From Verrucomicrobiota bacterium (GTDB lineage: Bacteria > Verrucomicrobiota > Verrucomicrobiia > Verrucomicrobiales > DEV007): a stretch of 64,000 bases of DNA. The stretch is from assembly GCA_020630975.1 (NCBI GenBank), contig JAHDID010000002.1, forward strand, positions 62,001-126,000, in the 5' to 3' direction. The translations under genes and the position numbers were made by a program. Shown here in pieces: positions 1-64,000 of this stretch. Under the pieces are notes generated by a model. That model worked only from the letters and a program-made list of their open reading frames with translations. It ran no database searches and was not told where the DNA came from. How positions within the stretch are numbered: position 1 is the first letter of the stretch; the number at the start of each line of letters is the position of its first letter.

Positions 1-204
1 ACTGGGCTCGAGGTGCCAGAGAAGGCTGACGTGTCCTATGTCGATGCGTTTTACCCGAGCTTTTTCGGTTTCATCCGCGAAAAGGGCTGGTTCGCCGAGC
101 TCGATCTGCAGGCTGAGGACTTTGGCCTAGGCAAGACTCCACATGTGAAAGATCCCCCCGGTACACCTGAGTGGAACTACCGCGACACACCTGCTGCTGA
201 GTGA
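1..204 (+). CDS. C-terminal end of an unrecognised protein (5' truncated)
   Basis: The frame is open from the first base and stops with TGA at 202-204, so this is the last 67 residues of a gene starting outside the window. The GTG at 13 is only an internal codon. The tail is rich in aromatic and acidic residues (VDAFYPSFFGFIREKGWF) and ends in a proline-rich stretch. No family is recognised. A 223-base AT-rich gap separates it from the next gene. Confidence 0.5.
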   Translation, partial: TGLEVPEKADVSYVDAFYPSFFGFIREKGWFAELDLQAEDFGLGKTPHVKDPPGTPEWNYRDTPAAE

Positions 205-351
205 TAAGCAGGCGCTGAGCGCAATGGGCTCTGGTTGGGCCGTGGGTGGAGTGAGGCAAAAAAGAGGGGAGAAAAATTTAAATTTCTGGTCCAGAGAGAC
301 TAAAAATATTTGATTTAATTAATATTTATAGAAATTTAACATTTCTTAAAT

Positions 352-379
352 GACCCAATCAATCCATTTAGGATTGGTC
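352..379. repeat. Imperfect inverted repeat in AT-rich leader
   Basis: GACCCAATC at 352-360 faces GATTGGTC at 372-379, so GACC/GGTC and AATC/GATT pair with a one-base bulge. It lies in a strongly AT-rich stretch (about 275-360) upstream of the methyltransferase gene. It could be an operator or a weak stem-loop; there is no T-run for a terminator. Confidence 0.3.
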
Positions 380-427
380 ATCCCCTCATCTCACTCACAA
401 TAACACCCACTCACCCGCCAAGCCCAT

Positions 428-1186
428 ATGTCACTCAAACCAAACTGGGGAGAAGGCCGTCTGGTCGCCCCTAGCCAATTCTCCTCGGTCCATTATCTCA
501 GCGTCTTTGAGCAGCTTTTTGATCGGTATGGGCCGCTAAATTATCTGGAAATCGGCGTGTGCCGTGGGCAATCGATGCAGCACGCCAGAGGTCACGCCGT
601 AGGGGTCGACCCGCATTTTCAGATCGATTTTCCCGTGTATAAGGGCAAGTCAGCCCTGAAGTTGTTTCAGAAAACCAGCGACGACTTCTTTCAGGAAGTG
701 GATGTGCAGCAGGAGTTCAATGGCGAGCCGATCGACCTGGCTTTCATCGATGGACTGCACACGGCCGAGCAGACGCTGATCGATTTTCAAAACGTCGAGT
801 CCTATCTCCATCGCGATAGTGTGGTGATGCTGCACGACTGTATCCCGCAGACGATCGAGAGCGCTGAGCCGACCCGCACCACGCTCTACTGGACTGGAGA
901 TGTGTGGCGCACAGCGGTGTGTCTGCAGGAGCACAGGCCAGATCTGCAAGTGGCCGCTCTGGACTGTCGTCCGTCGGGCTTGTTGATGGTCACTGGCTTT
1001 GATCCTGGGCGCCTAGATAGCCCGTGTCTGCTCGACCACCTCGCCGAGATCACCGATATCTCTAGCTATGTGGATGGGCTGCAGGTCTACAGCACCGATG
1101 AATTTCTCGATGATATGCCAGCGCAGCTAAAAGACGTCGGGGCGACGCTTGGTCGCTTGGAAGATAGACTGATCCTGGCCAACTAG
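428..1186 (+). CDS. Class I SAM-dependent methyltransferase (Methyltransf_24 type)
   Basis: A 252-residue protein with a SAM-binding motif I (YLEIGVCRGQS, about residues 38-48) and the acidic FIDGLHTAEQTLIDF segment (about 113-127) typical of the Methyltransf_24 family. This family is often found in surface-polysaccharide or secondary-metabolite clusters, where it methylates sugars or related acceptors. The next gene begins 27 bases downstream and is a glycosyltransferase, so the two are probably co-transcribed and act on the same glycan. The substrate cannot be read from the sequence. No signal peptide or membrane segment is visible, so it should be cytoplasmic. Start choice: ATG at 428, just after the AT-rich leader. 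Confidence 0.8.
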   Translation: MSLKPNWGEGRLVAPSQFSSVHYLSVFEQLFDRYGPLNYLEIGVCRGQSMQHARGHAVGVDPHFQIDFPVYKGKSALKLFQKTSDDFFQEVDVQQEFNGEPIDLAFIDGLHTAEQTLIDFQNVESYLHRDSVVMLHDCIPQTIESAEPTRTTLYWTGDVWRTAVCLQEHRPDLQVAALDCRPSGLLMVTGFDPGRLDSPCLLDHLAEITDISSYVDGLQVYSTDEFLDDMPAQLKDVGATLGRLEDRLILAN

Positions 1187-1212
1187 CTTCCCGCGTTTTC
1201 GGCAGCAGTCAT

Positions 1213-2475
1213 ATGAAGTTACTCCTAGTCCACCAGAATAGTCCCGGACAGTATCGCGAGATCGTCCATTGGCTGGCAGCGCAGGGCGAACATGAGTTGG
1301 TCTTTCTGACACAGCGGAATGACACGCCACCGATCGATGGGGTGCGTGTGGTCCAATATGAGTCGCACCACAAGATCGAAAAAGGAGCCTACGCGCTATC
1401 AAAGTTTTGGGAGGAGGCCGCAGGCAATGGCTATGGCGCGGCAGTGGCGGCCAAGCAGCTCGCCAAGGAAGGCTTTCACCCCGATCTGATCGTAGGCCAT
1501 ACCGGCTGGGGCGAGCTCACTTTCCTCAAGCAAGTCTGGGCGGATGTACCGATCATTGGTTACTTCGAGTATTTCTATCTGGCCGAAGGCGGTCTAGTGG
1601 GTTTCGACCCCGATGAGACAGTCTCCGAGGACTGTCGATTCATGATGCAGGCTCGCAATGTGAACAACTATGTGAACCTAGAGACAGTCGACGTCGCCAT
1701 GACACCTACCCAGTGGCAGCGCGATACCTTTTCCAAAGGCTTCCATGAGAAAATGTATGTCTGCCACGATGGCATCCGTACCGAGCGGCTCTCGGAAAAT
1801 CCGGATGCCTCGGTGTACCTGCGTCGCCTCGATCGTCACGTGACCAAGGAGGATGAAATCATTACCTTTATCTCGAGGAATATGGAGCCGGCGCGTGGGT
1901 TCCATGTCTTCATGCGCGCGCTGCCGATCATCCAAAAGGCTCGCCCCAATGCACGTGTCATACTGGTAGGTGGCAATGAAGTCTCCTACGGCGCACCGAG
2001 CAAACATCCCAATGGATTTCGCGGCGAGATGAGCGATGAGGTCGGTCACCTGATCGACTGGGATCGCGTACACTTCGTCGGCAAGGTGCCCTACCTGCGG
2101 CTGCTCGACATCATTCGGATCAGCACCTGCCACACCTACCTGACCAAACCTTTCGTTCTGTCGTGGTCGCTGCTCGAGAGCATGGGGCTAGGCGCTACTA
2201 TCGTAGCATCGGACACGGCACCGGTGCGCGAGGCGATCACTCATGGCGAGACCGGGCTACTAGTCGATTTCTTCGATCACGAGGCACTGGCCGAGCAGAT
2301 CATCGATGTGCTGGCAGATCCTGAAAAGCATGAGCATCTCGGTCCTGCTGCGAGACAGCATATCCTAGAGAATTACGATTTCGAGACCGTGTGCCTTCCA
2401 GAGCACATCGGACAAATGAATCGCCTACTACCGAGGGATAAGCAGATCAAGATAGATACGACCCTCGTTTCATAG
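1213..2475 (+). CDS. Glycosyltransferase family 4 (Glyco_trans_4_3 N-terminus)
   Basis: A 420-residue GT-B fold glycosyltransferase. The N-terminus (LLVHQNSPGQYREI) and the segment TPTQWQRDTF near residue 160 match the Glyco_trans_4_3 N-terminal domain. The C-terminal Rossmann half has the usual donor-binding features: FISRNMEPARGF, VGGNEVSYG, FVGKVPYLRLLDI, then LLESMGLGATIVASDTAPVREAI with the conserved acidic/glycine pattern of GT4 enzymes. It should transfer a sugar from a nucleotide donor onto a cell-surface glycan or lipid carrier at the cytoplasmic face. It sits directly after a methyltransferase in the same direction. Donor and acceptor are unknown. Confidence 0.85.
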   Translation: MKLLLVHQNSPGQYREIVHWLAAQGEHELVFLTQRNDTPPIDGVRVVQYESHHKIEKGAYALSKFWEEAAGNGYGAAVAAKQLAKEGFHPDLIVGHTGWGELTFLKQVWADVPIIGYFEYFYLAEGGLVGFDPDETVSEDCRFMMQARNVNNYVNLETVDVAMTPTQWQRDTFSKGFHEKMYVCHDGIRTERLSENPDASVYLRRLDRHVTKEDEIITFISRNMEPARGFHVFMRALPIIQKARPNARVILVGGNEVSYGAPSKHPNGFRGEMSDEVGHLIDWDRVHFVGKVPYLRLLDIIRISTCHTYLTKPFVLSWSLLESMGLGATIVASDTAPVREAITHGETGLLVDFFDHEALAEQIIDVLADPEKHEHLGPAARQHILENYDFETVCLPEHIGQMNRLLPRDKQIKIDTTLVS

Positions 2476-2491
2476 CCGCGCAGCGGCTAGT

Positions 2492-5068
2492 TCAAGACTC
2501 TGTAGGTTTCCCCAGCTTTTCCTGCATCGCCTGATACAGCCGCTCGATCGCCTCATCCGGATCCTCTAGCATCATACTTTCTTTGATCTTGCTGGCGTAG
2601 AGCCCGAAGGCAAATGGCGTGACAGCTGGCACCTCGTGTAGCTCCCACTGCATCTCACCCACTCTACCCAAAAACTCGATGGCTCGATCGAGATCTAGAA
2701 AAGTGTGCGTGGCCTCGTGGTAGGCCTGCTCCATCAGCGGGTGATCTGGCTCATGCTCGCTGAGCACATCGAAGAGCAGATCCGAGCTCCAGCGCAGCTG
2801 ACGGACGGCGCGTTCTTTGCCAGGTAGATTGCGCGGTACCATTAGCCCTGTCTGAGCGACGCCACCGAATTGCCACTTCACCAGCTGGGCACCCTGTAGG
2901 GCGCTTTTCATATCGGCCTCGGGGGTATCGCCGGTGGTGAATAGCTCGCGCCAGGCCTCGGCTTCCATCGCTTGGAAATCTTTCAGACTGAGGAGAAAGC
3001 CGTAGTCATCGATCGTCACCAGTGCATTGCCACCCACAGCCTCACTCACACGATGGCTGATGATGCGCGATAGGGCATCATTGGCAGCACGGCCGATCAG
3101 AGAGTGGAAGAAGTAATGCACCCGCTCAGGATCATTGTCGATGTCGCGGAATTTCTCGATCAAAAAGCGCCGCTCTGTAGGAATCGCAGACAGCAGCAAC
3201 TGCGAGCGAAAGTGATCCATCACCGCAGCGGCATTGGTAGCGGAGATGTCCCACTCCTCGATCAGCCAGTCGGCGATCTCATCGGGCTCGGCCTCGTCGG
3301 CCATCATGCGATCCATCTCGGTGCGTAGGCGAGCCACCTCATTAGCGATGCCGGAGGCGAGCGGCATCTTGTTGGCATTCCACTGTGGCACGGTAGGCAG
3401 TCGGCCAGAGGCATCGGTCACTTTGATGCCGGTCAGCCCGGCTTCCTGTAGTTTCACCGTCTTTCCGCCGAGGACAAAGATGTCGCCGGGCTTCAGGTTT
3501 TTGACGAAGTTCTCCTCCACCGAGCCGAGTTTGCGGCGGTTCAGGATCACGTTCACCATGCCTTCGGAGTGGATGGTGCCGATATTGACCAGATAGTCGC
3601 GCTCGACCTTTTTGCTCACGGTGTGGTAGTGGCCATCGGCCTCGGCGATTTTGCCAAAGGTTTCGCGGTATTGCCCAGCTAGGGATTTACCGCCACCCTC
3701 TAGGTAGAGCAGGATGCGGTCGAATGTCTCGCGAGGATGATCGCGAAAGGGATAAGCCGCGGTGACTGTCTGGTAAGCCTCGTCGGCCGTCACCCCGCCA
3801 TCCATAGCCATACCGATCACGTGCTGAGCGATGGCATCGTTGCCACTGGTCAGGATATTGACGGGGTCGAGCACCCGGTCTCGGGTGAGCTGGGCGCAGA
3901 CGATGCATTCGATCAGATCGTTGATATTGGTCGCGCACAGCACCCCGTGGCTCATCTGATCGATGGAGTGGCCAGAGCGGCCGACCCGCTGCAGCGCGCG
4001 GGAGATACCCTTGGGCGTACTGACCATGATGACCGTATCGATATGGCCGATATCGATACCTAGCTCGAGCGAGGTGGAGCAGACCACAGCTCGTAGCTCG
4101 CCGAGCTTTAGCCGGTCCTCTACCTCCTGACGGATGTCGCGATCGAGCGAGGAGTGGTGGCACTCGATCTGGGCATTCAGATCGGGTAGCGCCAGCTTTA
4201 GCCGGTGCGAGATGCGCTCGGCACCAGAGCGGGTATTGGTAAAAATCAGGGTCGAACGATTTCGCTCGACGATGGCGGCCATATCTCGGATCACCCGAGT
4301 GGCGGTGTAGCCCGATGGCGGGTAGGCATGCTTGCGCAGAGGAGTGAGTACCTCGATCACCGCGCGGCGCTCGATGCGTGCCTCGGCGATGACGGGCTTT
4401 GGTCCAGAGCCACACAGGAAGTCGCCGACCACATCCAGCGGCGCGACAGTAGCCGATAGGCCGATGCGGCAGAGCGGCTTGCCTGTTTTCTGGATACGCT
4501 CGAGCCGCTCCAGTGAGATCGAGAGATGAGCGCCTCGCTTATTTTCCACAAAGGCATGCAGCTCGTCGATGATGACGAAGCGGCATCTCTCCAGCGCCTG
4601 CCGGTAGCCCGCCTGTGGTAGGATGATGGCGAGACTCTCCGGAGTGGTGATCAGGATGTGTGGCGGCTTGCGCCGCTGTTTGGCGCGCTCGTTGGCAGAG
4701 GTATCGCCAGTGCGCATACCGACGGTGATGACATCGCTCAGGCCCAGACCCTCAAGCGGGGCCTTGAGATTTTTCTCGATGTCGTAGGCGAGAGCGCGTA
4801 GTGGCGAGAGGTAGATGCACTGGATGCCGCTACTCGGCAGCGTGCCAGCCTGGTGCTCCTGAGCCAGGCGATCGATGATGCCTAGGAATCCGGCCAGCGT
4901 CTTGCCCGAGCCGGTAGGCGACGACAGCAGCACACTCTGCTGCTCGAGGATGTGAGGCACACACTTGGTCTGAGCCTCGGTAGGACCGCGAAATGTCTTC
5001 GCAAACCAATCCGCAGTGGGAGGGCTCAGCGCCTGGTAAAAGGCCTTTGTCTCGGTTTCGTTCGCCAT
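2492..5068 (-). CDS. Lhr-like DEAD/DEAH-box ATP-dependent helicase (Lhr-core)
   Basis: An 858-residue superfamily-2 helicase. Walker A is SSPTGSGKT (about 49-57), motif II is IDELH (about 167-171), motif III is GLSATV, and the second RecA-like domain carries IFTNTRSGAERISHRL, CSTSLELGIDIGHID and QRVGRSGH. The length and the long C-terminal region after the helicase core fit the Lhr-core architecture (winged helix plus Lhr-specific domains). These are 3'-5' DNA or RNA:DNA helicases linked to DNA repair. The gene is convergent with the glycosyltransferase (16 bases between stops). Its promoter region lies close to the small-RNA array on the other strand. Confidence 0.88.
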   Translation of the reverse strand: MANETETKAFYQALSPPTADWFAKTFRGPTEAQTKCVPHILEQQSVLLSSPTGSGKTLAGFLGIIDRLAQEHQAGTLPSSGIQCIYLSPLRALAYDIEKNLKAPLEGLGLSDVITVGMRTGDTSANERAKQRRKPPHILITTPESLAIILPQAGYRQALERCRFVIIDELHAFVENKRGAHLSISLERLERIQKTGKPLCRIGLSATVAPLDVVGDFLCGSGPKPVIAEARIERRAVIEVLTPLRKHAYPPSGYTATRVIRDMAAIVERNRSTLIFTNTRSGAERISHRLKLALPDLNAQIECHHSSLDRDIRQEVEDRLKLGELRAVVCSTSLELGIDIGHIDTVIMVSTPKGISRALQRVGRSGHSIDQMSHGVLCATNINDLIECIVCAQLTRDRVLDPVNILTSGNDAIAQHVIGMAMDGGVTADEAYQTVTAAYPFRDHPRETFDRILLYLEGGGKSLAGQYRETFGKIAEADGHYHTVSKKVERDYLVNIGTIHSEGMVNVILNRRKLGSVEENFVKNLKPGDIFVLGGKTVKLQEAGLTGIKVTDASGRLPTVPQWNANKMPLASGIANEVARLRTEMDRMMADEAEPDEIADWLIEEWDISATNAAAVMDHFRSQLLLSAIPTERRFLIEKFRDIDNDPERVHYFFHSLIGRAANDALSRIISHRVSEAVGGNALVTIDDYGFLLSLKDFQAMEAEAWRELFTTGDTPEADMKSALQGAQLVKWQFGGVAQTGLMVPRNLPGKERAVRQLRWSSDLLFDVLSEHEPDHPLMEQAYHEATHTFLDLDRAIEFLGRVGEMQWELHEVPAVTPFAFGLYASKIKESMMLEDPDEAIERLYQAMQEKLGKPTES

Positions 5069-5185
5069 CTTGCGCGTGTGTCAGGTAGTCTACGCGGCTC
5101 GACGGTAGTGGAAAGGAGGGATCGTGTTGGTCTTCAGCGACTTCTGTCTGGATTGCTAAAAATTTAATTTATCTTAAATATCTCG

Positions 5186-5213
5186 TTGACCAAACCAGAT
5201 AAGGGAGTATCAT
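5186..5213 (+). promoter_or_regulatory. Promoter of small RNA copy 1
   Basis: TTGACC at 5186-5191 and TATCAT at 5208-5213 are separated by 16 bases, and an AT-rich block (ATTTAATTTATCTTAAATATCTC) that could act as an UP element lies just upstream. Similar AT-rich sequence precedes the other two copies. Transcription would start near 5219-5221. Confidence 0.55.
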
Positions 5214-5218
5214 TCTGA

Positions 5219-5298
5219 AGCGGTTACTGTAACAGGTAACTGTCTGTTTGTGTTTCGTGTTTCAAAGCCGTCCAGCCTTCGGGTTGGGCGGCTTTTTA
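5219..5298 (+). ncRNA. Tandem small structured RNA, copy 1
   Basis: The copy has three parts. First is a 5' stem-loop (GTTAC 5223-5227 with GTAAC 5236-5240). Second is an unpaired conserved U/G-rich core, CTGTTTGTGTTTCGTGTTT. Third is a 14-bp 3' hairpin (5264-5294) closed by a TTCG tetraloop, with a T-run inside the descending arm and tail. All three parts recur in the same order at about 5384-5457 and 5618-5695, with base changes in the 3' hairpin that keep pairing. No convincing ORF covers it. The family is not recognised. The layout (own promoter, short transcript, intrinsic terminator) is that of a trans-acting sRNA. Confidence 0.7.
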
Positions 5299-5350
5299 CG
5301 TTTTAGGTTGAATGACTTGCGACGATATTTAACATACCTTAAATATCTCA

Positions 5351-5379
5351 TTGACTTTGCTAGCCCTCTCAGTAGGCTT
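5351..5379 (+). promoter_or_regulatory. Promoter of small RNA copy 2 (weak -10)
   Basis: TTGACT at 5351-5356 is preceded by CCTTAAATATCTCA, nearly identical to the block before copy 1. The -10 at the expected distance (TAGGCT/AGGCTT, 5373-5379) is a poor match, so this copy may be expressed less or need an activator. Confidence 0.4.
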
Positions 5380-5383
5380 ACCG

Positions 5384-5457
5384 ATAGTTACTTCTCGGTA
5401 ACTGTCTGTTTGTGTTTCGTGTTTCAGAACCGCCTGGCTCTAGCTGGGCGGTTTCTG
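5384..5457 (+). ncRNA. Tandem small structured RNA, copy 2
   Basis: The 5' stem is AGTTAC (5386-5391) with GTAACT (5398-5403) around the loop TTCTCG. The unpaired core is identical to that of copy 1. The 3' hairpin is AACCGCCTGGC paired with GCTGGGCGGTT around TCTA (11 bp with two G-U pairs). Several stem positions differ from copies 1 and 3 while pairing is kept, which points to selection on structure. The T-run after the hairpin is short (TTTCT). Confidence 0.68.
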
Positions 5458-5584
5458 CGTACAGGGGTCCCAGTCGGATCCGAATTTCGCTTTCTCAAAA
5501 GCCCGCTATTTCATCCCAAAAGCCGGAGATCAATCCGATGGTGAAGTATTTCGAAAAACTAGATAATTAATTTAACTTAATTAT

Positions 5585-5612
5585 TTGACTATCCTAAATA
5601 TCAAGGTATTAT
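5585..5612 (+). promoter_or_regulatory. Promoter of small RNA copy 3
   Basis: TTGACT at 5585-5590 and TATTAT at 5607-5612 are 16 bases apart, the best sigma-70-like match of the three. It is preceded by an AT-rich block (TTAATTTAACTTAATTA). Confidence 0.6.
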
Positions 5613-5617
5613 AAGGC

Positions 5618-5698
5618 TCAGTTACTTAACGGTAACTGTCTGTTTGTGTTTCGTGTTTTAGAGTCGTCCAGTTCTTTGAGCTGGGCGGCTCTTTACTT
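5618..5698 (+). ncRNA. Tandem small structured RNA, copy 3
   Basis: The 5' stem is CAGTTAC (5619-5625) with GTAACTG (5632-5638) around TTAACG. The core CTGTTTGTGTTTCGTGTTT is unchanged. The 3' hairpin (5660-5692) has about 15 pairs, including G-U pairs, around a short T loop and is followed by TTTACTTTT. The spacer between copies 2 and 3 is not conserved, so the conservation is confined to promoter and RNA. Confidence 0.7.
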
Positions 5699-5910
5699 TT
5701 CAGGGATCGGCTAAATTCCAACACCGTAGGACGCATCAACCTGCTCTAGCCTTCCATGCATGACTGGGAGGGGCTGTTTTTAACTGCCCGGCTACCCCAG
5801 CACGATGCCCATGGTTTACCTGGAAGACTGGGGTCTTCCTCTACTGAGATCTTCCTTACCTAAAGCGGTTAGCTCAGCGCTGTGGGCGACGAGAGACGCC
5901 GCCTCTCTTC
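5699..5910. other. Gene-free spacer with a short stem-loop
   Basis: No ORF or RNA gene is recognised here. The only clear structure is GGAAGAC (5822-5828) with GTCTTCC (5833-5839) around TGGG. It has no T-run in either direction, so it is not a standard terminator. Confidence 0.35.
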
Positions 5911-7476
5911 TTATCCGTAGATGTCAGCCTTCACTAGCTCTTCAGTGGCATCAGCTGCGGCTTTGGCGCTGACTTGAGTCAGGATCAGGCCGGCAAACTG
6001 GCCGCCTGTCTGATCGATGGCGATCCGAGTGCGGACCAAGAGCTGTTTGGAGGTCTGTGTCGAGTCTGTGCAGACGTAGGTCTCATGAGACAGCTCGGAA
6101 AGGAGGAGTGAAGTCGTGCCGGACACGATCGGTGCGCCGCTGAAGATGATGTAATCGAAGCGGCTACTCGCATCGGTGAGCATTTCCTTCATCTGAGTGC
6201 TGCGTAGCAGAGTCTCGGGCTCGGCGCTGATCTCGCCACCACCAGGGACGACCCATAGGTTTTCCACATCGGTTTTGATGGCGACATCACCTAGTGTCTT
6301 TTCACCGAGCAAATGATCGGTCAGGCCAGGTGAGGTTTCGAGTCCAAATCGCTTGTGCACGGTAGGATTCTTCAGATCTCCTTCGATGACCAGTGTCGGG
6401 TGGCCGATCGCAGCTAGGCTATGAGCTAGCTCGGTGGAGATGTACGTCATCGACTCCTCGGCCAGACAGCCTACGGTAGTGATGATGACACCCTCTGGCT
6501 GGGGGTAGGTCTCTACCAGTGCCTGACGGATCTGGAGAAAAGGCATCGGCTGGTCGGAGTAGTCAGCTTTCTCAGTCTCTGGGATCAGCACCAGATTCGG
6601 TGGGACCAGCGCTTTGGCGATATCGGCGATGGAGGACTTGCGGCGATCTTGGATGGCCCAGATCAGCACAGTGATGAGTGTCGCCAGCAGGGCTACGCCA
6701 GCAGCGGTGATCAGACCTTTAAAAACGTCGGCCTTCTCGATGACGGTACCAGGAGTCGCAGGCATGGCGATGGTAGCTGCATCACTGAGGGTACTGCGGC
6801 CGGTGTCGATATCGGCGAGACGTTTGTGAAATTCTGCGTTTCGCTCCTTTAGCTGGCGCAGTTCATCGCGCGCTTTTAGCAGCTCCTCTGGCTTGGAGCT
6901 AGAGGCGCCTAGCACTTCGAATGCCGCCAGCTTCAGTTTGGTCGAGGATTTGAAGGTATCGTGCTCGGCACGCACGGTTTTCTCCATATCATCGTAGCGA
7001 TCGCGCTGCATGCGTTTCCAGTGGTCGACATAGGCTGTAGCGATGACGTTAGCGATTTCGGCAGACTCTGTGTCGATACCTGAACGGTAGTTTATCTCGA
7101 TCTCTTGGGTGCGGCGTTTTACCGATGTGGAGCGCTTCATGCGCGATGCGGCGCGGCCATTGGAGACACCCCAGCGGCTGGCCAACCCGTTTTGCCCTGC
7201 GATCTTGGTGAGAAAAGAGTCGCTACGGATCACTTCTGCCTGTGCTTTGACCAGCGAGGGCAGTTGAAATTTCATCCCATCGCTATGAGTGGGGGCAGGG
7301 CTGGTACCTGCAGGCGGGTCCAGAGCGATTTTGGCAGTGGCCTGGTAGACGCTCGGCCAGATCATGATCGAGCAGCAGCCTAGCAGGAAAGCTCCGGCGA
7401 TGACTCCACACAATATCTTGGCTCGACCCGATGGTCGCAGCCGTTTTGACAGCTTCTGTGGTGTGTGATGTTTCAT
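5911..7476 (-). CDS. Wzz/BY-kinase-like polysaccharide co-polymerase with degenerate ATPase domain
   Basis: A 521-residue membrane protein. A first transmembrane segment (about 22-44) is followed by a Wzz-like start (VYQATAKIALDPP), a periplasmic region with coiled-coil potential (about 165-225), a second transmembrane segment (about 250-272), and a cytoplasmic domain resembling the CpsD/Wzc ATPase fold. In that domain the position of the Walker A reads TTVGCLAEESM, without the GKS/T expected in active BY-kinases, while the Walker A'-like strand (PTLVIEGDLKNPTV) is kept. The C-terminal tyrosine cluster is also absent, with only one Tyr near the end. It probably controls chain length or scaffolds export without autophosphorylation. 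The mRNA leader contains ACACAAACA 9 bases before the ATG, complementary to the core of the neighbouring small RNAs. Confidence 0.75.
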   Translation of the reverse strand: MKHHTPQKLSKRLRPSGRAKILCGVIAGAFLLGCCSIMIWPSVYQATAKIALDPPAGTSPAPTHSDGMKFQLPSLVKAQAEVIRSDSFLTKIAGQNGLASRWGVSNGRAASRMKRSTSVKRRTQEIEINYRSGIDTESAEIANVIATAYVDHWKRMQRDRYDDMEKTVRAEHDTFKSSTKLKLAAFEVLGASSSKPEELLKARDELRQLKERNAEFHKRLADIDTGRSTLSDAATIAMPATPGTVIEKADVFKGLITAAGVALLATLITVLIWAIQDRRKSSIADIAKALVPPNLVLIPETEKADYSDQPMPFLQIRQALVETYPQPEGVIITTVGCLAEESMTYISTELAHSLAAIGHPTLVIEGDLKNPTVHKRFGLETSPGLTDHLLGEKTLGDVAIKTDVENLWVVPGGGEISAEPETLLRSTQMKEMLTDASSRFDYIIFSGAPIVSGTTSLLLSELSHETYVCTDSTQTSKQLLVRTRIAIDQTGGQFAGLILTQVSAKAAADATEELVKADIYG

Positions 7477-7605
7477 GGGTTTCGGTGTTTGTGTCTACCA
7501 AATCGCAGATCATAGCAAGAATTCTTAGGCATACAAACATTTAAGACTATTGAAGTAAGCGTTTTTTCGTTGCATACCCGTGGAGTCTATCGACCGTAAG
7601 CCGCT

Positions 7606-7965
7606 GTGAGTGTGAACTATAAAACTGGCAACGAATCGCTGATCAAAGTGCTGGATGGCGCTTCTGAGAGGCTCTGCTCGCTCCTGACCAAGCAGGGTAG
7701 AGCCGAGCATGGGGCGCTGCGGATCGCTGTGATCGGGGGCGGCTGCTCGGGGCTGCAGTACAAGATGGATCTCGTAGATGGCCCTGCAGACCGCGATATC
7801 ATGGTGGAGTCGAATGCCGTGCGCGTGGTGATCGACCCCAAAAGCGCGCTCTTTGTGACGGGATCTGAGCTAGATTTTAGCGACGACCTGCAGCAAGGCG
7901 GCTTCAAAGTGACCAATCCCAATGCGGTAGTCACCTGCTCGTGCGGCGAGAGCTTTGCCGCATAG
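7606..7965 (+). CDS. HesB/IscA/ErpA-type iron-sulfur assembly protein
   Basis: A 119-residue A-type Fe-S carrier. The three conserved cysteines are C47 (GGGCSGLQY) and C111/C113 (CSCGESF at the C-terminus; the family's usual form is CGCGxSF). Such proteins accept nascent Fe-S clusters from the scaffold and pass them to apo-targets in the cytoplasm. No isc or suf genes lie nearby, so it is a solitary copy. The start is the GTG at 7606; no better in-frame ATG precedes the conserved core. Confidence 0.88.
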   Translation: MSVNYKTGNESLIKVLDGASERLCSLLTKQGRAEHGALRIAVIGGGCSGLQYKMDLVDGPADRDIMVESNAVRVVIDPKSALFVTGSELDFSDDLQQGGFKVTNPNAVVTCSCGESFAA

Positions 7966-8191
7966 TGAGTCCAGCGAGCCCATCTGTGATGGGGTGGGGT
8001 AGAAAAAGAAAAAGTCCCTGTCGAACCACCGGCTGGACCGATACTAAAGTCGTCCGGAGAGTGCGTCGAGCTCGCAAGAGCCGATTAAGAGCACCTTCCC
8101 GCTGAATGGAAAGCTAGTCTGGCTCGATAGCCCGACAGGTGTTTAAAGATCGCTGATCTTATGGTTTTTTCCACAGGAAAAGGTGGGTGAA

Positions 8192-8839
8192 ATGCACTCT
8201 CGATGTATGGTCGGCATGGATTTAGCCCGTTGGCTCGACTTGATGCGCCGTCTGGATCTGCCGAGAACGGAAGATACCTGGCAGCAGCTAGTCGACGCCC
8301 ACGGTGAACCAGCGCGGCACTACCACGAGGTCGGGCATATCGAGCACTGTCTAGCTCTGGTCGATCGGCACCGAACGCAGATCCCAGATGCCGATTGGGT
8401 GGAGTTGGCATTTTGGTTTCACGATGCGATCTACGACACGCACTCGCAGACCAATGAGCAGGATAGTGCGGACTGGGCGCTAGGATTTTTGCAGGACCAA
8501 GGAGCTGCCCAGGAAGTGGCGCAGTCGGTTTATGATTTGATCATCGCGACGGATCACTCCCGAGAGGTAGCGGCTGCAGCAGCAGCTTGGATGATCGATA
8601 TCGATCTATCGATCCTAGGCGCAGAGCCTGAAGTCTATGATCGCTACTGCGCGGCTATCCGGCGGGAATATCACTGGGTGCCGGAGGCTGATTACCGAAC
8701 AGGACGAGCAGCTGTGTTGCAGACGTTTCTGGGTAGAGAAACGATCTACAGGACTGCGGAGTTTCGTGATCGATACGAGGCAAGGGCCAGGGCTAATCTG
8801 ACGCGGGAATCAACCGTGCTCGAAACGCGGCTGAGTTAG
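8192..8839 (+). CDS. HD-superfamily metal-dependent phosphohydrolase (COG4339-like)
   Basis: The protein shows RHYHEVGHIEHCL and FWFHDAIYDT, the His and His-Asp metal ligands of a compact HD domain, followed by a conserved helix with DHSREV. The layout matches the predicted metal-dependent HD hydrolases grouped as COG4339, whose substrate is unknown. The ATG at 8192 (MHSRCM) is 9 bases after a possible GTG start at 8183; ATGs at 8207 and 8216 are also possible. A purine-rich AGGAAAAGG precedes the first two. It is a cytoplasmic single gene, convergent with the DEAD-box helicase. Confidence 0.75.
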   Translation: MHSRCMVGMDLARWLDLMRRLDLPRTEDTWQQLVDAHGEPARHYHEVGHIEHCLALVDRHRTQIPDADWVELAFWFHDAIYDTHSQTNEQDSADWALGFLQDQGAAQEVAQSVYDLIIATDHSREVAAAAAAWMIDIDLSILGAEPEVYDRYCAAIRREYHWVPEADYRTGRAAVLQTFLGRETIYRTAEFRDRYEARARANLTRESTVLETRLS

Positions 8840-8848
8840 GTCGTGGGC

Positions 8849-10789
8849 TTACCCTTTCTTGGGAAATCTCCCCTTTGGCTTCTTGCGGTTGGGCTTATCG
8901 CCGCCGTATGACTTCTTTTTGCCGCCGCCAGTCTTGAAGTCTTTCTTCTTTTTGTAGCCTCTGTCTTTGCCGCGCTCACTGCGCCATTCGCGATTTTCAT
9001 CGCGCTCTTTCTTTCGCGGTGGGCGATCTGGGCGATCTGGGCGCTCCGGACGGTCGGCAGGAGGCGAGTCGTCTCTGACGGAAGCACCGCCGGATCCGGA
9101 CGCTCGGTCGCGGTCGAGGATGAATTTTTTGCCGCGCAGCTTGGCAGTCTTGGCTTCTTCGATAGCGGTGTCGGCGAATTCGTCGGCGATCTCGATCAGG
9201 GAGAAGCGCGGTGCCATGGTGATGCGGCCGAGCGAGTCGCGCGGGATGCCTAGCTCATTGTGCATCATACCGACGATGTCGCCGGGGCGGGCGCGATGAG
9301 CCTTGCCGAGATTCATAAACAGGCGGGTCATGCCCTCTTCGGTCTCGGTGGGATTGTCACGCTGGCGGCGCTCGCGTTTGCGATCGTCTCTGCCACCTCG
9401 ATCGTCGCCATCTCGCTCGCGGCGTGGGCGGCGCTCGGATGGGGCCTCGTAGTCGGGGCGATCCTCGAGGATCTCTTCGCTCTCGCGGCCAGTCTCTTCG
9501 CGCAGTAGCGCCATCAGTGCATTGGCGATGTCGTATTCGCTGTGGCCCTCTTCTTTTAGCGTATTGATATCGGCGCTGGCATCTTCGAATGCCTTGGACT
9601 GGAGCTTCTCGCGGACGGTATCGATGAGCTGGCTGGCCAGGCGGCCCTCGACTTCCTCGGTGGAGGGGATCGGCGCCCGAGTGATCTGCTGGCGAGTGTA
9701 GCGCTCGATGGTCTGCAGGCGATAGACATCCCGACCAAAGACAAAAGACACGGCTCGACCAGAGCGGCCTGCCCGACCGGTCCGGCCGATGCGGTGTACG
9801 TAGTCCTCTGGATCCTGCGGGAGGTCATAGTTGATGACCATGTCGATATCGTCGATGTCGATACCGCGAGCCGCCACATCGGTGGCTACTAGGATCTCGA
9901 CTGTGCCCTCGCGGAACAGGCGGATCACCCGCTCGCGCAGCATCTGGGCGATATCGCCGTGGAGTCGATCGGCGGGGTAGCCGCGGGCTAGCAGTGCCTC
10001 AGTACAATCGTCGACTGCCTTTTTGGTATTGCAGAAAATGATGGCCAGGCGCGGCTGCTCGAGGTCGAGGATGCGGGAGAGCACCTCGGTCTTGGAGCGC
10101 TGACGCACCTCATAGACGACCTGATCGATCGAGTCGACCGTCAGTGTGGCTCGCTCGATCTCGATGGTCTGCGGGTCGTCGCTGTGCTGGTGAATAAGCC
10201 GCTGCACCTGCTTGTTCATGGTGGCGGAGAAAAACAGCGTCTGCCGGTCCTCGGGCAGAGCGCGCAGGAGTTTCTCCATCTCGTCTTGGAAGCCCATGTC
10301 CAGCATGCGATCGGCCTCGTCTAGGATGACGGTCTCGATATCGAAAAGCTCCAACGAGCCGCGCTCAACGTGATCGATGATGCGGCCCGGCGTGCCGACG
10401 ATGACCTGTGCCCCTTGGTTGAGCGCACGGATCTGGCGGGTGATGGGTGCGCCACCGTAGATGGCGACAGTCTTGAGCTTAGGTGTCTTGGCGCCGAGCC
10501 GATTGATCTCGTCGCAGACCTGCACGGCTAGCTCGCGAGTCGGACACAGTACGATCAGCTGTGGTACGGCTAGGTCGACATCCACCTTGGCGAGCGAGGG
10601 TAGGCCAAAGGCCGCCGTCTTGCCCGATCCGGTCTGCGATAGGCCGACGATGTCGTGACCCGCTAGGGCCACGGGTATAGTCGCCGCCTGGATAGCGGAT
10701 GGCTCCTCAAAGCCGATCTCAGTTATGGCTTCGAGTAGCGGCTCGGGCAATCCTAGCTCGGCGAATGTTGTTTTTTCCACAGTGCTCAA
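8849..10789 (-). CDS. DEAD-box RNA helicase of the DeaD/CsdA type
   Basis: A 646-residue helicase. Q motif TTFAELGL (7-14), Walker [11 protein letters not shown] (51-60), PTREL, GTPGR, DEAD (157-160), SAT (188-190), ARGIDIDD and [13 protein letters not shown] are all present. After a charged linker (about 420-475, [14 protein letters not shown]) comes a DbpA-type RNA-binding domain (about 485-570, starting [21 protein letters not shown]). It ends in a long Lys/Arg/Gly-rich tail, as in CsdA. It should unwind short RNA duplexes in ribosome assembly or mRNA decay. The start is TTG at 10787-10789; a GTG three codons in is an alternative. Confidence 0.9.
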
Positions 10790-10903
10790 GCCGAGAGTCT
10801 ACGGGCATTTCCACCAATAACCCCCATTTTTTTAACAAGTTTTTCACAGGCGGTGAAAGGTATCAGAGAGAGTCGACCGAGATCCGAATTTCGGCAGTTG
10901 GCG

Positions 10904-13900
10904 TTACATAAGTCCAGCGAGCAAGCGGCCCACTACAGTGCCAGGTTTCGGTGTTTCGCTTTCGTCAGGAGCGATCATAGTGATCTCAAAGATCACCGAG
11001 CGACCTACACCTTTGCTATCGATCCAATCGACAAGCACCGACATGGGGTCGTAGAATGCCAGTCCCTCATCCACCCGAAAATCTAGATCGCGGGAAAATA
11101 TGTCTGCGACCGTGATCGCCCATGAGCCATCGCGTCTGGTCGGTATGATGAAGGAGCTATTCTCGGTGGCATACTGTACCCTGACCCTAGCTGATAGATC
11201 ACGGCTTGCTCCAGTCTCAAAGGGCGCATCTGCTGCATCTGTATCAGGTATGGCAGGTGTTTTTGTTCCAAACATCAATGAACCTAAGTCTAGATTGGCG
11301 ACGTCGAAGAGTGTGGTAGCTCCTGAGACTCCCAAAGAGATATCGGCAGAGTAGTCAACGGCTGCGAGATTTTGATACCCCAAGCCGGATGTGGCTGTGG
11401 AAACACCGCTAGCGATAGCCACAATAAGAGTTCCCTCAGTGGGTAGCACCTCGATGAGATAAGTACCATCGCCATTGTCAAATAGAGCAACGACTTGGCC
11501 ATTCGTCACATCTACATCATCGATAGTAAAACCACTCACTGACTCGCCAAAGTCAATAGTGAGCGTGATAGGCTCATCGGCCACGCTGGAACTAGGTCCA
11601 GATATGATGGGCGTTGGTCCGTAGTTGTCTAACAGGTAGCTCTCGGAGGTAGCGGGCGGCACAGCGGACAGCAAATTGCCAGATAGATCTGTTACTTGAT
11701 TGCCAGCTGATAGCATCAAGCCAACATCACCCTCGATATCAGCTAGGTCGCCACCCTCGACTGTCACAAGATACTCGCCCGGGGCGATCAGAGTCAGACT
11801 GGAAGGTATACCCGTCGATCCGGTCACTGCGAAATCGCTTAGACCGATAGTGCCTATTGGCTCATCGAATACCACTCGGAAAGTTAAATCATCGGCAGCC
11901 GTCAATGGTGCGGCAGGAGAAAACCTCTCGATAGCTACCACTTGGGGGGCTACCACATCTGCTACAACAAGCGAGAATGTCTGAGCAGTGGCTATACTTG
12001 AGTCTTCGTCTCCGTCTTCGACCATGACGTCGAATGCGGCAGATAGGGTGTCAGATCCGTCATGCTCGAACGATACCAGTCCATTCGCCAGATCAGCACC
12101 TGAAAATGATAGGGCAGGCACCCCTGATAGCAGTATCTGGCCATTCACAGCAGAGCTCACTGTGTAGGTGATATCTTCAGCGCTATCGTCTGGGTCTACA
12201 TGATATAAATCGCTATTGGTGATAGTGTAGCTATTTCCCTGGGCGCTGATAGTAGCTGCAAGGTCGCCAGTGAACACGGGTGCATCATTGGTGCCTGTTA
12301 GTGTGATGGTGACCGCCTGGGTGACAGATTGGCCATTCTGATCGTCAATCCTCAGCAGATAGGTCTGGGTGATGACCTGTCCCGCAGCCAAGAAATCTAG
12401 ATCCGCATCCGCCACACTAAATACCCAGTTAATCGAGCCTGCCCCATCGGTTGTGGTATTGTTGATTATGGTTGGAACTAAGGTTCCCACTATTGCTCCA
12501 GAGCCTCCATCTCTAGTGGTTGACGGGCTACCAATTATCGATACCGTTTGGGTATTGCTTAGATCGGCATCAGCCATGCTAAAGCTACCGCTATCAAATA
12601 GGGTACCACCTGCGCCCTCGGCTAAACCGCCAGACACGTCTCCACCAGCAATCACTGTAGGTGCGTCATTGGTACCTGTTATGGTTATCGCTATCATCTG
12701 GGAAGCGGTATCTGACTCATCAGGGGCACTAGAGATAGTGCCTACAGAGCTATCATCCACAGCCTCTACCTGATAGTGCAATACGAGCGTCTCGCCTGCA
12801 GCTAAAAAATCGAAAGCCGGGTCGCCTGATGTTCCTGATAGAAAATTCCAGGCGACTGTATCCCCAGTTGGCGCATTAGCATTAACTGTACCTGGCGATA
12901 GCGATAGCATAGAGAGTAGGTCGCTATCAGACAGTGGCAAATTACCCGAGAAGCTACTCGAACCATCGACCGATACGGAGGATGCCGATAGAGATACCAC
13001 ATCGGTGGTGTCGACATCTAGAACTGTTAGGTTGCCGCTGGCAGATATTGCTGCATTCGTCTCGGTGATCGCCGCGCTCGAGGCTCCTATTGGGGTGATA
13101 TCCGGAGTATCATTATTCCCCACCACCGTTACCGTTACTGTCGCCGTATCGCCTGCCATAGGTGCGACTTCGTTGTAGAAATCGGCCGAACTAATAGTGC
13201 CATCGAAATCTGAATATTGGGTGAACCTCGTGCCTGTCCCACCTGAACTACCAGACCAGGAGAGAGCGCCTAGATTCAGGTGGTCTGCAACACCGTCAAA
13301 GTGAGTTCTGCCCACGGAATACGTTTGATCGCCTAGCCAATTGGTTGAGTCGGCCCCAGAAAAGACGAATGTTTCGGTCTGTCCATCTACGATGAATCTC
13401 AATATGGGATTTCTGACGCCTGGGCTACCCGGATCGAATATGATCGATATGGTGTGTGCTCGATCTGCAACCAATGTCGATGGTGTGCCGCTGCCTGATA
13501 TGCCCGCACCATGCTGTACGGCTACAGCGTCATCTTCTGGAGCAGAGGAGTTGCTCGGTGTTAGCGTAGATGGGTTGGTATCGGTATGCCAGCCTGCATC
13601 ATAGGTTCGATCATCGAAGGTGAACGGACTAGTGGGATCATAGTAAGGTGCAGAGGTCCGGGCATCCTGAAGACTGTAGGGGCTGTTAGCACCTGTACTG
13701 CCCATTTTATTGATAAATGTAGGTACACCGTCCACGAGGTAGAGCCCAGTTCCATTGGGATGATTTCCCACATGAAATAGCACCCTCTTTGTTCCCGCTG
13801 CCACATCCTGTGCCGTCGGGGTGATGTCCATGGTAAAGGTAAATCCATTTACCGTATTTGCGGTTAGACCGCTCACCTCAGAGGCAGTAGGCCCGTTCGT

Positions 13901-16900
13901 CGAGAATAAGGCTGTACTTTGCGGCGTGATCGCACCACCTTGCCCTACTGCCACCTGGTAGGTAAACGTATCCGTCATAGACTCCCCGTCGGCTAGTGCC
14001 TGATAGCCTGCTAAGCTGGTTGCATCGTAGCTAAAAGTGCCATTGCTGTTTACGATTATCGTAGCACCATTCGCGGATGTCACACTAGCAGAGCCGCCTA
14101 CGAGTTGCGAACCCTGGGCAGATAGGATGGTGAGGGTGTCATCTGGGTCAGAGCCGTTGATATCAATTTCCACATCATTCGACAGCAGAGATGTCGCCCC
14201 TGTCAGTAGCTCGTCTTCATGGGTCGTGTAGCTATCGTCCGTTGCAGTGGCAGGATCGTCTCGGCCCTCTACAGTGATGTATACGGTAGCGGTATCACTA
14301 GCAGCCCCATCGCTGACCACATAAGTGAAGCTGTCTACCGCGCTTTCGCCAACCGCCATGGCCTGTATCACAGCGCCGGTAGTAGGATCGTAGGTGAATG
14401 TGCCGTTTGAATTTACCGTTAAAGTCGCACCAAGAGCGGAAGTCACGATTGCTGGAGATCCGCCCAACGTTGTGCCCTGTGCGCTAAATACCGTCAATGA
14501 ATCATCTGGATTATTCCCATCCACATCGATATCATTATCGTTTTCGAGTATACCATCGGCCGTAGCTGAAATATTAAGGATATTATCTTCATCAGCTAGA
14601 TAGCCAATATCATTAGTGGCGACAGGAGCATCGTTTGCACCCGTCACAGTGATAGTGACAGTACTCTCGGATAGATTGCCATTTTGAAAATTGAATCCAA
14701 CCTCCTCAGCGGACAGAGCTTTGTCGTAGATGGCAAAATCATCCATCATTCCGTAGTACGCATTACCTATTGTGAGGGAGCTCGGGTTGAGTAGAGGCGT
14801 ATTACTATCCGATCGAGAGCCTATCAGGCTACCGTTTAGGTAGATGGCGCTGTATCCTGTATTGGCATCTTTGGTAAATACGTAATGATTCCACTGACCC
14901 TCGTAGTCGCTCGGAGAGAGTAGTGCGGAGACTCGGCCGCCACCGATATCACTGTTACCGGAATCCCAATAAACGCGCCCATTGCTCCATGGCACATGAG
15001 CGAATGCGACTCGCTCTCCGCTAGGACCGGCCAACATAAAATTGGAATTTCGCGCTGGCTGCACAGCCGGATCGCCATATGCCCAAAACTCAATAGATAC
15101 CTGCTGGGTTGTCTCAATCGAGTCAAATGCCGTGTCGCCATCGACGATGCTGATCGATCCCGATGAGAAGTCTATGGCATAGTCATCAGCATTACCACTA
15201 CGGCCAGCTGCATAAGTGAGTGAGCCGGAGATGACACCCGAATTGCCATTTCCTGAAGTATCGGTCGGTGTACCACCTGCTCCCTCGGCGAACTCCCACC
15301 GACCAAGCAAGCTTGTATCGGCTACGGTGTAGGTAAAGGTGTCGATCAATGTCTCGCCCACTGACAGCGCCTGCACGGCAGCGCTGCCAGTGGGGTCGTA
15401 CTGAAAGGTTCCATCAGCATTAGCTGTGACTACCGCGCTGTGAACGCTAGCACCTGTGAGGGAGTGATTTCCTTGCACCGCAATCACTTCGCTAGTGCTA
15501 CCTTGCGGTTGCAAATCATTGGCTAGCACACTTGTCGCACCAGACTGCACGGTCAGAGATTGACCACTAGATGAGATGTTTAATACGGAATCCTCGCTTG
15601 CTTCAGCATGGTCATCCACAGCTGTTATTCCGCTTACCGTGTCGTCATTTAGGATAGTCCCGACGCCTTCGGCATCGCTAATCGAAACTGGTTGCTGTGT
15701 GGCTGTACCACCTATGTTTGACAGGTTTACAGTAAAAGTTTCATCGAGTTCGAAATCGCTATCTCCGGAAATATCGACAGATATGATCTGTTGCTCATTG
15801 GCGGTTCCATCAAATACTAAAGTGCCCGAAACCGGGGTGAAGTCGACACCACTGGTTGCAGTGCCATCTACGGTAGTGAAGTCGATGGTTAGTTGCACAG
15901 GAGCAGTCCCGTGACTTTCCACTGAAACATGCAACGTGTAGCTTTCGCCTACAGCTGGTGCATCACCGCTAATACCACCATCTGCCCCACTCGAGCTATA
16001 GGAGGCTACACCTACGATATAGGTGCCTGCCGCGAGAGTGCCTGCAGGTATGTCGAGATAGGAGGAAAAGCTACCGCTACCAGGGTCGGCGGAATCATCA
16101 TCATTCCCGTCAATGTAGGTGCCCGCAGCATCAAAAAGGAATATCTCGGTGTCGAACGTATTATCATCGATATCGAGTATCACTCGATCACCTTCACCTA
16201 TCGTAAATGCGTAATAATCGTAACTACCATCTCCTGTACCGCTGATCGAGATGTGAGGTATGCTGGTTGAGTCAGTAATATTCCCTGAAGTCACCATCGA
16301 CCAATTAGCTACGGCATCGATATTTTGCGCGGTAGCGATTGTGTCATTACCTTCCACTTCAGGTATACCATTGGTTCCGGATACAAAATCCACTGCCTGA
16401 TCCAGTGTAACAACGAATGACGCTTGGGTAGTGCCAGCATTCGTTTCAGTCACTTGTACGTCTGAGATAGAGAAATCTGGCAAATCAATCGTGAAAGTCC
16501 TAGTAAAGTCGTCGCCTGCCACTCCGTCGCCGTCGCCATCAAGGCCTGTGCCAAATGGATTGGTCAATCCTGCGGCACTGGCTCGGAACTCATAAGTACC
16601 GTCAACCAGGGCACTAGCTAGAGAGAAGTTTAGTCGATTAGTACCGATATGGTAATCAGTATCAAGTGTAAGTGTGATATCACTATCGTCTGCTGTGCCG
16701 AGTGCGCCATCGGCTCCTGCGCTGGTGAGCGTCCAGTTAGACATATCGGCTATGGTTGCTCCATCAAATATAGCGCCTAGATCGACACTGAAAGACGTGA
16801 TTAAGCTGGATGACACCGCGAGATTCGGTGGAAGATCGGTGTTGTCGATCTTCGGGGCGTCAATTGTCTCAGTCAGAGCTAAGTATGAATTAACTCTTCC

Positions 16901-18550
16901 TGATCCCAGTTCGCCTGCATAGGCAGGATTCAAGGCGTCGATATCCTCAGCCGTGCCGAGTAATTGGGCAGCCACTTGATCTCTGGTCCAGGTTGGATTC
17001 TGTGACCAGATCAGCGCTGCTACTGCTGCTGCATTGGGTGCAGCCATGCTAGTTCCACTCTTAGTGCCATAGTTGTCACCTGGTAATGTTGAAAGCACGC
17101 CTGAGCCAGGTGCTGATACATCAATACCGTAGCCGTAGTTACTATAGCCGGCACGAGTGTCAGAACTGGTAGTCGCCGCTACGAATATGGTCTCATGGAT
17201 ACCCTGGCGTAACGGTTCTTGCTCGTTATTATTTCCTGCAGAATTAATATGCAAAACCCCAGCATCATACATATAGGATAACCCCGCACGGAAGGTGTTA
17301 CTATTAACTCTTGAGTCGATACCATAGCTTAGATTAAGGATATTGGCACCATTGTCAGCGGCGTAAGTAAATGCCTCTGCATAAATCGATGCAGTCGGCG
17401 CAAAGATTCGCAGAGGCATGATTTGCACTCCAGCCGTCGTAGCACCTCCACCAGCAGTCCCTGCTATACCAATGCCGTTATTAGTGACAGCGCCGATAAT
17501 GCCAGCCACATGAGTACCATGGCTATCACTACCTTCTTCATCAGGATTATTATCATCGTCATAGAAATCCCACCCCCTAATATCGTCGACGTAGCCATTA
17601 CCATCGTCATCCACATTATTCCCGGCGATCTCTCCACTATTGGTCCAGATATTTGCTGTGAGATCTTCATGATCCCAGTCAACCCCAGTATCGGCTACTG
17701 CTACAACGATATTCGGTGTTCCGCCATTAATGTCCCAAGCCCCTTCGTTGTTCATTACCCCACTGGGGTGATGGTATTGAGAGGTGAACTGTGGATCGTT
17801 AGGGACAAACTCTGGTAGTTTGATATCCTCGTAAACAAAGTTTGGCTCAGCCCACTGGATGAAATTAGTCAATTCGAGATGATTGATCATCTCGTCGACA
17901 TTGCCTCTCTCTGTGAGGCTTAGCAGGACTATCGTTAATTCACCTGTATCTAAGATAGTTTTTGATGAACTTAGATCGACCAAGTCGCCCAGATTAGCTC
18001 CATCTCCGGTAGTGAAGTACTGGCTTAGTTGACTCAAAGGATCTGAACCTAGGATGCCAACCATGACTTCAGTAGTGGTGTATAGATAGGTATCGCCATC
18101 CTCAGTCTCACCTACTGCTACATCGATATTTTCATAGCGGTCGATATCTAAGCCATTACCAATATTTTCGCCAGAGAAGAGTGGGTCCGTAGCAAGTCCG
18201 CCGTCTCCATCCCATCTCGGCGCTTCATTCAGTCCGTCGATGCTTTCAATGTGATCGACGGTATCGTTGGCTCGCCATGCATCAAAAGCTTCGGTGTCAT
18301 CTTTTGTGAAATCTGCGATTAGACCAGATTCGTAACTGGCACCACCGTAGCCAGGCATTGATTCCAGTGTGTCAAAATCTATGGAGGGTTGAGATTCCGC
18401 GATGACTTCCTGAGCGGGATTATCGTCAGCGATTGGCGCTGCAGAATACATAATCCTCGATTCAAGAGCTTCAGCGAGGTAGGCACGATCTTCAGTGAAA
18501 GAATCACCAGCAGAGCGCTCTTTTGGAGATTGACGTTTCCAGAGTTTCAT
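10904..18550 (-). CDS. Giant secreted subtilase (S8) with Calx-beta, PPC, LamG and VCBS/cadherin-like repeats
   Basis: A protein of about 2,548 residues. The start is set at MKLWKRQSPK (18548-18550); 41 codons upstream are also open but look non-coding. The N-terminus has LAEALESRIMYSAAP, an LEPR-like motif seen on giant surface proteins of Planctomycetes and Verrucomicrobia. The S8 protease domain has Asp in ADTGVDW (about 286), His in DSHGTHVAG (about 345) and Ser in GTSMAAP (about 500). Then follow a PPC/Calx-beta region (PEVEGNDTIATAQN, then ESHGTAPVQLTIDF), a LamG/concanavalin-like domain (LLGRWEFAEGAGG), and many repeats of the form VTGTNDAPV typical of VCBS/cadherin-like modules. It is probably an extracellular or surface protease-adhesin. 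Confidence 0.85.
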   Translation of the reverse strand: MKLWKRQSPKERSAGDSFTEDRAYLAEALESRIMYSAAPIADDNPAQEVIAESQPSIDFDTLESMPGYGGASYESGLIADFTKDDTEAFDAWRANDTVDHIESIDGLNEAPRWDGDGGLATDPLFSGENIGNGLDIDRYENIDVAVGETEDGDTYLYTTTEVMVGILGSDPLSQLSQYFTTGDGANLGDLVDLSSSKTILDTGELTIVLLSLTERGNVDEMINHLELTNFIQWAEPNFVYEDIKLPEFVPNDPQFTSQYHHPSGVMNNEGAWDINGGTPNIVVAVADTGVDWDHEDLTANIWTNSGEIAGNNVDDDGNGYVDDIRGWDFYDDDNNPDEEGSDSHGTHVAGIIGAVTNNGIGIAGTAGGGATTAGVQIMPLRIFAPTASIYAEAFTYAADNGANILNLSYGIDSRVNSNTFRAGLSYMYDAGVLHINSAGNNNEQEPLRQGIHETIFVAATTSSDTRAGYSNYGYGIDVSAPGSGVLSTLPGDNYGTKSGTSMAAPNAAAVAALIWSQNPTWTRDQVAAQLLGTAEDIDALNPAYAGELGSGRVNSYLALTETIDAPKIDNTDLPPNLAVSSSLITSFSVDLGAIFDGATIADMSNWTLTSAGADGALGTADDSDITLTLDTDYHIGTNRLNFSLASALVDGTYEFRASAAGLTNPFGTGLDGDGDGVAGDDFTRTFTIDLPDFSISDVQVTETNAGTTQASFVVTLDQAVDFVSGTNGIPEVEGNDTIATAQNIDAVANWSMVTSGNITDSTSIPHISISGTGDGSYDYYAFTIGEGDRVILDIDDNTFDTEIFLFDAAGTYIDGNDDDSADPGSGSFSSYLDIPAGTLAAGTYIVGVASYSSSGADGGISGDAPAVGESYTLHVSVESHGTAPVQLTIDFTTVDGTATSGVDFTPVSGTLVFDGTANEQQIISVDISGDSDFELDETFTVNLSNIGGTATQQPVSISDAEGVGTILNDDTVSGITAVDDHAEASEDSVLNISSSGQSLTVQSGATSVLANDLQPQGSTSEVIAVQGNHSLTGASVHSAVVTANADGTFQYDPTGSAAVQALSVGETLIDTFTYTVADTSLLGRWEFAEGAGGTPTDTSGNGNSGVISGSLTYAAGRSGNADDYAIDFSSGSISIVDGDTAFDSIETTQQVSIEFWAYGDPAVQPARNSNFMLAGPSGERVAFAHVPWSNGRVYWDSGNSDIGGGRVSALLSPSDYEGQWNHYVFTKDANTGYSAIYLNGSLIGSRSDSNTPLLNPSSLTIGNAYYGMMDDFAIYDKALSAEEVGFNFQNGNLSESTVTITVTGANDAPVATNDIGYLADEDNILNISATADGILENDNDIDVDGNNPDDSLTVFSAQGTTLGGSPAIVTSALGATLTVNSNGTFTYDPTTGAVIQAMAVGESAVDSFTYVVSDGAASDTATVYITVEGRDDPATATDDSYTTHEDELLTGATSLLSNDVEIDINGSDPDDTLTILSAQGSQLVGGSASVTSANGATIIVNSNGTFSYDATSLAGYQALADGESMTDTFTYQVAVGQGGAITPQSTALFSTNGPTASEVSGLTANTVNGFTFTMDITPTAQDVAAGTKRVLFHVGNHPNGTGLYLVDGVPTFINKMGSTGANSPYSLQDARTSAPYYDPTSPFTFDDRTYDAGWHTDTNPSTLTPSNSSAPEDDAVAVQHGAGISGSGTPSTLVADRAHTISIIFDPGSPGVRNPILRFIVDGQTETFVFSGADSTNWLGDQTYSVGRTHFDGVADHLNLGALSWSGSSGGTGTRFTQYSDFDGTISSADFYNEVAPMAGDTATVTVTVVGNNDTPDITPIGASSAAITETNAAISASGNLTVLDVDTTDVVSLSASSVSVDGSSSFSGNLPLSDSDLLSMLSLSPGTVNANAPTGDTVAWNFLSGTSGDPAFDFLAAGETLVLHYQVEAVDDSSVGTISSAPDESDTASQMIAITITGTNDAPTVIAGGDVSGGLAEGAGGTLFDSGSFSMADADLSNTQTVSIIGSPSTTRDGGSGAIVGTLVPTIINNTTTDGAGSINWVFSVADADLDFLAAGQVITQTYLLRIDDQNGQSVTQAVTITLTGTNDAPVFTGDLAATISAQGNSYTITNSDLYHVDPDDSAEDITYTVSSAVNGQILLSGVPALSFSGADLANGLVSFEHDGSDTLSAAFDVMVEDGDEDSSIATAQTFSLVVADVVAPQVVAIERFSPAAPLTAADDLTFRVVFDEPIGTIGLSDFAVTGSTGIPSSLTLIAPGEYLVTVEGGDLADIEGDVGLMLSAGNQVTDLSGNLLSAVPPATSESYLLDNYGPTPIISGPSSSVADEPITLTIDFGESVSGFTIDDVDVTNGQVVALFDNGDGTYLIEVLPTEGTLIVAIASGVSTATSGLGYQNLAAVDYSADISLGVSGATTLFDVANLDLGSLMFGTKTPAIPDTDAADAPFETGASRDLSARVRVQYATENSSFIIPTRRDGSWAITVADIFSRDLDFRVDEGLAFYDPMSVLVDWIDSKGVGRSVIFEITMIAPDESETPKPGTVVGRLLAGLM

Positions 18551-18714
18551 AGTTAAAGGGAATAGACTGTGGGCGGTGCTTTTTCGGCTAGGTGACGCTT
18601 CAAAACAACTAAAATCTTGGACTACCCCACCATTAAATGCCCTGTTCTCAGGGACTGGCTCTACGATTATCAAAATAGCGTTGACGACATTACGTCAACC
18701 TCCATTGACGGATC

Positions 18715-19299
18715 CTAATCGAATGCCATCTGATTGGTTTTAGGTAAGACACGGATTAAAGCCGTGAATCCACTTACGCTTTTGGCTAGGAGCAAACCAA
18801 CCGACACCCACAGCACCACATTCAGCGATCCTGGCCATAGCCATATCTCGGCTATTAGCCAAAGATAGACGAGGAAACGCGGGCGAAACAGCCAAGAGTA
18901 GGGAGTGAGAAAGGCATTTCTCACCATCGCAAAAGTGACGACCGCGGTATAAAGGAAGAGGTACAATCCGCCAGACCACGCCCCTACCGTCCCGCTATAG
19001 ATCAGAGCAATCGTCGTGGCGGATATCACCACCTGATCAGCGACGGTATCCGTGAATGATCCTCGATCACTCGCACTACCGAGCTGTCTGGCTAGAGGTC
19101 CGTCGACGCCATCCAAGATCACGTGTAGCGCGAGCATGGCGACAGCCCAAGCATACTCACCTGTGATAAAAAGCGGGCAAAATGCGAGACCGCATAGCAT
19201 AGAGGTGAATGTGATAGCGCCTGGCCGTATGCCCGCGTTTGCCATCAGTGCGAGCACGGGTTGAAGGAGTTTGGCCCGAAGTGCTTGGGAATAGTTCAT
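18715..19299 (-). CDS. CDP-alcohol phosphatidyltransferase
   Basis: A 194-residue integral membrane enzyme. The family signature DG-x2-(D)G-xx-AR-x8-G-x3-D-x3-D appears as DGVDGPLARQLGSASDRGS followed by FTDTVADQ. Such enzymes transfer a phosphatidyl group from CDP-diacylglycerol to an alcohol in phospholipid synthesis; the acceptor is not clear here. The start at 19297-19299 (MNYSQALRAKLLQP) is chosen because GAAGGAG sits six bases upstream; the longer frame up to 19359 overlaps the previous gene. It is transcribed with the LpxH-like phosphoesterase, which fits a role in envelope lipids. Confidence 0.85.
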   Translation of the reverse strand: MNYSQALRAKLLQPVLALMANAGIRPGAITFTSMLCGLAFCPLFITGEYAWAVAMLALHVILDGVDGPLARQLGSASDRGSFTDTVADQVVISATTIALIYSGTVGAWSGGLYLFLYTAVVTFAMVRNAFLTPYSWLFRPRFLVYLWLIAEIWLWPGSLNVVLWVSVGLLLAKSVSGFTALIRVLPKTNQMAFD

Positions 19300-19355
19300 A
19301 AAGGCTCCTTCGCCTTCTGAGTAACAATTTACTGATCGTTTGTTATCTTGAGATT

Positions 19356-20060
19356 TCATATTGCGTCGTATGTGAATGATAGTGGTTGAAAGCGCATACC
19401 TCGGATGGCTGCGCCAGTGTTATGAAAGCGAATGCGACCCCGATTGCGGTCGCGGAATGGCACATGGGTATGGCCGAAGTAGCAGTCGCGGATGTCATCG
19501 CTCCAGCCAGGCAGGCACTGATCGAGATGCCACTCGATTCTGCTCTCGGCCAGACCACCCGAAAAATATAGGTGATGAAAAACTTTGGATAGACCGAGCG
19601 TATCGGTCAGGCCATACAGTCGAGCCTGAGTCTTGTTTCGCGGGGAATCCCTTTCCCACACGGAGCGATATTGGCGAAAATCGTCGAGATCCATTTTTCG
19701 ATTCGCAGGGTCCCCATGGAGGAAAAGATTGCTGCCGAGGATCAGGTAGTGAGGATGAAAGCGAACACTGGGCAAGTGGCACAACTCATCGACAAAGCGA
19801 GGTAAGCAGTCGTGATTGCCAGCTAGGAAATGGATCTCCAACTGCGGAAATTGCACCGTAAGTTCGCTGAGCCAATTCAGTGCAAGAGGTATACTTTCGC
19901 TATGTGGGCACAGAGCCCAGCGAAAGTCGAAAGTGTCTCCATTCAAAACCAGAGTATCGACTCCGTCTAGTGTCGGGGCTAAATCTCGGAAACGTGATTC
20001 ACCCTCTGATCGCTGCGCAAAAAGATGCAGGTCCGAAACCACTAAGCCTGTTTGGATCAT
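19356..20060 (-). CDS. LpxH-like calcineurin-type metallophosphoesterase
   Basis: A 234-residue protein with the di-metal phosphoesterase motifs in order: SDLHLF (D-x-H), NGDTFDF (GD), AGNHD (GNHD), LHGDP and FGHTHVPF (GHxH). The layout resembles UDP-2,3-diacylglucosamine pyrophosphatase (LpxH) of lipid A synthesis, but the substrate is inferred only. It lies directly upstream of a CDP-alcohol phosphatidyltransferase in the same operon, which supports an envelope-lipid role. Confidence 0.8.
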   Translation of the reverse strand: MIQTGLVVSDLHLFAQRSEGESRFRDLAPTLDGVDTLVLNGDTFDFRWALCPHSESIPLALNWLSELTVQFPQLEIHFLAGNHDCLPRFVDELCHLPSVRFHPHYLILGSNLFLHGDPANRKMDLDDFRQYRSVWERDSPRNKTQARLYGLTDTLGLSKVFHHLYFSGGLAESRIEWHLDQCLPGWSDDIRDCYFGHTHVPFRDRNRGRIRFHNTGAAIRGMRFQPLSFTYDAI

Positions 20061-20108
20061 TCCATAACCAAACCGACTTTAGCAGATCGATCCAATGGAT
20101 AAACTTAA

Positions 20109-20137
20109 TGAAATCATCGTTTAAAACGATGATTTCA
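20109..20137 (-). terminator. 29-bp perfect palindrome, likely terminator of the HipA-like/DUF3037 operon
   Basis: Arms TGAAATCATCGTTT (20109-20122) and its exact complement (20124-20137) flank a single central base. It lies 55 bases after the stop of the DUF3037 gene. The T-run beyond it on the minus strand is weak (TTAAGTTT), so an operator for the downstream LpxH-like gene is an alternative. Confidence 0.45.
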
Positions 20138-20191
20138 GCGAGGATTGTGAAGCTTGGTGAAAGGTACTATTCCCACCGCTGCTAGCTGTAA

Positions 20192-21085
20192 TTAGCTAGC
20201 AAACAATCCCTCATCAGAAGTGCGATTCGGAAAGATAACTTTGGGGCGTAGCTGGGCGAAGTGGTCTTCGTCGATCACGGTTACTCCTTCCTTCCGAAAG
20301 TCTTCCATCAGGTATTGAGCGACCTCGGAGCGCTCGGAGAAATCTCGCTCATCGGTTGTGGGGAGCTGGATCGGAAAAATCACTTCGTCTGGAGTTGTGC
20401 CGAACTGGCGGAGACGGCGGACTTTCTGCAGCCACGTGTCGCCATGGTCTAGTATCTGAGTGGCTGTGGCCTGCCGCAGGTGCAGCGGTTTGATTGCGCG
20501 CTGCGGGATACCACTATCCACCGGGGTATAGGCCAGCGGAAAGACCATGTGAAAGCGATCGTCTCCTACTTGAGTCTCCCGATAAAATTGAGCGAGCTTC
20601 AGTTCCTTTAGAAAGTTGCGGATCTCGTTGGTAAAGATTCGCTCGGCCGGATAAGATGGCGAATTGGGAGTGCGCAGGACAAAGCGGTGAAACGCTTCGT
20701 CAAGCCAATGCTCAAGGTCGCTCGCCTTGGCTGTTCCTCTCTGGCGAACCTGGAGCATCCCTTCTTTGGGGCTAGTGAGCAGACGGAACAATGCCCCACC
20801 ATCCTGATCATCCAGCGGTAGTAACTCAGCTCCACTACCATTGGTCTCGTTCACTTGGGCTGCGATCAGACCGATCTCACGATGAGCGCTAGCCAGGGTG
20901 TCGGTGAAAATCTGACGGTCGATCTCGGGGAAAAACTTCGTTAGACGAGTTGTTTTCTGGACGGGGAGCAAGCGGTGTCCCATGGTGCGCCCAGGAGTCA
21001 TCGCCAAAATACCCACGATCACAAACTCACCCAGATCCGGGTAAGGCATGATCTCGATAGTGGCGTAGTTGAAAAATTGACTCAT
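20192..21085 (-). CDS. DUF3037-type protein, partner of the HipA-like kinase
   Basis: A 297-residue cytoplasmic protein. The N-terminus (NYATIEIMPYPDLGEFVIVGI) matches the opening of DUF3037 proteins; the rest is mixed alpha/beta with no recognised catalytic motif. Its ATG overlaps the stop of the HipA-like gene by four bases (ATGA at 21082-21085), so the two are translationally coupled. DUF3037 genes are commonly found next to HipA_2-type kinases; the function of the pair is not established. The length exceeds a minimal DUF3037 domain, so the C-terminal half may be a separate domain. Confidence 0.65.
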   Translation of the reverse strand: MSQFFNYATIEIMPYPDLGEFVIVGILAMTPGRTMGHRLLPVQKTTRLTKFFPEIDRQIFTDTLASAHREIGLIAAQVNETNGSGAELLPLDDQDGGALFRLLTSPKEGMLQVRQRGTAKASDLEHWLDEAFHRFVLRTPNSPSYPAERIFTNEIRNFLKELKLAQFYRETQVGDDRFHMVFPLAYTPVDSGIPQRAIKPLHLRQATATQILDHGDTWLQKVRRLRQFGTTPDEVIFPIQLPTTDERDFSERSEVAQYLMEDFRKEGVTVIDEDHFAQLRPKVIFPNRTSDEGLFAS

Positions 21086-21840
21086 AGCTCGACGAAAGGC
21101 TGCCAGAAATCCTCTTCTGCCACTATCGGGCGGATTAGGAAGTTCTCAATAATTTTCATAGAGGGCACAGGGAGAGGCTCATCGAATTCATTGGTGAGCC
21201 ATTCCTCAGGGATAGTCGCCCAAAGTGAGCTAAGGCTCTCGATAGCAGGTAGAGCCATCAACTGCCAGTTTTCCCGGCGTTCTCGGTTCATCCACGCTGA
21301 CTTTTCATCGCGGGCCAAGTGGTCATTGAAGAACGTTTCTAATCCAAAGGAAGAATCGAAAGCATTATCATGATCAATTAAGAGAAGATTAGGGTCTCGT
21401 CTAGGCAGCCAAAGGGCGTTGGGATTACCATGAGCTGTGCCTAGCTTCCTGTCTTCATTCGCTATCCAATAGTCAAAAATCAAGACTTCGGCTAACAGCT
21501 CGGCATCTAGCAGCGAAATATCTGAAAACACTAACTCGCGGTGCCCGATTGGAGCACATAAAGAGCCAAAGCCTATGCCGGAGCGTAGCTCTTTAAAATC
21601 GGCAGGTAAAGTTTCGGTTAAATCCGGGTCAACGTAGACCAAATTAAAATCGGCAATGGGTAATCCCATTGCCTTCGCGAGATGTCCGCCAATCCACTCG
21701 GTTATCAGACCCGATGGATGAGTATTGCCTAGCTTTACGTAGTAATCGAGACCATCCTCTCCACGACAACGAAAGGGAGCTGAGGAGTAACCACCTTGAG
21801 CTCGGCCTTTTACTTCGGTTATTTGGATTGGATCTCGCAC
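21082..21840 (-). CDS. HipA-like kinase (HipA_2 family)
   Basis: A 252-residue protein with a kinase-like core: a strand with DYYVKLG (ATP-anchoring Lys), then VLIFDYWIANEDRKLGTAHGNPN as the catalytic-loop equivalent (D-x4-N/D-R), and LLLIDHDNAFD as the metal-binding DFG/IDHD equivalent. It is much shorter than HipA toxins (about 440 residues) and lacks a HipB antitoxin gene; it fits the HipA_2 group that pairs with DUF3037. The target of phosphorylation is unknown. It could be a regulatory kinase or a toxin-like defence component. Confidence 0.7.
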   Translation of the reverse strand: MRDPIQITEVKGRAQGGYSSAPFRCRGEDGLDYYVKLGNTHPSGLITEWIGGHLAKAMGLPIADFNLVYVDPDLTETLPADFKELRSGIGFGSLCAPIGHRELVFSDISLLDAELLAEVLIFDYWIANEDRKLGTAHGNPNALWLPRRDPNLLLIDHDNAFDSSFGLETFFNDHLARDEKSAWMNRERRENWQLMALPAIESLSSLWATIPEEWLTNEFDEPLPVPSMKIIENFLIRPIVAEEDFWQPFVEL

Positions 21841-21911
21841 GGTTTCGACCTAGTGACTATATTCACTGCTTTTAATTGCTTACATTAATGAGGTGCGCAA
21901 AACAGGCAGGT

Positions 21912-22688
21912 TCACCCCCTCAAGGAATAACCGCAAGCTTGTAATTCTTTATTAACCTCAATCTTCCAAGCACCTACAGGGTCTAGCGCTACGTAAACAA
22001 CGCCGCTAATGTCATTCGGAGTCTCAATTTCACCTTTAACGAGCGCACACACATTGCTTCGACCAAGCTTCGCCATTAAATATCCATGTTCAAAAACCAC
22101 ATTTTGACGTGCGCGATTTCTTGCAGGAATTTTTGTTTCAGTTACTCCTCTTCCTCGATCGCAAGCAGTATATAGAATCAAAGCGAAATCCGCTTCGTTT
22201 GAATAGTACTCAATTTTTTCGATAATCGTCATGCCGCTACTTGCTTGTTCGTGCAGTACAATTACTTGTATGCCTATACTTTCTATATGACGTGCTACTT
22301 CTTGTTTTGCAGCATTGTCCCAGCCATGAACTAAAAATACCTTTCCCTTCTTTTGTGATTGATTCAAGGGGTGCACATTTCTTAAACTAGATTTCGGTTC
22401 GTTTTGTGATAATTCACCGAACTCAAGTACGTTAAATACGCTATCGAATTCTTCGGTAAGAAATTTACGCCTTTCAGCGTATGTTGGGAATTTATCTCTA
22501 ATAAACGGCCAGAATGAATCTAAATCTCTATATGTAAACAACCACGGAGGCAGCAAATTCTTCAGGGTAAGATTCTGTAAAAGCTCTGCCCTTAATTGAA
22601 CAAAATGGTCATCGGAAGCAGGCTGTCCTGTCGCATGATCCTTGAGGATTTTGACTAATTGAATTGCTTTATCAAGTTCGTTTTGCAT
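21912..22688 (-). CDS. Stand-alone TIR-like (PF10137/Cap12-type) NAD-degrading effector candidate
   Basis: A 258-residue protein. Residues 116-258 form a TIR-like domain of the PF10137 type: KVFLVHGWDN at the first strand, a central ALILYTACDRG strand, and ARQNVVFEHGYLMAKLGR, where E200 sits at the place of the catalytic glutamate of NAD-cleaving TIRs. The first 110 residues are a helical domain not recognised. In CBASS and Pycsar systems such domains are effectors switched on by cyclic nucleotides, but no cyclase gene is adjacent here. Base composition is clearly AT-richer than both neighbours, which suggests transfer. It lies beside the HipA-like/DUF3037 pair. Confidence 0.75.
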   Translation of the reverse strand: MQNELDKAIQLVKILKDHATGQPASDDHFVQLRAELLQNLTLKNLLPPWLFTYRDLDSFWPFIRDKFPTYAERRKFLTEEFDSVFNVLEFGELSQNEPKSSLRNVHPLNQSQKKGKVFLVHGWDNAAKQEVARHIESIGIQVIVLHEQASSGMTIIEKIEYYSNEADFALILYTACDRGRGVTETKIPARNRARQNVVFEHGYLMAKLGRSNVCALVKGEIETPNDISGVVYVALDPVGAWKIEVNKELQACGYSLRG

Positions 22689-22738
22689 GAATTTTCACGG
22701 ATTGGGCATGGAGTCATATCGATTTCTTCTCAACAGGT

Positions 22739-25700
22739 TCACCCCACCTCCACCACTTCCCGCAGTCGCGTGAACAACAAGCACAACTTAATCTGATCCG
22801 CCCGCACGCCCAGCATCCGCTGCAGTACCTCTCGATAGGTCTCTAGCTGTGGCAGGTATTTCTCCACGGCCTGAGCCTTATCAGCCTTGGTCTTCACGCG
22901 GTCGGTTTTGAAATCTAGGATGGTGGCGCTGATGACTCGGCCGGACATGTCGCGCTGGATGGTGACGCGGTCGAAGGTGCCGGAGAGCCATTCTTTATCT
23001 AGGAGTATCTCAAAGCTCTTTTCTAGCCAGCACTCGCTTTGCTGGGTGGGGCGCTTTAGGGCTTTGCGGACGGAGCGACTCTTGAGGCAGCGAATGGTGT
23101 GGTCGATGGCTTCGTCGAGGACGTCGGGGGACCAGCCGGGGAGTTGCTTCCAGCGGGTGCGGGCTGTCGCTAGGTCGAAGTCCTCGACCCACTCGACATC
23201 TTCAAAGAGGGCGTGGACTAGGGTGCCAAATTCGCGGGCCTTTTGGCCATCGCGGCTGAAGAGCATCTTGGCGGTGACGGTGTGCTTCTCGGAGCCGCTC
23301 GGCGTCCGGCGGTTGACGCGCTCGCGTGGGATCTGCGGAACGACTGGGCGCGGGGCGGGCACCTCGACTAGATCAGCTGCCTCGGGGCGGTGGTGCTGCT
23401 GGTACCACTGGGCATCAGTAGTGGGTAGATCGCTCTGGTAGAGGATGTCTACCGGCAGATCGCCGATCTGGCCCTCGTGGGGATTGTCCTGCAGAGCGAC
23501 GATGAGCTGCTTCACGAAGTTCTCGGAGCGGCTCTTCTCGGGGCGAGGATTAGTGATCAGGTAGTTGGCATACTTGGCGCGAGTCATCGCGACGTAGTAT
23601 TTGCACATCGCTTCGTAGGCGGCCTCGGCCTCGCGGTCTTTGCGGTAGCCGCCTAGTGTGGAGTCGATCTCGGTGATGACTTTTTGCGGTAGGTCGTAGA
23701 CCCACTCGACTTCGCGCTGGCTATTACGCTTCACGCCGATGCCACGGCGCACGGTGGTGAGCGAGCTACCCTCGAGATCGGGCAGAATACACATGTCGAA
23801 GGTGAGGCCCTTGGACTTGTGGATAGTCATGACCTGCACGGCGCTCTGGGTATCGGGATCGCGCACGGTGTAGGTGTGCGCGTAGGTGATGAATTCCTCG
23901 ATATCGCGCGAACCACTGCGATCGAAGAGGCGAGCGGCTAGGGCAAAATCTTCAGCGCGGGATAGGCTGAATGGATCGAGCCCATCCTCGAGCAGACCAT
24001 CGATCTCGGCAATGGTCTTGCGGATGAGCCGCTCAAAGCCATCCTCAAAGATCTGCTGCGATACCTCGCGACTGAGCCCAGCGGCGGTCAGCCCGGCCTC
24101 GTCGATGTAGCGTCGGTAGGGCGACATGCGCAGGTGCTCCCAGGAAAATCGATCGCCCGGGTGGGCAGCATGGGTGAGCAGGCTGAGCAGCAGGCGACAG
24201 AGCGCATTATCGGTGGCGACAGGTATGTCGCTCTCGCTCATCACCGGTATGTCGCTCTCGGCGCGGATGTATTCCACGATGTTGCGGCCGACTTTGTTCG
24301 ACTGCACCAGTATGGCGCAGCTCAGACCACGCTGCACGGGCTGGATCTCCTTTAGCAGGGCAACGACCACGGCGAAGCGGTCTTCCTCGTCGACTTTGCT
24401 ACCATCCTCGCTACGTGGGTTGATCAGTTGGGTGATGCCGGTCTTATCCTGATGCGGCGGCGCGACTAGGTGATCCTGCCACTGCCAGCGGCCCATGGCT
24501 TTTTTGGGAAACTCGATGGCATGCAGCACGCTCTCTTGGCCGAAAATCTGGTTCACCGGCTCGATCACATCGTGCCCTGAGCGCCAGGAGATATTCAGGT
24601 GCCGATTGTGGATGCGTTTCTCGTGGGCATTGTACTGGCTGTAGATGTCGTGGAAAAGCCGGGTATCGCCACCGCGCCAGGCGTAGATCGCTTGCTTGAT
24701 GTCGCCCACCTGAAACAGCGAACGCATGTCGGAAGTGTCCTGCACCGCTTCATCGATGAGATTGGCGATCACCTGCCACTGCACGTAGTTGGTATCCTGA
24801 AACTCATCGAGCAGCCAGTGATCGTAGCGAGCATCGAGCCGGTAGTCGATACGCAGGCGATCGTCGTCGCCAGGGATCTGGCTGAGGATGGGTGCATCGT
24901 CGTGGCGACCGTACTCGTGGCCTGCCAGCAGCAGCTCCATATCCTGAAAGGTCAGCTTACCACGGCGGCGGACTTTCTCGCTGTATTTGCGCTCGTAGAG
25001 ATCGAGCAGATGCCACACGCCGCGGGTACGATCCAAGCGCACGCGCAGTTCATCGCCTACGATGCGGCTGGTGATCTTGTAGAGGATGCGACAGGCATTG
25101 GCCGATAGCTCGTGGTCGCGGCGGGCGACTTTCAGTACCACGCGCTCATCGACTACGTCCTTCCAGTTTTCGAGAATCTTTTTCAGTAGGTACTCAGCCT
25201 TTCGCTCATACCAGGTGCCGGGGCGGTGCTCGATCATCACATCGCGGAAGTGCTCCCAGACATCTAACTGGCTATCGGTGATCTCGGGGTCTTGGGCAAA
25301 CTCCTGAAACAGCTCCTCGAATGCCTCCTCTAGCTTCACATCGCTCTGCAGCCACTCGCAGCTGCCCTCCCAGATGGTGTCGGCATTTCCCCACAGCCGC
25401 TCGGGCGAGGCGTGTAGGTAGACCTCGTGCAGGCTATCGATGTAGCTATCTAGCTCGGAGCGGATGCGGGCCTCCTCGCGGCCAAAGGTGGCTCGGCGAA
25501 AGGCCTCCATAAAGTCCTTTTGCGCATCGCCACGGCGGGCACCGTGCTCGGGCTGCCGCTGAAAGACACTCTGGTACACCTCGTCGCGCACCACCGATGA
25601 CATGTGGCTATCGAGTATCTCGAAGTCCCCTGCCAGGCCAAACTCAGCAGGAAAGCTGCGAAGGATATTCGAGAAAAAACTGTCCAGCGTGCCCAGGAAC

Positions 25701-26056
25701 AGGCGCGGCATGCGCTGGATGAAGATACGCAGCAGGCGACGGTACTCGCTCTGGTCCAGCTCGCCGAGGATAGCAGAGAGTGGGTCCTGCGGATCGGCGG
25801 CTAGGCTCTGGCCATAGGCGGGATCGCTGGCAGCCATGGCCAGCTTTTCCAGGATAGAATCGAAAAACTCACCAGCCGCTTTGCGGGTGAAAGTGACAGC
25901 TACGATCCGCTCGGGGGCGACTGGCTCGCCGGCGCGCAGCTGCATGGCCATCAGGCCGATGTAGCGGTTGGTGAGTTGCCAGGTTTTGCCCGATCCCGCC
26001 GAGGCTAGGATCATTTCATTGGGGATGGTGGCTGGCTCTGCTTGCTGCTGCTCCAT
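22739..26056 (-). CDS. AddA/RecB-like UvrD helicase with C-terminal PD-(D/E)XK nuclease
   Basis: About 1,105 residues from the ATG at 26054-26056 (MEQQQAEPATIP); a 17-codon extension is open but less likely. Motif I is ASAGSGKT (18-25), motif Ia is VTFTRKAAGEF, motif II is LLDEFQDTNYVQW, motif III is VGDIKQAIYAWRGGD, motif IV/V is QVMTIHKSKGLTFDMCILPDL and motif VI is YVAMTRAKY. The C-terminus has the nuclease motif ILDFKTDRV (D-x-K) and a following QLETYREVL, as in AddA and RecB. It would process double-strand breaks. No AddB or RecC partner gene is in the window. The leader holds ACACAAACA just before the ATG. Confidence 0.85.
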   Translation of the reverse strand: MEQQQAEPATIPNEMILASAGSGKTWQLTNRYIGLMAMQLRAGEPVAPERIVAVTFTRKAAGEFFDSILEKLAMAASDPAYGQSLAADPQDPLSAILGELDQSEYRRLLRIFIQRMPRLFLGTLDSFFSNILRSFPAEFGLAGDFEILDSHMSSVVRDEVYQSVFQRQPEHGARRGDAQKDFMEAFRRATFGREEARIRSELDSYIDSLHEVYLHASPERLWGNADTIWEGSCEWLQSDVKLEEAFEELFQEFAQDPEITDSQLDVWEHFRDVMIEHRPGTWYERKAEYLLKKILENWKDVVDERVVLKVARRDHELSANACRILYKITSRIVGDELRVRLDRTRGVWHLLDLYERKYSEKVRRRGKLTFQDMELLLAGHEYGRHDDAPILSQIPGDDDRLRIDYRLDARYDHWLLDEFQDTNYVQWQVIANLIDEAVQDTSDMRSLFQVGDIKQAIYAWRGGDTRLFHDIYSQYNAHEKRIHNRHLNISWRSGHDVIEPVNQIFGQESVLHAIEFPKKAMGRWQWQDHLVAPPHQDKTGITQLINPRSEDGSKVDEEDRFAVVVALLKEIQPVQRGLSCAILVQSNKVGRNIVEYIRAESDIPVMSESDIPVATDNALCRLLLSLLTHAAHPGDRFSWEHLRMSPYRRYIDEAGLTAAGLSREVSQQIFEDGFERLIRKTIAEIDGLLEDGLDPFSLSRAEDFALAARLFDRSGSRDIEEFITYAHTYTVRDPDTQSAVQVMTIHKSKGLTFDMCILPDLEGSSLTTVRRGIGVKRNSQREVEWVYDLPQKVITEIDSTLGGYRKDREAEAAYEAMCKYYVAMTRAKYANYLITNPRPEKSRSENFVKQLIVALQDNPHEGQIGDLPVDILYQSDLPTTDAQWYQQHHRPEAADLVEVPAPRPVVPQIPRERVNRRTPSGSEKHTVTAKMLFSRDGQKAREFGTLVHALFEDVEWVEDFDLATARTRWKQLPGWSPDVLDEAIDHTIRCLKSRSVRKALKRPTQQSECWLEKSFEILLDKEWLSGTFDRVTIQRDMSGRVISATILDFKTDRVKTKADKAQAVEKYLPQLETYREVLQRMLGVRADQIKLCLLFTRLREVVEVG

Positions 26057-26281
26057 GTGGTGTTTGTGTGTGGTGGACCGAGGTTGATGAGGCGGCTGGA
26101 AAGCCACCTCTACGCGGATGTGTTGCCCCCGATGGTAAGCATGGAATGATGGTTAACCAAGGCTGATTTTCGCGAAAGCTTACGCCTCCACTGCAGCTGC
26201 ACGGCCATTCAAGGCCAGGAACTTTCGGCATGGGTAGCCCAGCGGTTGAAAACCGCCGCTCCCAGTCTTTGGCACCGGCGC

Positions 26282-26665
26282 TTACTTCGCTTTCTTCTCG
26301 GCCGAGTCCATCGACTTGGTGGCCCAGGCGACGTCTTTCTCAAAAACCTTGCCGGCTTCGCCATCGGCTATGCGGCGGTAGATCGCTTTCGGTATCTTCA
26401 GATCATGGTGCTCGAGCTCTAGCTCATCATCGCCGCTCATGGCGATGTCGAATCGATGCTCATCGGACTTGGGATTGAGCTTGGCGAGATAGCCGTCGGA
26501 CTGCTCATCGGCCTCGGCCCATAGGGTCATCAAAAACGGGCCGTGGGCATACTGGATGCGATGCACCATGCGATTGCCATTTTCAGACACCCACAGGTAG
26601 TCAGGCTCTTGATCGCTATCTTCAGGGGAGGTTTGCCAATAACCATGTAGGGAATCTAGGGTCAT
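26282..26665 (-). CDS. Hypothetical 127-residue acidic cytoplasmic protein
   Basis: No family is recognised. The protein is hydrophilic, has no signal peptide or membrane segment, starts with LDSLHGYWQTSPEDSDQEPDY and ends in a Lys-rich tail (AEKKAK). Codon use resembles its neighbours and the frame lies alone between the helicase and the peptidase genes in the same direction, so it is probably a real gene. The beta-rich middle (HRIQYAHGPFLMTLWAE) could be a small barrel. Confidence 0.5.
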   Translation of the reverse strand: MTLDSLHGYWQTSPEDSDQEPDYLWVSENGNRMVHRIQYAHGPFLMTLWAEADEQSDGYLAKLNPKSDEHRFDIAMSGDDELELEHHDLKIPKAIYRRIADGEAGKVFEKDVAWATKSMDSAEKKAK

Positions 26666-26722
26666 CTCGCTGTCCGGTTTTGTCTTTGTTTGGTGGTGAA
26701 TAAATGGGTTGGGTCAAGGAAA

Positions 26723-27709
26723 TCACTCCTGGTCCCAGTAGCGCTGGGCATCGCGGTGGTATTTGCGATGGTCCTTCACTCTGGTCTCCAGTCGTTTTTT
26801 CATCGCTACCTTCGATGACTCGGAGCTAGGCCGGGCCATACGGATGGTGGTAGCGACGATCAGTTTGACCATATTTTTCGCGTCGGCCAGAGAAACGTAC
26901 TCCTCGCCTGCGCCTTTTTTCTCCTTGATATTGTGATAGTTACCCAATAGCACGGAAATTCCAGCTGCAGGCACCCCGTACACATTCATCGCAGTCGCCT
27001 CGCAGGAGCCGCCATCCAGCAGTGCTCGCTGGTAGGGGATCTTTTCTTCCTTGCCCGCATCGACTAGCTCCGCCGTCACCGCATCGTCAAAGACGCTCAT
27101 CGCATCGCCCACTCGTATCACTGGGCCCTGACCCATCTCCGCCCCACCGCGCGGCGCGCTGCACTCTAGCGAGACAAAGCGTACCCCATCTGGTAGCGGC
27201 CACTGGCGAGCCATCTGCACCGCGCCATTAAATCCGACCTCCTCGGCCCGAGTGAATAGCCCGTACACATCGGTCTCTACCTCAGCCTCCTCCAGCTCCA
27301 TAAAAAGCGCCACGATCGCCGCGCAGCCGATCAGATCATCGCACACACGCGAGTGGATCTGCCCATCGCGGATCTCAAATGGCTCTAGCTGCCACATGCC
27401 AAACGGCCCAAACCACTCGACCGGATGCTCATCGAGCCGCTCTTTGGGGAAGCCGCCGAGAAATTCTTCTTCGCCCTTGTACTTCACCCAGCCGGGATGA
27501 TCCATGTGCGCCGCAAAGGCGAGGTGAGCCTTCTTTCGCCCCCTCCGATAGCGTGCGATCAGATTGCCATAGTCGTCCGACTCTACCGACACGTGAGGCA
27601 GATCGGCTAGCAGCTCACGCAGCACAGCTGCGACATGATACTCGTGAAAGGGAGCCGTAGGGGTGGATTGGATTTTCTTAAAGACCGAGATGAAGCGCTG
27701 GTGATGCAT
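26723..27709 (-). CDS. M42/M28-type aminopeptidase-like metallopeptidase
   Basis: A 328-residue protein with the binuclear zinc-peptidase pattern: AAHMDHPG (H-x-D), CDDLIGCAA (bridging Asp), FTRAEEVGFNGA (Glu pair), SLECS (acidic ligand) and a late His in LLGNYHNIKE. The arrangement fits the M42 glutamyl-aminopeptidase group, which removes N-terminal residues from peptides in the cytoplasm. The domain inserted around WFGPFGMWQLEPFEIRDG is the usual small dimerisation domain. A basic C-terminal tail (KKRLETRVKDHRKYHRDAQRYW) is extra. It precedes a hypothetical gene in the same direction. Confidence 0.8.
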   Translation of the reverse strand: MHHQRFISVFKKIQSTPTAPFHEYHVAAVLRELLADLPHVSVESDDYGNLIARYRRGRKKAHLAFAAHMDHPGWVKYKGEEEFLGGFPKERLDEHPVEWFGPFGMWQLEPFEIRDGQIHSRVCDDLIGCAAIVALFMELEEAEVETDVYGLFTRAEEVGFNGAVQMARQWPLPDGVRFVSLECSAPRGGAEMGQGPVIRVGDAMSVFDDAVTAELVDAGKEEKIPYQRALLDGGSCEATAMNVYGVPAAGISVLLGNYHNIKEKKGAGEEYVSLADAKNMVKLIVATTIRMARPSSESSKVAMKKRLETRVKDHRKYHRDAQRYWDQE

Positions 27710-27754
27710 GATGAGAGAGAAAGCTGTGTGGGTGCGAGTGGCTGGCCTGTTACT

Positions 27755-28456
27755 TTAGCCGCGATATCGAAAAACCAAATCATGGATACGGCGCCCTTCA
27801 GCGATGCCTTTGCCCTCGTAGCGAGTCGGCACCCGCAGATCGCTGCCCGCTATCGAGTCGTCCAGCAGCCAGGCGCTGCGCTGCTGCATGAGATCGCGGC
27901 AGTGCTCGGCATAGAGATCCACATCGGTAGCGATGTGCAGTAGCGCATCTGGCCGCACTCGAGTCTCGAGCAGGTCCAGCAGATCGTGCTGCACGATGCG
28001 CCGATGTGCGTTTTCATCATTCGGCCAGGGATCGGGGAATAGGATGCTCACCCTGGCGAAGCGCACACTCGCATGGAGAAAGTCCGTCAGCACCAGCCGA
28101 GCATCGCCCCGCATCAGGCGCAGATTGGTCACACCCTGCTCAGTCATCGCTTTTAGCGCGGCACCCAGACCTGGCTTGTGCACCTCGACTCCGAGGAAAC
28201 GCTGCTCCGGTAGCTGCAGGGCCTGTGCGACCAGGTTTTCCCCCATGCCAAATCCGATCTCCAGATGCAGCGGCGCCTCTGCCAGTGCGGGATCATACTG
28301 AGCCGCTAGATCGATCCGCTCTGGATAGCGATACTCTAGGCCATAGGTCGACCAGTGCTCGCGGTAGGCGCGCTTTTGAGCAGGCGTCATCTGCCCCTGC
28401 CGCCGCAGGTAGCTGGGTGCCCAGCGTAGGCGGCCATTCTTTTTGAGATCCGACAT
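27755..28456 (-). CDS. trmB: tRNA (guanine-N7-)-methyltransferase
   Basis: A 233-residue protein. HLEIGFGMGENL is the SAM-binding motif I, FLGVEVHKPGLGAAL the acidic loop after strand 2, LRLMRGDAR follows, and ILFPDPWPNDENAHRRIV is the family signature for binding tRNA. It methylates G46 of tRNA in the cytoplasm. All motifs are intact. The basic N-terminus (RLRWAPSYLRRQGQM) is normal for bacterial TrmB. Confidence 0.92.
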   Translation of the reverse strand: MSDLKKNGRLRWAPSYLRRQGQMTPAQKRAYREHWSTYGLEYRYPERIDLAAQYDPALAEAPLHLEIGFGMGENLVAQALQLPEQRFLGVEVHKPGLGAALKAMTEQGVTNLRLMRGDARLVLTDFLHASVRFARVSILFPDPWPNDENAHRRIVQHDLLDLLETRVRPDALLHIATDVDLYAEHCRDLMQQRSAWLLDDSIAGSDLRVPTRYEGKGIAEGRRIHDLVFRYRG

Positions 28457-28523
28457 CGCCAGCAGCCTAGCGGCACCACTAGCCGCTCGCCACCGGATAT
28501 CGCAGTCCGCTGTACCTAGCGGC

Positions 28524-29330
28524 TTACTGTGCCTTGGCTTTAGCGGCGGCCTTCGCCTTTGCTTCTTCGCGCCGTTTGATGATGCCTTCGAGCTTTTTCT
28601 TCTCAGCAGCTAGCTGATCCGCTGGGATCTCGCCCGGCGTCACCGTCCCGGGATCGATGGCATCCTCCGCTTTCAGCTCGCGAATCCGGATACTGCGGTA
28701 CCAGACTGGATCGCCGTGATCCTGCAGGCTGAGGTACGCGCCGCGTTTGGTGAGATCGCCGCCGCGAGCTTTGAGCAGCGCCACGTGCTCCGCAAAAGCC
28801 GGATCCGTGTAATCGAAAGCGATCACCTTTTCACCATTCAGCCAGTGCTGGATGACTGTGCCTTTGCAGACGATTTTACCCGTATTCCACTCGCCAGGAG
28901 TCTTGGTGGCATCGTGACTAGGAGCCACTCCGAAGTAGAGCGATGCGGCAGAGGTGCGTGGATTCGCGCCATTCCCATGGCCTTTGTTGTCGAGTATCTG
29001 ATACTCGTACTGAGTCGGGCGATAGTAGATGCCGCTATTCGCCTTCTCGCCGACTTTCCACTCAAAGCGTAGCTCAAAGTCATCCGGCACCTTGTAGGTA
29101 CGAAAAGAAATACCACCACCTCGCTCACTACGAAACATAGAGCCATCCTCCTGCAGCACCCAGTTCCCCTGCTGCTGCCACCCATCGAAGCTAGCGCCAT
29201 CGAAGATCAGGTCAAAGCCGGCAGCCCTTTCCGCTTCCGTCAGCTTATTGGGCTCGGCGAGCGTCAGTATAGGGAAAACGAGCAGCAAGCCTGCATTAGC
29301 GATTAGGCGATAGGTCGATCTTATCATCAT
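28524..29330 (-). CDS. Secreted DUF1080 (3-keto-disaccharide hydrolase-type) protein
   Basis: A 268-residue protein with a signal peptide (about residues 1-25, ANAGLLLVFPILTLAEP). The jelly-roll DUF1080 domain has the usual landmarks: FDLIFDGASFDGWQQQGNW, FELRFEWKVGEKANSGIYYRP, YEYQILDN, and WNTGKIVCKGTVIQHWLNGEKV. DUF1080 proteins are abundant in Planctomycetes and Verrucomicrobia and are linked to degradation of plant or algal sugars. The C-terminus is a Lys/Ala/Glu coiled tail (EEAKAKAAAKAKAQ) not needed by the domain. Confidence 0.88.
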   Translation of the reverse strand: MMIRSTYRLIANAGLLLVFPILTLAEPNKLTEAERAAGFDLIFDGASFDGWQQQGNWVLQEDGSMFRSERGGGISFRTYKVPDDFELRFEWKVGEKANSGIYYRPTQYEYQILDNKGHGNGANPRTSAASLYFGVAPSHDATKTPGEWNTGKIVCKGTVIQHWLNGEKVIAFDYTDPAFAEHVALLKARGGDLTKRGAYLSLQDHGDPVWYRSIRIRELKAEDAIDPGTVTPGEIPADQLAAEKKKLEGIIKRREEAKAKAAAKAKAQ

Positions 29331-29373
29331 ACCATCTGAGATAAGAGACGATCCTCAGTCGATCAATTCACAC

Positions 29374-29400
29374 AAAAACGCCGCGAGGGAACCGCGACGC
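29374..29400 (-). terminator. Intrinsic terminator of the MotA/TolQ-like gene
   Basis: On the minus strand a 7-bp GC-rich stem (29393-29399 with 29379-29385, one G-U pair) is followed directly by five Ts (29378-29374). It lies about 85 bases after the stop of the small membrane-protein gene and before the DUF1080 gene, so it separates the two. Confidence 0.65.
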
Positions 29401-29485
29401 CTTTGCTTTGCTTTGTATTGCTACCTGTTACCACCGGTCCATTGCTGGACCAAAGACTAAATATGAGTGGCAGTCTCATCGACTG

Positions 29486-29818
29486 CTACAGGGTAGACTC
29501 GTCGAGGGTGGGCTTATGCAAAACTTCCTGCTTTTTGGTCCGCTCGATCATTACCAAAGGGATAATGATGGCAGGCAAAACCAAGAGGCTCACCACCGCC
29601 GCACCAAGCGTGGACATGATGCTTAGGCTGATTTTTTCAGCAAGAACCTGGGGATCTTCACCACCTGCCAAACCCATTGTATCGAGAGCCCGTAGTAGGC
29701 TCACGATAGTCGTAAAAATACCAACACCAGGCAATCCACCAAACAGAATCACCGAGATGCACAGAATCGCTCTCCAGATCTTTAGCTTTCGGGCAGTGTG
29801 AAGTCGGTAGCCGCTCAT
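29486..29818 (-). CDS. Small MotA/TolQ/ExbB-like membrane protein
   Basis: About 110 residues from MSGYRLHTARK (29816-29818); the longer frame to 29872 is less likely. Two transmembrane segments (ILCISVILFGGLPGVGIF and TLGAAVVSLLVLPAIIIPL) flank a loop with GLAGGEDPQVLAEKISLSI. The pattern GLPGVGIFTTIVSLLRAL followed by ISLSIMSTLGAAV resembles the proton-channel core of MotA/TolQ/ExbB. It lacks the cytoplasmic N-terminal part of full TolQ, and no exbD/tolR partner is adjacent. The exact role is unknown. Confidence 0.6.
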   Translation of the reverse strand: MSGYRLHTARKLKIWRAILCISVILFGGLPGVGIFTTIVSLLRALDTMGLAGGEDPQVLAEKISLSIMSTLGAAVVSLLVLPAIIIPLVMIERTKKQEVLHKPTLDESTL

Positions 29819-29990
29819 CCATTGGTTTCTGCACGAGCAAACTTCAAAAATCAACAATAGACGGTTCGACAATCATCAATCCACTCAAGCCAAGTCGCAT
29901 TGAATGAGCAGCACCAGCAAGGGTGGCGCGGATTGGCGATTGCTGATCGACCAGTGTTGATTGTTGAAGTCCTCACGGCCTTGCGGCTCA

Positions 29991-31607
29991 TCACCCGACC
30001 GCCTCCACATACCACTCGCCGTGTTCCTCCACGAGCCGATAGAAACAACCATCTTCGTGCTGGATGTCCCACTCGTGGCGCTTCCAATAGGTCGAGCGCT
30101 CCCACCAGTTACCATTAGCCAGGTGCGGCCCGCTACAGTCGAGGATGCGGCCTTTGAAATCGCCAGACGTGATGCGCACGGGGACTCGGCGATGAGCAGT
30201 GCGATTGTACCCTATTGAGTCTGGATTGTACCCTATTGAATGATTTTTGTACCCTATTGAATCGGAGCCGCTAGGCTGCTGCGGACTGGCTAGCTCGACC
30301 TGTACGTGGCGGCGGGGGCGATAGCGGCGTAGCGGCATGCGAGACAGCACCAGCTGCTGCGGACAGTCCGGCGCGCTCGGCTCTAGCTCGGGACGAAATG
30401 GGCGCATCTCAAAGCGGTCTGACCGATGTGTGGGCTGCATACGAGGCACACCAAAGCGCTCACTGCCGAGCAGCGCCTCGACTCGAACCAGAGTCTCGGA
30501 GAGGCGATTGGGGTCTTTCACTCCCGAGGAAAAAAGTTCGTATTGATGCCGCCCAGGCCGCGCAGGTATAGCCCGCAGCGTGGCACCCACGATAGGGGCG
30601 CGGGCCTCGTAGCTCTCCAGGTGCACGCGCAGGATACCGAGCAGCATAGCCACATCGGCACATGGCTCCGGTATGCGGAAGACACGCTGGTAGAGATGGT
30701 CATCGGTCAGGTGTAGCTGCATCTGTAGCTTAGCCGCTACCAGGTAGTCGCCATGTAGCTGCGCGCACAGGCTCTCCAGCATCTGCTCGAGCAGCAGCAC
30801 GAGCGGCTCAGTGCTGCGCAGCTCATACTCCAGCTCGGTCGTAGCCGTGTACTCAGCCTCCGGGCGCACCAGTCGGAGTAGCCGCGTGCTACGGCCACGG
30901 GCACGATCCTGCAGCGTACCCGCCACCTCACCGAGCCGCTCGACCAGAGCCGCTCGGGGAAGCTCTACCAGCTCGCCGAGCGTGCGCAGCCCCCACAGGT
31001 CGAATAACTCACCCATCTGTGGAGTCGGCTCGAGGATAGCCAGTGGCAAGGGATATAGCACCCGCTCGACATCGGCCTGATGCAGCACCAGCACACCGCC
31101 CTCATCAGCATCACGATAGGCGCAAATCCGAGCCGCTAGGGTCGCCAGATCGGGATTCGGCGCGATGCCAATGTAGCCGGTATAGCCGCGCCCGATGAGC
31201 CGCTCATGCAGCTGATGAGCCTGCTGGATCGCCTCCGCCTCGATAGCCGCTACGCCGCGCAGATCGAGCAGGCACAGGCCGAGTGCAGTGTCCTCGTAGT
31301 CAGGGGTAAAGGCATCGGCCAGATCCAGCAGCGTCTCGGTGAGAACCACTTCTTGAGCAGGGCGGCGGTTGAGCAGCTGCAGGTAGTCGCAGCGAGCCTG
31401 AGCCTGCACCGCCGTCATTCCCAGATGCACACCAAACTCCTCCGCCTCGCTAGAGATCTCGAGCACGCGCAGCTTGCCCCGATCGCGCTGCGAGGTAGTG
31501 ACCAGCTCGGCCTCGTCGAGCACCACAGCTGGCTGGTAGCACGCCTCAGGCTGCTGCTGCAGCACAGCCTGTAGCCGGGCTCTAGGAGTGTAGATGGCAG
31601 CGTACAT
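29991..31607 (-). CDS. imuB: ImuB-like Y-family polymerase homologue
   Basis: A 538-residue Y-family protein. The N-terminus (MYAAIYTPRARLQAVLQ) and the palm/finger region follow ImuB; FLAGS: LCLLDLRGVAAIEAEAI replaces the acidic catalytic triad, so it should be non-catalytic and act as the adaptor for the SOS polymerase DnaE2. The C-terminus (ERSTYWKRHEWDIQHEDGCFYRL) matches the ImuB tail domain. About residues 449-468 are an odd insertion of three SIGY-type heptapeptides encoded by a 21-bp DNA repeat. It lies downstream of imuA, 65 bases apart. No dnaE2 gene is in the window. Confidence 0.8.
   Translation of the reverse strand: MYAAIYTPRARLQAVLQQQPEACYQPAVVLDEAELVTTSQRDRGKLRVLEISSEAEEFGVHLGMTAVQAQARCDYLQLLNRRPAQEVVLTETLLDLADAFTPDYEDTALGLCLLDLRGVAAIEAEAIQQAHQLHERLIGRGYTGYIGIAPNPDLATLAARICAYRDADEGGVLVLHQADVERVLYPLPLAILEPTPQMGELFDLWGLRTLGELVELPRAALVERLGEVAGTLQDRARGRSTRLLRLVRPEAEYTATTELEYELRSTEPLVLLLEQMLESLCAQLHGDYLVAAKLQMQLHLTDDHLYQRVFRIPEPCADVAMLLGILRVHLESYEARAPIVGATLRAIPARPGRHQYELFSSGVKDPNRLSETLVRVEALLGSERFGVPRMQPTHRSDRFEMRPFRPELEPSAPDCPQQLVLSRMPLRRYRPRRHVQVELASPQQPSGSDSIGYKNHSIGYNPDSIGYNRTAHRRVPVRITSGDFKGRILDCSGPHLANGNWWERSTYWKRHEWDIQHEDGCFYRLVEEHGEWYVEAVG
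30204..30260. repeat. Three tandem copies of a 21-bp-period motif inside imuB
   Basis: ATTGTACCCTATTGA occurs at 30204-30218 and 30225-30239, and with one change at 30246-30260. Exact spacing is 21 bases, so the reading frame is kept and the coding strand gives SIGYKNH-SIGYNPD-SIGYNRT. The reverse complement, TCAATAGGGTACAAT, recurs at 50255-50269 and 58284-58298, outside genes. Confidence 0.9.
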
Positions 31608-31628
31608 ATTTCTACAAAAGGCAGCGCC

Positions 31629-31655
31629 ATAGGTCGTAGGGCCTATATGACCTAT
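31629..31655. promoter_or_regulatory. Inverted repeat between imuA and imuB
   Basis: ATAGGTC (31629-31635) faces GACCTAT (31649-31655), with further partial pairing inside. It lies just upstream of the imuB start, so it might be an operator or an RNA hairpin affecting imuB translation. There is no T-run. Confidence 0.3.
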
Positions 31656-31672
31656 AACAATGCTGAGACTAG

Positions 31673-32383
31673 CTAGGGCATAGCAAACGGCTCTGGACTA
31701 TCGATAGCAGCTAGCTCCACCCGAGGCCCGCGCAACTGATGACGACGCGCCGCACAGGCGATGAGCGGCTCGGGGGTCAGCAGCACGCAGCTAGCGCCGC
31801 TATCCTCCACTAGGGAGCGGAGCCGTAGCCAACTGGAGCGCGGTATGGCGCGTATCTCGCGAGCGGCATTGTGCTGCAGATCGACGATGGTGCGCGGCAG
31901 ATTGCCATCGCGAAGGATCATATCCGCCACCTGCACGGCCTCCTCGACGCGGCGGCAGCGCGCCCAGAGAAAGGCCCCGTCGACATCGCAGTAGTCAGGC
32001 GGCTCACCCTGCGGACCTGGCAAAGCGGCTTCGCCAAAGATCGGCAAACAAGCTGGATCAAAACTATCCGCACCATCGATCAGCACCAGCCGCTGCCGCT
32101 CCCGTAGCGTGTGCTGCAGCATCTGCGCGACGACCAGCGCACCCGCCGCCATCGACTGCCCAGAGATCTCACACAGCGCTCCGCGCGGCACCCCGCCATC
32201 ATCACTGCCATCGCCACCGCCGCTGGATACAGCTCGATCTAGCCAATCGATGCCGCTCGGTACCATCTCCAGCGGTGTACAGCAGTCGCGATGCGCATCG
32301 GCGAATTTGTCTTTCAACTCGCGGCGTAGCGACTCGATCGTGGCAGGACTGGGGACAGTGGAGTTCAAAATGCAATTGCTCAA
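31673..32383 (-). CDS. imuA: ImuA-like RecA-related protein
   Basis: A 236-residue protein with a degraded RecA-like core: GALCEISGQSMAAGALVVAQMLQ at the P-loop position, then RLVLIDGADSFDPACL and a late LRGPRVEL. It lacks a normal Walker A, as in ImuA proteins that work with ImuB and DnaE2 in damage-induced mutagenesis. The likely start is TTG at 32381-32383; another TTG five codons in is possible. A copy of its first 48 codons and leader sits at 38930-39148. The leader contains a 22-bp palindrome. Confidence 0.7.
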   Translation of the reverse strand: MSNCILNSTVPSPATIESLRRELKDKFADAHRDCCTPLEMVPSGIDWLDRAVSSGGGDGSDDGGVPRGALCEISGQSMAAGALVVAQMLQHTLRERQRLVLIDGADSFDPACLPIFGEAALPGPQGEPPDYCDVDGAFLWARCRRVEEAVQVADMILRDGNLPRTIVDLQHNAAREIRAIPRSSWLRLRSLVEDSGASCVLLTPEPLIACAARRHQLRGPRVELAAIDSPEPFAMP

Positions 32384-32404
32384 AAATACACTTCATTAAA
32401 ATAC

Positions 32405-32426
32405 TGTTCAAATAATTAATTGAACA
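32405..32426. promoter_or_regulatory. 22-bp palindromic operator candidate before imuA
   Basis: The half-sites TGTTCAAATAA and TTAATTGAACA form a palindrome with one mismatched pair, centred 32 bases before the imuA start and about 90 bases before the divergent DUF1549/1553 gene. A copy with one mismatch of its own occurs at 39097-39118. The outer TGTTC...GAACA halves resemble the verrucomicrobial LexA half-sites I recall, but the spacing here is 12 rather than 4 bases. Confidence 0.5.
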
Positions 32427-32505
32427 AATAACCACATATCGCCCTATGAAAGAAAACACTCCGATCACAATTCTGAAAGACTCGTGCAGCGTCATTGGAG
32501 GTATG

Positions 32506-35025
32506 ATGAGAGTCTGCATAGCTATCCTAGCCGGGATCTGGTCTACCTGGGGGCAGACAGCGGATCAACTGAGCCCGTCCGAAGTGCGGTTTTTCGAAGC
32601 AAAGATCCGTCCCGTCCTAGTCCAGCACTGCTACGAGTGCCACTCGATCGAGGCGGACAAGGTGAAGGGCGAGCTACTGCTCGACTCGCGAGTCGCCCTG
32701 CTACTCGGCGGTATCGGCGGCCCAGCGATCGTGCCTGGTCACCCAGAGCAGAGCCTGCTCATCGATGCGCTGCGTCACGTCGATGAGGACATAGCCATGC
32801 CGCCTAAAAAAAGTGGTGGCCAGCTGCCCGATGCCGTCATCGATGACTTCGTCACCTGGATCGAGATGGGCGCACCCGATCCCCGATCCACGCCTACCCA
32901 GCTGCACACCGAGTACGATGCTGAAAAGGCCAAACAGTGGTGGGCCTACCAGCCAGTCCAGACTACCACCACACCCAAAACCGCCGATACCGACTGGCCA
33001 CGCACCGATATCGATCGCTACATACTCGCCTCGCTGGAGCAAAAAGGGCTTCGCCCAGTAGCCGATGCCGATCCTGCTTCACTACTGAGACGCGTCTTCA
33101 TCGATCTGACTGGGCTACCTCCTGGGCCGGATTTTCTAGCTAAATACGAGGCCAATCCAACGCCAGCCGTGTTTGCGAAAATCGTCGATCGACTGCTCGA
33201 CTCTCCCCACTACGGCGAGCGCTGGGGTCGCCATTGGCTAGATGTCGCCCGCTATGCCGAGACCACCGGTCGCGATGTGAATATGACGCTGCCCGAGGCC
33301 TGGCGCTACCGAGACTATGTGGTAAGGGCTTTCGCCGAGGACAAGCCATTCGATACCTTCATTCGCGAGCAGCTAGCGGGCGATCTACTACCTACTACAG
33401 ATGCCACCGATCGAGCCGAGAAACTCACCGCCACAGGCTTTCTAGCGATCGGTCCCAAAGGGCTAAACGAGACCAACCCACGCCAGTTCGCTGTCGAGCT
33501 GGCCGATGAGCAGATCGATGCCACCACCCAGGCCTTCCTCGGCATGACGGTATCCTGCGCTCGCTGCCATGATCACAAATTCGACCCGATCACTCAGACA
33601 GACTACACCGCTCTCGCCGGTATTTTTCTGAGCACCGACACCCGCTTTGGCACTCCCGGCGGGGTGCGTGCCAGAAATGCCACTGACCTGATAGAAGTCG
33701 CCCCCGAAGCCGCTATCGCCACCCTCGGTCGCCAAATGGATCCGCACGACTGGAACCAAAAAGACCGTCAGCGCCAAGCCATCGAAGCCCGCCGCGACGA
33801 GGCCCTGGCATCGCGCCGACGCGGAGCAGGTGGTGGCAGTGGTGGCAATAACATGAGCGGCTTCGACATCGTGCGCATGATGACCCGCTCCAAGCAGCTC
33901 GAAGTCGAGCTGGCCGGCTACTACCCCGACGGGTCATACAAACCGAGAGTGATGGGTGTGGTCGACAAACCGACGACCCTCAGCCACGAGCAGCGCCGCC
34001 ATCTGCGAATGATCGGTGGGCCGAATAGCTCTGCTAGCCAAGGCGAAGGCTTTCACACCATCGGCGATAGCCCATTCTTCTTGCGCGGCGATATCGATAA
34101 AGAGAAATCATCAGTATCGCGTGGATTGCCCGACTTTCTATCGAGCGGCAAAACCATCGTGATCCCTCACGGCCAGAGTGGTCGCAGAGAATTGGCCGAC
34201 TGGATCGCCTCTACCGAAAACACACTCACCAGTCGAGTCATCGTCAATCGCGTGTGGCATTGGCTGTTTGGCCAGGGGCTAGTGCGCACTGTGGACAACT
34301 TTGGTGCCAGTGGCGCAGCGCCATCTCACCCCGAGCTGCTGGATCATCTAGCACAGCAGTTTGTAGACAATGGCTGGAGCATCAAAAGCCTGATCCGAGA
34401 GATCGTCACTAGCCGAGTCTATCAGCTAGGCACCACTCACCACGAGACCAACTACCTAGTCGATCCCGACAATTACCTACTCTGGCGCAGCCACGCACCG
34501 CGACTCGATGCCGAGACGATACGCGACTGTATGCTATCTGCCAGCGGACTACTCGATCGCACCCCGCCAGCAGGATCGATGATCGCTCACGCAGGCGACG
34601 GCCCAGTCGGTGGGCAGCGCTACCAGGTGCTAAAGGAAGAGCAGATCGCCACAGCGACTAGCCACACTCGTAGTCTATACCTACCGATCGCGCGCAATGT
34701 GCAGCCAGAGGTATTGGCGATCTTTGACTTTGCCGAGCCGAGCATCGTCCTCGGAGCTAGAGATACCACCATCGTGCCGCCGCAGGCTCTATTTATGCTG
34801 AATAGCGATTTCGTCCACCAGCAGGCCAGCGAGCTAGCCAGGCGAGTCATGCAAGAGCAGGGATTTGAGCAGCGCTTTTCACTAGCCTGCAGGCTCACTT
34901 GGTGCCGCGAGCCGACACAAGCAGAGTCAGCCGCCGCCCGACGTATAGCCGGAGACGATATCGAAGCCTGGACCAGCCGCTGCCGCGCGTTATTTGCTAG
35001 TGCTGATTTTTTATTTTTGAACTAA
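32506..35025 (+). CDS. DUF1549/DUF1553 (PSCyt1-PSCyt2-PSD1) protein
   Basis: About 840 residues. The start at 32506 is chosen because GGAGG lies five bases upstream and a signal peptide follows (MRVCIAILAGIWSTWG). A PSCyt1 domain has one heme-c motif, CYECH (about residue 45), followed by DUF1549 (RTDIDRYILASLEQKGL, YGERWGRHWLDVARYAET) and DUF1553 (NTLTSRVIVNRVWHWLFGQGLV, HPELLDHLAQQF). Such proteins are exported, expanded in Planctomycetes and Verrucomicrobia, and usually sit next to DUF1501 genes, as here. The activity is not established; a redox role in polysaccharide breakdown is commonly suggested. Confidence 0.88.
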   Translation: MRVCIAILAGIWSTWGQTADQLSPSEVRFFEAKIRPVLVQHCYECHSIEADKVKGELLLDSRVALLLGGIGGPAIVPGHPEQSLLIDALRHVDEDIAMPPKKSGGQLPDAVIDDFVTWIEMGAPDPRSTPTQLHTEYDAEKAKQWWAYQPVQTTTTPKTADTDWPRTDIDRYILASLEQKGLRPVADADPASLLRRVFIDLTGLPPGPDFLAKYEANPTPAVFAKIVDRLLDSPHYGERWGRHWLDVARYAETTGRDVNMTLPEAWRYRDYVVRAFAEDKPFDTFIREQLAGDLLPTTDATDRAEKLTATGFLAIGPKGLNETNPRQFAVELADEQIDATTQAFLGMTVSCARCHDHKFDPITQTDYTALAGIFLSTDTRFGTPGGVRARNATDLIEVAPEAAIATLGRQMDPHDWNQKDRQRQAIEARRDEALASRRRGAGGGSGGNNMSGFDIVRMMTRSKQLEVELAGYYPDGSYKPRVMGVVDKPTTLSHEQRRHLRMIGGPNSSASQGEGFHTIGDSPFFLRGDIDKEKSSVSRGLPDFLSSGKTIVIPHGQSGRRELADWIASTENTLTSRVIVNRVWHWLFGQGLVRTVDNFGASGAAPSHPELLDHLAQQFVDNGWSIKSLIREIVTSRVYQLGTTHHETNYLVDPDNYLLWRSHAPRLDAETIRDCMLSASGLLDRTPPAGSMIAHAGDGPVGGQRYQVLKEEQIATATSHTRSLYLPIARNVQPEVLAIFDFAEPSIVLGARDTTIVPPQALFMLNSDFVHQQASELARRVMQEQGFEQRFSLACRLTWCREPTQAESAAARRIAGDDIEAWTSRCRALFASADFLFLN

Positions 35026-35050
35026 CCAATAGCCCACCCTTATCAAGCAT

Positions 35051-35215
35051 TTGTGTTAATTCGTGTTCATCTGTGTCCATTCGTGTTAAAAAAATAAAAT
35101 GATCAATCAAGAAGCCACCTACGAAATCATCGAATGCGCCATGAGAGTTCAAAATGAGTTGAGAGAGAGTTTTCTTACACAGATTGACACGAATGAACAC
35201 AGATAAACACAAATC
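35051..35215. repeat. Inverted pair of GTGTTCATCTGTG-type dispersed repeats
   Basis: Left arm 35051-35088 reads TTGTGTTAATTCGTGTTCAT and onward on the plus strand; the right arm 35176-35215 has the same kind of sequence on the minus strand. Each arm is itself an internal series of 12-13-base units of the form (A/T)TYGTGTTMAT. Between the arms lies a relic of a GxxExxY gene. The same repeat type occurs at 37239-37416. Confidence 0.65.
35099..35206 (+). pseudogene. N-terminal relic of a GxxExxY-family gene
   Basis: Translation gives NQEATYEIIECAMRVQNEL and then diverges into repeat sequence, ending at TAA 35204-35206 after 35 codons. The helix matches the start of GxxExxY proteins (YxIIGxAMxVHxELGPG), normally about 120-130 residues long. 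Everything after the first 25 residues is missing and the right-hand repeat arm begins inside the frame. It is clearly a remnant. Confidence 0.6.
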
Positions 35216-35256
35216 TGATGGGCTTCGAAAAATATAGTTACTAAAATTTTCTTATC

Positions 35257-36567
35257 ATGAACCGAAGACATTTTCTGAGAAACAGCTCACTGGGGTTTGG
35301 CTGGTTGGGATTCTCGGCATTAGCGGCTAGTGAGATCGCGAAAAAGTCGACCAAACGGGTGATCTTTCTCTGCATGCAGGGAGCCCCCTCTCATATCGAT
35401 ACTTTTGACTACAAACCCAAACTCTCCGCCGACGCTGGCAAACCCGGCCCACGCCCTGGCACACAGCTACTCGGCTCGCGCTGGCAATTTGCTCAGCATG
35501 GGCAGAGTGGCCAATGGATGTCCGAGCTATTTCCCGAGCTGGCTCACTGCGCCGATGATCTCTGCTTTCTCAAAGGTATGCAGACCGATATACCGGCACA
35601 CCCCCAAGCCTACCTACAGATGCACACCGGTAGCTCGCAGTTCGTCAGGCCATCGCTCGGCGCATGGACTCACTATGGACTGGGATCGATGAATGAAAAC
35701 CTACCAGGCTTTGTCACCATCACACCGGCGAGTGGATTTGGCGGTGCGCAAAACTATGGCAGCGCCTTTCTACCAGCCCACCACCAGGGTACCCGCATCG
35801 GCTCGGCCAAGCGCCCCATCGCAGAGGCAAAAGTGCCCAACCTACAGCCACGTACCAGTCCGCAGCGCCAGCGCGCCGAGCTGGATCTGATCCAGGCTTT
35901 CAATCAATCCAAACTAGACCGCGAGCGACACGATCCGCAGGTAGAAGGACTCATCAAAACCTACGAGCTAGGCTACCGCATGCAGACCGAGATGCCCTCG
36001 GTGATGAATACCGATAGCGAATCCACTGCGACCAAAAATCGCTATGGCATGGACGATCCGATGACCCGCGACTTTGGCCAGAAATGCCTACTCGCACGTA
36101 GGCTGGTCGAGTCGGGTGTGCGCTTCGTCGAGGTCAACCATGGCAACTGGGATCACCACCGCGATCTGGGGACCGCACTACCCGCTAGCTGCGCGCAGGT
36201 CGACAAGCCGCTGCGCGGACTGATCACCGATCTCAAAGCCCGCGGCATGCTCGACGATGCCCTGATCATCTGGGGAGGCGAATTCGGCCGCACGCCTCAT
36301 GTCGAGGGCGCCGATGGCCGCGACCACAATGTGAAAGCCTTCACCATGTGGATGGCCGGTGGCGGGGTGAAGGCTGGCTACACCCACGGAGAGACCGATG
36401 ACTATGGCTACCAGGCAGTCTCTGGCAAAGTACCTATCGTCGACTGGCACGCCACCATCCTGCATCTCCTCGGCCTCGATCACGAAGATCTGACCTACAA
36501 CCACGCCGGCCGAAACTTTCGCCTAACTGATGTCAGTGGAAATGTGGTAAAAGAAATCCTCGCATGA
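35257..36567 (+). CDS. Tat-exported DUF1501 protein
   Basis: A 436-residue protein with a twin-arginine signal (NRRHFLRNSSLGFGWLGFSAL). The DUF1501 domain follows: RVIFLCMQGAPSHIDTFDYKP, a RFVEVNHGNWDHHRDL segment, and IWGGEFGRTPHVEG-DGRDHN near the end. It belongs to the alkaline-phosphatase/sulfatase-like fold, with His and Asp residues that could bind metal. It is paired with the DUF1549/1553 gene upstream. Its stop overlaps the start of a response regulator gene (ATGA, 36564-36567), an uncommon coupling. Confidence 0.87.
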   Translation: MNRRHFLRNSSLGFGWLGFSALAASEIAKKSTKRVIFLCMQGAPSHIDTFDYKPKLSADAGKPGPRPGTQLLGSRWQFAQHGQSGQWMSELFPELAHCADDLCFLKGMQTDIPAHPQAYLQMHTGSSQFVRPSLGAWTHYGLGSMNENLPGFVTITPASGFGGAQNYGSAFLPAHHQGTRIGSAKRPIAEAKVPNLQPRTSPQRQRAELDLIQAFNQSKLDRERHDPQVEGLIKTYELGYRMQTEMPSVMNTDSESTATKNRYGMDDPMTRDFGQKCLLARRLVESGVRFVEVNHGNWDHHRDLGTALPASCAQVDKPLRGLITDLKARGMLDDALIIWGGEFGRTPHVEGADGRDHNVKAFTMWMAGGGVKAGYTHGETDDYGYQAVSGKVPIVDWHATILHLLGLDHEDLTYNHAGRNFRLTDVSGNVVKEILA

Positions 36568-37217
36568 GAGTCCTACTGATCGAAGACCACCCGACCATAC
36601 GAGACAGCGTAGCCCGCGCCCTGCGCGACTCAAACTACGCCGTCGATGTAGCGAGCGACGGTCGCGATGGCCTGTGGAAGGCAGAGGACGCCGAGTACGA
36701 TGCCATCATACTCGACCTCATGCTGCCCGTCATGGATGGCTGGCAGGTGCTAAAGAAGCTTCGCGAAACTCGCAGTACCCCAGTGCTCATGCTGACCGCC
36801 CTCGACTCCGTGCAGGACAAAATCCGTGGCCTCGACGAGGGTGCCGACGATTACCTACCCAAGCCATTCGAAATGGATGAGCTAGAGGCAAGACTCCGCG
36901 CCATCATCCGCCGCTCCTCCGGCGAGTCCAAACCCCAGATCACTCTAGGCTCCTACCAGCTCGACCTCAATCAAAAGGCCCTAACCAAAGATGGTGAACC
37001 CATCGCTATTACAGCCCTCGAGTACGCCCTCATCGAATACCTAGCCCTCAACCGCGGCAAAGTCGTCACCCGCACTGCTCTGTATGACCATTTGTTCGAC
37101 GAGGATAATGCCAGCTTCTCTAATACCATCGACGTCCGAGTATCTCGTATCCGCTCAAAACTCGGCAAAGACTTTATCACTACCCATCGAGGCATGGGTT
37201 TCTCCATCGCCAATTAA
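36564..37217 (+). CDS. OmpR/PhoB-family response regulator
   Basis: A 217-residue regulator. The receiver domain has the acidic pair ED at 7-8, the phosphoacceptor D51 in ILDLMLPVMDGW, T/S in LMLTAL and K in YLPKPF (about 101). The C-terminus is an OmpR winged helix (ITALEYALIEYLALNRGKVVTRTALYDHLF, then DVRVSRIRSKLG and HRGMGFSI). The start overlaps the DUF1501 stop by four bases, and a histidine kinase gene follows after 236 bases filled with dispersed repeats. The target genes are probably the neighbouring export/catabolism genes. Confidence 0.92.
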   Translation: MRVLLIEDHPTIRDSVARALRDSNYAVDVASDGRDGLWKAEDAEYDAIILDLMLPVMDGWQVLKKLRETRSTPVLMLTALDSVQDKIRGLDEGADDYLPKPFEMDELEARLRAIIRRSSGESKPQITLGSYQLDLNQKALTKDGEPIAITALEYALIEYLALNRGKVVTRTALYDHLFDEDNASFSNTIDVRVSRIRSKLGKDFITTHRGMGFSIAN

Positions 37218-37238
37218 AAGACCATCACAAAGCCTATC

Positions 37239-37416
37239 AGATCAGTGTTTATCAGTGTTCATTTGTGAAAATCAGTGTTAAAACCCTCCCAGGTCAGCCA
37301 GTTGATTTAAAAATCAGCTCAGCACGATGAAGAAATCCCTACTACCAAACATTAGCGAGCCGAAGGCTCCAGAAATAATCCGTGTCATCCATGTTCAATC
37401 CGTCCAAATCCATGTA
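37239..37416. repeat. Second cluster of GTGTTCAT-type repeats between regulator and kinase
   Basis: Block A (about 37239-37281) contains ATCAGTGTTTATCAGTGTTC and block B (about 37374-37416) contains ATAATCCGTGTCATCCATGT. Both are series of 12-13-base units like those at 35051-35215, in the same orientation. They fill most of the gap between the two-component genes and separate them physically. Confidence 0.55.
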
Positions 37417-37453
37417 AAAATTCTCAGGCTTCGCCTCACCACTTTTCTTTAGC

Positions 37454-38848
37454 ATGTTTCGATCCATCTCATGGCAACTGCAGTTCTCCTACGGTCTGCT
37501 GGTTTTACTCGCACTGCTAGCACTCGGATTTTTCGGATTCCTCCATCAGCAATCCAAAGTGTACCAAGAGGTAGATCGAGATCTACAAACCCGCTCCAAG
37601 CAAATCAGCTCCATGCTGGTGCGGCACGATCTCAAAGGCATCGGCGCAGCCGCCCATCTGGAAAGCGGCGTAAAGGCTCTACCACCACTACCAGGTACTA
37701 GCAAAGACAGCCAACCCAACCCAAACAGATTCTACCAAGTCTGGAAATTCGAGAGCGATAACTTTGAGATCTTATTCCAGAACGGCACCATCCCCACCGA
37801 CACCCATCCCCCAAAACACCCGAGAGATATCCCACAGGCAGGCATCACCTCGACCCTTGGAGCGCACCGCCAACTACTCACCCGCGCGGTGAGGAACTAT
37901 GTCATCCTAGTCGGCGAAGACATATCAGATCAGCAGCAAGGTCTTTCCCACTTCCTGCTAAAAATGATCTTAGGGGAGGCGTTATTTTTCATCATCTTTC
38001 TCAGCATGGGATATTGGCTCACCCAAAAAGCCCTAAGCCCCATCAAGCAAATCTCCAGCACCGCTCAAACCATCGCCGAGGGCAATCTCAGTGAAAGAAT
38101 CCCACCAGACGCAGGCAGCACAGAGCTTCAGGATCTCTCACAAGTATTGAATCACTCTTTCGATCGACTAGAAGACCACCTACTACGCCAACAGCATTTC
38201 ACCGCAGTCGCCTCCCACGAGCTACGCACCCCGATCACCGCGATCCTAGCCGCCGCCCAGTCAAAACCCGAAACAATCGAAGAGCTGCGCAGCACTCTCG
38301 ACAGCTGCGCAGGCACCGCCAGATCAATGAAACAGCTAGTCGACCAACTTCTAGAACTCACCCGCCTAGACAACGAAGTCAGACAGCCGCTACCACGCGA
38401 GCTAGTCGATTTAGACATCTTGGTCGACCAGTGCGTACAAACCGCACGCTCAGCGGCAGAAGAAAAATCCATCACCCTCACCACGGAGCTAGCGATGATC
38501 CAATGCCAAGTGAACCCCGTAGCCATCACTCAGATCATCCACAACCTCCTCAGCAACGCCATCGCCTACACCGAACCCAACGGCCACGTACAGATCCGAC
38601 TCACCGAAACCTGCGACCACTACGAGATCGACATCGAAGACAATGGCATCGGCATAGCCCCAGATCACCTCCCCCACATCTTCGACCGCTTCTTCAGAGC
38701 CAATCGATCCCGCTCCGACTTCGACAGCAATCATTTTGGCTTAGGTCTAGCTATCTCACAGGAAATAGCAAAAGCCCACGGAGGTGAGATATATGTGCAG
38801 AGTCAGATTGGGCAAGGCTCGACCTTTTCACTAAGACTACCAAAGTGA
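37454..38848 (+). CDS. Sensor histidine kinase (HAMP, HisKA, HATPase_c)
   Basis: A 464-residue membrane kinase. Transmembrane segments lie at about 9-31 and 168-190, with a periplasmic sensor between them. A HAMP linker (KALSPIKQISSTAQTIAEGN) is followed by the H-box ASHELRTPITAI (His about 255), the N-box IIHNLLSNAIAYTE, the G1 DNGIGIAPDHLPHIFDRF and G2 GLGLAISQEIAKAHGG. It should phosphorylate the response regulator encoded just upstream. Part of its HAMP region is duplicated at 39155-39243. Confidence 0.92.
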   Translation: MFRSISWQLQFSYGLLVLLALLALGFFGFLHQQSKVYQEVDRDLQTRSKQISSMLVRHDLKGIGAAAHLESGVKALPPLPGTSKDSQPNPNRFYQVWKFESDNFEILFQNGTIPTDTHPPKHPRDIPQAGITSTLGAHRQLLTRAVRNYVILVGEDISDQQQGLSHFLLKMILGEALFFIIFLSMGYWLTQKALSPIKQISSTAQTIAEGNLSERIPPDAGSTELQDLSQVLNHSFDRLEDHLLRQQHFTAVASHELRTPITAILAAAQSKPETIEELRSTLDSCAGTARSMKQLVDQLLELTRLDNEVRQPLPRELVDLDILVDQCVQTARSAAEEKSITLTTELAMIQCQVNPVAITQIIHNLLSNAIAYTEPNGHVQIRLTETCDHYEIDIEDNGIGIAPDHLPHIFDRFFRANRSRSDFDSNHFGLGLAISQEIAKAHGGEIYVQSQIGQGSTFSLRLPK

Positions 38849-38929
38849 AAAACACAACCAGTCGCTCCCACACACCAAGATAAGATCAGTAAATCTGAGG
38901 TCGCGCGAAACTTTGTACTGCCCCAAATG

Positions 38930-39060
38930 TCTAGCCAATCGATGCCGCTCGGTGCCATCTCCAGCGGTGTACAGCAGTCGCGATGCGCATCGGCGAATTT
39001 GTCTTTCAACTCGCGACGCAGCGACTTGATCGTGGCAGGGCTGGGGACGGCGGAGTTCAA
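38930..39060 (-). pseudogene. Truncated copy of the imuA 5' end
   Basis: The minus strand encodes NSAVPSPATIKSLRREL, then KDKFADAHRDCCTPLEMAPS and GIDWLD, nearly identical to ImuA residues 7-50, and then breaks into unrelated sequence. Homology to 32238-32452 begins abruptly at the shared TCTAGCCAATCG and continues through the leader to about 39148. It is a partial duplication, not a working gene. Confidence 0.85.
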
Positions 39061-39096
39061 AATACAGCTGATTAAAAATACATCACACCGAAATAG

Positions 39097-39118
39097 TGTT
39101 TAAATAATTATTTGAACA
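39097..39118. promoter_or_regulatory. Duplicated 22-bp palindrome
   Basis: TGTTTAAATAA and TTATTTGAACA form the same palindrome as 32405-32426. The two copies differ at two positions, and each has one mismatched pair, in different places. It came along with the imuA fragment and may still bind the regulator. Confidence 0.5.
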
Positions 39119-39154
39119 AATAACCACCCTTCTTCCAATCTGAAAGAAGTTTAA

Positions 39155-39243
39155 AATGCCCTAAGCCCGATCAAACAAATCTCCAGCACCGCTATCGCCG
39201 CAGGCAATCTCAGCGAAAGAATCCCACCAGACGCAGGTAGCAA
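39155..39243 (+). pseudogene. Fragment of the histidine kinase HAMP region
   Basis: GCCCTAAGCCCGATCAAACA through ACGCAGGTAGCA matches 38029-38118 of the kinase gene with a few substitutions and a six-base in-frame deletion (CAAACC missing). It encodes a piece of the HAMP linker only. It abuts the imuA copy, so two unrelated donor segments lie side by side. Confidence 0.8.
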
Positions 39244-39296
39244 AAATAAAGTCTTACAATTTCGATCTGACATGAGCTATTTCGTCCGTTTATTCT

Positions 39297-40103
39297 ATGC
39301 TACGCCTTATGTCTACGATACTACCCAACAAGATCGAAGTTCCCCTGCCCGGAGGTGTGAAGATGCCGTTTCGACTGATAGTGGATCGAGGGGAGGAGGC
39401 CGAGTTTGGGATGGGTTCTCGGGGCTACTTCCCTGATGAGGAACCTGTTCACAAAGTACGATTGGTAAAGCCTTATTATATGGGGGTCACTCCAGTAACC
39501 CAGCTACAATATCAGGCGATGGCACAACAGTGCGAGGCTAAACTCAAGCAACTAGTGGGGAATAAAGGTCCATCGCCAAGTAAATTCAAAGGCGAAAATA
39601 ATCCAGTGGAACAGGTGGACTGGGAAGATGCTGAGTTAGTGTGCAACTGGCTTACAGCCTCAAACATTTTGCAAGAAGGCTGGCACGCAGGATTACCTAG
39701 CGAGGCAGAATGGGAATATGCCTGCCGTTCAGGGAGTTACAGGGAGTACTGTAGTGGAGATGGCGAAGCTGTAATGAGACAACTAGGCTGGTTCGAAGGC
39801 AACAGCACGAGTCCCATGCCAGTCGGGCAGTTTGCAGCAAACAACTTCGGATTATGCGACATGCACGGCAATGTGAGAGAATGGTGTGCAGATGTTTGGG
39901 ATGCTAATGCCTATCGAAAAAGAAGTAACGGTTGGCAGGCCAAAGTATGGACCGATGGTAGCGACCCTACAATACGCGTCCTTCGCGGAGGGTCATGGTT
40001 TCGCGCTGCCACGTTCTGCCGTTCGGCTTGCCGTTACTGGCGATGGTCCGGCCGCCGTCTCGGATTCTTCGGTTTTCGAATATGCCTGCGTCCTCCCAGC
40101 TAA
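39297..40103 (+). CDS. SUMF1/FGE-sulfatase-like (C-type lectin fold) protein
   Basis: A 268-residue protein, start ATG 39297 or 39309. The SUMF1 landmarks are FGMGSRGYFPDEEPVHKV, KPYYMGVTPVTQLQYQAM, NPVEQVDWEDAELVCNWL, LPSEAEWEYACRSG, FGLCDMHGNVREWCAD and VLRGGSWFRAATFCRSACR. There is no signal peptide. The catalytic cysteine pair of true FGE is not evident, so this is probably a binding or regulatory member and not a sulfatase-maturing enzyme. Its C-terminal RGGSW...GFR segment resembles the variable region of diversity-generating retroelement targets. It lies 74 bases upstream of the LRR-Roc-COR-TIR gene, and the two are probably co-transcribed. Confidence 0.8.
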   Translation: MLRLMSTILPNKIEVPLPGGVKMPFRLIVDRGEEAEFGMGSRGYFPDEEPVHKVRLVKPYYMGVTPVTQLQYQAMAQQCEAKLKQLVGNKGPSPSKFKGENNPVEQVDWEDAELVCNWLTASNILQEGWHAGLPSEAEWEYACRSGSYREYCSGDGEAVMRQLGWFEGNSTSPMPVGQFAANNFGLCDMHGNVREWCADVWDANAYRKRSNGWQAKVWTDGSDPTIRVLRGGSWFRAATFCRSACRYWRWSGRRLGFFGFRICLRPPS

Positions 40104-40177
40104 TCAGGTCTGGAAATATTGTAATCAATAACTACCTACTCAACTGTTCGATCGGCCTGAAAAAACAAACTGTTCAA

Positions 40178-43100
40178 ATGAGCGTTAATTTGGCGGCTTT
40201 TTATTCTCACGACGGTAGTGATCCTGGCGTGGCCGATATACCGAGCCAGCTAGTCACCAAAATTGTCATAGGGCAGCTGCCATCGAGCTACAGTGCTGCA
40301 CAGGCACAGGCAGCGGTGCATGCTACAGAGCTAGACTGGCTGGTGTGGTCTGAGCTAGCCACACGCTACCCTAATCTGACCCACCTGCACCTGTGGCGGG
40401 TGCATGGCCTGATCACGCTGCACAGCCTGCCTGCGCGTCTGCAGTGTCTGGATATACGCCACTGCCCAGATCTAGCCGATATAGCTCCGCTAGCGAAGAC
40501 GCCGCTGCAGCGATTGATCCTGCAGGGGCTGCCGCAGATCTCGACTGTGGTCGGCACGGGCACCAGCTGCCCAGAGCTGCACGAGTTTGTGGTGGCAGCC
40601 TGCCCCCAGCTGCACCCGCACTGCCTACGCGACTGGCTACTCGGTATGCCACAACTAGAGATACTCGAGCTGGCCGATCTCCCTCAACTAGAGTCGATCC
40701 CCCGCTGGGCAGATAGTCTGGTCGACATCCGCTGCCATAGCTGCGAGCAGCTGGTTCGTCTGCCCGAGCGCCAGGGCCAGGGCTACTGGCCCAGCAACCT
40801 GCGTCGCCTAGAGCTGCGCGACTGTGCCCAGCTAAATCGGCTGGCCGCATTCCCACCTGGGCTGGACTATGTCGATCTCGGTGGTATGCGCCAACTGACG
40901 CAGCTCCCCGAGTGGCAGCAGCAGCCGCGCACGCTGTATTTGTATGGCTCGGGCATCCTCATACCGCCTACCTTCGAGCATGGCTCGGAGCCTGGGGACA
41001 ATGTCGCCGAATCGACGCGCCAGTACCTGACCGATCGCCAGGAGGTAGGCGATGGCCTGGTGAAACGCTGCAAAGTGATTGTGCTGGGTAATGGTGGTGC
41101 TGGCAAAACGACACTATCGCTGCGCTTATCGGGAGATGATCCGACACGGACGCTAGAGAAAAATAAAGATAGCCCTGACTATCTTGATACCACCCATGGG
41201 GTGATCTTTCACACTATCGAGGGTGGGGTGACGGAGGATGTCGATGTGCACTTGTGGGACTTCGGCGGACAGGAGATCTACCACAATACCCATCGCCTAT
41301 TCCTATCCAGTGGCACTATCTTCCTGCTGCTGTGGGATCCTGAGCAGGATGGCCGGGACCAGCACCAGCCGCTCAGCTACTGGCTAGACTACATCGACAT
41401 GGCCTGCCGCCCGCAGCAGGCCAGAGTAGCGATCGTCTGCGCCAGGCCACAGCCAGATAGTGCAGCTTTGCGCAAGGCGCTGCGCACCCAGCTGGGCGAC
41501 CAGCGGTACCAGCAGATCAGCCACTACCAGCTAGATGCTGTACAGGGCACTGGCGATCTGTACGATCTGCAGGACTGGATCACCCGTCAGAGTAGCGAGG
41601 TGGTAGCTAGCCAGGGTACATGTGTGCCCAGCTACTGGCAGCTAGCCCAGGAGATGGTCGAGCGCTGGGTACAGCAGATCGAGCAGGTGCCCGAGGAGCG
41701 TAGGCAGAGCGATCCATTCACCCAGGCCTACCAGCAGATGACGGTAGGCGACTTCGAGATGCATCTGACCTACGAGCTCCAGCAGTCGCTAGCCCAGCCA
41801 GAGCGGTGCACAGCATTCCCAGAACTAGCGACCAAGCTCAAAAATAAGTCTGATTGGCTCGATGCCGACCGCAGCCAGCGGGCACTACGCTTTCTCGACA
41901 ATATCGGCTGGGTATTTTGGAAGCCCAAAAATGGCCAGGACCTAGCCGATAGCCGAGTCATCATCGGCCAGCGCTGGGCGCTAGACGGGATCTACACCCT
42001 ATTAAAGCGAGTAGACAGCCACCCCGACTCGCCAGTGTATCGAGAGCTAGAGAAAAAGAACGGTATATTCACTCTGCAGCAGCTCGGCGAATGGGGCTGG
42101 AATGAGCTCGGCTACCAGGCTGAGGAGCAGCGGCTGCTACTCGGCTACCTGCGCGACAATGGACTGTGCTTTCACCTCGACAAGCGCGACGAACACTGGT
42201 GGCGCGAGGAAGCCAAAGAGTACCTGTGTCTGAGCCATCTGAATAGCAGTCCCCGAGACTGGGACCGAAAGTTAGACGAGATCGATGGGGAGCTGCATAG
42301 CGACATAATCGAGCTGCAGCACTACTTCCATCGTGGCCACTGGGACCAACTGCTGACAGCCTTTGGCGAAAAATATGGCCGGTCCGCGGAGTATACTCGC
42401 GACGCCATCCTGCTAAAGCGGCGCTGCAGTCTCGGCGAAATACGGCATCTAATAACAGCCCAATTCCATGGGCGGCGATTGAAGGGCCAGATCCAAATCC
42501 AAACAGTGGAACCCGAAGGCGACGACTACCACAATGCTCCTGACGAATTTCACAATGGTATCCACCAATTCGTAATAACGGCGATGGGAGATCTGACTGC
42601 CGGGCGCACCAGCACAATTAAGGCTAGCGATGATTCTCAGACAGATCCAAGGCAGGAAAAGGTGCAGGTCTTTATCTCGTATAAGCGAACTGATGAAGAG
42701 AACTCTGCTATGAGCGCCCCTGCTAAACAAGTGTATCGGAGCCTAGATCAGATGCGGAGAGTCTCGCCGCTACTAGATGAGGCATCGATCGAGAATGGCA
42801 ATTTGATCACAGAATTCATGAAAAAGAGTGGTAGCAGCCACTACGCGATTGTGATGTTTAGCCAAGCGTATTTCCAGTCGCCCTATTGTATCTGGGAACT
42901 GTGGAAGGTACTAACCGATTTTCGATTCAAGGGAGAAAAATACGCAGACTCGATCGTGCTGATCGAGCAAGAGACATTCGACATCTGCCAGGGTAAAGTT
43001 TGCGACAGCATCTTGACTTATTGGCAAATCGACGAATGCGATATACCTACCAGCATGAAGCCCTTGGTACGAAACATCGACGAGCTACGCACCAAGGTCG

Positions 43101-43240
43101 ATACGCTGGTAAATGAGTTGATTCCTGATTTGTTGAACCGCAAGCAGGGGCAATTTATCCACCAATACACAGGAGACATCGACGCGACGGTCAGCTGGAT
43201 CGCGGAGCAGGTATGTGTGGATAGGGCTGCCCGATACTGA
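40178..43240 (+). CDS. LRR-Roc-COR-TIR protein (bacterial Roco with TIR effector)
   Basis: About 1,020 residues from the ATG at 40178. Residues about 55-270 are leucine-rich repeats (NLTHLHLWRVHGLITL, RLQCLDIRHCPDL, LEILELADLPQLESI). A Roc GTPase follows (about 296-470) with G1 LGNGGAGKTTLS near 304 and G3 WDFGGQE near 361. A COR-like region (about 480-760) has the winged-helix segment RALRFLDNIGWVFW. A TIR domain closes the protein (about 828-1000): VQVFISYKRTDEEN at strand A and SPYCIWELW, where E907 is at the catalytic glutamate position of NAD-cleaving TIRs. This resembles an NLR-type immune receptor: sensor repeats, nucleotide switch, NADase effector. There is no signal peptide. An IS66 relic follows. 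Confidence 0.85.
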   Translation: MSVNLAAFYSHDGSDPGVADIPSQLVTKIVIGQLPSSYSAAQAQAAVHATELDWLVWSELATRYPNLTHLHLWRVHGLITLHSLPARLQCLDIRHCPDLADIAPLAKTPLQRLILQGLPQISTVVGTGTSCPELHEFVVAACPQLHPHCLRDWLLGMPQLEILELADLPQLESIPRWADSLVDIRCHSCEQLVRLPERQGQGYWPSNLRRLELRDCAQLNRLAAFPPGLDYVDLGGMRQLTQLPEWQQQPRTLYLYGSGILIPPTFEHGSEPGDNVAESTRQYLTDRQEVGDGLVKRCKVIVLGNGGAGKTTLSLRLSGDDPTRTLEKNKDSPDYLDTTHGVIFHTIEGGVTEDVDVHLWDFGGQEIYHNTHRLFLSSGTIFLLLWDPEQDGRDQHQPLSYWLDYIDMACRPQQARVAIVCARPQPDSAALRKALRTQLGDQRYQQISHYQLDAVQGTGDLYDLQDWITRQSSEVVASQGTCVPSYWQLAQEMVERWVQQIEQVPEERRQSDPFTQAYQQMTVGDFEMHLTYELQQSLAQPERCTAFPELATKLKNKSDWLDADRSQRALRFLDNIGWVFWKPKNGQDLADSRVIIGQRWALDGIYTLLKRVDSHPDSPVYRELEKKNGIFTLQQLGEWGWNELGYQAEEQRLLLGYLRDNGLCFHLDKRDEHWWREEAKEYLCLSHLNSSPRDWDRKLDEIDGELHSDIIELQHYFHRGHWDQLLTAFGEKYGRSAEYTRDAILLKRRCSLGEIRHLITAQFHGRRLKGQIQIQTVEPEGDDYHNAPDEFHNGIHQFVITAMGDLTAGRTSTIKASDDSQTDPRQEKVQVFISYKRTDEENSAMSAPAKQVYRSLDQMRRVSPLLDEASIENGNLITEFMKKSGSSHYAIVMFSQAYFQSPYCIWELWKVLTDFRFKGEKYADSIVLIEQETFDICQGKVCDSILTYWQIDECDIPTSMKPLVRNIDELRTKVDTLVNELIPDLLNRKQGQFIHQYTGDIDATVSWIAEQVCVDRAARY

Positions 43241-43268
43241 GCCGAATTAAAGTTAGTTTTATTAAATA

Positions 43269-43388
43269 TGTTCTGGCGGAGAAATTAAGCAAGAGTCGAT
43301 GCGCAAAGCCACCGTCTATCTGACTAATCAATGGGAGAATCTCAATCGCTATATAGAGGATGGCGACATCCCTTCAGCAACATCCTGA
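43269..43388 (+). pseudogene. IS66-type transposase relic
   Basis: The frame reads MRKATVYLTNQWENLNRYIE then DGDIPSATS and stop (TGA 43386-43388). This matches the C-terminal part of IS66 transposases (KAxxYxLNQWxxLxRYLEDGxIPxDNN), where the DNN motif would follow IP. The rest of the element is gone. It marks the downstream edge of the SUMF1/Roco-TIR island. Confidence 0.65.
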
Positions 43389-43576
43389 CTGAGCATGCCA
43401 TACCCAAGCATCCATCAGGACGACAGGGGGCTCCTCTGCCCGAAGAAAAATGTGGAAGCGAGCATAAAGCGAGTGTCCTCACTTCCCGGTGCCATTGCCA
43501 CTTTTTCTCAACCCCTACGGCATTCTTTGCTTTCACCACCCTCAGGTCACGATACGCTGCACCCCACCACTACTGC

Positions 43577-45225
43577 ATGATCTTACCCAGCCTCTATCTA
43601 GCCGACACCGGTGCATCAACGATCGACGCCACAGCTGCGGCCAACGTTAAGATCACCAACCCGATCGATATCATTATCATCATCGCTTACGTGATCGGTA
43701 TCGTGCTCATCGGTTGCTTTGCCGCCAAGCTCGGCAAAAAGGGTAAGCACAGCGGCAGCGATAGCGCAGCTCAGGACTAATTCCTAGCTGGTGGCACACT
43801 CAAATGGCCGGTGATCGGTCTGGCCCTGTTTGCGACCAATATATCCACCGTCCACCTCGTCAGTCTCGCTCAGATACTGGGCTGCTCAATGGTAATTTCG
43901 AGTGGATGGCAGGCTTCACCCTAGTGCTGCTGGCCGTCTTCTTCGCACCCTTCTTCATCCGCTCTCGAGTCGCCACGCTGCCCGATTTTCTAGAAAAACG
44001 CTACAACCGCGCCTCGCGCGATATCCTTTCCATCCTATCGATCGCCTCAGCCATCCTCGTACATATCGGCTTCGCCCTCTACACTGGTGCCGTGGTGCTC
44101 AATGGTATGTTCGGTCTCGATATCGTCGCCAGCGTCATCGGCATCGCCGTGCTCACCGGTATCTACACCGTCATCGGCGGGCTCATGGCCGTGGTGCTCA
44201 CCGAGTCGATCCAGACCATCATCCTGCTGCTGGGAGCGATCGTCATCACTGTCATCGCCTATCTGCAGCTCGGTAGCTGGGATGCCTTGGTAAACAATGT
44301 CGATGCCATCAAGCTGAGCATGCTACACAGCACCGAGGAGGCCAAAGCTGTCGCCGGTGGCAGCCCAGGTCTACCCTGGTACGCCGTGATCCTAGGCTAC
44401 CCGGTGCTAGGTATCTGGTACTGGTGTACCGACCAGACCATCGTCCAGCGGGTGCTCGGCGCTAAGGACGAAAACCACGCCCGTGTCGGCGCACTTTTTG
44501 CCGGCTTCATCAAGATCCTGCCAGTTTTCATCTTTGTCCTCCCCGGTCTCATGTGTGCCGCCCTCATCCAGAGCGGCCAGCTCGATGCCGCCGGTATGGC
44601 CACCAAACCAGATGGCTCACCCGACTCGGGCGATACCTATGCCTTCATGATCCGCGAGCTACTCCCCGTCGGGGTAAAAGGCCTAGTCGCAGCGGCCCTA
44701 CTATCGGCCCTCATGTCGACTGTATCCGGCGCTCTCAACTCCATCTCCACGCTCACCGCTTACGATCTCTTCCAGCGTTTTCGCCCCGATAGCTCCGATA
44801 GCCAGCTGGTCACCATCGGCCGCGTCGCAGCTCTCATCGCCATGATCCTAGCCATCGCCTGGTCGATCATTTTACCGCAATTCGACAAAGGCGGCCTCTT
44901 CAATGCCATGGTCAGCGTGGTGGTGAATATCGCCCCTCCAATCACCGCCGTCTTTCTCTGGGGTATCTTCTGGCGCCGCGCCTCAGGCACGGCTGCGGTC
45001 TGGACCCTCTGCATCGGAGCCGCCCTAGGCGTCGCCTCCTACATCATCAGCAATCAGCCACCAGTGTGGTTTCAGCGTCTGGAGCTTCCCGATCTCATGG
45101 TCGCCTTTTACCTATTTGTCATCTGCTCCTTAGTCCTCTTCGTCGTGTCGCTCATCGTGCCCCATCGCCACACCGCGGAGTCCCAGCAGCTAGTATGGAG
45201 CTCACCCCTAGAGCCGCTGGAGATC
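43577..45225 (+). pseudogene. Sodium:solute symporter (SSS family), inactivated
   Basis: The gene starts at MILPSLYLADTGASTID (43577). Three lesions are visible. (1) TAA at 43778-43780 falls where the family has Tyr in YFLAGG (here QD-stop-FLAGGTLKWPVIGLALF). (2) Near 43873 the frame changes inside SLAQ...DTGLLNGNFEW, which fits a loss of about ten bases (SGY missing). (3) The C-terminus ends after VWSSPLEPL and runs into unrelated sequence of the convergent gene. The middle encodes about 11 transmembrane helices, including VLGYPVLGIWYWCTDQTIVQR. It would have imported a sugar or similar solute with sodium. Confidence 0.8.
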
Positions 45226-45226
45226 T

Positions 45227-45982
45227 CTACATCGCCCAGCGACCGCCAGGTGAGACGACTGGTAGCTTCATGTACTGCAGCACGGAGTAGTCGGTCTTGC
45301 CGACGGCACCGATCATCTTCTTACCGGTGGCACGCTTCCAGGCTTGGCAGAAGCTTTCGCCGCTGTGGCAGCCCCAGCTCTTGCAGTAGGCTTTACGAGC
45401 AAAGGCATTCTTGTTGATGCGTGCTAGATCGCTCTGGTGCAGGAAGCAGCGCGAAGCACCTAGTGTGTGATTGCCATAGTCGAGTAGGAAACAAAACTTA
45501 TTCGAATGACCAAAGTACTCGAAGCCTGAAATCTTGGTGGCATTGCGGTTTTTGCCTTGGTTGATGTAGTTGATCACTTCCGCCTTGGTATCGTACCAGA
45601 CTAGGTTGATGCCAAACTTGTCGCGGACACTCTCGATATTGGCGATGAGAGGCGCTCCATCCTCGTCGGCACGGCCAGCGTAGCCACGGCGATAGACGAG
45701 CCAGGTGATCTGTACCTGATTTTGCGATGCCTTCTGCAACTGCTGCACACGGATGCGAGCGGTGCGGATGAAGTTGCCCCACCACTTGTCGTGCTGGTGC
45801 TCTTCGCGGCGTAGCTTTTCCCATTTGATCAGCGCAGGTCCACCAGAGAGGATGATGTATTCATCGTTGGGGTTGAGCCCTCCCTGAGCGTGGCTCACAG
45901 CTTGGCCGAGACCCAGCACAGCGGCTAGGACTAGCATGAGACGCAGTAGGGTAGGAAAGGATCTAGAGGCGAAAGTCATCAT
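45227..45982 (-). CDS. Secreted protein with His/Cys dyad like a clan CD peptidase (function unknown)
   Basis: About 250 residues from MMTFASRSF (45980-45982 or 45977-45979), with a signal peptide ending near AVSHAQGG. No named family is recognised. The middle has alternating strands (ITWLVYRRG, FGINLVWYDT) and then ISGFEYFGHSNKF and, about 45 residues later, YCKSWGCHSGESF followed by KKMIGAVGKTDYS. A GHS after one strand and a GCHSG after the next recall the His-Cys dyad of caspase-like (clan CD) peptidases, but this is inferred from pattern only. An amidase gene lies just upstream in the same direction, so both may act on the envelope. It is convergent with the decayed symporter. Confidence 0.55.
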   Translation of the reverse strand: MMTFASRSFPTLLRLMLVLAAVLGLGQAVSHAQGGLNPNDEYIILSGGPALIKWEKLRREEHQHDKWWGNFIRTARIRVQQLQKASQNQVQITWLVYRRGYAGRADEDGAPLIANIESVRDKFGINLVWYDTKAEVINYINQGKNRNATKISGFEYFGHSNKFCFLLDYGNHTLGASRCFLHQSDLARINKNAFARKAYCKSWGCHSGESFCQAWKRATGKKMIGAVGKTDYSVLQYMKLPVVSPGGRWAM

Positions 45983-46020
45983 CGATTTTGGAAAAAGGTT
46001 AGGGTCGCGACCTGACATTT

Positions 46021-46848
46021 TCAAGCAGACAGGCCCTGGCTAGGTCTACGCCAGATATCAGCCACATCTTTCTTTTCGGCAGGCAAAGTCGCCGGATCTG
46101 GCCCAGTCGGCGGAGCCTGGACTGGCACAGGCGCAGGATTTTGCATCGCATTCCAGCGAGCGATGCGCTGGTGGTGGCGATGTACGCGGGTGACGAACCA
46201 GCGCCAAGTGTCCCGAGGCTTGCCATTCTCCATCAGAAAGTGCGGACAGTTCTTATTCGGCGGGTCGTAGCCTTTGCGTGGCCAGTGGTAATGAGCCACC
46301 ACATTCTCGATCGGGATCTGGTGGTGATGCATGAGCGAGGCAGTCAGCTTGGCTGTGCGGTCGATGGTGGCTAGGATGTTATTCCCAGAGTGCTCACACA
46401 TCTCGATACCGATGGAGTGGCGATTGCCAGGACCATCAAAGTCCGCATGCTCACCCCGCTCGCTGGTCGGGATGTGCTGGATGACCACATCATCCTGCAC
46501 GGTGAAGTGCCAGCAGAGGTAGCCGATCACGCCGCCTTTCAGAGCGCCTCTTTTCAGAGCGCGCGCGTGGTCGTAGGCATCGCCAGTGTAGTTCTGCGTA
46601 CTATGGATGGTGATGTACTTCGCCTTCATCGGGCGCTTACCTTTGCGCCCGTAGCGATTGGGTGCGATCAGATCGACCTTGATGTTCAGCTGCTTGTGCA
46701 GCTTGCCGGGATCGAGAGGTGTATCAGGCACCGCTCCCAGCGATGCCTCCCAGTTCATACTCTTTTGCGTAGACTGACAGCCTGGTAGACCTATCAGGAC
46801 CAGGGCAGCTAGCAAAATAACAGGCAGGGTGATACGTAGAGCTCTCAT
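46021..46848 (-). CDS. N-acetylmuramoyl-L-alanine amidase lipoprotein (Amidase_2)
   Basis: A 275-residue protein with a lipoprotein signal (IGLPGC, Cys24). The Amidase_2 domain shows KYITIHSTQNY (first zinc His), GYLCWHFTVQDDVVIQHIP, RHSIGIEMCEHSG (catalytic Glu region), and VVAHYHWPRKGYDPPNKNCPHF, where a late His and Cys complete the zinc site. It should cleave the bond between MurNAc and the stem peptide from the periplasmic side. A Pro-rich tail (PAPVQAP) may be a linker. The following gene encodes another exported protein. Confidence 0.88.
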   Translation of the reverse strand: MRALRITLPVILLAALVLIGLPGCQSTQKSMNWEASLGAVPDTPLDPGKLHKQLNIKVDLIAPNRYGRKGKRPMKAKYITIHSTQNYTGDAYDHARALKRGALKGGVIGYLCWHFTVQDDVVIQHIPTSERGEHADFDGPGNRHSIGIEMCEHSGNNILATIDRTAKLTASLMHHHQIPIENVVAHYHWPRKGYDPPNKNCPHFLMENGKPRDTWRWFVTRVHRHHQRIARWNAMQNPAPVPVQAPPTGPDPATLPAEKKDVADIWRRPSQGLSA

Positions 46849-46923
46849 CGAGGCAGGTGAGGAAATGAGCTACTCTGCGGCGACGGTAGCGCGCAGAACC
46901 AGAGATAGTTAGCACAGATTTCC

Positions 46924-47346
46924 TCAAGAATCGAGCACGCCTTCCTCCGCCTTGGCGGGACCGGCAGCATTCTCGAGGATCTCCACTTCGTAGCCATCTG
47001 GATCAGTCACAAAGGCCATCTTGCGTTTCTCTCCTGTGGGAAAAGTCTCGCGCCAATCGCCCGGCCAGATCTCGATGCCGGACTCTTCTAAATCGTTGCA
47101 GTAGGTCATGATGTCATCCACTCCAACGGCTGTGTGCATGAGATCCTCAGGGAATTCTACTTTAAAATCGGGCGAGTAACACAGCTCGAGAAAGTGGTCG
47201 CTACCCTCCAGCTCGAGAAAGGCCAATCTGTTGCCAGCAGGCGACTTGTCATTTCGCTTGGTCACGACGAAGCCTAGCGCCTCGTAAAACTTGATGGTCG
47301 CCTCGAGATCGCTGACTCGGATACGGGTGTGCAGAAACTTAATCAT
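46924..47346 (-). CDS. Glyoxalase I-like VOC-family protein
   Basis: About 140 residues from MIKFLHTRIRV (47344-47346). The two VOC modules are complete: FLHTRIRVSDLEATIKFYEALGF with metal His6, LAFLELEGSDHFLELCY with the Glu, HTAVGVDDI with the second His, and MAFVTDPDGYEVEILE with the final Glu. This metal set fits lactoylglutathione lyase, which detoxifies methylglyoxal. A 12-codon N-terminal extension is open but not conserved. A C-terminal AAGPAKAEEG tail is extra. Confidence 0.85.
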   Translation of the reverse strand: MIKFLHTRIRVSDLEATIKFYEALGFVVTKRNDKSPAGNRLAFLELEGSDHFLELCYSPDFKVEFPEDLMHTAVGVDDIMTYCNDLEESGIEIWPGDWRETFPTGEKRKMAFVTDPDGYEVEILENAAGPAKAEEGVLDS

Positions 47347-47374
47347 AAGGATGTGTAGATGAGATAAGTGGGTA

Positions 47375-47524
47375 TCAACCATCGGCTTCTACCGACGGTA
47401 TTGAGGCGAGAAACTCGCTCATCTCCGCCCGTGAGGTCAACCTTATGATTCGGATGTTTTTGAGTTCTTCATCAGTCAACAGCGCTTCGTAGCGGCGTCG
47501 GACTTTGCGGTGCGTCTGGATCAT
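47375..47524 (-). CDS. Hypothetical 49-residue protein before glyoxalase
   Basis: Start ATG at 47522-47524 (a longer frame reaches 47581). The peptide is helical and charged (THRKVRRRYEALLTDEELKN). No family is recognised. It ends 28 bases before the glyoxalase ATG and in the same direction, so it might be a leader cistron, or a chance frame. Confidence 0.3.
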   Translation of the reverse strand: MIQTHRKVRRRYEALLTDEELKNIRIIRLTSRAEMSEFLASIPSVEADG

Positions 47525-47618
47525 CCACAGCACGATCGAATCTCGGGAAAACAGCCTAGACCAATAACGGAACCGAAACACCGAGAAAGCCCAGCCTTTT
47601 ACAAAAAGAAAAGCAACG

Positions 47619-47672
47619 GAGGGCTAAAAAGCCCCCCGCTGCCCCCTTTTTTCACTTACCCAGAAAACACTC
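47619..47672 (+). repeat. Hairpin-plus-tail repeat element, copy 1
   Basis: GGAGGGC (47618-47624) pairs with GCCCCCC (47631-47637) around TAAAAA, with one A-C mismatch. CCCCTTTTTTCACTTACC then CAGAAAACA follows. The same hairpin and tail recur at 48809-48861, on the other side of the FkbM gene. It may be a terminator or the 3' end of a small RNA. Confidence 0.5.
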
Positions 47673-47686
47673 CGGGAAGCAAATTG

Positions 47687-48427
47687 TTACGCAGGTAGCA
47701 GTAGGTAGTTCACCTCGTTCTGCCCTGGCTCCCATGGCTGGATCTGGCCGTCGGTGCAGGTGTGAACCTGGTAGCCCAGTTCCTCAGCCAGCAGGCGCAC
47801 GGCGGACCCATGTGCGCCATCGTCTAGTGGCTCGTTTATCTCGATGAAGATCGTCGGGCGATGTTTGGCCAATGTCTGGCGAGCGCCATCCAGCAGCGAC
47901 AGCTCGTGCCCCTCGACGTCGATTTTGAGAAAGTCTATCCTATCTATCTCACGCCCAGTCACATACTGGTCGAGCGTGGTAGTGGTGATGGTTTGTCTGA
48001 TCAGTGGTTCATCCACCGTGTGTGCCTCTAGAGAGGCTTCGTAGTAGTTCAGAGAGCCATCCGGATTCTTGGGGATGTGAAAGGTCGCATCGCCGATGTG
48101 ATTGGAGAGGGCCACTTTGTTGGTGGTCACGTTCTCCATCCCTAGGCTCTCTACATTGTGCGCCAGAGCCTCGTGGATGTCTGCGGTCGGCTCGAATGAG
48201 TGCACCTGGCCAGTCGGACCTGCTGCCACCGACATGAACTTGGTAAACAGACCGAAATTCGCACCGATGTCGAAAACTGTGTCGCCCATTTCGATGAGAT
48301 CGGAAACCACCTGCAGCTCCGGCTCAGCGTCGATCTGGGCATTCGCCAGCTTGCGACGGTAGTGAACCTTTTGAAGAACCTTTCTAGGTTTTACAGGCAG
48401 TGTGGAAACCAGTGCTTTCATCATCAT
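47687..48427 (-). CDS. FkbM-family methyltransferase
   Basis: A 246-residue SAM-dependent methyltransferase: DTVFDIGANFGLFTKFM (motif I), VHSFEPTADIHEAL (acidic loop), TTTLDQYVTGREIDRIDFLK and IDVEGHELSLLDGA (family signature), then PTIFIEINEP. FkbM-type enzymes O-methylate sugars or polyketides; the acceptor is unknown here. It is a single gene bracketed by two copies of a hairpin repeat. Upstream of its start is an AT-rich leader (about 48440-48500). Confidence 0.85.
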   Translation of the reverse strand: MMMKALVSTLPVKPRKVLQKVHYRRKLANAQIDAEPELQVVSDLIEMGDTVFDIGANFGLFTKFMSVAAGPTGQVHSFEPTADIHEALAHNVESLGMENVTTNKVALSNHIGDATFHIPKNPDGSLNYYEASLEAHTVDEPLIRQTITTTTLDQYVTGREIDRIDFLKIDVEGHELSLLDGARQTLAKHRPTIFIEINEPLDDGAHGSAVRLLAEELGYQVHTCTDGQIQPWEPGQNEVNYLLLPA

Positions 48428-49015
48428 GCTATAGCTTATCTCAAAATTATAACTCGTCCAATCATTTTTAATAATTTTTTTAAATTTAATTCTCAGTTTT
48501 GCATTTTTGACTCAGCCATAGAGCTTCCTCATCCCTTAAAACACAGGGTTTAGCGGGTAGGCGAAGGCTCTGAAAATAGCCGGATCGACTGGCTCATTTT
48601 CTCAATTGACCTAGAACTAATGGTCGAAAATCGGAGGCTGCGGCCAGATCTGCCGCCGAGCAAAGATACCCTATGAGCCTCGACACACCTGTAGTGTGGA
48701 GAATAGAGCCGAACACACGCGAAACCCTGCAAATAAAGTGGTTTTAGCCAGAAACACCGTTCGAAATTCAGCGCAGTATGCCCAGAAATTGGCCCTACTG
48801 GAAAAGGCAAAGGGAGGCTAAAAAGCCTCCCTTTCCTCCTTTTTTTACTTACCAGAAAACAGTCTTGATAAGAATCTCGTTCGCAAATGGTGAAACACTC
48901 ATTTCACCCTGCTGAGACAGTATAACTCATCAAATTTATAGCTGCAACACTTTTGATAAAAATTTTATTAATTAGTCTCAGTATTGCAAAAAATATTCCG
49001 TCATTCTCGCGAATG
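48428..49015. other. Gene-free stretch before FkbM and after arsJ
   Basis: No convincing gene is seen in these 588 bases. The ends are AT-rich (48440-48500, 48925-48995). The centre has moderate GC and contains the second hairpin repeat. The 86-codon frame at 48550-48810 on the minus strand lacks family likeness and is probably chance. Confidence 0.5.
48809..48861 (+). repeat. Hairpin-plus-tail repeat element, copy 2
   Basis: A perfect 10-bp stem, AAAGGGAGGC (48809-48818) with GCCTCCCTTT (48825-48834), encloses TAAAAA. CCTCCTTTTTTTACTTACC and AGAAAACA follow, matching the tail of copy 1 at 47619-47672. The stem itself works in both directions; the T-rich tail favours the plus strand. Confidence 0.55.
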
Positions 49016-50248
49016 CTATGGATTTGGGGCTGATTTTCGGGGTAAAAGCAGAGTCAGCGCAAACGCTCCCAACACGAAAGCCGCACTCACCCATAGGCAG
49101 GCGGGTAGACCTTTCCAGAGATAGACGAGGCCAGACAGTAGCGTGCCCACTAGTCGTCCCACAGCATTGGCCATGTAGTAGAAGCCCACATTCAGAGCCA
49201 CCTTGTCTGAATCGGAGAAAGAAAGGATGAGATAGCTATGCAGCGAGGAATTGATGGCAAACACAACCCCGAAAATACCCAGCCCCACCAGCACAGCGGT
49301 GGTCACCTGCCAGCCCATGAGCACGCAGCCACCGATACCCGCTGTCACCACGAAAAGCAGGGCCAACCACAGCCTCGACTGAGCCACCGCTAGCGAGGCA
49401 CCGGATTCTTTAGCCGAACGGACAAAGGCTGGCACTGCTGCTTGTACTAGACCATAGCCGATCACCCAGGCTGCCATAAAGGCACCCACGGCATTGAAAC
49501 TCCAGCCTAGCGTGCTTTTCAAAAAGATCGGCAGCGCTACGACAAACCAGATATCGCGCGAAGCGAAGAGAAAGAACCGAGCTAGGGACAGGATATTGAT
49601 CTGTCGATTCTTGGAAAAGACCTGGGTGAACTTCACTTTCGACTTCGATCGCCCCATATCACCACGCAGCCAGATCGCCAGCGCCACTAGTACCAGACCT
49701 AGAAAGCCCGCCATCGCATACAGCGCATCAGCGAAGCCTAGCCACGTGAGCAATAGGGTGCCGAGGAAGAATCCGACACCCTTGAGCGTATTCTTAGACC
49801 CTGTCAGGATAGCCACCCACTTGAAGAGTCCACGCTCGCCATCCTGACCATCAGCAGGGGCCAGTAATTTGACGGCGCTCTTCGACGACATCTTGGTCAG
49901 ATCTTTGGCCACTCCCGACAGCGCCTGGGCAGCCATCACATAGCACACCGAGAATACCACACCCCAAGCCGCGATATCCACCTGCGCCAGCATCGTCAGC
50001 GCCACCACCTGCACGATCAGTCCTGCATACAGCGTGATGCGCAGCCCCCATCTCGAGCCGATCCAGCCACCGAGCAGATTGGTGACCACACCGCACAGCT
50101 CATAGAGTAGAAACAAAAAGGCCAGCTGTACTGGAGTGAAACCCAGCTCGTGAAAACGCAGCAGCACCAGCATGCGCAGTGCCCCATCCGTCATGGTAAA
50201 GGCCCAATAAGCCAGAGTCACTAGGGCATATCCACGCAGGCTATTCAT
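49016..50248 (-). CDS. arsJ: ArsJ organoarsenical efflux permease (MFS)
   Basis: A 410-residue MFS protein with about 12 transmembrane helices. The N-terminus (RGYALVTLAYWAFTMTDGAL, then RMLVLLRFHELGFTPVQLAFLFLLYE) closely follows ArsJ. ArsJ exports 1-arseno-3-phosphoglycerate made by the partner dehydrogenase; the product falls apart outside, so the pair removes arsenate. The GAPDH gene lies 26 bases upstream in the same direction, which confirms the pair. The gap between them holds one copy of the TCAATAGGGTACAAT repeat, seven bases before the ATG. Confidence 0.9.
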   Translation of the reverse strand: MNSLRGYALVTLAYWAFTMTDGALRMLVLLRFHELGFTPVQLAFLFLLYELCGVVTNLLGGWIGSRWGLRITLYAGLIVQVVALTMLAQVDIAAWGVVFSVCYVMAAQALSGVAKDLTKMSSKSAVKLLAPADGQDGERGLFKWVAILTGSKNTLKGVGFFLGTLLLTWLGFADALYAMAGFLGLVLVALAIWLRGDMGRSKSKVKFTQVFSKNRQINILSLARFFLFASRDIWFVVALPIFLKSTLGWSFNAVGAFMAAWVIGYGLVQAAVPAFVRSAKESGASLAVAQSRLWLALLFVVTAGIGGCVLMGWQVTTAVLVGLGIFGVVFAINSSLHSYLILSFSDSDKVALNVGFYYMANAVGRLVGTLLSGLVYLWKGLPACLWVSAAFVLGAFALTLLLPRKSAPNP

Positions 50249-50254
50249 CGTTTT

Positions 50255-50269
50255 TCAATAGGGTACAAT
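50255..50269. repeat. Single copy of the TCAATAGGGTACAAT motif between GAPDH and arsJ
   Basis: An exact match to the motif found three times in imuB and twice at 58284-58319. Here it stands alone, filling the short gap between the two arsenic genes where the arsJ ribosome-binding site would be. Confidence 0.85.
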
Positions 50270-50274
50270 CGCCC

Positions 50275-51294
50275 CTACATCAGCCCTGCCACCTTTTCCA
50301 CTAGATCCATCATGCGGCTGGCGTAGCCGTATTCATTGTCGTACCAGACCAGTAGCTTCAGCATACGCTCATCCACCACCATCACACTCGGTCCATCGAC
50401 GATGCCGGAGCGTGGGTCATTGGTGAAGTCGGTGGAGACCAGCGGCTTTTCCTCGTAGCCGAGGATACCCTGCAGATAAGTATCGGCCGCCTCGCGCAGC
50501 AGTCCCTGCACCTCCTCGACAGTCGTACCTCGCGCCAGGGTAAAGGTGCAGTCGGTCAGCGAGGCATTCAGCAGCGGCACCCGCACGGCGACGCCATCGA
50601 GCTTACCCTGCAGATCGGGGTAGATCATAGTGATCGCAGTGGCCGAGCCGGTGGAGGTAGGGATCAGCGAGTTCAGCGCCGAGCGCGCGCGGCGCAGATC
50701 TTTGTGCGGCGCATCCACCACGACTTGGGTATTGGTCACATCGTGCATGGTAGTGATGGTGCCGCGCTCGATGCCGATCTTTTCGTGGATCACCTTGATC
50801 GGCGGAGCGATACAGTTGGTCGTGCACGAGGCTGCAGTCACCAGGTGGTTCACTGCAGGATCATAGAGATCGTCATTGCAGCCCATCACGATATTCAGCA
50901 CGCCTTCACTCTTCACAGGAGCGGCTACCACGACTTTTTTCACCCCTTGGTCGAAGTAGGGCTGCAGCACCTCGCTGGTGCGAAAGGCTCCCGAGCTTTC
51001 CACCACCAGATCGCAGCCCATCCCCGCCCAGTCGACCTCGCCCGGTGTCGATTTGTCGGAAAAAGAGATCTCGCTACCATTCACCGAGATCGAGCGATCT
51101 GTGGAGGCGATATCTGCCTCCCAGCGGCCATGGACCGTATCATACTCCAGCAGGTGCGCCGCGCACTCTGCGCCGCCTTTGTGCTCATTGATATGCACGA
51201 TGTCGTAGAGATCAGAGTCGAATCCCGCGCGAAACCCCAGCCGCCCCATGCGCCCAAATCCATTGATGCCGATACGTAGCTTGCTACTGCTCAT
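50275..51294 (-). CDS. ArsJ-associated glyceraldehyde-3-phosphate dehydrogenase
   Basis: A 339-residue GAPDH: NAD-binding [15 protein letters not shown] (9-23), catalytic Cys157 in [35 protein letters not shown] and the C-terminal [15 protein letters not shown]. The divergence from glycolytic enzymes and the adjacency to arsJ identify the ArsJ-associated type, which uses arsenate in place of phosphate to form 1-arseno-3-phosphoglycerate for export. No arsR-type repressor is found upstream; the 185 bases before it are AT-rich and lead to the divergent caspase cassette. Confidence 0.92.
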
Positions 51295-51403
51295 GGCTGG
51301 ACTTTACGACAGAGCGCCAAAGCTGGCAGCCCCTGAGAGTGACAAATCTGTGACGTTATTAACTTTACAAACACTAAGGTGACGATTTTGTGAAAGAAAA
51401 CTC

Positions 51404-51433
51404 TTGACTAGAGAAACAATTTTAATCTAAAAA
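51404..51433 (+). promoter_or_regulatory. Possible promoter of the DUF4384/caspase cassette
   Basis: TTGACT at 51404-51409 and TAAAAA at 51428-51433 are 18 bases apart, 46 bases before the first ATG. The -10 match is modest. An AGGA lies just before the ATG at 51480. Confidence 0.35.
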
Positions 51434-51479
51434 TCTCGCCAAGTGGTTAAAAGAAAAGAGACCATTTTGTATTAGGAAA

Positions 51480-52070
51480 ATGAGTAAAAAACTGAAGGGT
51501 TTCATCAAAAAATTTCGTAAAGGCACTCCGTTGTATATTATACTGTCCCTCTTAGCTTTAAATTGGTACCAGATGGCACAAAATGTTCAATCAATGGCCA
51601 GAGTCTTTGGGAAGCTAATGATACCAATAACAAAGCAATTTGGTGGAATCGAAATTACAGCTAAAGCAAATAAAAAATCTTATAGTATCGGAGATGTAAT
51701 AAATTTTAGAGTTTCATTGAGTAAGCCAGCTTTTCTTAGGGTTTATGAATTGAACGAGTCAACAAAGAAATTATCATTAATTTATCCTGATTCAAATCAC
51801 TCTAAAAAGATGTTGGATCGTGGTGAGCACTTAATCCCAACCGTCGAATCCGATTGGGAGTTCATTGCAGGTCCTCCTACCGGAAAATATCGATGGATCT
51901 TTGTGGCGTCTGAAAAGCCATTCATTGAAGTAAGTTCGGATTCATCAACAACTGATCTCCCATTCAATTTGAAAAGCTTAGACATGAATCAGATTATCTT
52001 GATTGCTTTGTCGAATGAGGTAAAACTACGCGACTATGGCGTTTTTGTTTGGGATTTGGACATAAACTGA
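51480..52070 (+). CDS. Membrane-anchored DUF4384 protein 1
   Basis: A 196-residue protein. A basic N-terminus and one membrane segment (about 17-35, LYIILSLLALNW) are followed by a beta-rich domain matching DUF4384: KKSYSIGDVINFRVSLSKPAFLRVYELN, LSLIYPDSNHSKKMLDRGEH, LIPTVESDWEFIAGPPTGKY. DUF4384 usually occurs fused to caspase-like or kinase domains in exported proteins; here it is a separate protein in front of a caspase gene. Base composition is much AT-richer than neighbours. It overlaps the next gene by one base (TGATG, 52068-52072). Confidence 0.7.
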   Translation: MSKKLKGFIKKFRKGTPLYIILSLLALNWYQMAQNVQSMARVFGKLMIPITKQFGGIEITAKANKKSYSIGDVINFRVSLSKPAFLRVYELNESTKKLSLIYPDSNHSKKMLDRGEHLIPTVESDWEFIAGPPTGKYRWIFVASEKPFIEVSSDSSTTDLPFNLKSLDMNQIILIALSNEVKLRDYGVFVWDLDIN

Positions 52071-52582
52071 TGAGAAAAATAGGGTTCACAATACTAAGCC
52101 ATGTTGTCCTTATGTTGTTGGGCAATTTACCAGCACAAGAGCAGACAAAGATTTCTCCGCCTGGCCCAACTCAAACAGTGCAGCATCACGACTTGACGAT
52201 CGATGTATATTTTTTAGAAAACACTTATCGGCCTGGTGATGCGGTCCAACTGACGATTGAAACTAGTAAGACAGCGTATTTTAAGATATACCAGAGCAAT
52301 GGTGTATCTGGGAAATTAAAAAAAATTTTTCCAATCGGAGAAATGGAAACTATAGGTGTTGATAAGCTCGAATTTACGGATCCAGTCAACGGCCGAATGT
52401 TGAGGTCTGGAAATAAGATTGGGATAACCAAATTAATTATTCTTATCGCGACTCAACCAATACAGGATGAGTTAGAAAGAATGGACGACCGAGAAACAAA
52501 ATACAGAGGTGCAGTAAATCAACCGAAATCAGCTAAGCCTTATGAACTTGTTTTGGCATATGAAGTTATTGAAGAAAAATAG
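52070..52582 (+). CDS. Exported DUF4384 protein 2
   Basis: About 170 residues from MRKIGFTILSHVVLMLLGNL (52070), a signal peptide ending near PAQEQ. The domain repeats the DUF4384 pattern: LENTYRPGDAVQLTIETSKTAYFKIYQSNG, KKIFPIGEMETI, a short RSGNKIGIT, and LIILIATQPIQDEL. It is a divergent paralogue of the upstream gene. Start choice rests on the overlap with the previous stop and on the signal peptide. It overlaps the caspase gene start. Confidence 0.68.
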   Translation: MRKIGFTILSHVVLMLLGNLPAQEQTKISPPGPTQTVQHHDLTIDVYFLENTYRPGDAVQLTIETSKTAYFKIYQSNGVSGKLKKIFPIGEMETIGVDKLEFTDPVNGRMLRSGNKIGITKLIILIATQPIQDELERMDDRETKYRGAVNQPKSAKPYELVLAYEVIEEK

Positions 52583-54137
52583 ACTAAAACTCGTGTGGTT
52601 GGTAATCCTTGTCGGATTTGCAGTTCCGTCGACACAATCCGAAGAGTCAGCAAAAGTGATAGATGCTCCCAAAGGTTGTTATGCTCTTATTATAGGGAAC
52701 TCGAAATATACCCATTGGGAGCATTTAAATTCAATTCCGGGTGAGATGGAGGATTTGAAACGATGTCTGAGGAATTGTGGTTTCAAGATTTTTAATAATC
52801 GCGTCCACACCGACTTGGATTCTGCCCAATTGGAAGAGTTGACGCAGTCATTTATCCTAGAATGTGGGATTGGAAATAAAAACCGAAACAACCGGATTCT
52901 TATCTACTTTGCAGGACATGGGGAGCTTGTCGGAGATTTAGGTTACGCAATTGGTGTCGATACTAAACCACATCCCAGCGCTGATTTTATGAAAAAGGCC
53001 ATTCCACTAGATGATTTCAGGATTCTAGCGAAGCAGGCTGACTGTTTTCAGTCACTTTTTATTTTTGACTGTTGCTATTCAGGGATGGTCATGGATACAA
53101 AACGTAATGGCAGGAGTCACTTGAGCAAAGCGCGTCAGCTTTTCGCTGTATCTGACGCCTCAAGGACTGCCCCGGGAAAAAGTGTTTTTGTAAGGGAATT
53201 TATTTCGGGAGTGGATGGTGAAGGCGATCTTAATGATGATGGATTGATAACTGCTTCGGAACTTAAGGTATACATCAAAGATCGAATATCTCTAGAGCAC
53301 CCTGGCGAGGATGTACCAAAGCCACAATTAGGATGTATTGCTAAATATGAATTTGGTGACTTTGTCTTTGGTAGCCTTCCTTCAATTGAGTCGAGGGCAG
53401 TTCTCCCTAGTACAGGGTATTTCGATATTAGAACGATTATTAGCTGGCCTGGTCTAGAGGAGCTGCCTAGCGATCTTTACCCTCATGCACTTAAAGAAGT
53501 TCAGTCTCGCTTATTTAATTCAGGTTTTTTCGGGGCTGCAAATACTGATCGATCATTGATCGTTGACGGTGTGATGGGTCCGCAAACTCAGGAAGCGATC
53601 TTTAAATACCAAGAATGTTTTCAGCTGGTTCGGTCAGGTGTTGTGGACGAGCGAACGGCAAAGGCTCTGGGGCTTCCTGATAAGATTTCATTTTTTTTGG
53701 ATGCAAAAACGATAAGTGAATCCAGTCTCAAACAGAGTATAGATGAATTTCTAGCTAACTGGGAGAAAGCTTGGGAATCAAGGGATCTTGAATCTTATAT
53801 ATCGTTCTATACTGATGATTTCAAAGGTGTATCATATTCAGTTACGACGCGGAAAGATAAGAATTTATCACTTGAGGAATGGCGGAGAGATAAGGGTGAG
53901 AAGTTTAGGTCTGCTCAGTCGATTAATGTAAATATTTCGGGATTGAGCGATCCTGCAACATTGTCTAGCGGTTTGGTGAAAGTGAGCTTCGATCAAGCTT
54001 ATTCATCTCTTAATACTAGCGGTGTGAAGTATCCTCAAAATGGATTTGATAGAGGCAGTAAGGCATTGACTCTTAAGTTGGTTGATTCGAAGTTCAGTAT
54101 TGTAGAAGAGCGGTTTACTCCTTCAGGTGTTTGGTAA
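52560..54137 (+). CDS. Exported caspase-like (C14) protease with EF-hand, peptidoglycan-binding and NTF2-like domains
   Basis: A 525-residue protein from MKLLKKNRLK (52560) with a signal anchor (10-27). The caspase domain (about 38-275) has the dyad His120 in IYFAGHGE and Cys172 in FDCCYSG. An EF-hand-like loop, DGEGDLNDDGLI (219-230), lies inside its C-terminal part, so calcium may activate it. A PG_binding_1 domain (about 308-372, VDGVMGPQTQEAIFKYQ) follows, and the C-terminus (395-520) resembles the NTF2-like Cds6 domain that accompanies L,D-transpeptidases. This places a protease at the cell wall. It forms an overlapping three-gene cassette with the two DUF4384 genes and ends 15 bases inside the convergent gene. 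Confidence 0.78.
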   Translation: MKLLKKNRLKLVWLVILVGFAVPSTQSEESAKVIDAPKGCYALIIGNSKYTHWEHLNSIPGEMEDLKRCLRNCGFKIFNNRVHTDLDSAQLEELTQSFILECGIGNKNRNNRILIYFAGHGELVGDLGYAIGVDTKPHPSADFMKKAIPLDDFRILAKQADCFQSLFIFDCCYSGMVMDTKRNGRSHLSKARQLFAVSDASRTAPGKSVFVREFISGVDGEGDLNDDGLITASELKVYIKDRISLEHPGEDVPKPQLGCIAKYEFGDFVFGSLPSIESRAVLPSTGYFDIRTIISWPGLEELPSDLYPHALKEVQSRLFNSGFFGAANTDRSLIVDGVMGPQTQEAIFKYQECFQLVRSGVVDERTAKALGLPDKISFFLDAKTISESSLKQSIDEFLANWEKAWESRDLESYISFYTDDFKGVSYSVTTRKDKNLSLEEWRRDKGEKFRSAQSINVNISGLSDPATLSSGLVKVSFDQAYSSLNTSGVKYPQNGFDRGSKALTLKLVDSKFSIVEERFTPSGVW

Positions 54138-55901
54138 CTCCCTACCCGCTACCCACTCGCACATCGATAGGCCACAGGCGGCGATCGTCTCATCTAAGTT
54201 CCAGAAATTGGTCAGCGGATTCGCAGTGAAATACCTGGCGATGAAGATGTTGAGCACATTAAAAGCTTCACATGTATCACCTTCGCTGGGCTCGAGATGC
54301 TCTTGGATGAGATGATTCACGGTAAACTGTAGGCGCAGTAGATTGGTGAATAGTAGAAAGAACCCATTCGGCTGGCTGACATCTTGGGCGGCTAGCTTTT
54401 GGTCGAGGTGCTGATCCTGACGCTGCTCGATGATCTCGCAAAAGCGCTCGACGATGGCGCTGGTCGACTCGCGTAGTGCCTCGGGAGATTCGACTTGTTT
54501 GTACTGCCTGGGGTATTTGGTCTTTAGCAGGATCACCATGCGATCGATCAGGTTCTCGCGCAGGGCTTTGTTTTTGTTATACACCAGATTGATCCGCTTG
54601 AGCGTGCGGATGAAGTAGCCCAGATCGACCCAAGCGAAGTCGAGCTTCGATGGCTGATCGGCAAACATCGAGGAGGAGGGCAGTAGATCGGCATCTTCTT
54701 TGTTATCGAGCTTAAACTTGTACTCTACCATATCGGCAGTCAGCTCGGCTACGATCGGTGCTAGTAGCGTGCGCACTCGTATGCGCAGCCATTGGTCGAT
54801 GTAGTCGACCGCCAGCTCTTCGTCGAATTCGAGCTGCCCCTTGCGGTTCAGATACACGGTGTCCATCGGCGAAATGACATTGCCGTTGGGTAGAGTCAGG
54901 TGCTCATTGCAGTCGACTGGAGATTTCAGGCTCTCCATGGTGTCGTACATCCGAGCTAGCTCGGTTAGATCACCTTGCCAGATGTGGCCCCAGCTATCGT
55001 GGATCAGGTATTTCTCGATCTCTGGTGTCTTTTCGATGGTGGTCGCCGCATTGAGCCGATCGACTACCTCTACAGGGCGGCAGCTCAGGCTATTGGCTAG
55101 CCGCTCGATCAGCTCAGGGGCCGAGTCGCGAGCGTCGAATGAGCTAAAGGTCGGGAAATGGCTGAAGTACTGAAAAGCAAAGCGGTTGGTGTATTTGAGC
55201 CAATCGTAGATCGCCTCGGCATCGGGGCGGTCGCCGAGTTCTTTCTGGCTAGGCAGGCACCAGTAGATACAGGTGCGCGTGATGACGAGATCGATGTCGT
55301 CTGCAGTGAGCGGATTCTCGGGAAAGAACAGATCAAACACCGCTTTTAGCTCGGGCTTCGCCACTACCTCGCCCTGGGCATCGAGCACCATAGCCCGCAG
55401 CTGATCGACTAGCTCACGGCGAGCAGCTAGCCGCACACGGGCATCCTCGGCACGCGCCCGAGCTTTCTGCAGCACTGGCTCGCCTACTTGAAAGTGGTCA
55501 CAGATTTTGCTTACCAGGGCCTCGCGCTGTTCCGGCGAGCAGCTGGTGGCGAGAAACTTTGGCATGGTCACCAGCGGGATCGAGGTGGCCATCTCTGCTA
55601 CCGGACCGACCGAGTCGGGATAGTGCTCGGCGATCAGGACCGACTCCAGAAATACCTCCACCACCTGGCTATCCATGTGCTCGGGAAAGTCTGCACTTAG
55701 ATCGAGCTTCAGCTTTCTACCAAGCTGCTCCTGCCGTGCGGCTAGTTCCTCGCCCCGCGCATGCGAGTCGGCCATTTCGTCGTATTTGTCGAGATCTAGC
55801 AGCTGGGTGATATCGCCGACATCCTCCAGCAGCCGCGCGTAGTCCGCACAGATATCGCCCAGCAGTTCGTCCTCTATATGTGGAAAAAAGGTATCACTCA
55901 T
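54123..55901 (-). CDS. Unrecognised 592-residue cytoplasmic protein of the SBP/vWA operon
   Basis: No family is recognised. The protein is almost all helical, without signal peptide or membrane segment. Charged helices near the start (EMADSHARGEELAARQEQLG) and around 150-175 (LQKARARAEDARVRLAARRE) could form coiled coils. The start overlaps the stop of the upstream gene by four bases (ATGA, 55898-55901), so it belongs to the same operon as the membrane coiled-coil protein, two SBP/OmpA proteins and a vWA protein. It is the last gene of that operon. Confidence 0.6.
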   Translation of the reverse strand: MSDTFFPHIEDELLGDICADYARLLEDVGDITQLLDLDKYDEMADSHARGEELAARQEQLGRKLKLDLSADFPEHMDSQVVEVFLESVLIAEHYPDSVGPVAEMATSIPLVTMPKFLATSCSPEQREALVSKICDHFQVGEPVLQKARARAEDARVRLAARRELVDQLRAMVLDAQGEVVAKPELKAVFDLFFPENPLTADDIDLVITRTCIYWCLPSQKELGDRPDAEAIYDWLKYTNRFAFQYFSHFPTFSSFDARDSAPELIERLANSLSCRPVEVVDRLNAATTIEKTPEIEKYLIHDSWGHIWQGDLTELARMYDTMESLKSPVDCNEHLTLPNGNVISPMDTVYLNRKGQLEFDEELAVDYIDQWLRIRVRTLLAPIVAELTADMVEYKFKLDNKEDADLLPSSSMFADQPSKLDFAWVDLGYFIRTLKRINLVYNKNKALRENLIDRMVILLKTKYPRQYKQVESPEALRESTSAIVERFCEIIEQRQDQHLDQKLAAQDVSQPNGFFLLFTNLLRLQFTVNHLIQEHLEPSEGDTCEAFNVLNIFIARYFTANPLTNFWNLDETIAACGLSMCEWVAGRELPNT

Positions 55902-56734
55902 TCACTCTCAAATTCATTGGCACGGTCATTGCCTTCTTCATTTCTCTCGGGAGCCGCTGGAAACCGATTTTCCCAGTCGCTGCGCATGCGGGTGCGCACC
56001 CGCTCGGCTCGATCCTGCTCGTCGCGCAGCTCACGGATCGCACGGTCGAGCGTCGACTCGCCAAAATCGGGGCCATCCATATCGTGCGCCGGATTTAGCA
56101 GCGTACGTAGATTGTGGTAGGTGTGATCGAGCACGCCGATCGCCTCGTGCAGTCGCGCCGATATATCGCGCCGTGTCTCATTGATGCTGTCTACCTGGTC
56201 AGCCCCCATCGGCAGGCTATGCGCGCCAGCTAGGCGGCTATCCAGTGCTACCAGATGATCGTAGTGATCGACCGCGCCAAAGACCACATCGTCGACCAGC
56301 TTTTCGATCTCCTGTTTTTGCTGGGTCAGCCCACCATCGGCATGGCTGGCCTTTTCGATCTTTTGTTTGTAATCGACAAAGGCGGCTAGACTCGCCGCGT
56401 AGCCGTGGTGACCCGCGTCCCTTAGTTCACGGAGCTTTTCCACCAGCACCCGATCCTGCTCGCTATTGCTCTCGTCGACCAGCTCCTGGATGATCTTGCC
56501 GCTGAGCTTGTTGTGCTCTTTGTACCAATAGGCACCGACGCCACCAGCGACCAGAGCCGCCAGTCCACCCGCGATCGCTGGACCGACATCGAGAAAGGTG
56601 AACGCCCCCATCACCGGCAGAAATGGTGCCCAAGTGATGGGTGAGCTCAGAGCCAGCTGCCACTTCCGGCGCAGGACCTGGCCTGTGGGTATGGGAAATG
56701 TGGTGCGGACTTGGCTACTGCTCGATACAGACAT
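55898..56734 (-). CDS. Membrane protein with cytoplasmic coiled coil (operon member)
   Basis: About 278 residues from MSVSSSSQVRTTF (56732-56734); the frame is open further upstream but overlaps the OmpA-fusion gene. Two hydrophobic stretches lie near 31-75 (ITWAPFLPVMGAFTFLDVGP and AIAGGLAALVAGGVGAYWY), followed by a long charged helical region (KLSGKIIQELVDESNSEQDR onward). No family is firmly recognised; the layout recalls XpaC-type proteins found beside TelA/vWA genes, but this is weak. Confidence 0.55.
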   Translation of the reverse strand: MSVSSSSQVRTTFPIPTGQVLRRKWQLALSSPITWAPFLPVMGAFTFLDVGPAIAGGLAALVAGGVGAYWYKEHNKLSGKIIQELVDESNSEQDRVLVEKLRELRDAGHHGYAASLAAFVDYKQKIEKASHADGGLTQQKQEIEKLVDDVVFGAVDHYDHLVALDSRLAGAHSLPMGADQVDSINETRRDISARLHEAIGVLDHTYHNLRTLLNPAHDMDGPDFGESTLDRAIRELRDEQDRAERVRTRMRSDWENRFPAAPERNEEGNDRANEFESE

Positions 56735-56753
56735 GCTGGGAGAATATGGAGCG

Positions 56754-58277
56754 CTACCCCTCCTCGGCGATAAAAATCTTTGCCCGACGGCACCGCCTTT
56801 TCCAAGCGCGAAGTGATTCACCGCTTTCGCGAGCGACCGGCTCCTCGCCGCCCATGCCCATGGCATAGACTCGGTGGCTGGGCACCTGGCACTGCGATAC
56901 CAGAAAGTCGCGGATCGCCTGCGCTCGATCCCGAGACAGCTGCAGATCTACCTCGGCATCGCTGCCTGGGCTCACGTGAGCCTGCACGATCACCCGGTGG
57001 CTAGGGTAGTGCGAGAGCTTAGCCGCTGCGGCTTTCAGATCGGCCTGAAACTCGTCCGGTATCTGTGCCTGCCCGACGCCGAAGGTGATCGGCTGATCGA
57101 CTAGAGTGCCGGTCAGATTCTGAGCGAGCCGCTGCCAGCCGCTCTCGTCCAGCGGGCGGAAAAAAGTCGATGAACTAGTCGAGCTGCTACCCGCGCCACT
57201 CTGCTTAGCCTGCGGCGTCTGTAGGATGAATTGGCTATTCACCAGCAGGCTGGGATTTCCTCTCAATGGATCGCTCTGGATATCGCCGACATCGAGCATG
57301 ATGGAGGTGATATTGCGGATGTGATCGGTCATCTTCGCCCCCGGCTGGGTACCGACTAGCCCGAGATTGTCCCAAGCGCTGTAAAACTTGATACCGCGCA
57401 GCATCGCTTCGGCATCGGCAGACGATGCGCCGCTATCAGCTATGGCGAGCTGCAGCAGCTCGCTGCGGTTTTTGTTGTAATACTCGAGGGTGTCGAAGTA
57501 GACGTCTGCGACCTTTTGCACCACCTCGGGCTGGTCTGCCACTAGCTCTCGCGAGGCGATCGCCACATCCACGATGATGCCGCGTGCCTTCGAGGTATCG
57601 ATGAGCCGCTGGCTACCGGGCACTTCTTTCAGCGCACGAGAGACGAGCGGCTCCCATAGCACGGCAAATTGAGTAGCCGGATCGGTGCGGAATTTATCCA
57701 AAGCAGCATCAGCATCGTCGGTGCGGAATTTCCCCATCTGAGGCAGTAGATCGCCTAGACCAAAGTGCGCGACCTGAGACTTGAGCAAAAACTCCGATGG
57801 CGAGAAGCCGACGAAAGCGCCGGCCATGCCCTCGCCTTTCAGATCGTCCAGCGAAGTGATCGGCGGCTTGGCCACGATGGCATCGCCACCGTAGCTCTCG
57901 TCGACCGCCATCACGATCACTCCTGGGTAGCCGCTTGGCTGGCCGTTTAAGAGATAGCTATCGATCGTCGCGCAGACCATGCCAAAAGCACCAGACTGCA
58001 GCTTGGCAAAGCGCTCGCGGAAGTCGGGCTCCATCTCAAACTGCACGCTCACACCCTGCTCCAGCATCTGTCTCTGAAAGCGCGGCGAGCGGTATATCAG
58101 GTAGCCGAGCCAGTCGTCGCCACCGATCGTCAGATAGTGGTCTATGTCCTTCGCATCACTGGTCATCACCTGCTGGCTGGTCCGCTGGCGATTCTCACGC
58201 CAGCCTTCGCTGACCTTCCAAGCGGCCATGCCGACCAGCGCCAGGATACAGAGAACGACTACGACTTCTTTCTTCAT
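56754..58277 (-). CDS. Substrate-binding-protein/OmpA fusion 1
   Basis: A 507-residue protein with an N-terminal membrane anchor (4-22, EVVVVLCILALVGMAAW). Residues about 50-330 form a periplasmic binding-protein fold of the NMT1/TauA type: LTIGGDDWLGYLIYRSP, FGMVCATIDSYLLNG, AIVAKPPITSLDDLKGEGMA, FAVLWEPLVSRAL. After a Ser-rich linker (GAGSSSTSSSTF) comes an OmpA-like peptidoglycan-binding domain (about 385-507, VIVQAHVSPGSDAEVDLQLS then RDRAQAIRDFLV). No ABC permease or ATPase gene is adjacent, so it probably senses and does not import. Two repeat motifs precede its start. Confidence 0.78.
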   Translation of the reverse strand: MKKEVVVVLCILALVGMAAWKVSEGWRENRQRTSQQVMTSDAKDIDHYLTIGGDDWLGYLIYRSPRFQRQMLEQGVSVQFEMEPDFRERFAKLQSGAFGMVCATIDSYLLNGQPSGYPGVIVMAVDESYGGDAIVAKPPITSLDDLKGEGMAGAFVGFSPSEFLLKSQVAHFGLGDLLPQMGKFRTDDADAALDKFRTDPATQFAVLWEPLVSRALKEVPGSQRLIDTSKARGIIVDVAIASRELVADQPEVVQKVADVYFDTLEYYNKNRSELLQLAIADSGASSADAEAMLRGIKFYSAWDNLGLVGTQPGAKMTDHIRNITSIMLDVGDIQSDPLRGNPSLLVNSQFILQTPQAKQSGAGSSSTSSSTFFRPLDESGWQRLAQNLTGTLVDQPITFGVGQAQIPDEFQADLKAAAAKLSHYPSHRVIVQAHVSPGSDAEVDLQLSRDRAQAIRDFLVSQCQVPSHRVYAMGMGGEEPVARESGESLRAWKRRCRRAKIFIAEEG

Positions 58278-58283
58278 GAAAAT

Positions 58284-58319
58284 TCAATAGGGTACAATTT
58301 CGAGTCAACAGGGTACAAA
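58284..58319. repeat. Two copies of the 21-bp-period motif upstream of the SBP/OmpA gene
   Basis: TCAATAGGGTACAAT at 58284-58298 and TCAACAGGGTACAAA at 58305-58319 start 21 bases apart, the same period as in imuB. They fill the gap between the vWA stop and the next ATG, starting seven bases before the ATG. Confidence 0.88.
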
Positions 58320-58332
58320 ACTCGAATTTCAG

Positions 58333-59064
58333 TCACTCCATCGCTGGAGCAGGCGGGATTTTGATGTCGGCACGATCGATCATCTTCAGGTCCTGCGCCG
58401 TCAGCTCGATATCGCTATCGTCATCGATCTCAGCATCGACCTGTGCCAGACCAGCGGCTAGTTCCTTGGCGTTTTTCGCATGAAAATAGCGAGTCGCCAC
58501 CGGCTGCATGTAGTCGCCCTGCCCATGGAAACCGATACCAATCACCTCGACACTGGTCGCCGTGAGCTCCTGGATCTCGCTCATCACACCGCTGCTGCGC
58601 CGGCGATCGACAGTCTCCGTGCCATCGGTAAAGACTAGCACCACGTGCCGCTCGTAGGGCGAGTGAGATGCCCGGCGCTGCACGATTTGCTGCCTCGCCA
58701 CCTGTAGACACTGGCAGATGGGGGTCTTACCACCAGGACTCAGTGCATTCACCACCTGAGCCGCTTGCTGGTGCTGGTCGATATTGATCGGCAGAGCTAG
58801 TTTGGCTTCGCCTTTATTAAAGTGCACCAAGCTGAGCCCGTATTCGCTCGGTAGTGCCTTTAGCCATTCGCCAAAAGCGGCCTGCGCGGTCTCCATCTTG
58901 TGGTCCTCGGCCATCGATCCCGAGTTATCAAAGATCACAGTGATCACGGTGGCTGTCTGCGATAGCCGCTCCTGCTCGAGGGCGGCATCTAGCTCATCGG
59001 CATGGGCTAGAGAGCCAGCCGCTGCCAGAGAGAGGCTACTGAGTAGTATCGTAAAGAACTTCAT
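58333..59064 (-). CDS. Secreted von Willebrand factor A domain protein
   Basis: A 243-residue protein with a signal peptide (1-22, ILLSSLSLAAAGSLAHA). The vWA domain has a complete MIDAS: IFDNSGSM (D-x-S-x-S), the Thr in GGKTPICQCL and the Asp in LVFTDGTETVD, so it should bind a divalent metal. The C-terminal tail has ADIKIPPAP. GGAGCAG lies before the ATG at 59062-59064. It sits between two SBP/OmpA fusion genes and probably bridges or clusters them in the periplasm. Confidence 0.82.
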   Translation of the reverse strand: MKFFTILLSSLSLAAAGSLAHADELDAALEQERLSQTATVITVIFDNSGSMAEDHKMETAQAAFGEWLKALPSEYGLSLVHFNKGEAKLALPINIDQHQQAAQVVNALSPGGKTPICQCLQVARQQIVQRRASHSPYERHVVLVFTDGTETVDRRRSSGVMSEIQELTATSVEVIGIGFHGQGDYMQPVATRYFHAKNAKELAAGLAQVDAEIDDDSDIELTAQDLKMIDRADIKIPPAPAME

Positions 59065-59105
59065 AGGTATTCTGCTCCTTTCTTCTTCGTTTCTCCACTC
59101 ACTGC

Positions 59106-60941
59106 CTACTGCAAATCTCCAACTCCGAAGTCGAGATCGATCTCGGCCTCGACTGCGTAGATAAACATCTCGCCACGCATATTCTCCGCACGCTGGGTGG
59201 CGTCGGCAGGCTTGGCGTGCACCGGAGCGGATACTCCCATGCCCTTCACATCGAATCGCGATAGATCGATCTCATCATTGGTATAGCCCAGCGACTCGCG
59301 TAGATACTGAGCGTAGGCACGCTTCACCGCGAAGGCACGCTCATAGCTCAGCTGGTTGGCCGAGTTGACCACTTGCTCGACTTTGGGTAGCGGCAGCTCG
59401 CGGAAGTCATTGGTGCCTTTGATCCGCTTTTTGTAGGTCGTAGCGCCCTGCTGCTTTTTAGCGGCGACGAAGTTGTAGAAGAAATTATCCGAGTGGCCGC
59501 GCAGCTGCACCACGGCACCACCATAGCGGCTCACTTTCTCATGCAGGGTCGCAAAGATATCGCGGTGGTTGCGCCACTGGATGTCCGAAGTATTCGCAGG
59601 GAACTGAAACGCGCTGGAAAACAGCAGGCTCGCATCCTCGCTCTCAGCCGCTTTACGCACATCAGCCGCGTTGGAGAATGTCTGTACACTCTTAGTCTTG
59701 CTGACCTTGGCACCGGGTCCGAAGTCGGTAGCAAAGTTCCAATCCGCTACAGCCGGCACTGCCAGACCACTAACAAAACCCATCTGCTGGTAGAACTTTA
59801 GAATGCGATCACTGGTAGCACGGAATCCCACGGGGTTGTTCTGATTGGCAAAGAAGCTGAAATTGCCATCCTGCCCGGGCAGCTCCAGATCCACACCGAC
59901 CCATGCGATGTAGTCATTCACCGCTGCCTCATCCATCAAGAAAAGACCGGCGAGCGGCTCACAGCGCTTTTTGAAAGCGGCTAGTTTGCCCTTATCCGCA
60001 CTCGATTTCTTGGCGATATTGTCGAGCTCTACCTGAAAAGCCGCCTGACCCGCGAGCTGAGATTTCACAAAGCCATGCACCACAGCTCGGTGGTCGCGGA
60101 GGAAGTCGCTACGCACCGCATAGACATCGGCGATCACTCGCGAGGCTGTCCGTGTCGATAGCACTGGGCGGGCGCCATGCACTGAGTCCTCGGCCCCCGT
60201 GCCGACCTGGCCCCCAGCGGTCAGCGTGAGAATGTCGGGGAAAATACAAGCCGCTCCAGAGATGGAAGAATCCTCGCGAAACGCACTGGCAGGGTCGTGA
60301 GCATCATCACTCTGAGCCGCTACGCTTTCATTGTAAGTGATCTCATTGACGAATTTGATCGTCACATCTCCGGGCTTCAGACCGGCATCCTCTAGCAGCA
60401 CCTGCACCAGATCCACGTGCGGACCAGACTTCTGCACCACGATAGTCTTGCCGCGCAGATCAGCGAGGGTGTTGATATCCTTTGCCACAAAGCCATCGGC
60501 TCCAGTCGACCAGGAGAGCTGTACGATCACCACGGGCGCATAGTCGGGACCGTAGCTAGCCAGAGTCTCGCTGGCCAGATTGATCATACCTGCCGTGCCT
60601 CGGAGAAACGGCGAATGCCCGGAAAGATAATTGGCCACCTGCTTATCAAAATTGTCTACCAACTCCAGATTAGCCGTCACCCCCATGGCATCGGCCAGAG
60701 CAGAACCAGACTTCGGGGCTAGACCACCATTGCTATCCACAGTCACACCATCGGCTGCCCAGGTGATGAGCGGCACATTTACCACGCCACGAGAGATATC
60801 GACTTTGCCTGGCTGGACAGACTTGAGGAATGCCGACGAGCGGTAGGGCTTGGCAGGCTCCACGTAGGCCACACCCGCAGAGAGGGAGCCTAGCGCTAGA
60901 GAGAAGAGGGACAGAAAGGTGAACAAATAGCGAATTCTCAT
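59106..60941 (-). CDS. Substrate-binding-protein/OmpA fusion 2
   Basis: About 611 residues from MRIRYLFTFLSLFSLALGSL (60939-60941), with a signal peptide. The N-terminal two thirds match ABC substrate-binding proteins of the NMT1/TauA type: VPLITWAADGVTVD, VIVQLSWSTGADGFVAKDIN, ADLRGKTIVVQKSGPHVDLV, SGAACIFPDILTLTAGG. The C-terminal part (about 450-605) is OmpA-like: AVVQLRGHSDNFFYN, ANQLSYERAFAVKRAYAQYL, FDVKGMGVSAPVH. It heads the five-gene operon. The partner fusion has a membrane anchor; this one has a cleavable signal, so the two may sit at different places in the periplasm. Confidence 0.8.
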   Translation of the reverse strand: MRIRYLFTFLSLFSLALGSLSAGVAYVEPAKPYRSSAFLKSVQPGKVDISRGVVNVPLITWAADGVTVDSNGGLAPKSGSALADAMGVTANLELVDNFDKQVANYLSGHSPFLRGTAGMINLASETLASYGPDYAPVVIVQLSWSTGADGFVAKDINTLADLRGKTIVVQKSGPHVDLVQVLLEDAGLKPGDVTIKFVNEITYNESVAAQSDDAHDPASAFREDSSISGAACIFPDILTLTAGGQVGTGAEDSVHGARPVLSTRTASRVIADVYAVRSDFLRDHRAVVHGFVKSQLAGQAAFQVELDNIAKKSSADKGKLAAFKKRCEPLAGLFLMDEAAVNDYIAWVGVDLELPGQDGNFSFFANQNNPVGFRATSDRILKFYQQMGFVSGLAVPAVADWNFATDFGPGAKVSKTKSVQTFSNAADVRKAAESEDASLLFSSAFQFPANTSDIQWRNHRDIFATLHEKVSRYGGAVVQLRGHSDNFFYNFVAAKKQQGATTYKKRIKGTNDFRELPLPKVEQVVNSANQLSYERAFAVKRAYAQYLRESLGYTNDEIDLSRFDVKGMGVSAPVHAKPADATQRAENMRGEMFIYAVEAEIDLDFGVGDLQ

Positions 60942-61069
60942 AAAACAGGCAGATCCTAACCGATAGCGCAGTCGACCACGATTACAAAAACTTCCGAGTT
61001 CTGCAGTGCCGCACCTTCTTCGCGCCAGCATACCAGAGCGCGATGGCAGGCTAGCCTTTGCTTCAGTTC

Positions 61070-62734
61070 ATGAAGAAATTTTGCACCTCCTTTTGCCTGG
61101 GCGCTATCATCGCACCTCTCCTGCTCGTGACTTCGATAGGCGCTGCTGAACGACCTCACATCATCCTGATCATGGTCGATGATATGGGCTACTCTGATCT
61201 CGGCTACATGGGCGGCGAGATCGACACCCCTCATATCGACCAGCTAGCGGAGACAGGCGTGAAGTTCTCCCAGTTCTACAATTCTGGTCGCTGCTGCCCG
61301 ACACGAGCCACTCTGATGACTGGGCTACACCCTCATCAGACCGGCATCGGCTGGATGACCGAGCCACCCGAGCAAAACCGCGGCGCGACAGAGCCGCCTG
61401 CCTACCAGGGCCATCTCAATGAATCCTGTGTGACCATCGCCGAAGCTCTCGCTCCCGCAGGCTACGCCACCCTACTCACTGGCAAATGGCATCTCGGCTA
61501 CAATGACGAATCCGACTGGCCGCTGCAGCGGGGATTCGAGAAATACTATGGCTGCATCGCAGGGGCGACCCGGTTTTTTCATCCCGAGCACCCGCGCGGC
61601 ATGTTTCTAGGCAACGATGCCGTATCACACGAGAGCACCACTGAAGAAGCCTTTTACACGACCGATGCCTTTACCGATTATGCGATTCGTTTCCTACAGG
61701 AGGAGCGAGACGGCGAGGGTCGCCCCAGCTTTCTCTACCTCGCCTACACAGCCCCCCACTGGCCGCTTCAGGCATTCGAAGACGACATCGCCAAATACCG
61801 CGGCAAATACACAAAAGGCTGGGACAGTTTGCGCAAACGCCGCTTGGCTAAACAAAAAGAACTCGGCCTATTCGCAGACAGCGTGCAACTCTCGCCGCGC
61901 ACCTCCCGCATCCCCGACTGGGAATCCCTCAGCGAAGCAAAGCGCGACGAGATGGATCTAAAGATGGCCATCTACGCCGCCATGATCGATCGGGTTGACC
62001 AAAATATCGGCAAGCTGATCACCTACCTAAAACAGAGTGATCAATACAACAACACCATGATCCTTTTCCTATCTGATAATGGTGCCTGTCAGGAGGGCGG
62101 CATGCTAGGCCGAGGCAATTTCCACGACATCCAGAAGCGCAATCTGGAGACGGCCAATTCCTATGGCGAAGCCTGGGCCAACGCAGGCAATACACCCTAT
62201 CGACTCTACAAGCACTACGCCCACGAGGGAGGCTCCGCCACACCGTTCTTTCTCCACTGGCCAGACGGTATCCAAAACGATAGCAAAACGAATACATGGT
62301 ATCACGAGCCCGCTCAACTGATCGACATCATGCCCACTCTGCTAGACGTCGCTGGTGCTGACTACCCCACAGAGCGACAGGGCCACCCTATCCCTTCGCT
62401 CGAAGGCATATCCCTCAGACCCGCCCTCGGCCACACGCCACTCAATCGCCAAACACCTATCTTCATCGAGCACGAAACCAACGCCTCCGTCCGAGATGGC
62501 GAATGGAAACTAGTCGGCAGCAAAGTATCCATGCTCGAAGGAACCCAAACCCAAAACTGGGAGCTGTATCATATCGCCAACGACCCCGCCGAAACTATTG
62601 ACCTAGCAGCCAAAAACCCCGAGATCGCCACCCGACTAGCCCAGCAATGGGAAGAGTGGGCAAACCGAGTCCATGTCTACCCACGCGGCAAAACCAGCCC
62701 CAAGTCAGCCGTGGTGAAGAAGAAAAAGAAGTAA
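61070..62734 (+). CDS. Arylsulfatase (type I, Cys-type)
   Basis: A 554-residue exported sulfatase from MKKFCTSF (61070), with a signal peptide ending near GAAERP. Metal ligands D37-D38 lie in IMVDDMGYSDLG. The C-x-P-x-R motif is CCPTR, so Cys75 is the residue to become formylglycine; KWHLGY, APHWPLQAF and LSDNGACQEGG complete the active site. It removes sulfate esters, probably from algal or host polysaccharides. The C-terminus is Lys-rich (VVKKKKK). The SUMF1-like gene 21 kb upstream is an unlikely maturase. The 3' end of this gene and its flank are duplicated 670 bases downstream. Confidence 0.9.
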   Translation: MKKFCTSFCLGAIIAPLLLVTSIGAAERPHIILIMVDDMGYSDLGYMGGEIDTPHIDQLAETGVKFSQFYNSGRCCPTRATLMTGLHPHQTGIGWMTEPPEQNRGATEPPAYQGHLNESCVTIAEALAPAGYATLLTGKWHLGYNDESDWPLQRGFEKYYGCIAGATRFFHPEHPRGMFLGNDAVSHESTTEEAFYTTDAFTDYAIRFLQEERDGEGRPSFLYLAYTAPHWPLQAFEDDIAKYRGKYTKGWDSLRKRRLAKQKELGLFADSVQLSPRTSRIPDWESLSEAKRDEMDLKMAIYAAMIDRVDQNIGKLITYLKQSDQYNNTMILFLSDNGACQEGGMLGRGNFHDIQKRNLETANSYGEAWANAGNTPYRLYKHYAHEGGSATPFFLHWPDGIQNDSKTNTWYHEPAQLIDIMPTLLDVAGADYPTERQGHPIPSLEGISLRPALGHTPLNRQTPIFIEHETNASVRDGEWKLVGSKVSMLEGTQTQNWELYHIANDPAETIDLAAKNPEIATRLAQQWEEWANRVHVYPRGKTSPKSAVVKKKKK

Positions 62735-62869
62735 AAGTGGAGGCGAGCGTCAGTGAGTGTTTTTCGCTAGGCTGAGAGCTTTGGCTCGCGTTGTGTTGAA
62801 TAGAGAATGACGAGTTAGAATTTTGATTTTTGATTAGGCTCGAGGTCAACACCGGCAGGGTGTGTTTAG
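62701..62869. repeat. Direct repeat R1 covering the sulfatase 3' end
   Basis: It begins in the last codons of the sulfatase (CAAGTCAGCC) and continues through GTGGAGGCGAGCGTCAG, GTTGTGTTGAATAGAGAATG and GGCTCGAGGTCAAC to about 62869. R2 at 63374-63524 matches with about 90% identity by eye, after a short gap where the Lys codons of the sulfatase are missing. Confidence 0.85.
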
Positions 62870-62906
62870 ACTCCTAAATCAGGTCTCCCGTATTTCGAAA
62901 AGCGCC

Positions 62907-63293
62907 CTACCTTCGCTGCTCGTATCGATTCCTCACAACCACAACATAAGCCACAGATAGGACCCATATAAAACTGGATACCGCCATCAGATAAAGGCAT
63001 AGCTGCATCGATGATACACCATATCCAGACCCCACCGCAAAATCCCAGCCAAAATTGTATTCATACTTGAGCGTGCCGTGGATTCTCACATCCGTATGAC
63101 TACACACCAGCACCCAGAGTAATAGAATTGCGGGAAATATAGAGGCTAATAAAATATCTGCAATCCGCTCATAACAATGCTTCGGTTCATGAACCAGAAC
63201 ATAAACAAGCCTGCAACAAGCCACCGGAAAAAGAAATATTACAATAAGGCTAAAAGCATTAAGCAAGGTCGGAACAATAGAAGGAAATCCCAT
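62907..63293 (-). CDS. Hypothetical four-helix membrane protein
   Basis: A 128-residue hydrophobic protein with about four membrane segments (FSLIVIFLFPVACCRLVYVL, ILLASIFPAILLLWVLVC, LCLYLMAVSSFIWVLSVAYV). No family is recognised. It lies between the two copies of the 150-bp direct repeat, so it may have arrived with the duplication event. Confidence 0.5.
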   Translation of the reverse strand: MGFPSIVPTLLNAFSLIVIFLFPVACCRLVYVLVHEPKHCYERIADILLASIFPAILLLWVLVCSHTDVRIHGTLKYEYNFGWDFAVGSGYGVSSMQLCLYLMAVSSFIWVLSVAYVVVVRNRYEQRR

Positions 63294-63373
63294 ACCCTAG
63301 AATCAAAGAGTAATTCGAAGCACCAATGAAGCATGTGTGAAATACCAATGAAAACTATCGCCATCCCGAGCCG

Positions 63374-63524
63374 CAAGTCAGCTGCGGTGAATAAGTGGAG
63401 GCGAGCGTCAGCGAGTGTTTTTCGCTAGGCTGAGGACTTTGGCTTGGGTTGTGTTGAATAGAGAATGACGAGTTAGAATTTTGATTTTTGATTGGGCTCG
63501 AGGTCAACCCCGCAGGGTGTGTTC
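63374..63524. repeat. Direct repeat R2
   Basis: The second copy of R1, again beginning with CAAGTCAGC from the sulfatase end, but here without the gene in front of it. It lies between the small membrane protein and the IS4-type transposase. Within the repeat, AGCGA and TCGCT could form a small stem (about 63410-63426). Confidence 0.85.
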
Positions 63525-63655
63525 AGGCACTCTTTAATACTCGGAGCAACATTTCCTCAACCTTGTATAAGTCCCCTTGAAAGACCGCCCACGCAGTTGC
63601 CGTAAGGCCCTATATGCGGCTAGACCTAAAATCACTCATTCTATTCTGCTTCACA

Positions 63656-64000
63656 CTACACGACAAAAATACCGCCTATTTTGGGCTGTGACAGCCATTC
63701 AAATAGGTCGTCAATCTCTTCCTTGTAACGGTCCTGATTTGTGAACATTCGAACGATCTCATCTAGCCCCCGCCTGAAGTAGCTTTTCCGTTTTAGGTAT
63801 GCTCGGATATTGGTTCTATTTTTCATCAAGCTGCCCCATCCGTAGCAGATCAAGAAGGCGAGTGTAAGAAGCCCGAAAAGCCTTTCAATTTTCCTAGGAT
63901 CGCTCATGTGGGTAGTTTCCAGATCGAAGCCCCGCTTTTTCAGATGGCTAAAAACAAGTTCAATACCCCATCTCCTTTTGTAGAGCCTAAGAGCCTCCTT
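63656..64000 (-). mobile_element. IS4-family transposase, C-terminal part (cut by window edge)
   Basis: The frame is open to the window end, 31 codons beyond the first internal ATG. The translated part reads LYKRRWGIELVFSHLKKRGF and then DLETTHMSDPRKIERLFGLL, with LAFLICYGWG following. This is the C-terminal catalytic region of IS4-type transposases (Y-x2-RWxIE-x2-F-x2-LK, which holds the catalytic Glu). The protein ends at TGA/TAG complement near 63656. The left end of the element should lie between 63525 and 63655; no clear terminal inverted repeat could be set without the other end. Confidence 0.8.

Follow-up and report, generated by a model that had tools for sequence, protein, structure and literature searches.

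Three tandem copies of a small RNA gene, very probably of a new family, in an uncultured family of Verrucomicrobiales

What is encoded by an intergenic region in which one structured unit is written three times in succession? Few families of small RNAs (sRNAs) are known in the Planctomycetes-Verrucomicrobia-Chlamydiae group, and a survey based on Rfam lists eight distinct ones (PMC9029176). The window, a 64,000-nt stretch of a Verrucomicrobiota genome (designated G000; contig C129, positions 62001-126000), contains such a region between an lhr-like helicase gene and a Wzc-like kinase gene, where all three G000 copies lie. A reading made from the letters of the window alone (the sequence-only reading) took the units for redundant copies of a trans-acting sRNA. 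The analysis below supports a regulatory sRNA as the kind of element, and we infer its action in trans from sequence.

The array and its promoters

A repeat search finds three in-register copies of a 56-nt unit, at 5224, 5386 and 5620 (spacings of 162 and 234), and likewise three copies of an AT-rich block ahead of the units, just as the sequence-only reading had described. Each unit is about 85 nt long: a TTGAC/-10 promoter is followed by a 5' hairpin and then by an unpaired core that is fixed (CUGUUUGUGUUUCGUGUUU), and an intrinsic terminator closes the unit. The cores start at 5244, 5406 and 5640 (Table 1). The core had been called identical in the three copies, and it is: a search of the 7.1-Mb genome finds the exact 19-nt sequence three times, each time within the array, and the reversed core, used as a control against the same genome, gives zero matches. 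The base that follows the core is C in copies 1 and 2 and T in copy 3. The 5' stem previously given for all units, AGTTAC/GTAACT, is that of copies 2 and 3, whereas copy 1 has GGTTAC/GTAACT. Fold stability exceeds that of shuffled sequences in all three copies (z of -5.9, -5.0 and -6.4); for copy 1 only, the minimum-energy model gives a different fold of the 5' part.

A promoter and an intrinsic terminator of its own had been assigned to every unit, and scans bear this out for copies 1 and 3. Their terminators are called as stems of 14 and 15 pairs followed by T-rich tails, and theirs are the two promoters found by the promoter scan, against 0.8 expected. Copy 2 has the weakest promoter and terminator signals of the three: its promoter, with a -10 of TAGGCT, is missed by the promoter scan, and its terminator stem (5426-5456) is visible in the fold and followed by a poor T-tract. 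Elsewhere in the window, on the minus strand at 10904-18673, a predicted protein of 2,589 aa reads as subtilase-like with repeated cadherin-like sequence.

Table 1. Positions in the window of the elements of the array and of the flanking genes
Feature	Position	Strand	Basis
Copy 1 AT-rich dyad ATTTAA-N6-TTAAAT(ATC), directly upstream of -35	5162..5182	+	sequence comparison
Copy 1 promoter TTGACC-16-TATCAT	5186..5213	+	scan; position kept in homologues
Copy 1 5' hairpin CGGTTAC..GTAACTG; predicted RNA 5' end	5221..5242	+	alignment
Copy 1 unpaired core CTGTTTGTGTTTCGTGTTT	5244..5262	+	exact-core search
Copy 1 intrinsic terminator (stem 5264-5295 and T-rich tail)	5264..5305	+	fold, scan
Copy 2 perfect dyad GATATTTAA-N6-TTAAATATC	5324..5347	+	
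Copy 2 promoter TTGACT-16-TAGGCT	5351..5378	+	sequence, alignment, pattern scan
Copy 2 5' hairpin	5383..5405	+	fold
Copy 2 unpaired core	5406..5424	+	exact-core search
Copy 2 terminator stem, weak T-tract	5426..5460	+	fold
Copy 3 imperfect dyad GATAATTAA-N6-TTAATTATT	5562..5585	+	
Copy 3 promoter TTGACT-16-TATTAT; spacer retains degenerate CTAAATATC half-site	5585..5612	+	scan
Copy 3 5' hairpin CAGTTAC..GTAACTG	5619..5638	+	fold, scan
Copy 3 unpaired core	5640..5658	+	exact-core search
Copy 3 intrinsic terminator (stem 5660-5692 and tail)	5660..5700	+	fold, scan
lhr-like DEAD/H helicase gene, divergent from array (context only)	2492..5068	-	
Wzc/CapB-like exopolysaccharide kinase gene, convergent with array (context only)	5911..7476	-	

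The promoters share more than their -35 element. Of 54 distinct promoters, 50 contain TTGAC and 36 have the dyad TTGA-N6-TTAA, which takes in the -35 element; at other spacings the count is 0-3. A fuller dyad, ATTTAA-N6-TTAAAT, lies directly upstream of the -35 element in copies 1 and 2, and copy 3 carries a variant. Across 1.9 Mb of G000, TTTAA-N6-TTAAA is found nine times at a spacing of 6 versus 0-4 times at others; further sites precede a methyltransferase/glycosyltransferase pair near the beginning of the window and genes that read as encoding exported proteins. The shared dyads suggest that one transcription factor may act at these promoters, which are themselves related by descent; such a dyad-binding factor would set transcription at the sRNA promoter. 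Two sites can be described in more detail. At window positions 334-351 (C129:62334), upstream of methyltransferase/glycosyltransferase genes (428-2475), the dyad ATTTAACATTTCTTAAAT is of the same class as those of copies 1 and 2, and a single regulon is possible. At G000 C39:66881, an HD-domain phosphodiesterase-like gene is preceded by CTTAAATATC, a -10 similar to TATTAT and a leader that opens with CAGTTACGCAAGTGAC, a hairpin that resembles the one at the 5' end of the sRNA.

Structure and distribution of the RNA

The sequence-only reading did not recognise the family, and Rfam 15 agrees: at the gathering-score threshold the window has zero matches, the best sub-threshold matches (E 1.5-8.4) being far under the gathering scores. 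In the Verrucomicrobiales family to which the host belongs, 56 of the 75 genomes searched, representing 15 of 18 genera, have homologues, counting together the exact genus core, matches to a covariance model (R1) at E < 1e-3 and an exact A-type core. Within the genus, 27 of 34 genomes have the exact genus core, which also occurs in two other genera. None of the 214 other genomes searched in the order contains the exact A-type core, and in 388 genomes of the phylum a model, R2, gives only weak matches outside the family (best E 7e-4). These weak matches, including Akkermansia-like ones, were set aside, as on inspection they look like unrelated ends of genes or tRNAs followed by terminators. Some same-genus metagenome-assembled genomes have no copy, in part because contigs end at the RNA (a G014 contig ends inside the sRNA promoter), and copies may be missed in short-read assemblies. 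Among the contigs concerned (L378 1-61, L380 and L381), those of G025 and G014 stop at the sRNA or at its promoter, and that of G017 stops within the neighbouring transpeptidase gene. The units most likely encode regulatory RNAs of an undescribed family, conserved within a single uncultured family of Verrucomicrobiales bacteria.

The genus consensus RNA is GGUUACUUUCUCGGUAACUGUCUGUUUGUGUUUCGUGUUUCGGAGCCGCUCAGCCUUCGGGCUGAGCGGUUUCU followed by a U-rich tail. Rows of the genus alignment were picked by the core, so that invariance of the core there is by construction. Model R1 finds homologues without requiring an exact core; in the diverged homologues that it finds, GUUUGUGUUUC is retained in every row of alignment A4, and the core differs mainly by U for C just ahead of GUUUGUGUUUC and by A for G in C[A/G]UGUUU. 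Across genera, the core GUUUGUGUUUC[A/G]UGUUU is nearly unchanging, and the contrast drawn from the three copies between a fixed unpaired core and freely varying loops is true across 15 genera.

The three copies had also been read as evidence of selection on RNA structure, and the covariation found in homologues upholds this. Within the genus, 13 of the 15 pairs of the terminator have changed on both sides, while the 5' hairpin hardly varies. Between genera, 20 of 22 pairs show two-sided changes, five of them in the 5' hairpin; 94.2% of the cells in this comparison pair, whereas shuffling gives 80.3% and sliding the partners no more than 48%. In three genomes of genus g18 (L341-L343), the 5' hairpin is of another type, AGCTGC/GCGGCT, which still pairs and is accompanied by the same core. 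Covariation in the 5' hairpin is the more telling, since any terminator can be expected to show covariation of its own. In most relatives the -35 element sits 34-37 nt ahead of the GTTAC of the hairpin (at three distances of 25, the script took a later TTGA), and transcription would thus be expected to start close to the base of the hairpin. The predicted RNA is most likely about 80 nt long, with a hairpin, an unpaired GU-rich core of about 20 nt and a terminator hairpin.

These features speak against a short protein-coding gene. A 98-codon ORF with a TTG start (5248-5544) overlaps copies 1 and 2, probably by chance; however, the core has no ATG in the genus, the terminator stems after the core vary in length as well as sequence, and the variation keeps pairing rather than a reading frame. 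A coding role is thus scarcely credible. An intergenic unit with its own promoter and intrinsic terminator, compensatory changes and a conserved unpaired segment is very probably, as judged from these sequence features, an independently transcribed sRNA of a known kind and a new family.

In most relatives a single copy is present, and the triplication that was read as redundancy is peculiar to the lineage of the window. In many relatives the RNA is divergent from a gene pair, which from reading the sequences we take to be a YkuD-like L,D-transpeptidase lipoprotein gene and ispH, and has a convergent gene downstream; identification of the pair as a two-component system was dropped on the same reading. 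Downstream genes are mostly convergent, and thus the RNA stands alone; their identity varies between genomes. A structured region followed by a terminator is also what a cis-acting leader or attenuator of a downstream gene would look like. This explanation is largely refuted, and we consider it very improbable: the kinase gene of the window is convergent with the array, so the array RNAs are not its leaders, the downstream gene in many relatives is likewise convergent and differs between genomes, and three complete promoter-terminator units in series would be senseless as leaders.

The transpeptidase gene of G000 lies on contig C104 with no RNA beside it. With the usual site empty and the copies elsewhere, the array is probably a relocated and expanded form of a normally single gene. 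Location and number have changed in some lineages: the three G000 copies occupy a new site; G025 has at least two, one at the usual place and a second cut by a contig end; and G020 has a second copy that is probably decayed. Such changes could point to a mobile or phage-borne repeat that has no cellular role. However, the RNA is usually single-copy at a fixed locus, and the 14 core matches in viral contigs, about the chance level, have no credible hairpin or terminator, which makes this origin highly unlikely. The second G020 copy (L112 3064-3152) keeps the promoter, the 5' hairpin and CTGTTTG and then diverges, and is probably decaying; in G040 (L111 5031-5131), TTTGTTGTGTGTTTTGTGTTTCC with a different hairpin is a possible distant paralogue.

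Possible modes of action

The best explanation of the whole, in which we place somewhat better than even confidence, is that the units are complete sRNA genes whose RNAs act in trans through pairing of the core near translation starts, possibly with the help of an RRM-type protein. A σ70-type promoter would start transcription at the base of the 5' hairpin. The core would then pair near the start codons of several mRNAs, most plausibly those for envelope or exported proteins, and lower their translation. Since the cores are identical, three copies would raise the dosage of the RNA rather than provide new specificities. An Hfq-dependent sRNA presupposes a host that encodes Hfq, and no match to PF17209 was found in G000 (about 96% complete) by a search that was positive in five control genomes. 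For this reason an RRM-type protein, of which G000 encodes three (RRM_1), is proposed as a factor that may assist or compete with the core.

Target tests covered 1.9 Mb of G000, with genes from a home-made caller whose starts are imperfect. At the start regions of 1,309 predicted genes, total predicted pairing is not above that of dinucleotide-shuffled cores, and exact seeds of 9-10 nt show a marginal excess. Genes for exported proteins with duplexes of -16 kcal/mol or below number 31, compared with 21.9 ± 4.3 for shuffled cores; in this post hoc test the count is matched by 1 of 80 shuffles, and at other thresholds by 3 to 17 of 80. Seed sites upstream of starts recur at genes that read as secretin-like in three genomes and at the orthologous L431 and L436 in two, which provides a lead; the G000 orthologue of the latter pair has only a weak site.

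Several candidates were rejected. A 16-nt perfect complement (duplex -26.1 kcal/mol) lies directly upstream of the start of a 116-aa ORF in G000 that has no Pfam match; as a conserved target it was discarded, its orthologues lacking the site. Seed plus ATG occurs 80 times versus 46 for one shuffled seed in a genus-wide count, a difference that largely reflects the greater overall frequency of the real seed (in the analysed part of G000). The MKHK start (ATGAAGCACAAA) of the neighbouring transpeptidase in G025 is absent from most other orthologues. Overall, the target evidence is weak.

The main rival, unlikely in our judgement, is that the GU-rich core is held single-stranded between hairpins as a ligand for an RRM-type protein, which the copies would titrate. 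The core is near-invariant over 15 genera while the rest of the RNA turns over, it contains UGU repeats (in diverged homologues, UGUUUGUUUGUGUUUC), the search for antisense targets yielded no conserved ones, and G000 combines three RRM_1 proteins with no detectable Hfq. In Bacteroides, moreover, single-stranded parts of a multicopy family of sRNAs are binding sites for the RRM protein RbpB (PMC11697453). The RRMs of eukaryotic CELF1 bind UGU-Nx-UGU-Ny-UGU (PMC3737555), and the resemblance of the core to this motif is a lead only. It is distinctly improbable that the core would be a bacterial counterpart of the eukaryotic RRM-bound GU-rich elements, with RRM capture as its sole function and copy number tuning the free protein. 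Against a ligand, a core that only bound protein need not keep 11 contiguous invariant bases, and the sRNAs to which RbpB binds also base-pair with mRNAs. The reading that we prefer remains pairing of the core with mRNAs, in which an RRM-type protein may take part.

Comparison with known systems

The family spans at least 15 genera of one bacterial family, and a covariance model for it is ready. Its host, with RRM proteins and no detectable Hfq, makes sRNA action that does not involve Hfq testable in another phylum, and the lineage-specific change from one copy to three offers a natural case of altered sRNA dosage.

The nearest worked-out parallel is the FopS/GibS and RbpB system of Bacteroides (PMC11697453). 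FopS RNAs are about 65-70 nt long, mostly intergenic and multicopy, and combine a single-stranded part that is conserved with an intrinsic terminator; they are associated with an RRM-1 protein and repress translation by pairing near the start codons of outer-membrane transporter genes, and their structure is stated to be deposited in Rfam (PMC11697453). The RNA described here is similar in its conserved single-stranded part, intrinsic terminator and several copies, and in a host that has RRM proteins and no detectable Hfq. It differs in sequence and phylum, in having its core flanked by two hairpins instead of placed at the 5' end, and in tandem copies as opposed to the 12-15 per genome of FopS; its protein partner and targets are putative.

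LhrC of Listeria provides a second parallel. Its near-identical siblings, four of which share an intergenic region, carry a conserved motif that pairs near ribosome-binding sites; most known targets are surface proteins, and the functions characterised earlier are independent of Hfq (PMC13350326). Near-identical siblings within one intergenic region are common to both systems, but LhrC motifs are CU-rich and target ribosome-binding sites, and structure and phylum differ. Finally, OmrA/OmrB, AbcR1/2 and PrrF1/2 are sibling sRNAs that are tandem duplicates in some species (PMC4211561). They resemble the present copies in having near-identical stretches within an otherwise diverged sequence; however, they are proteobacterial and unrelated in sequence, and OmrA/OmrB interact with Hfq.
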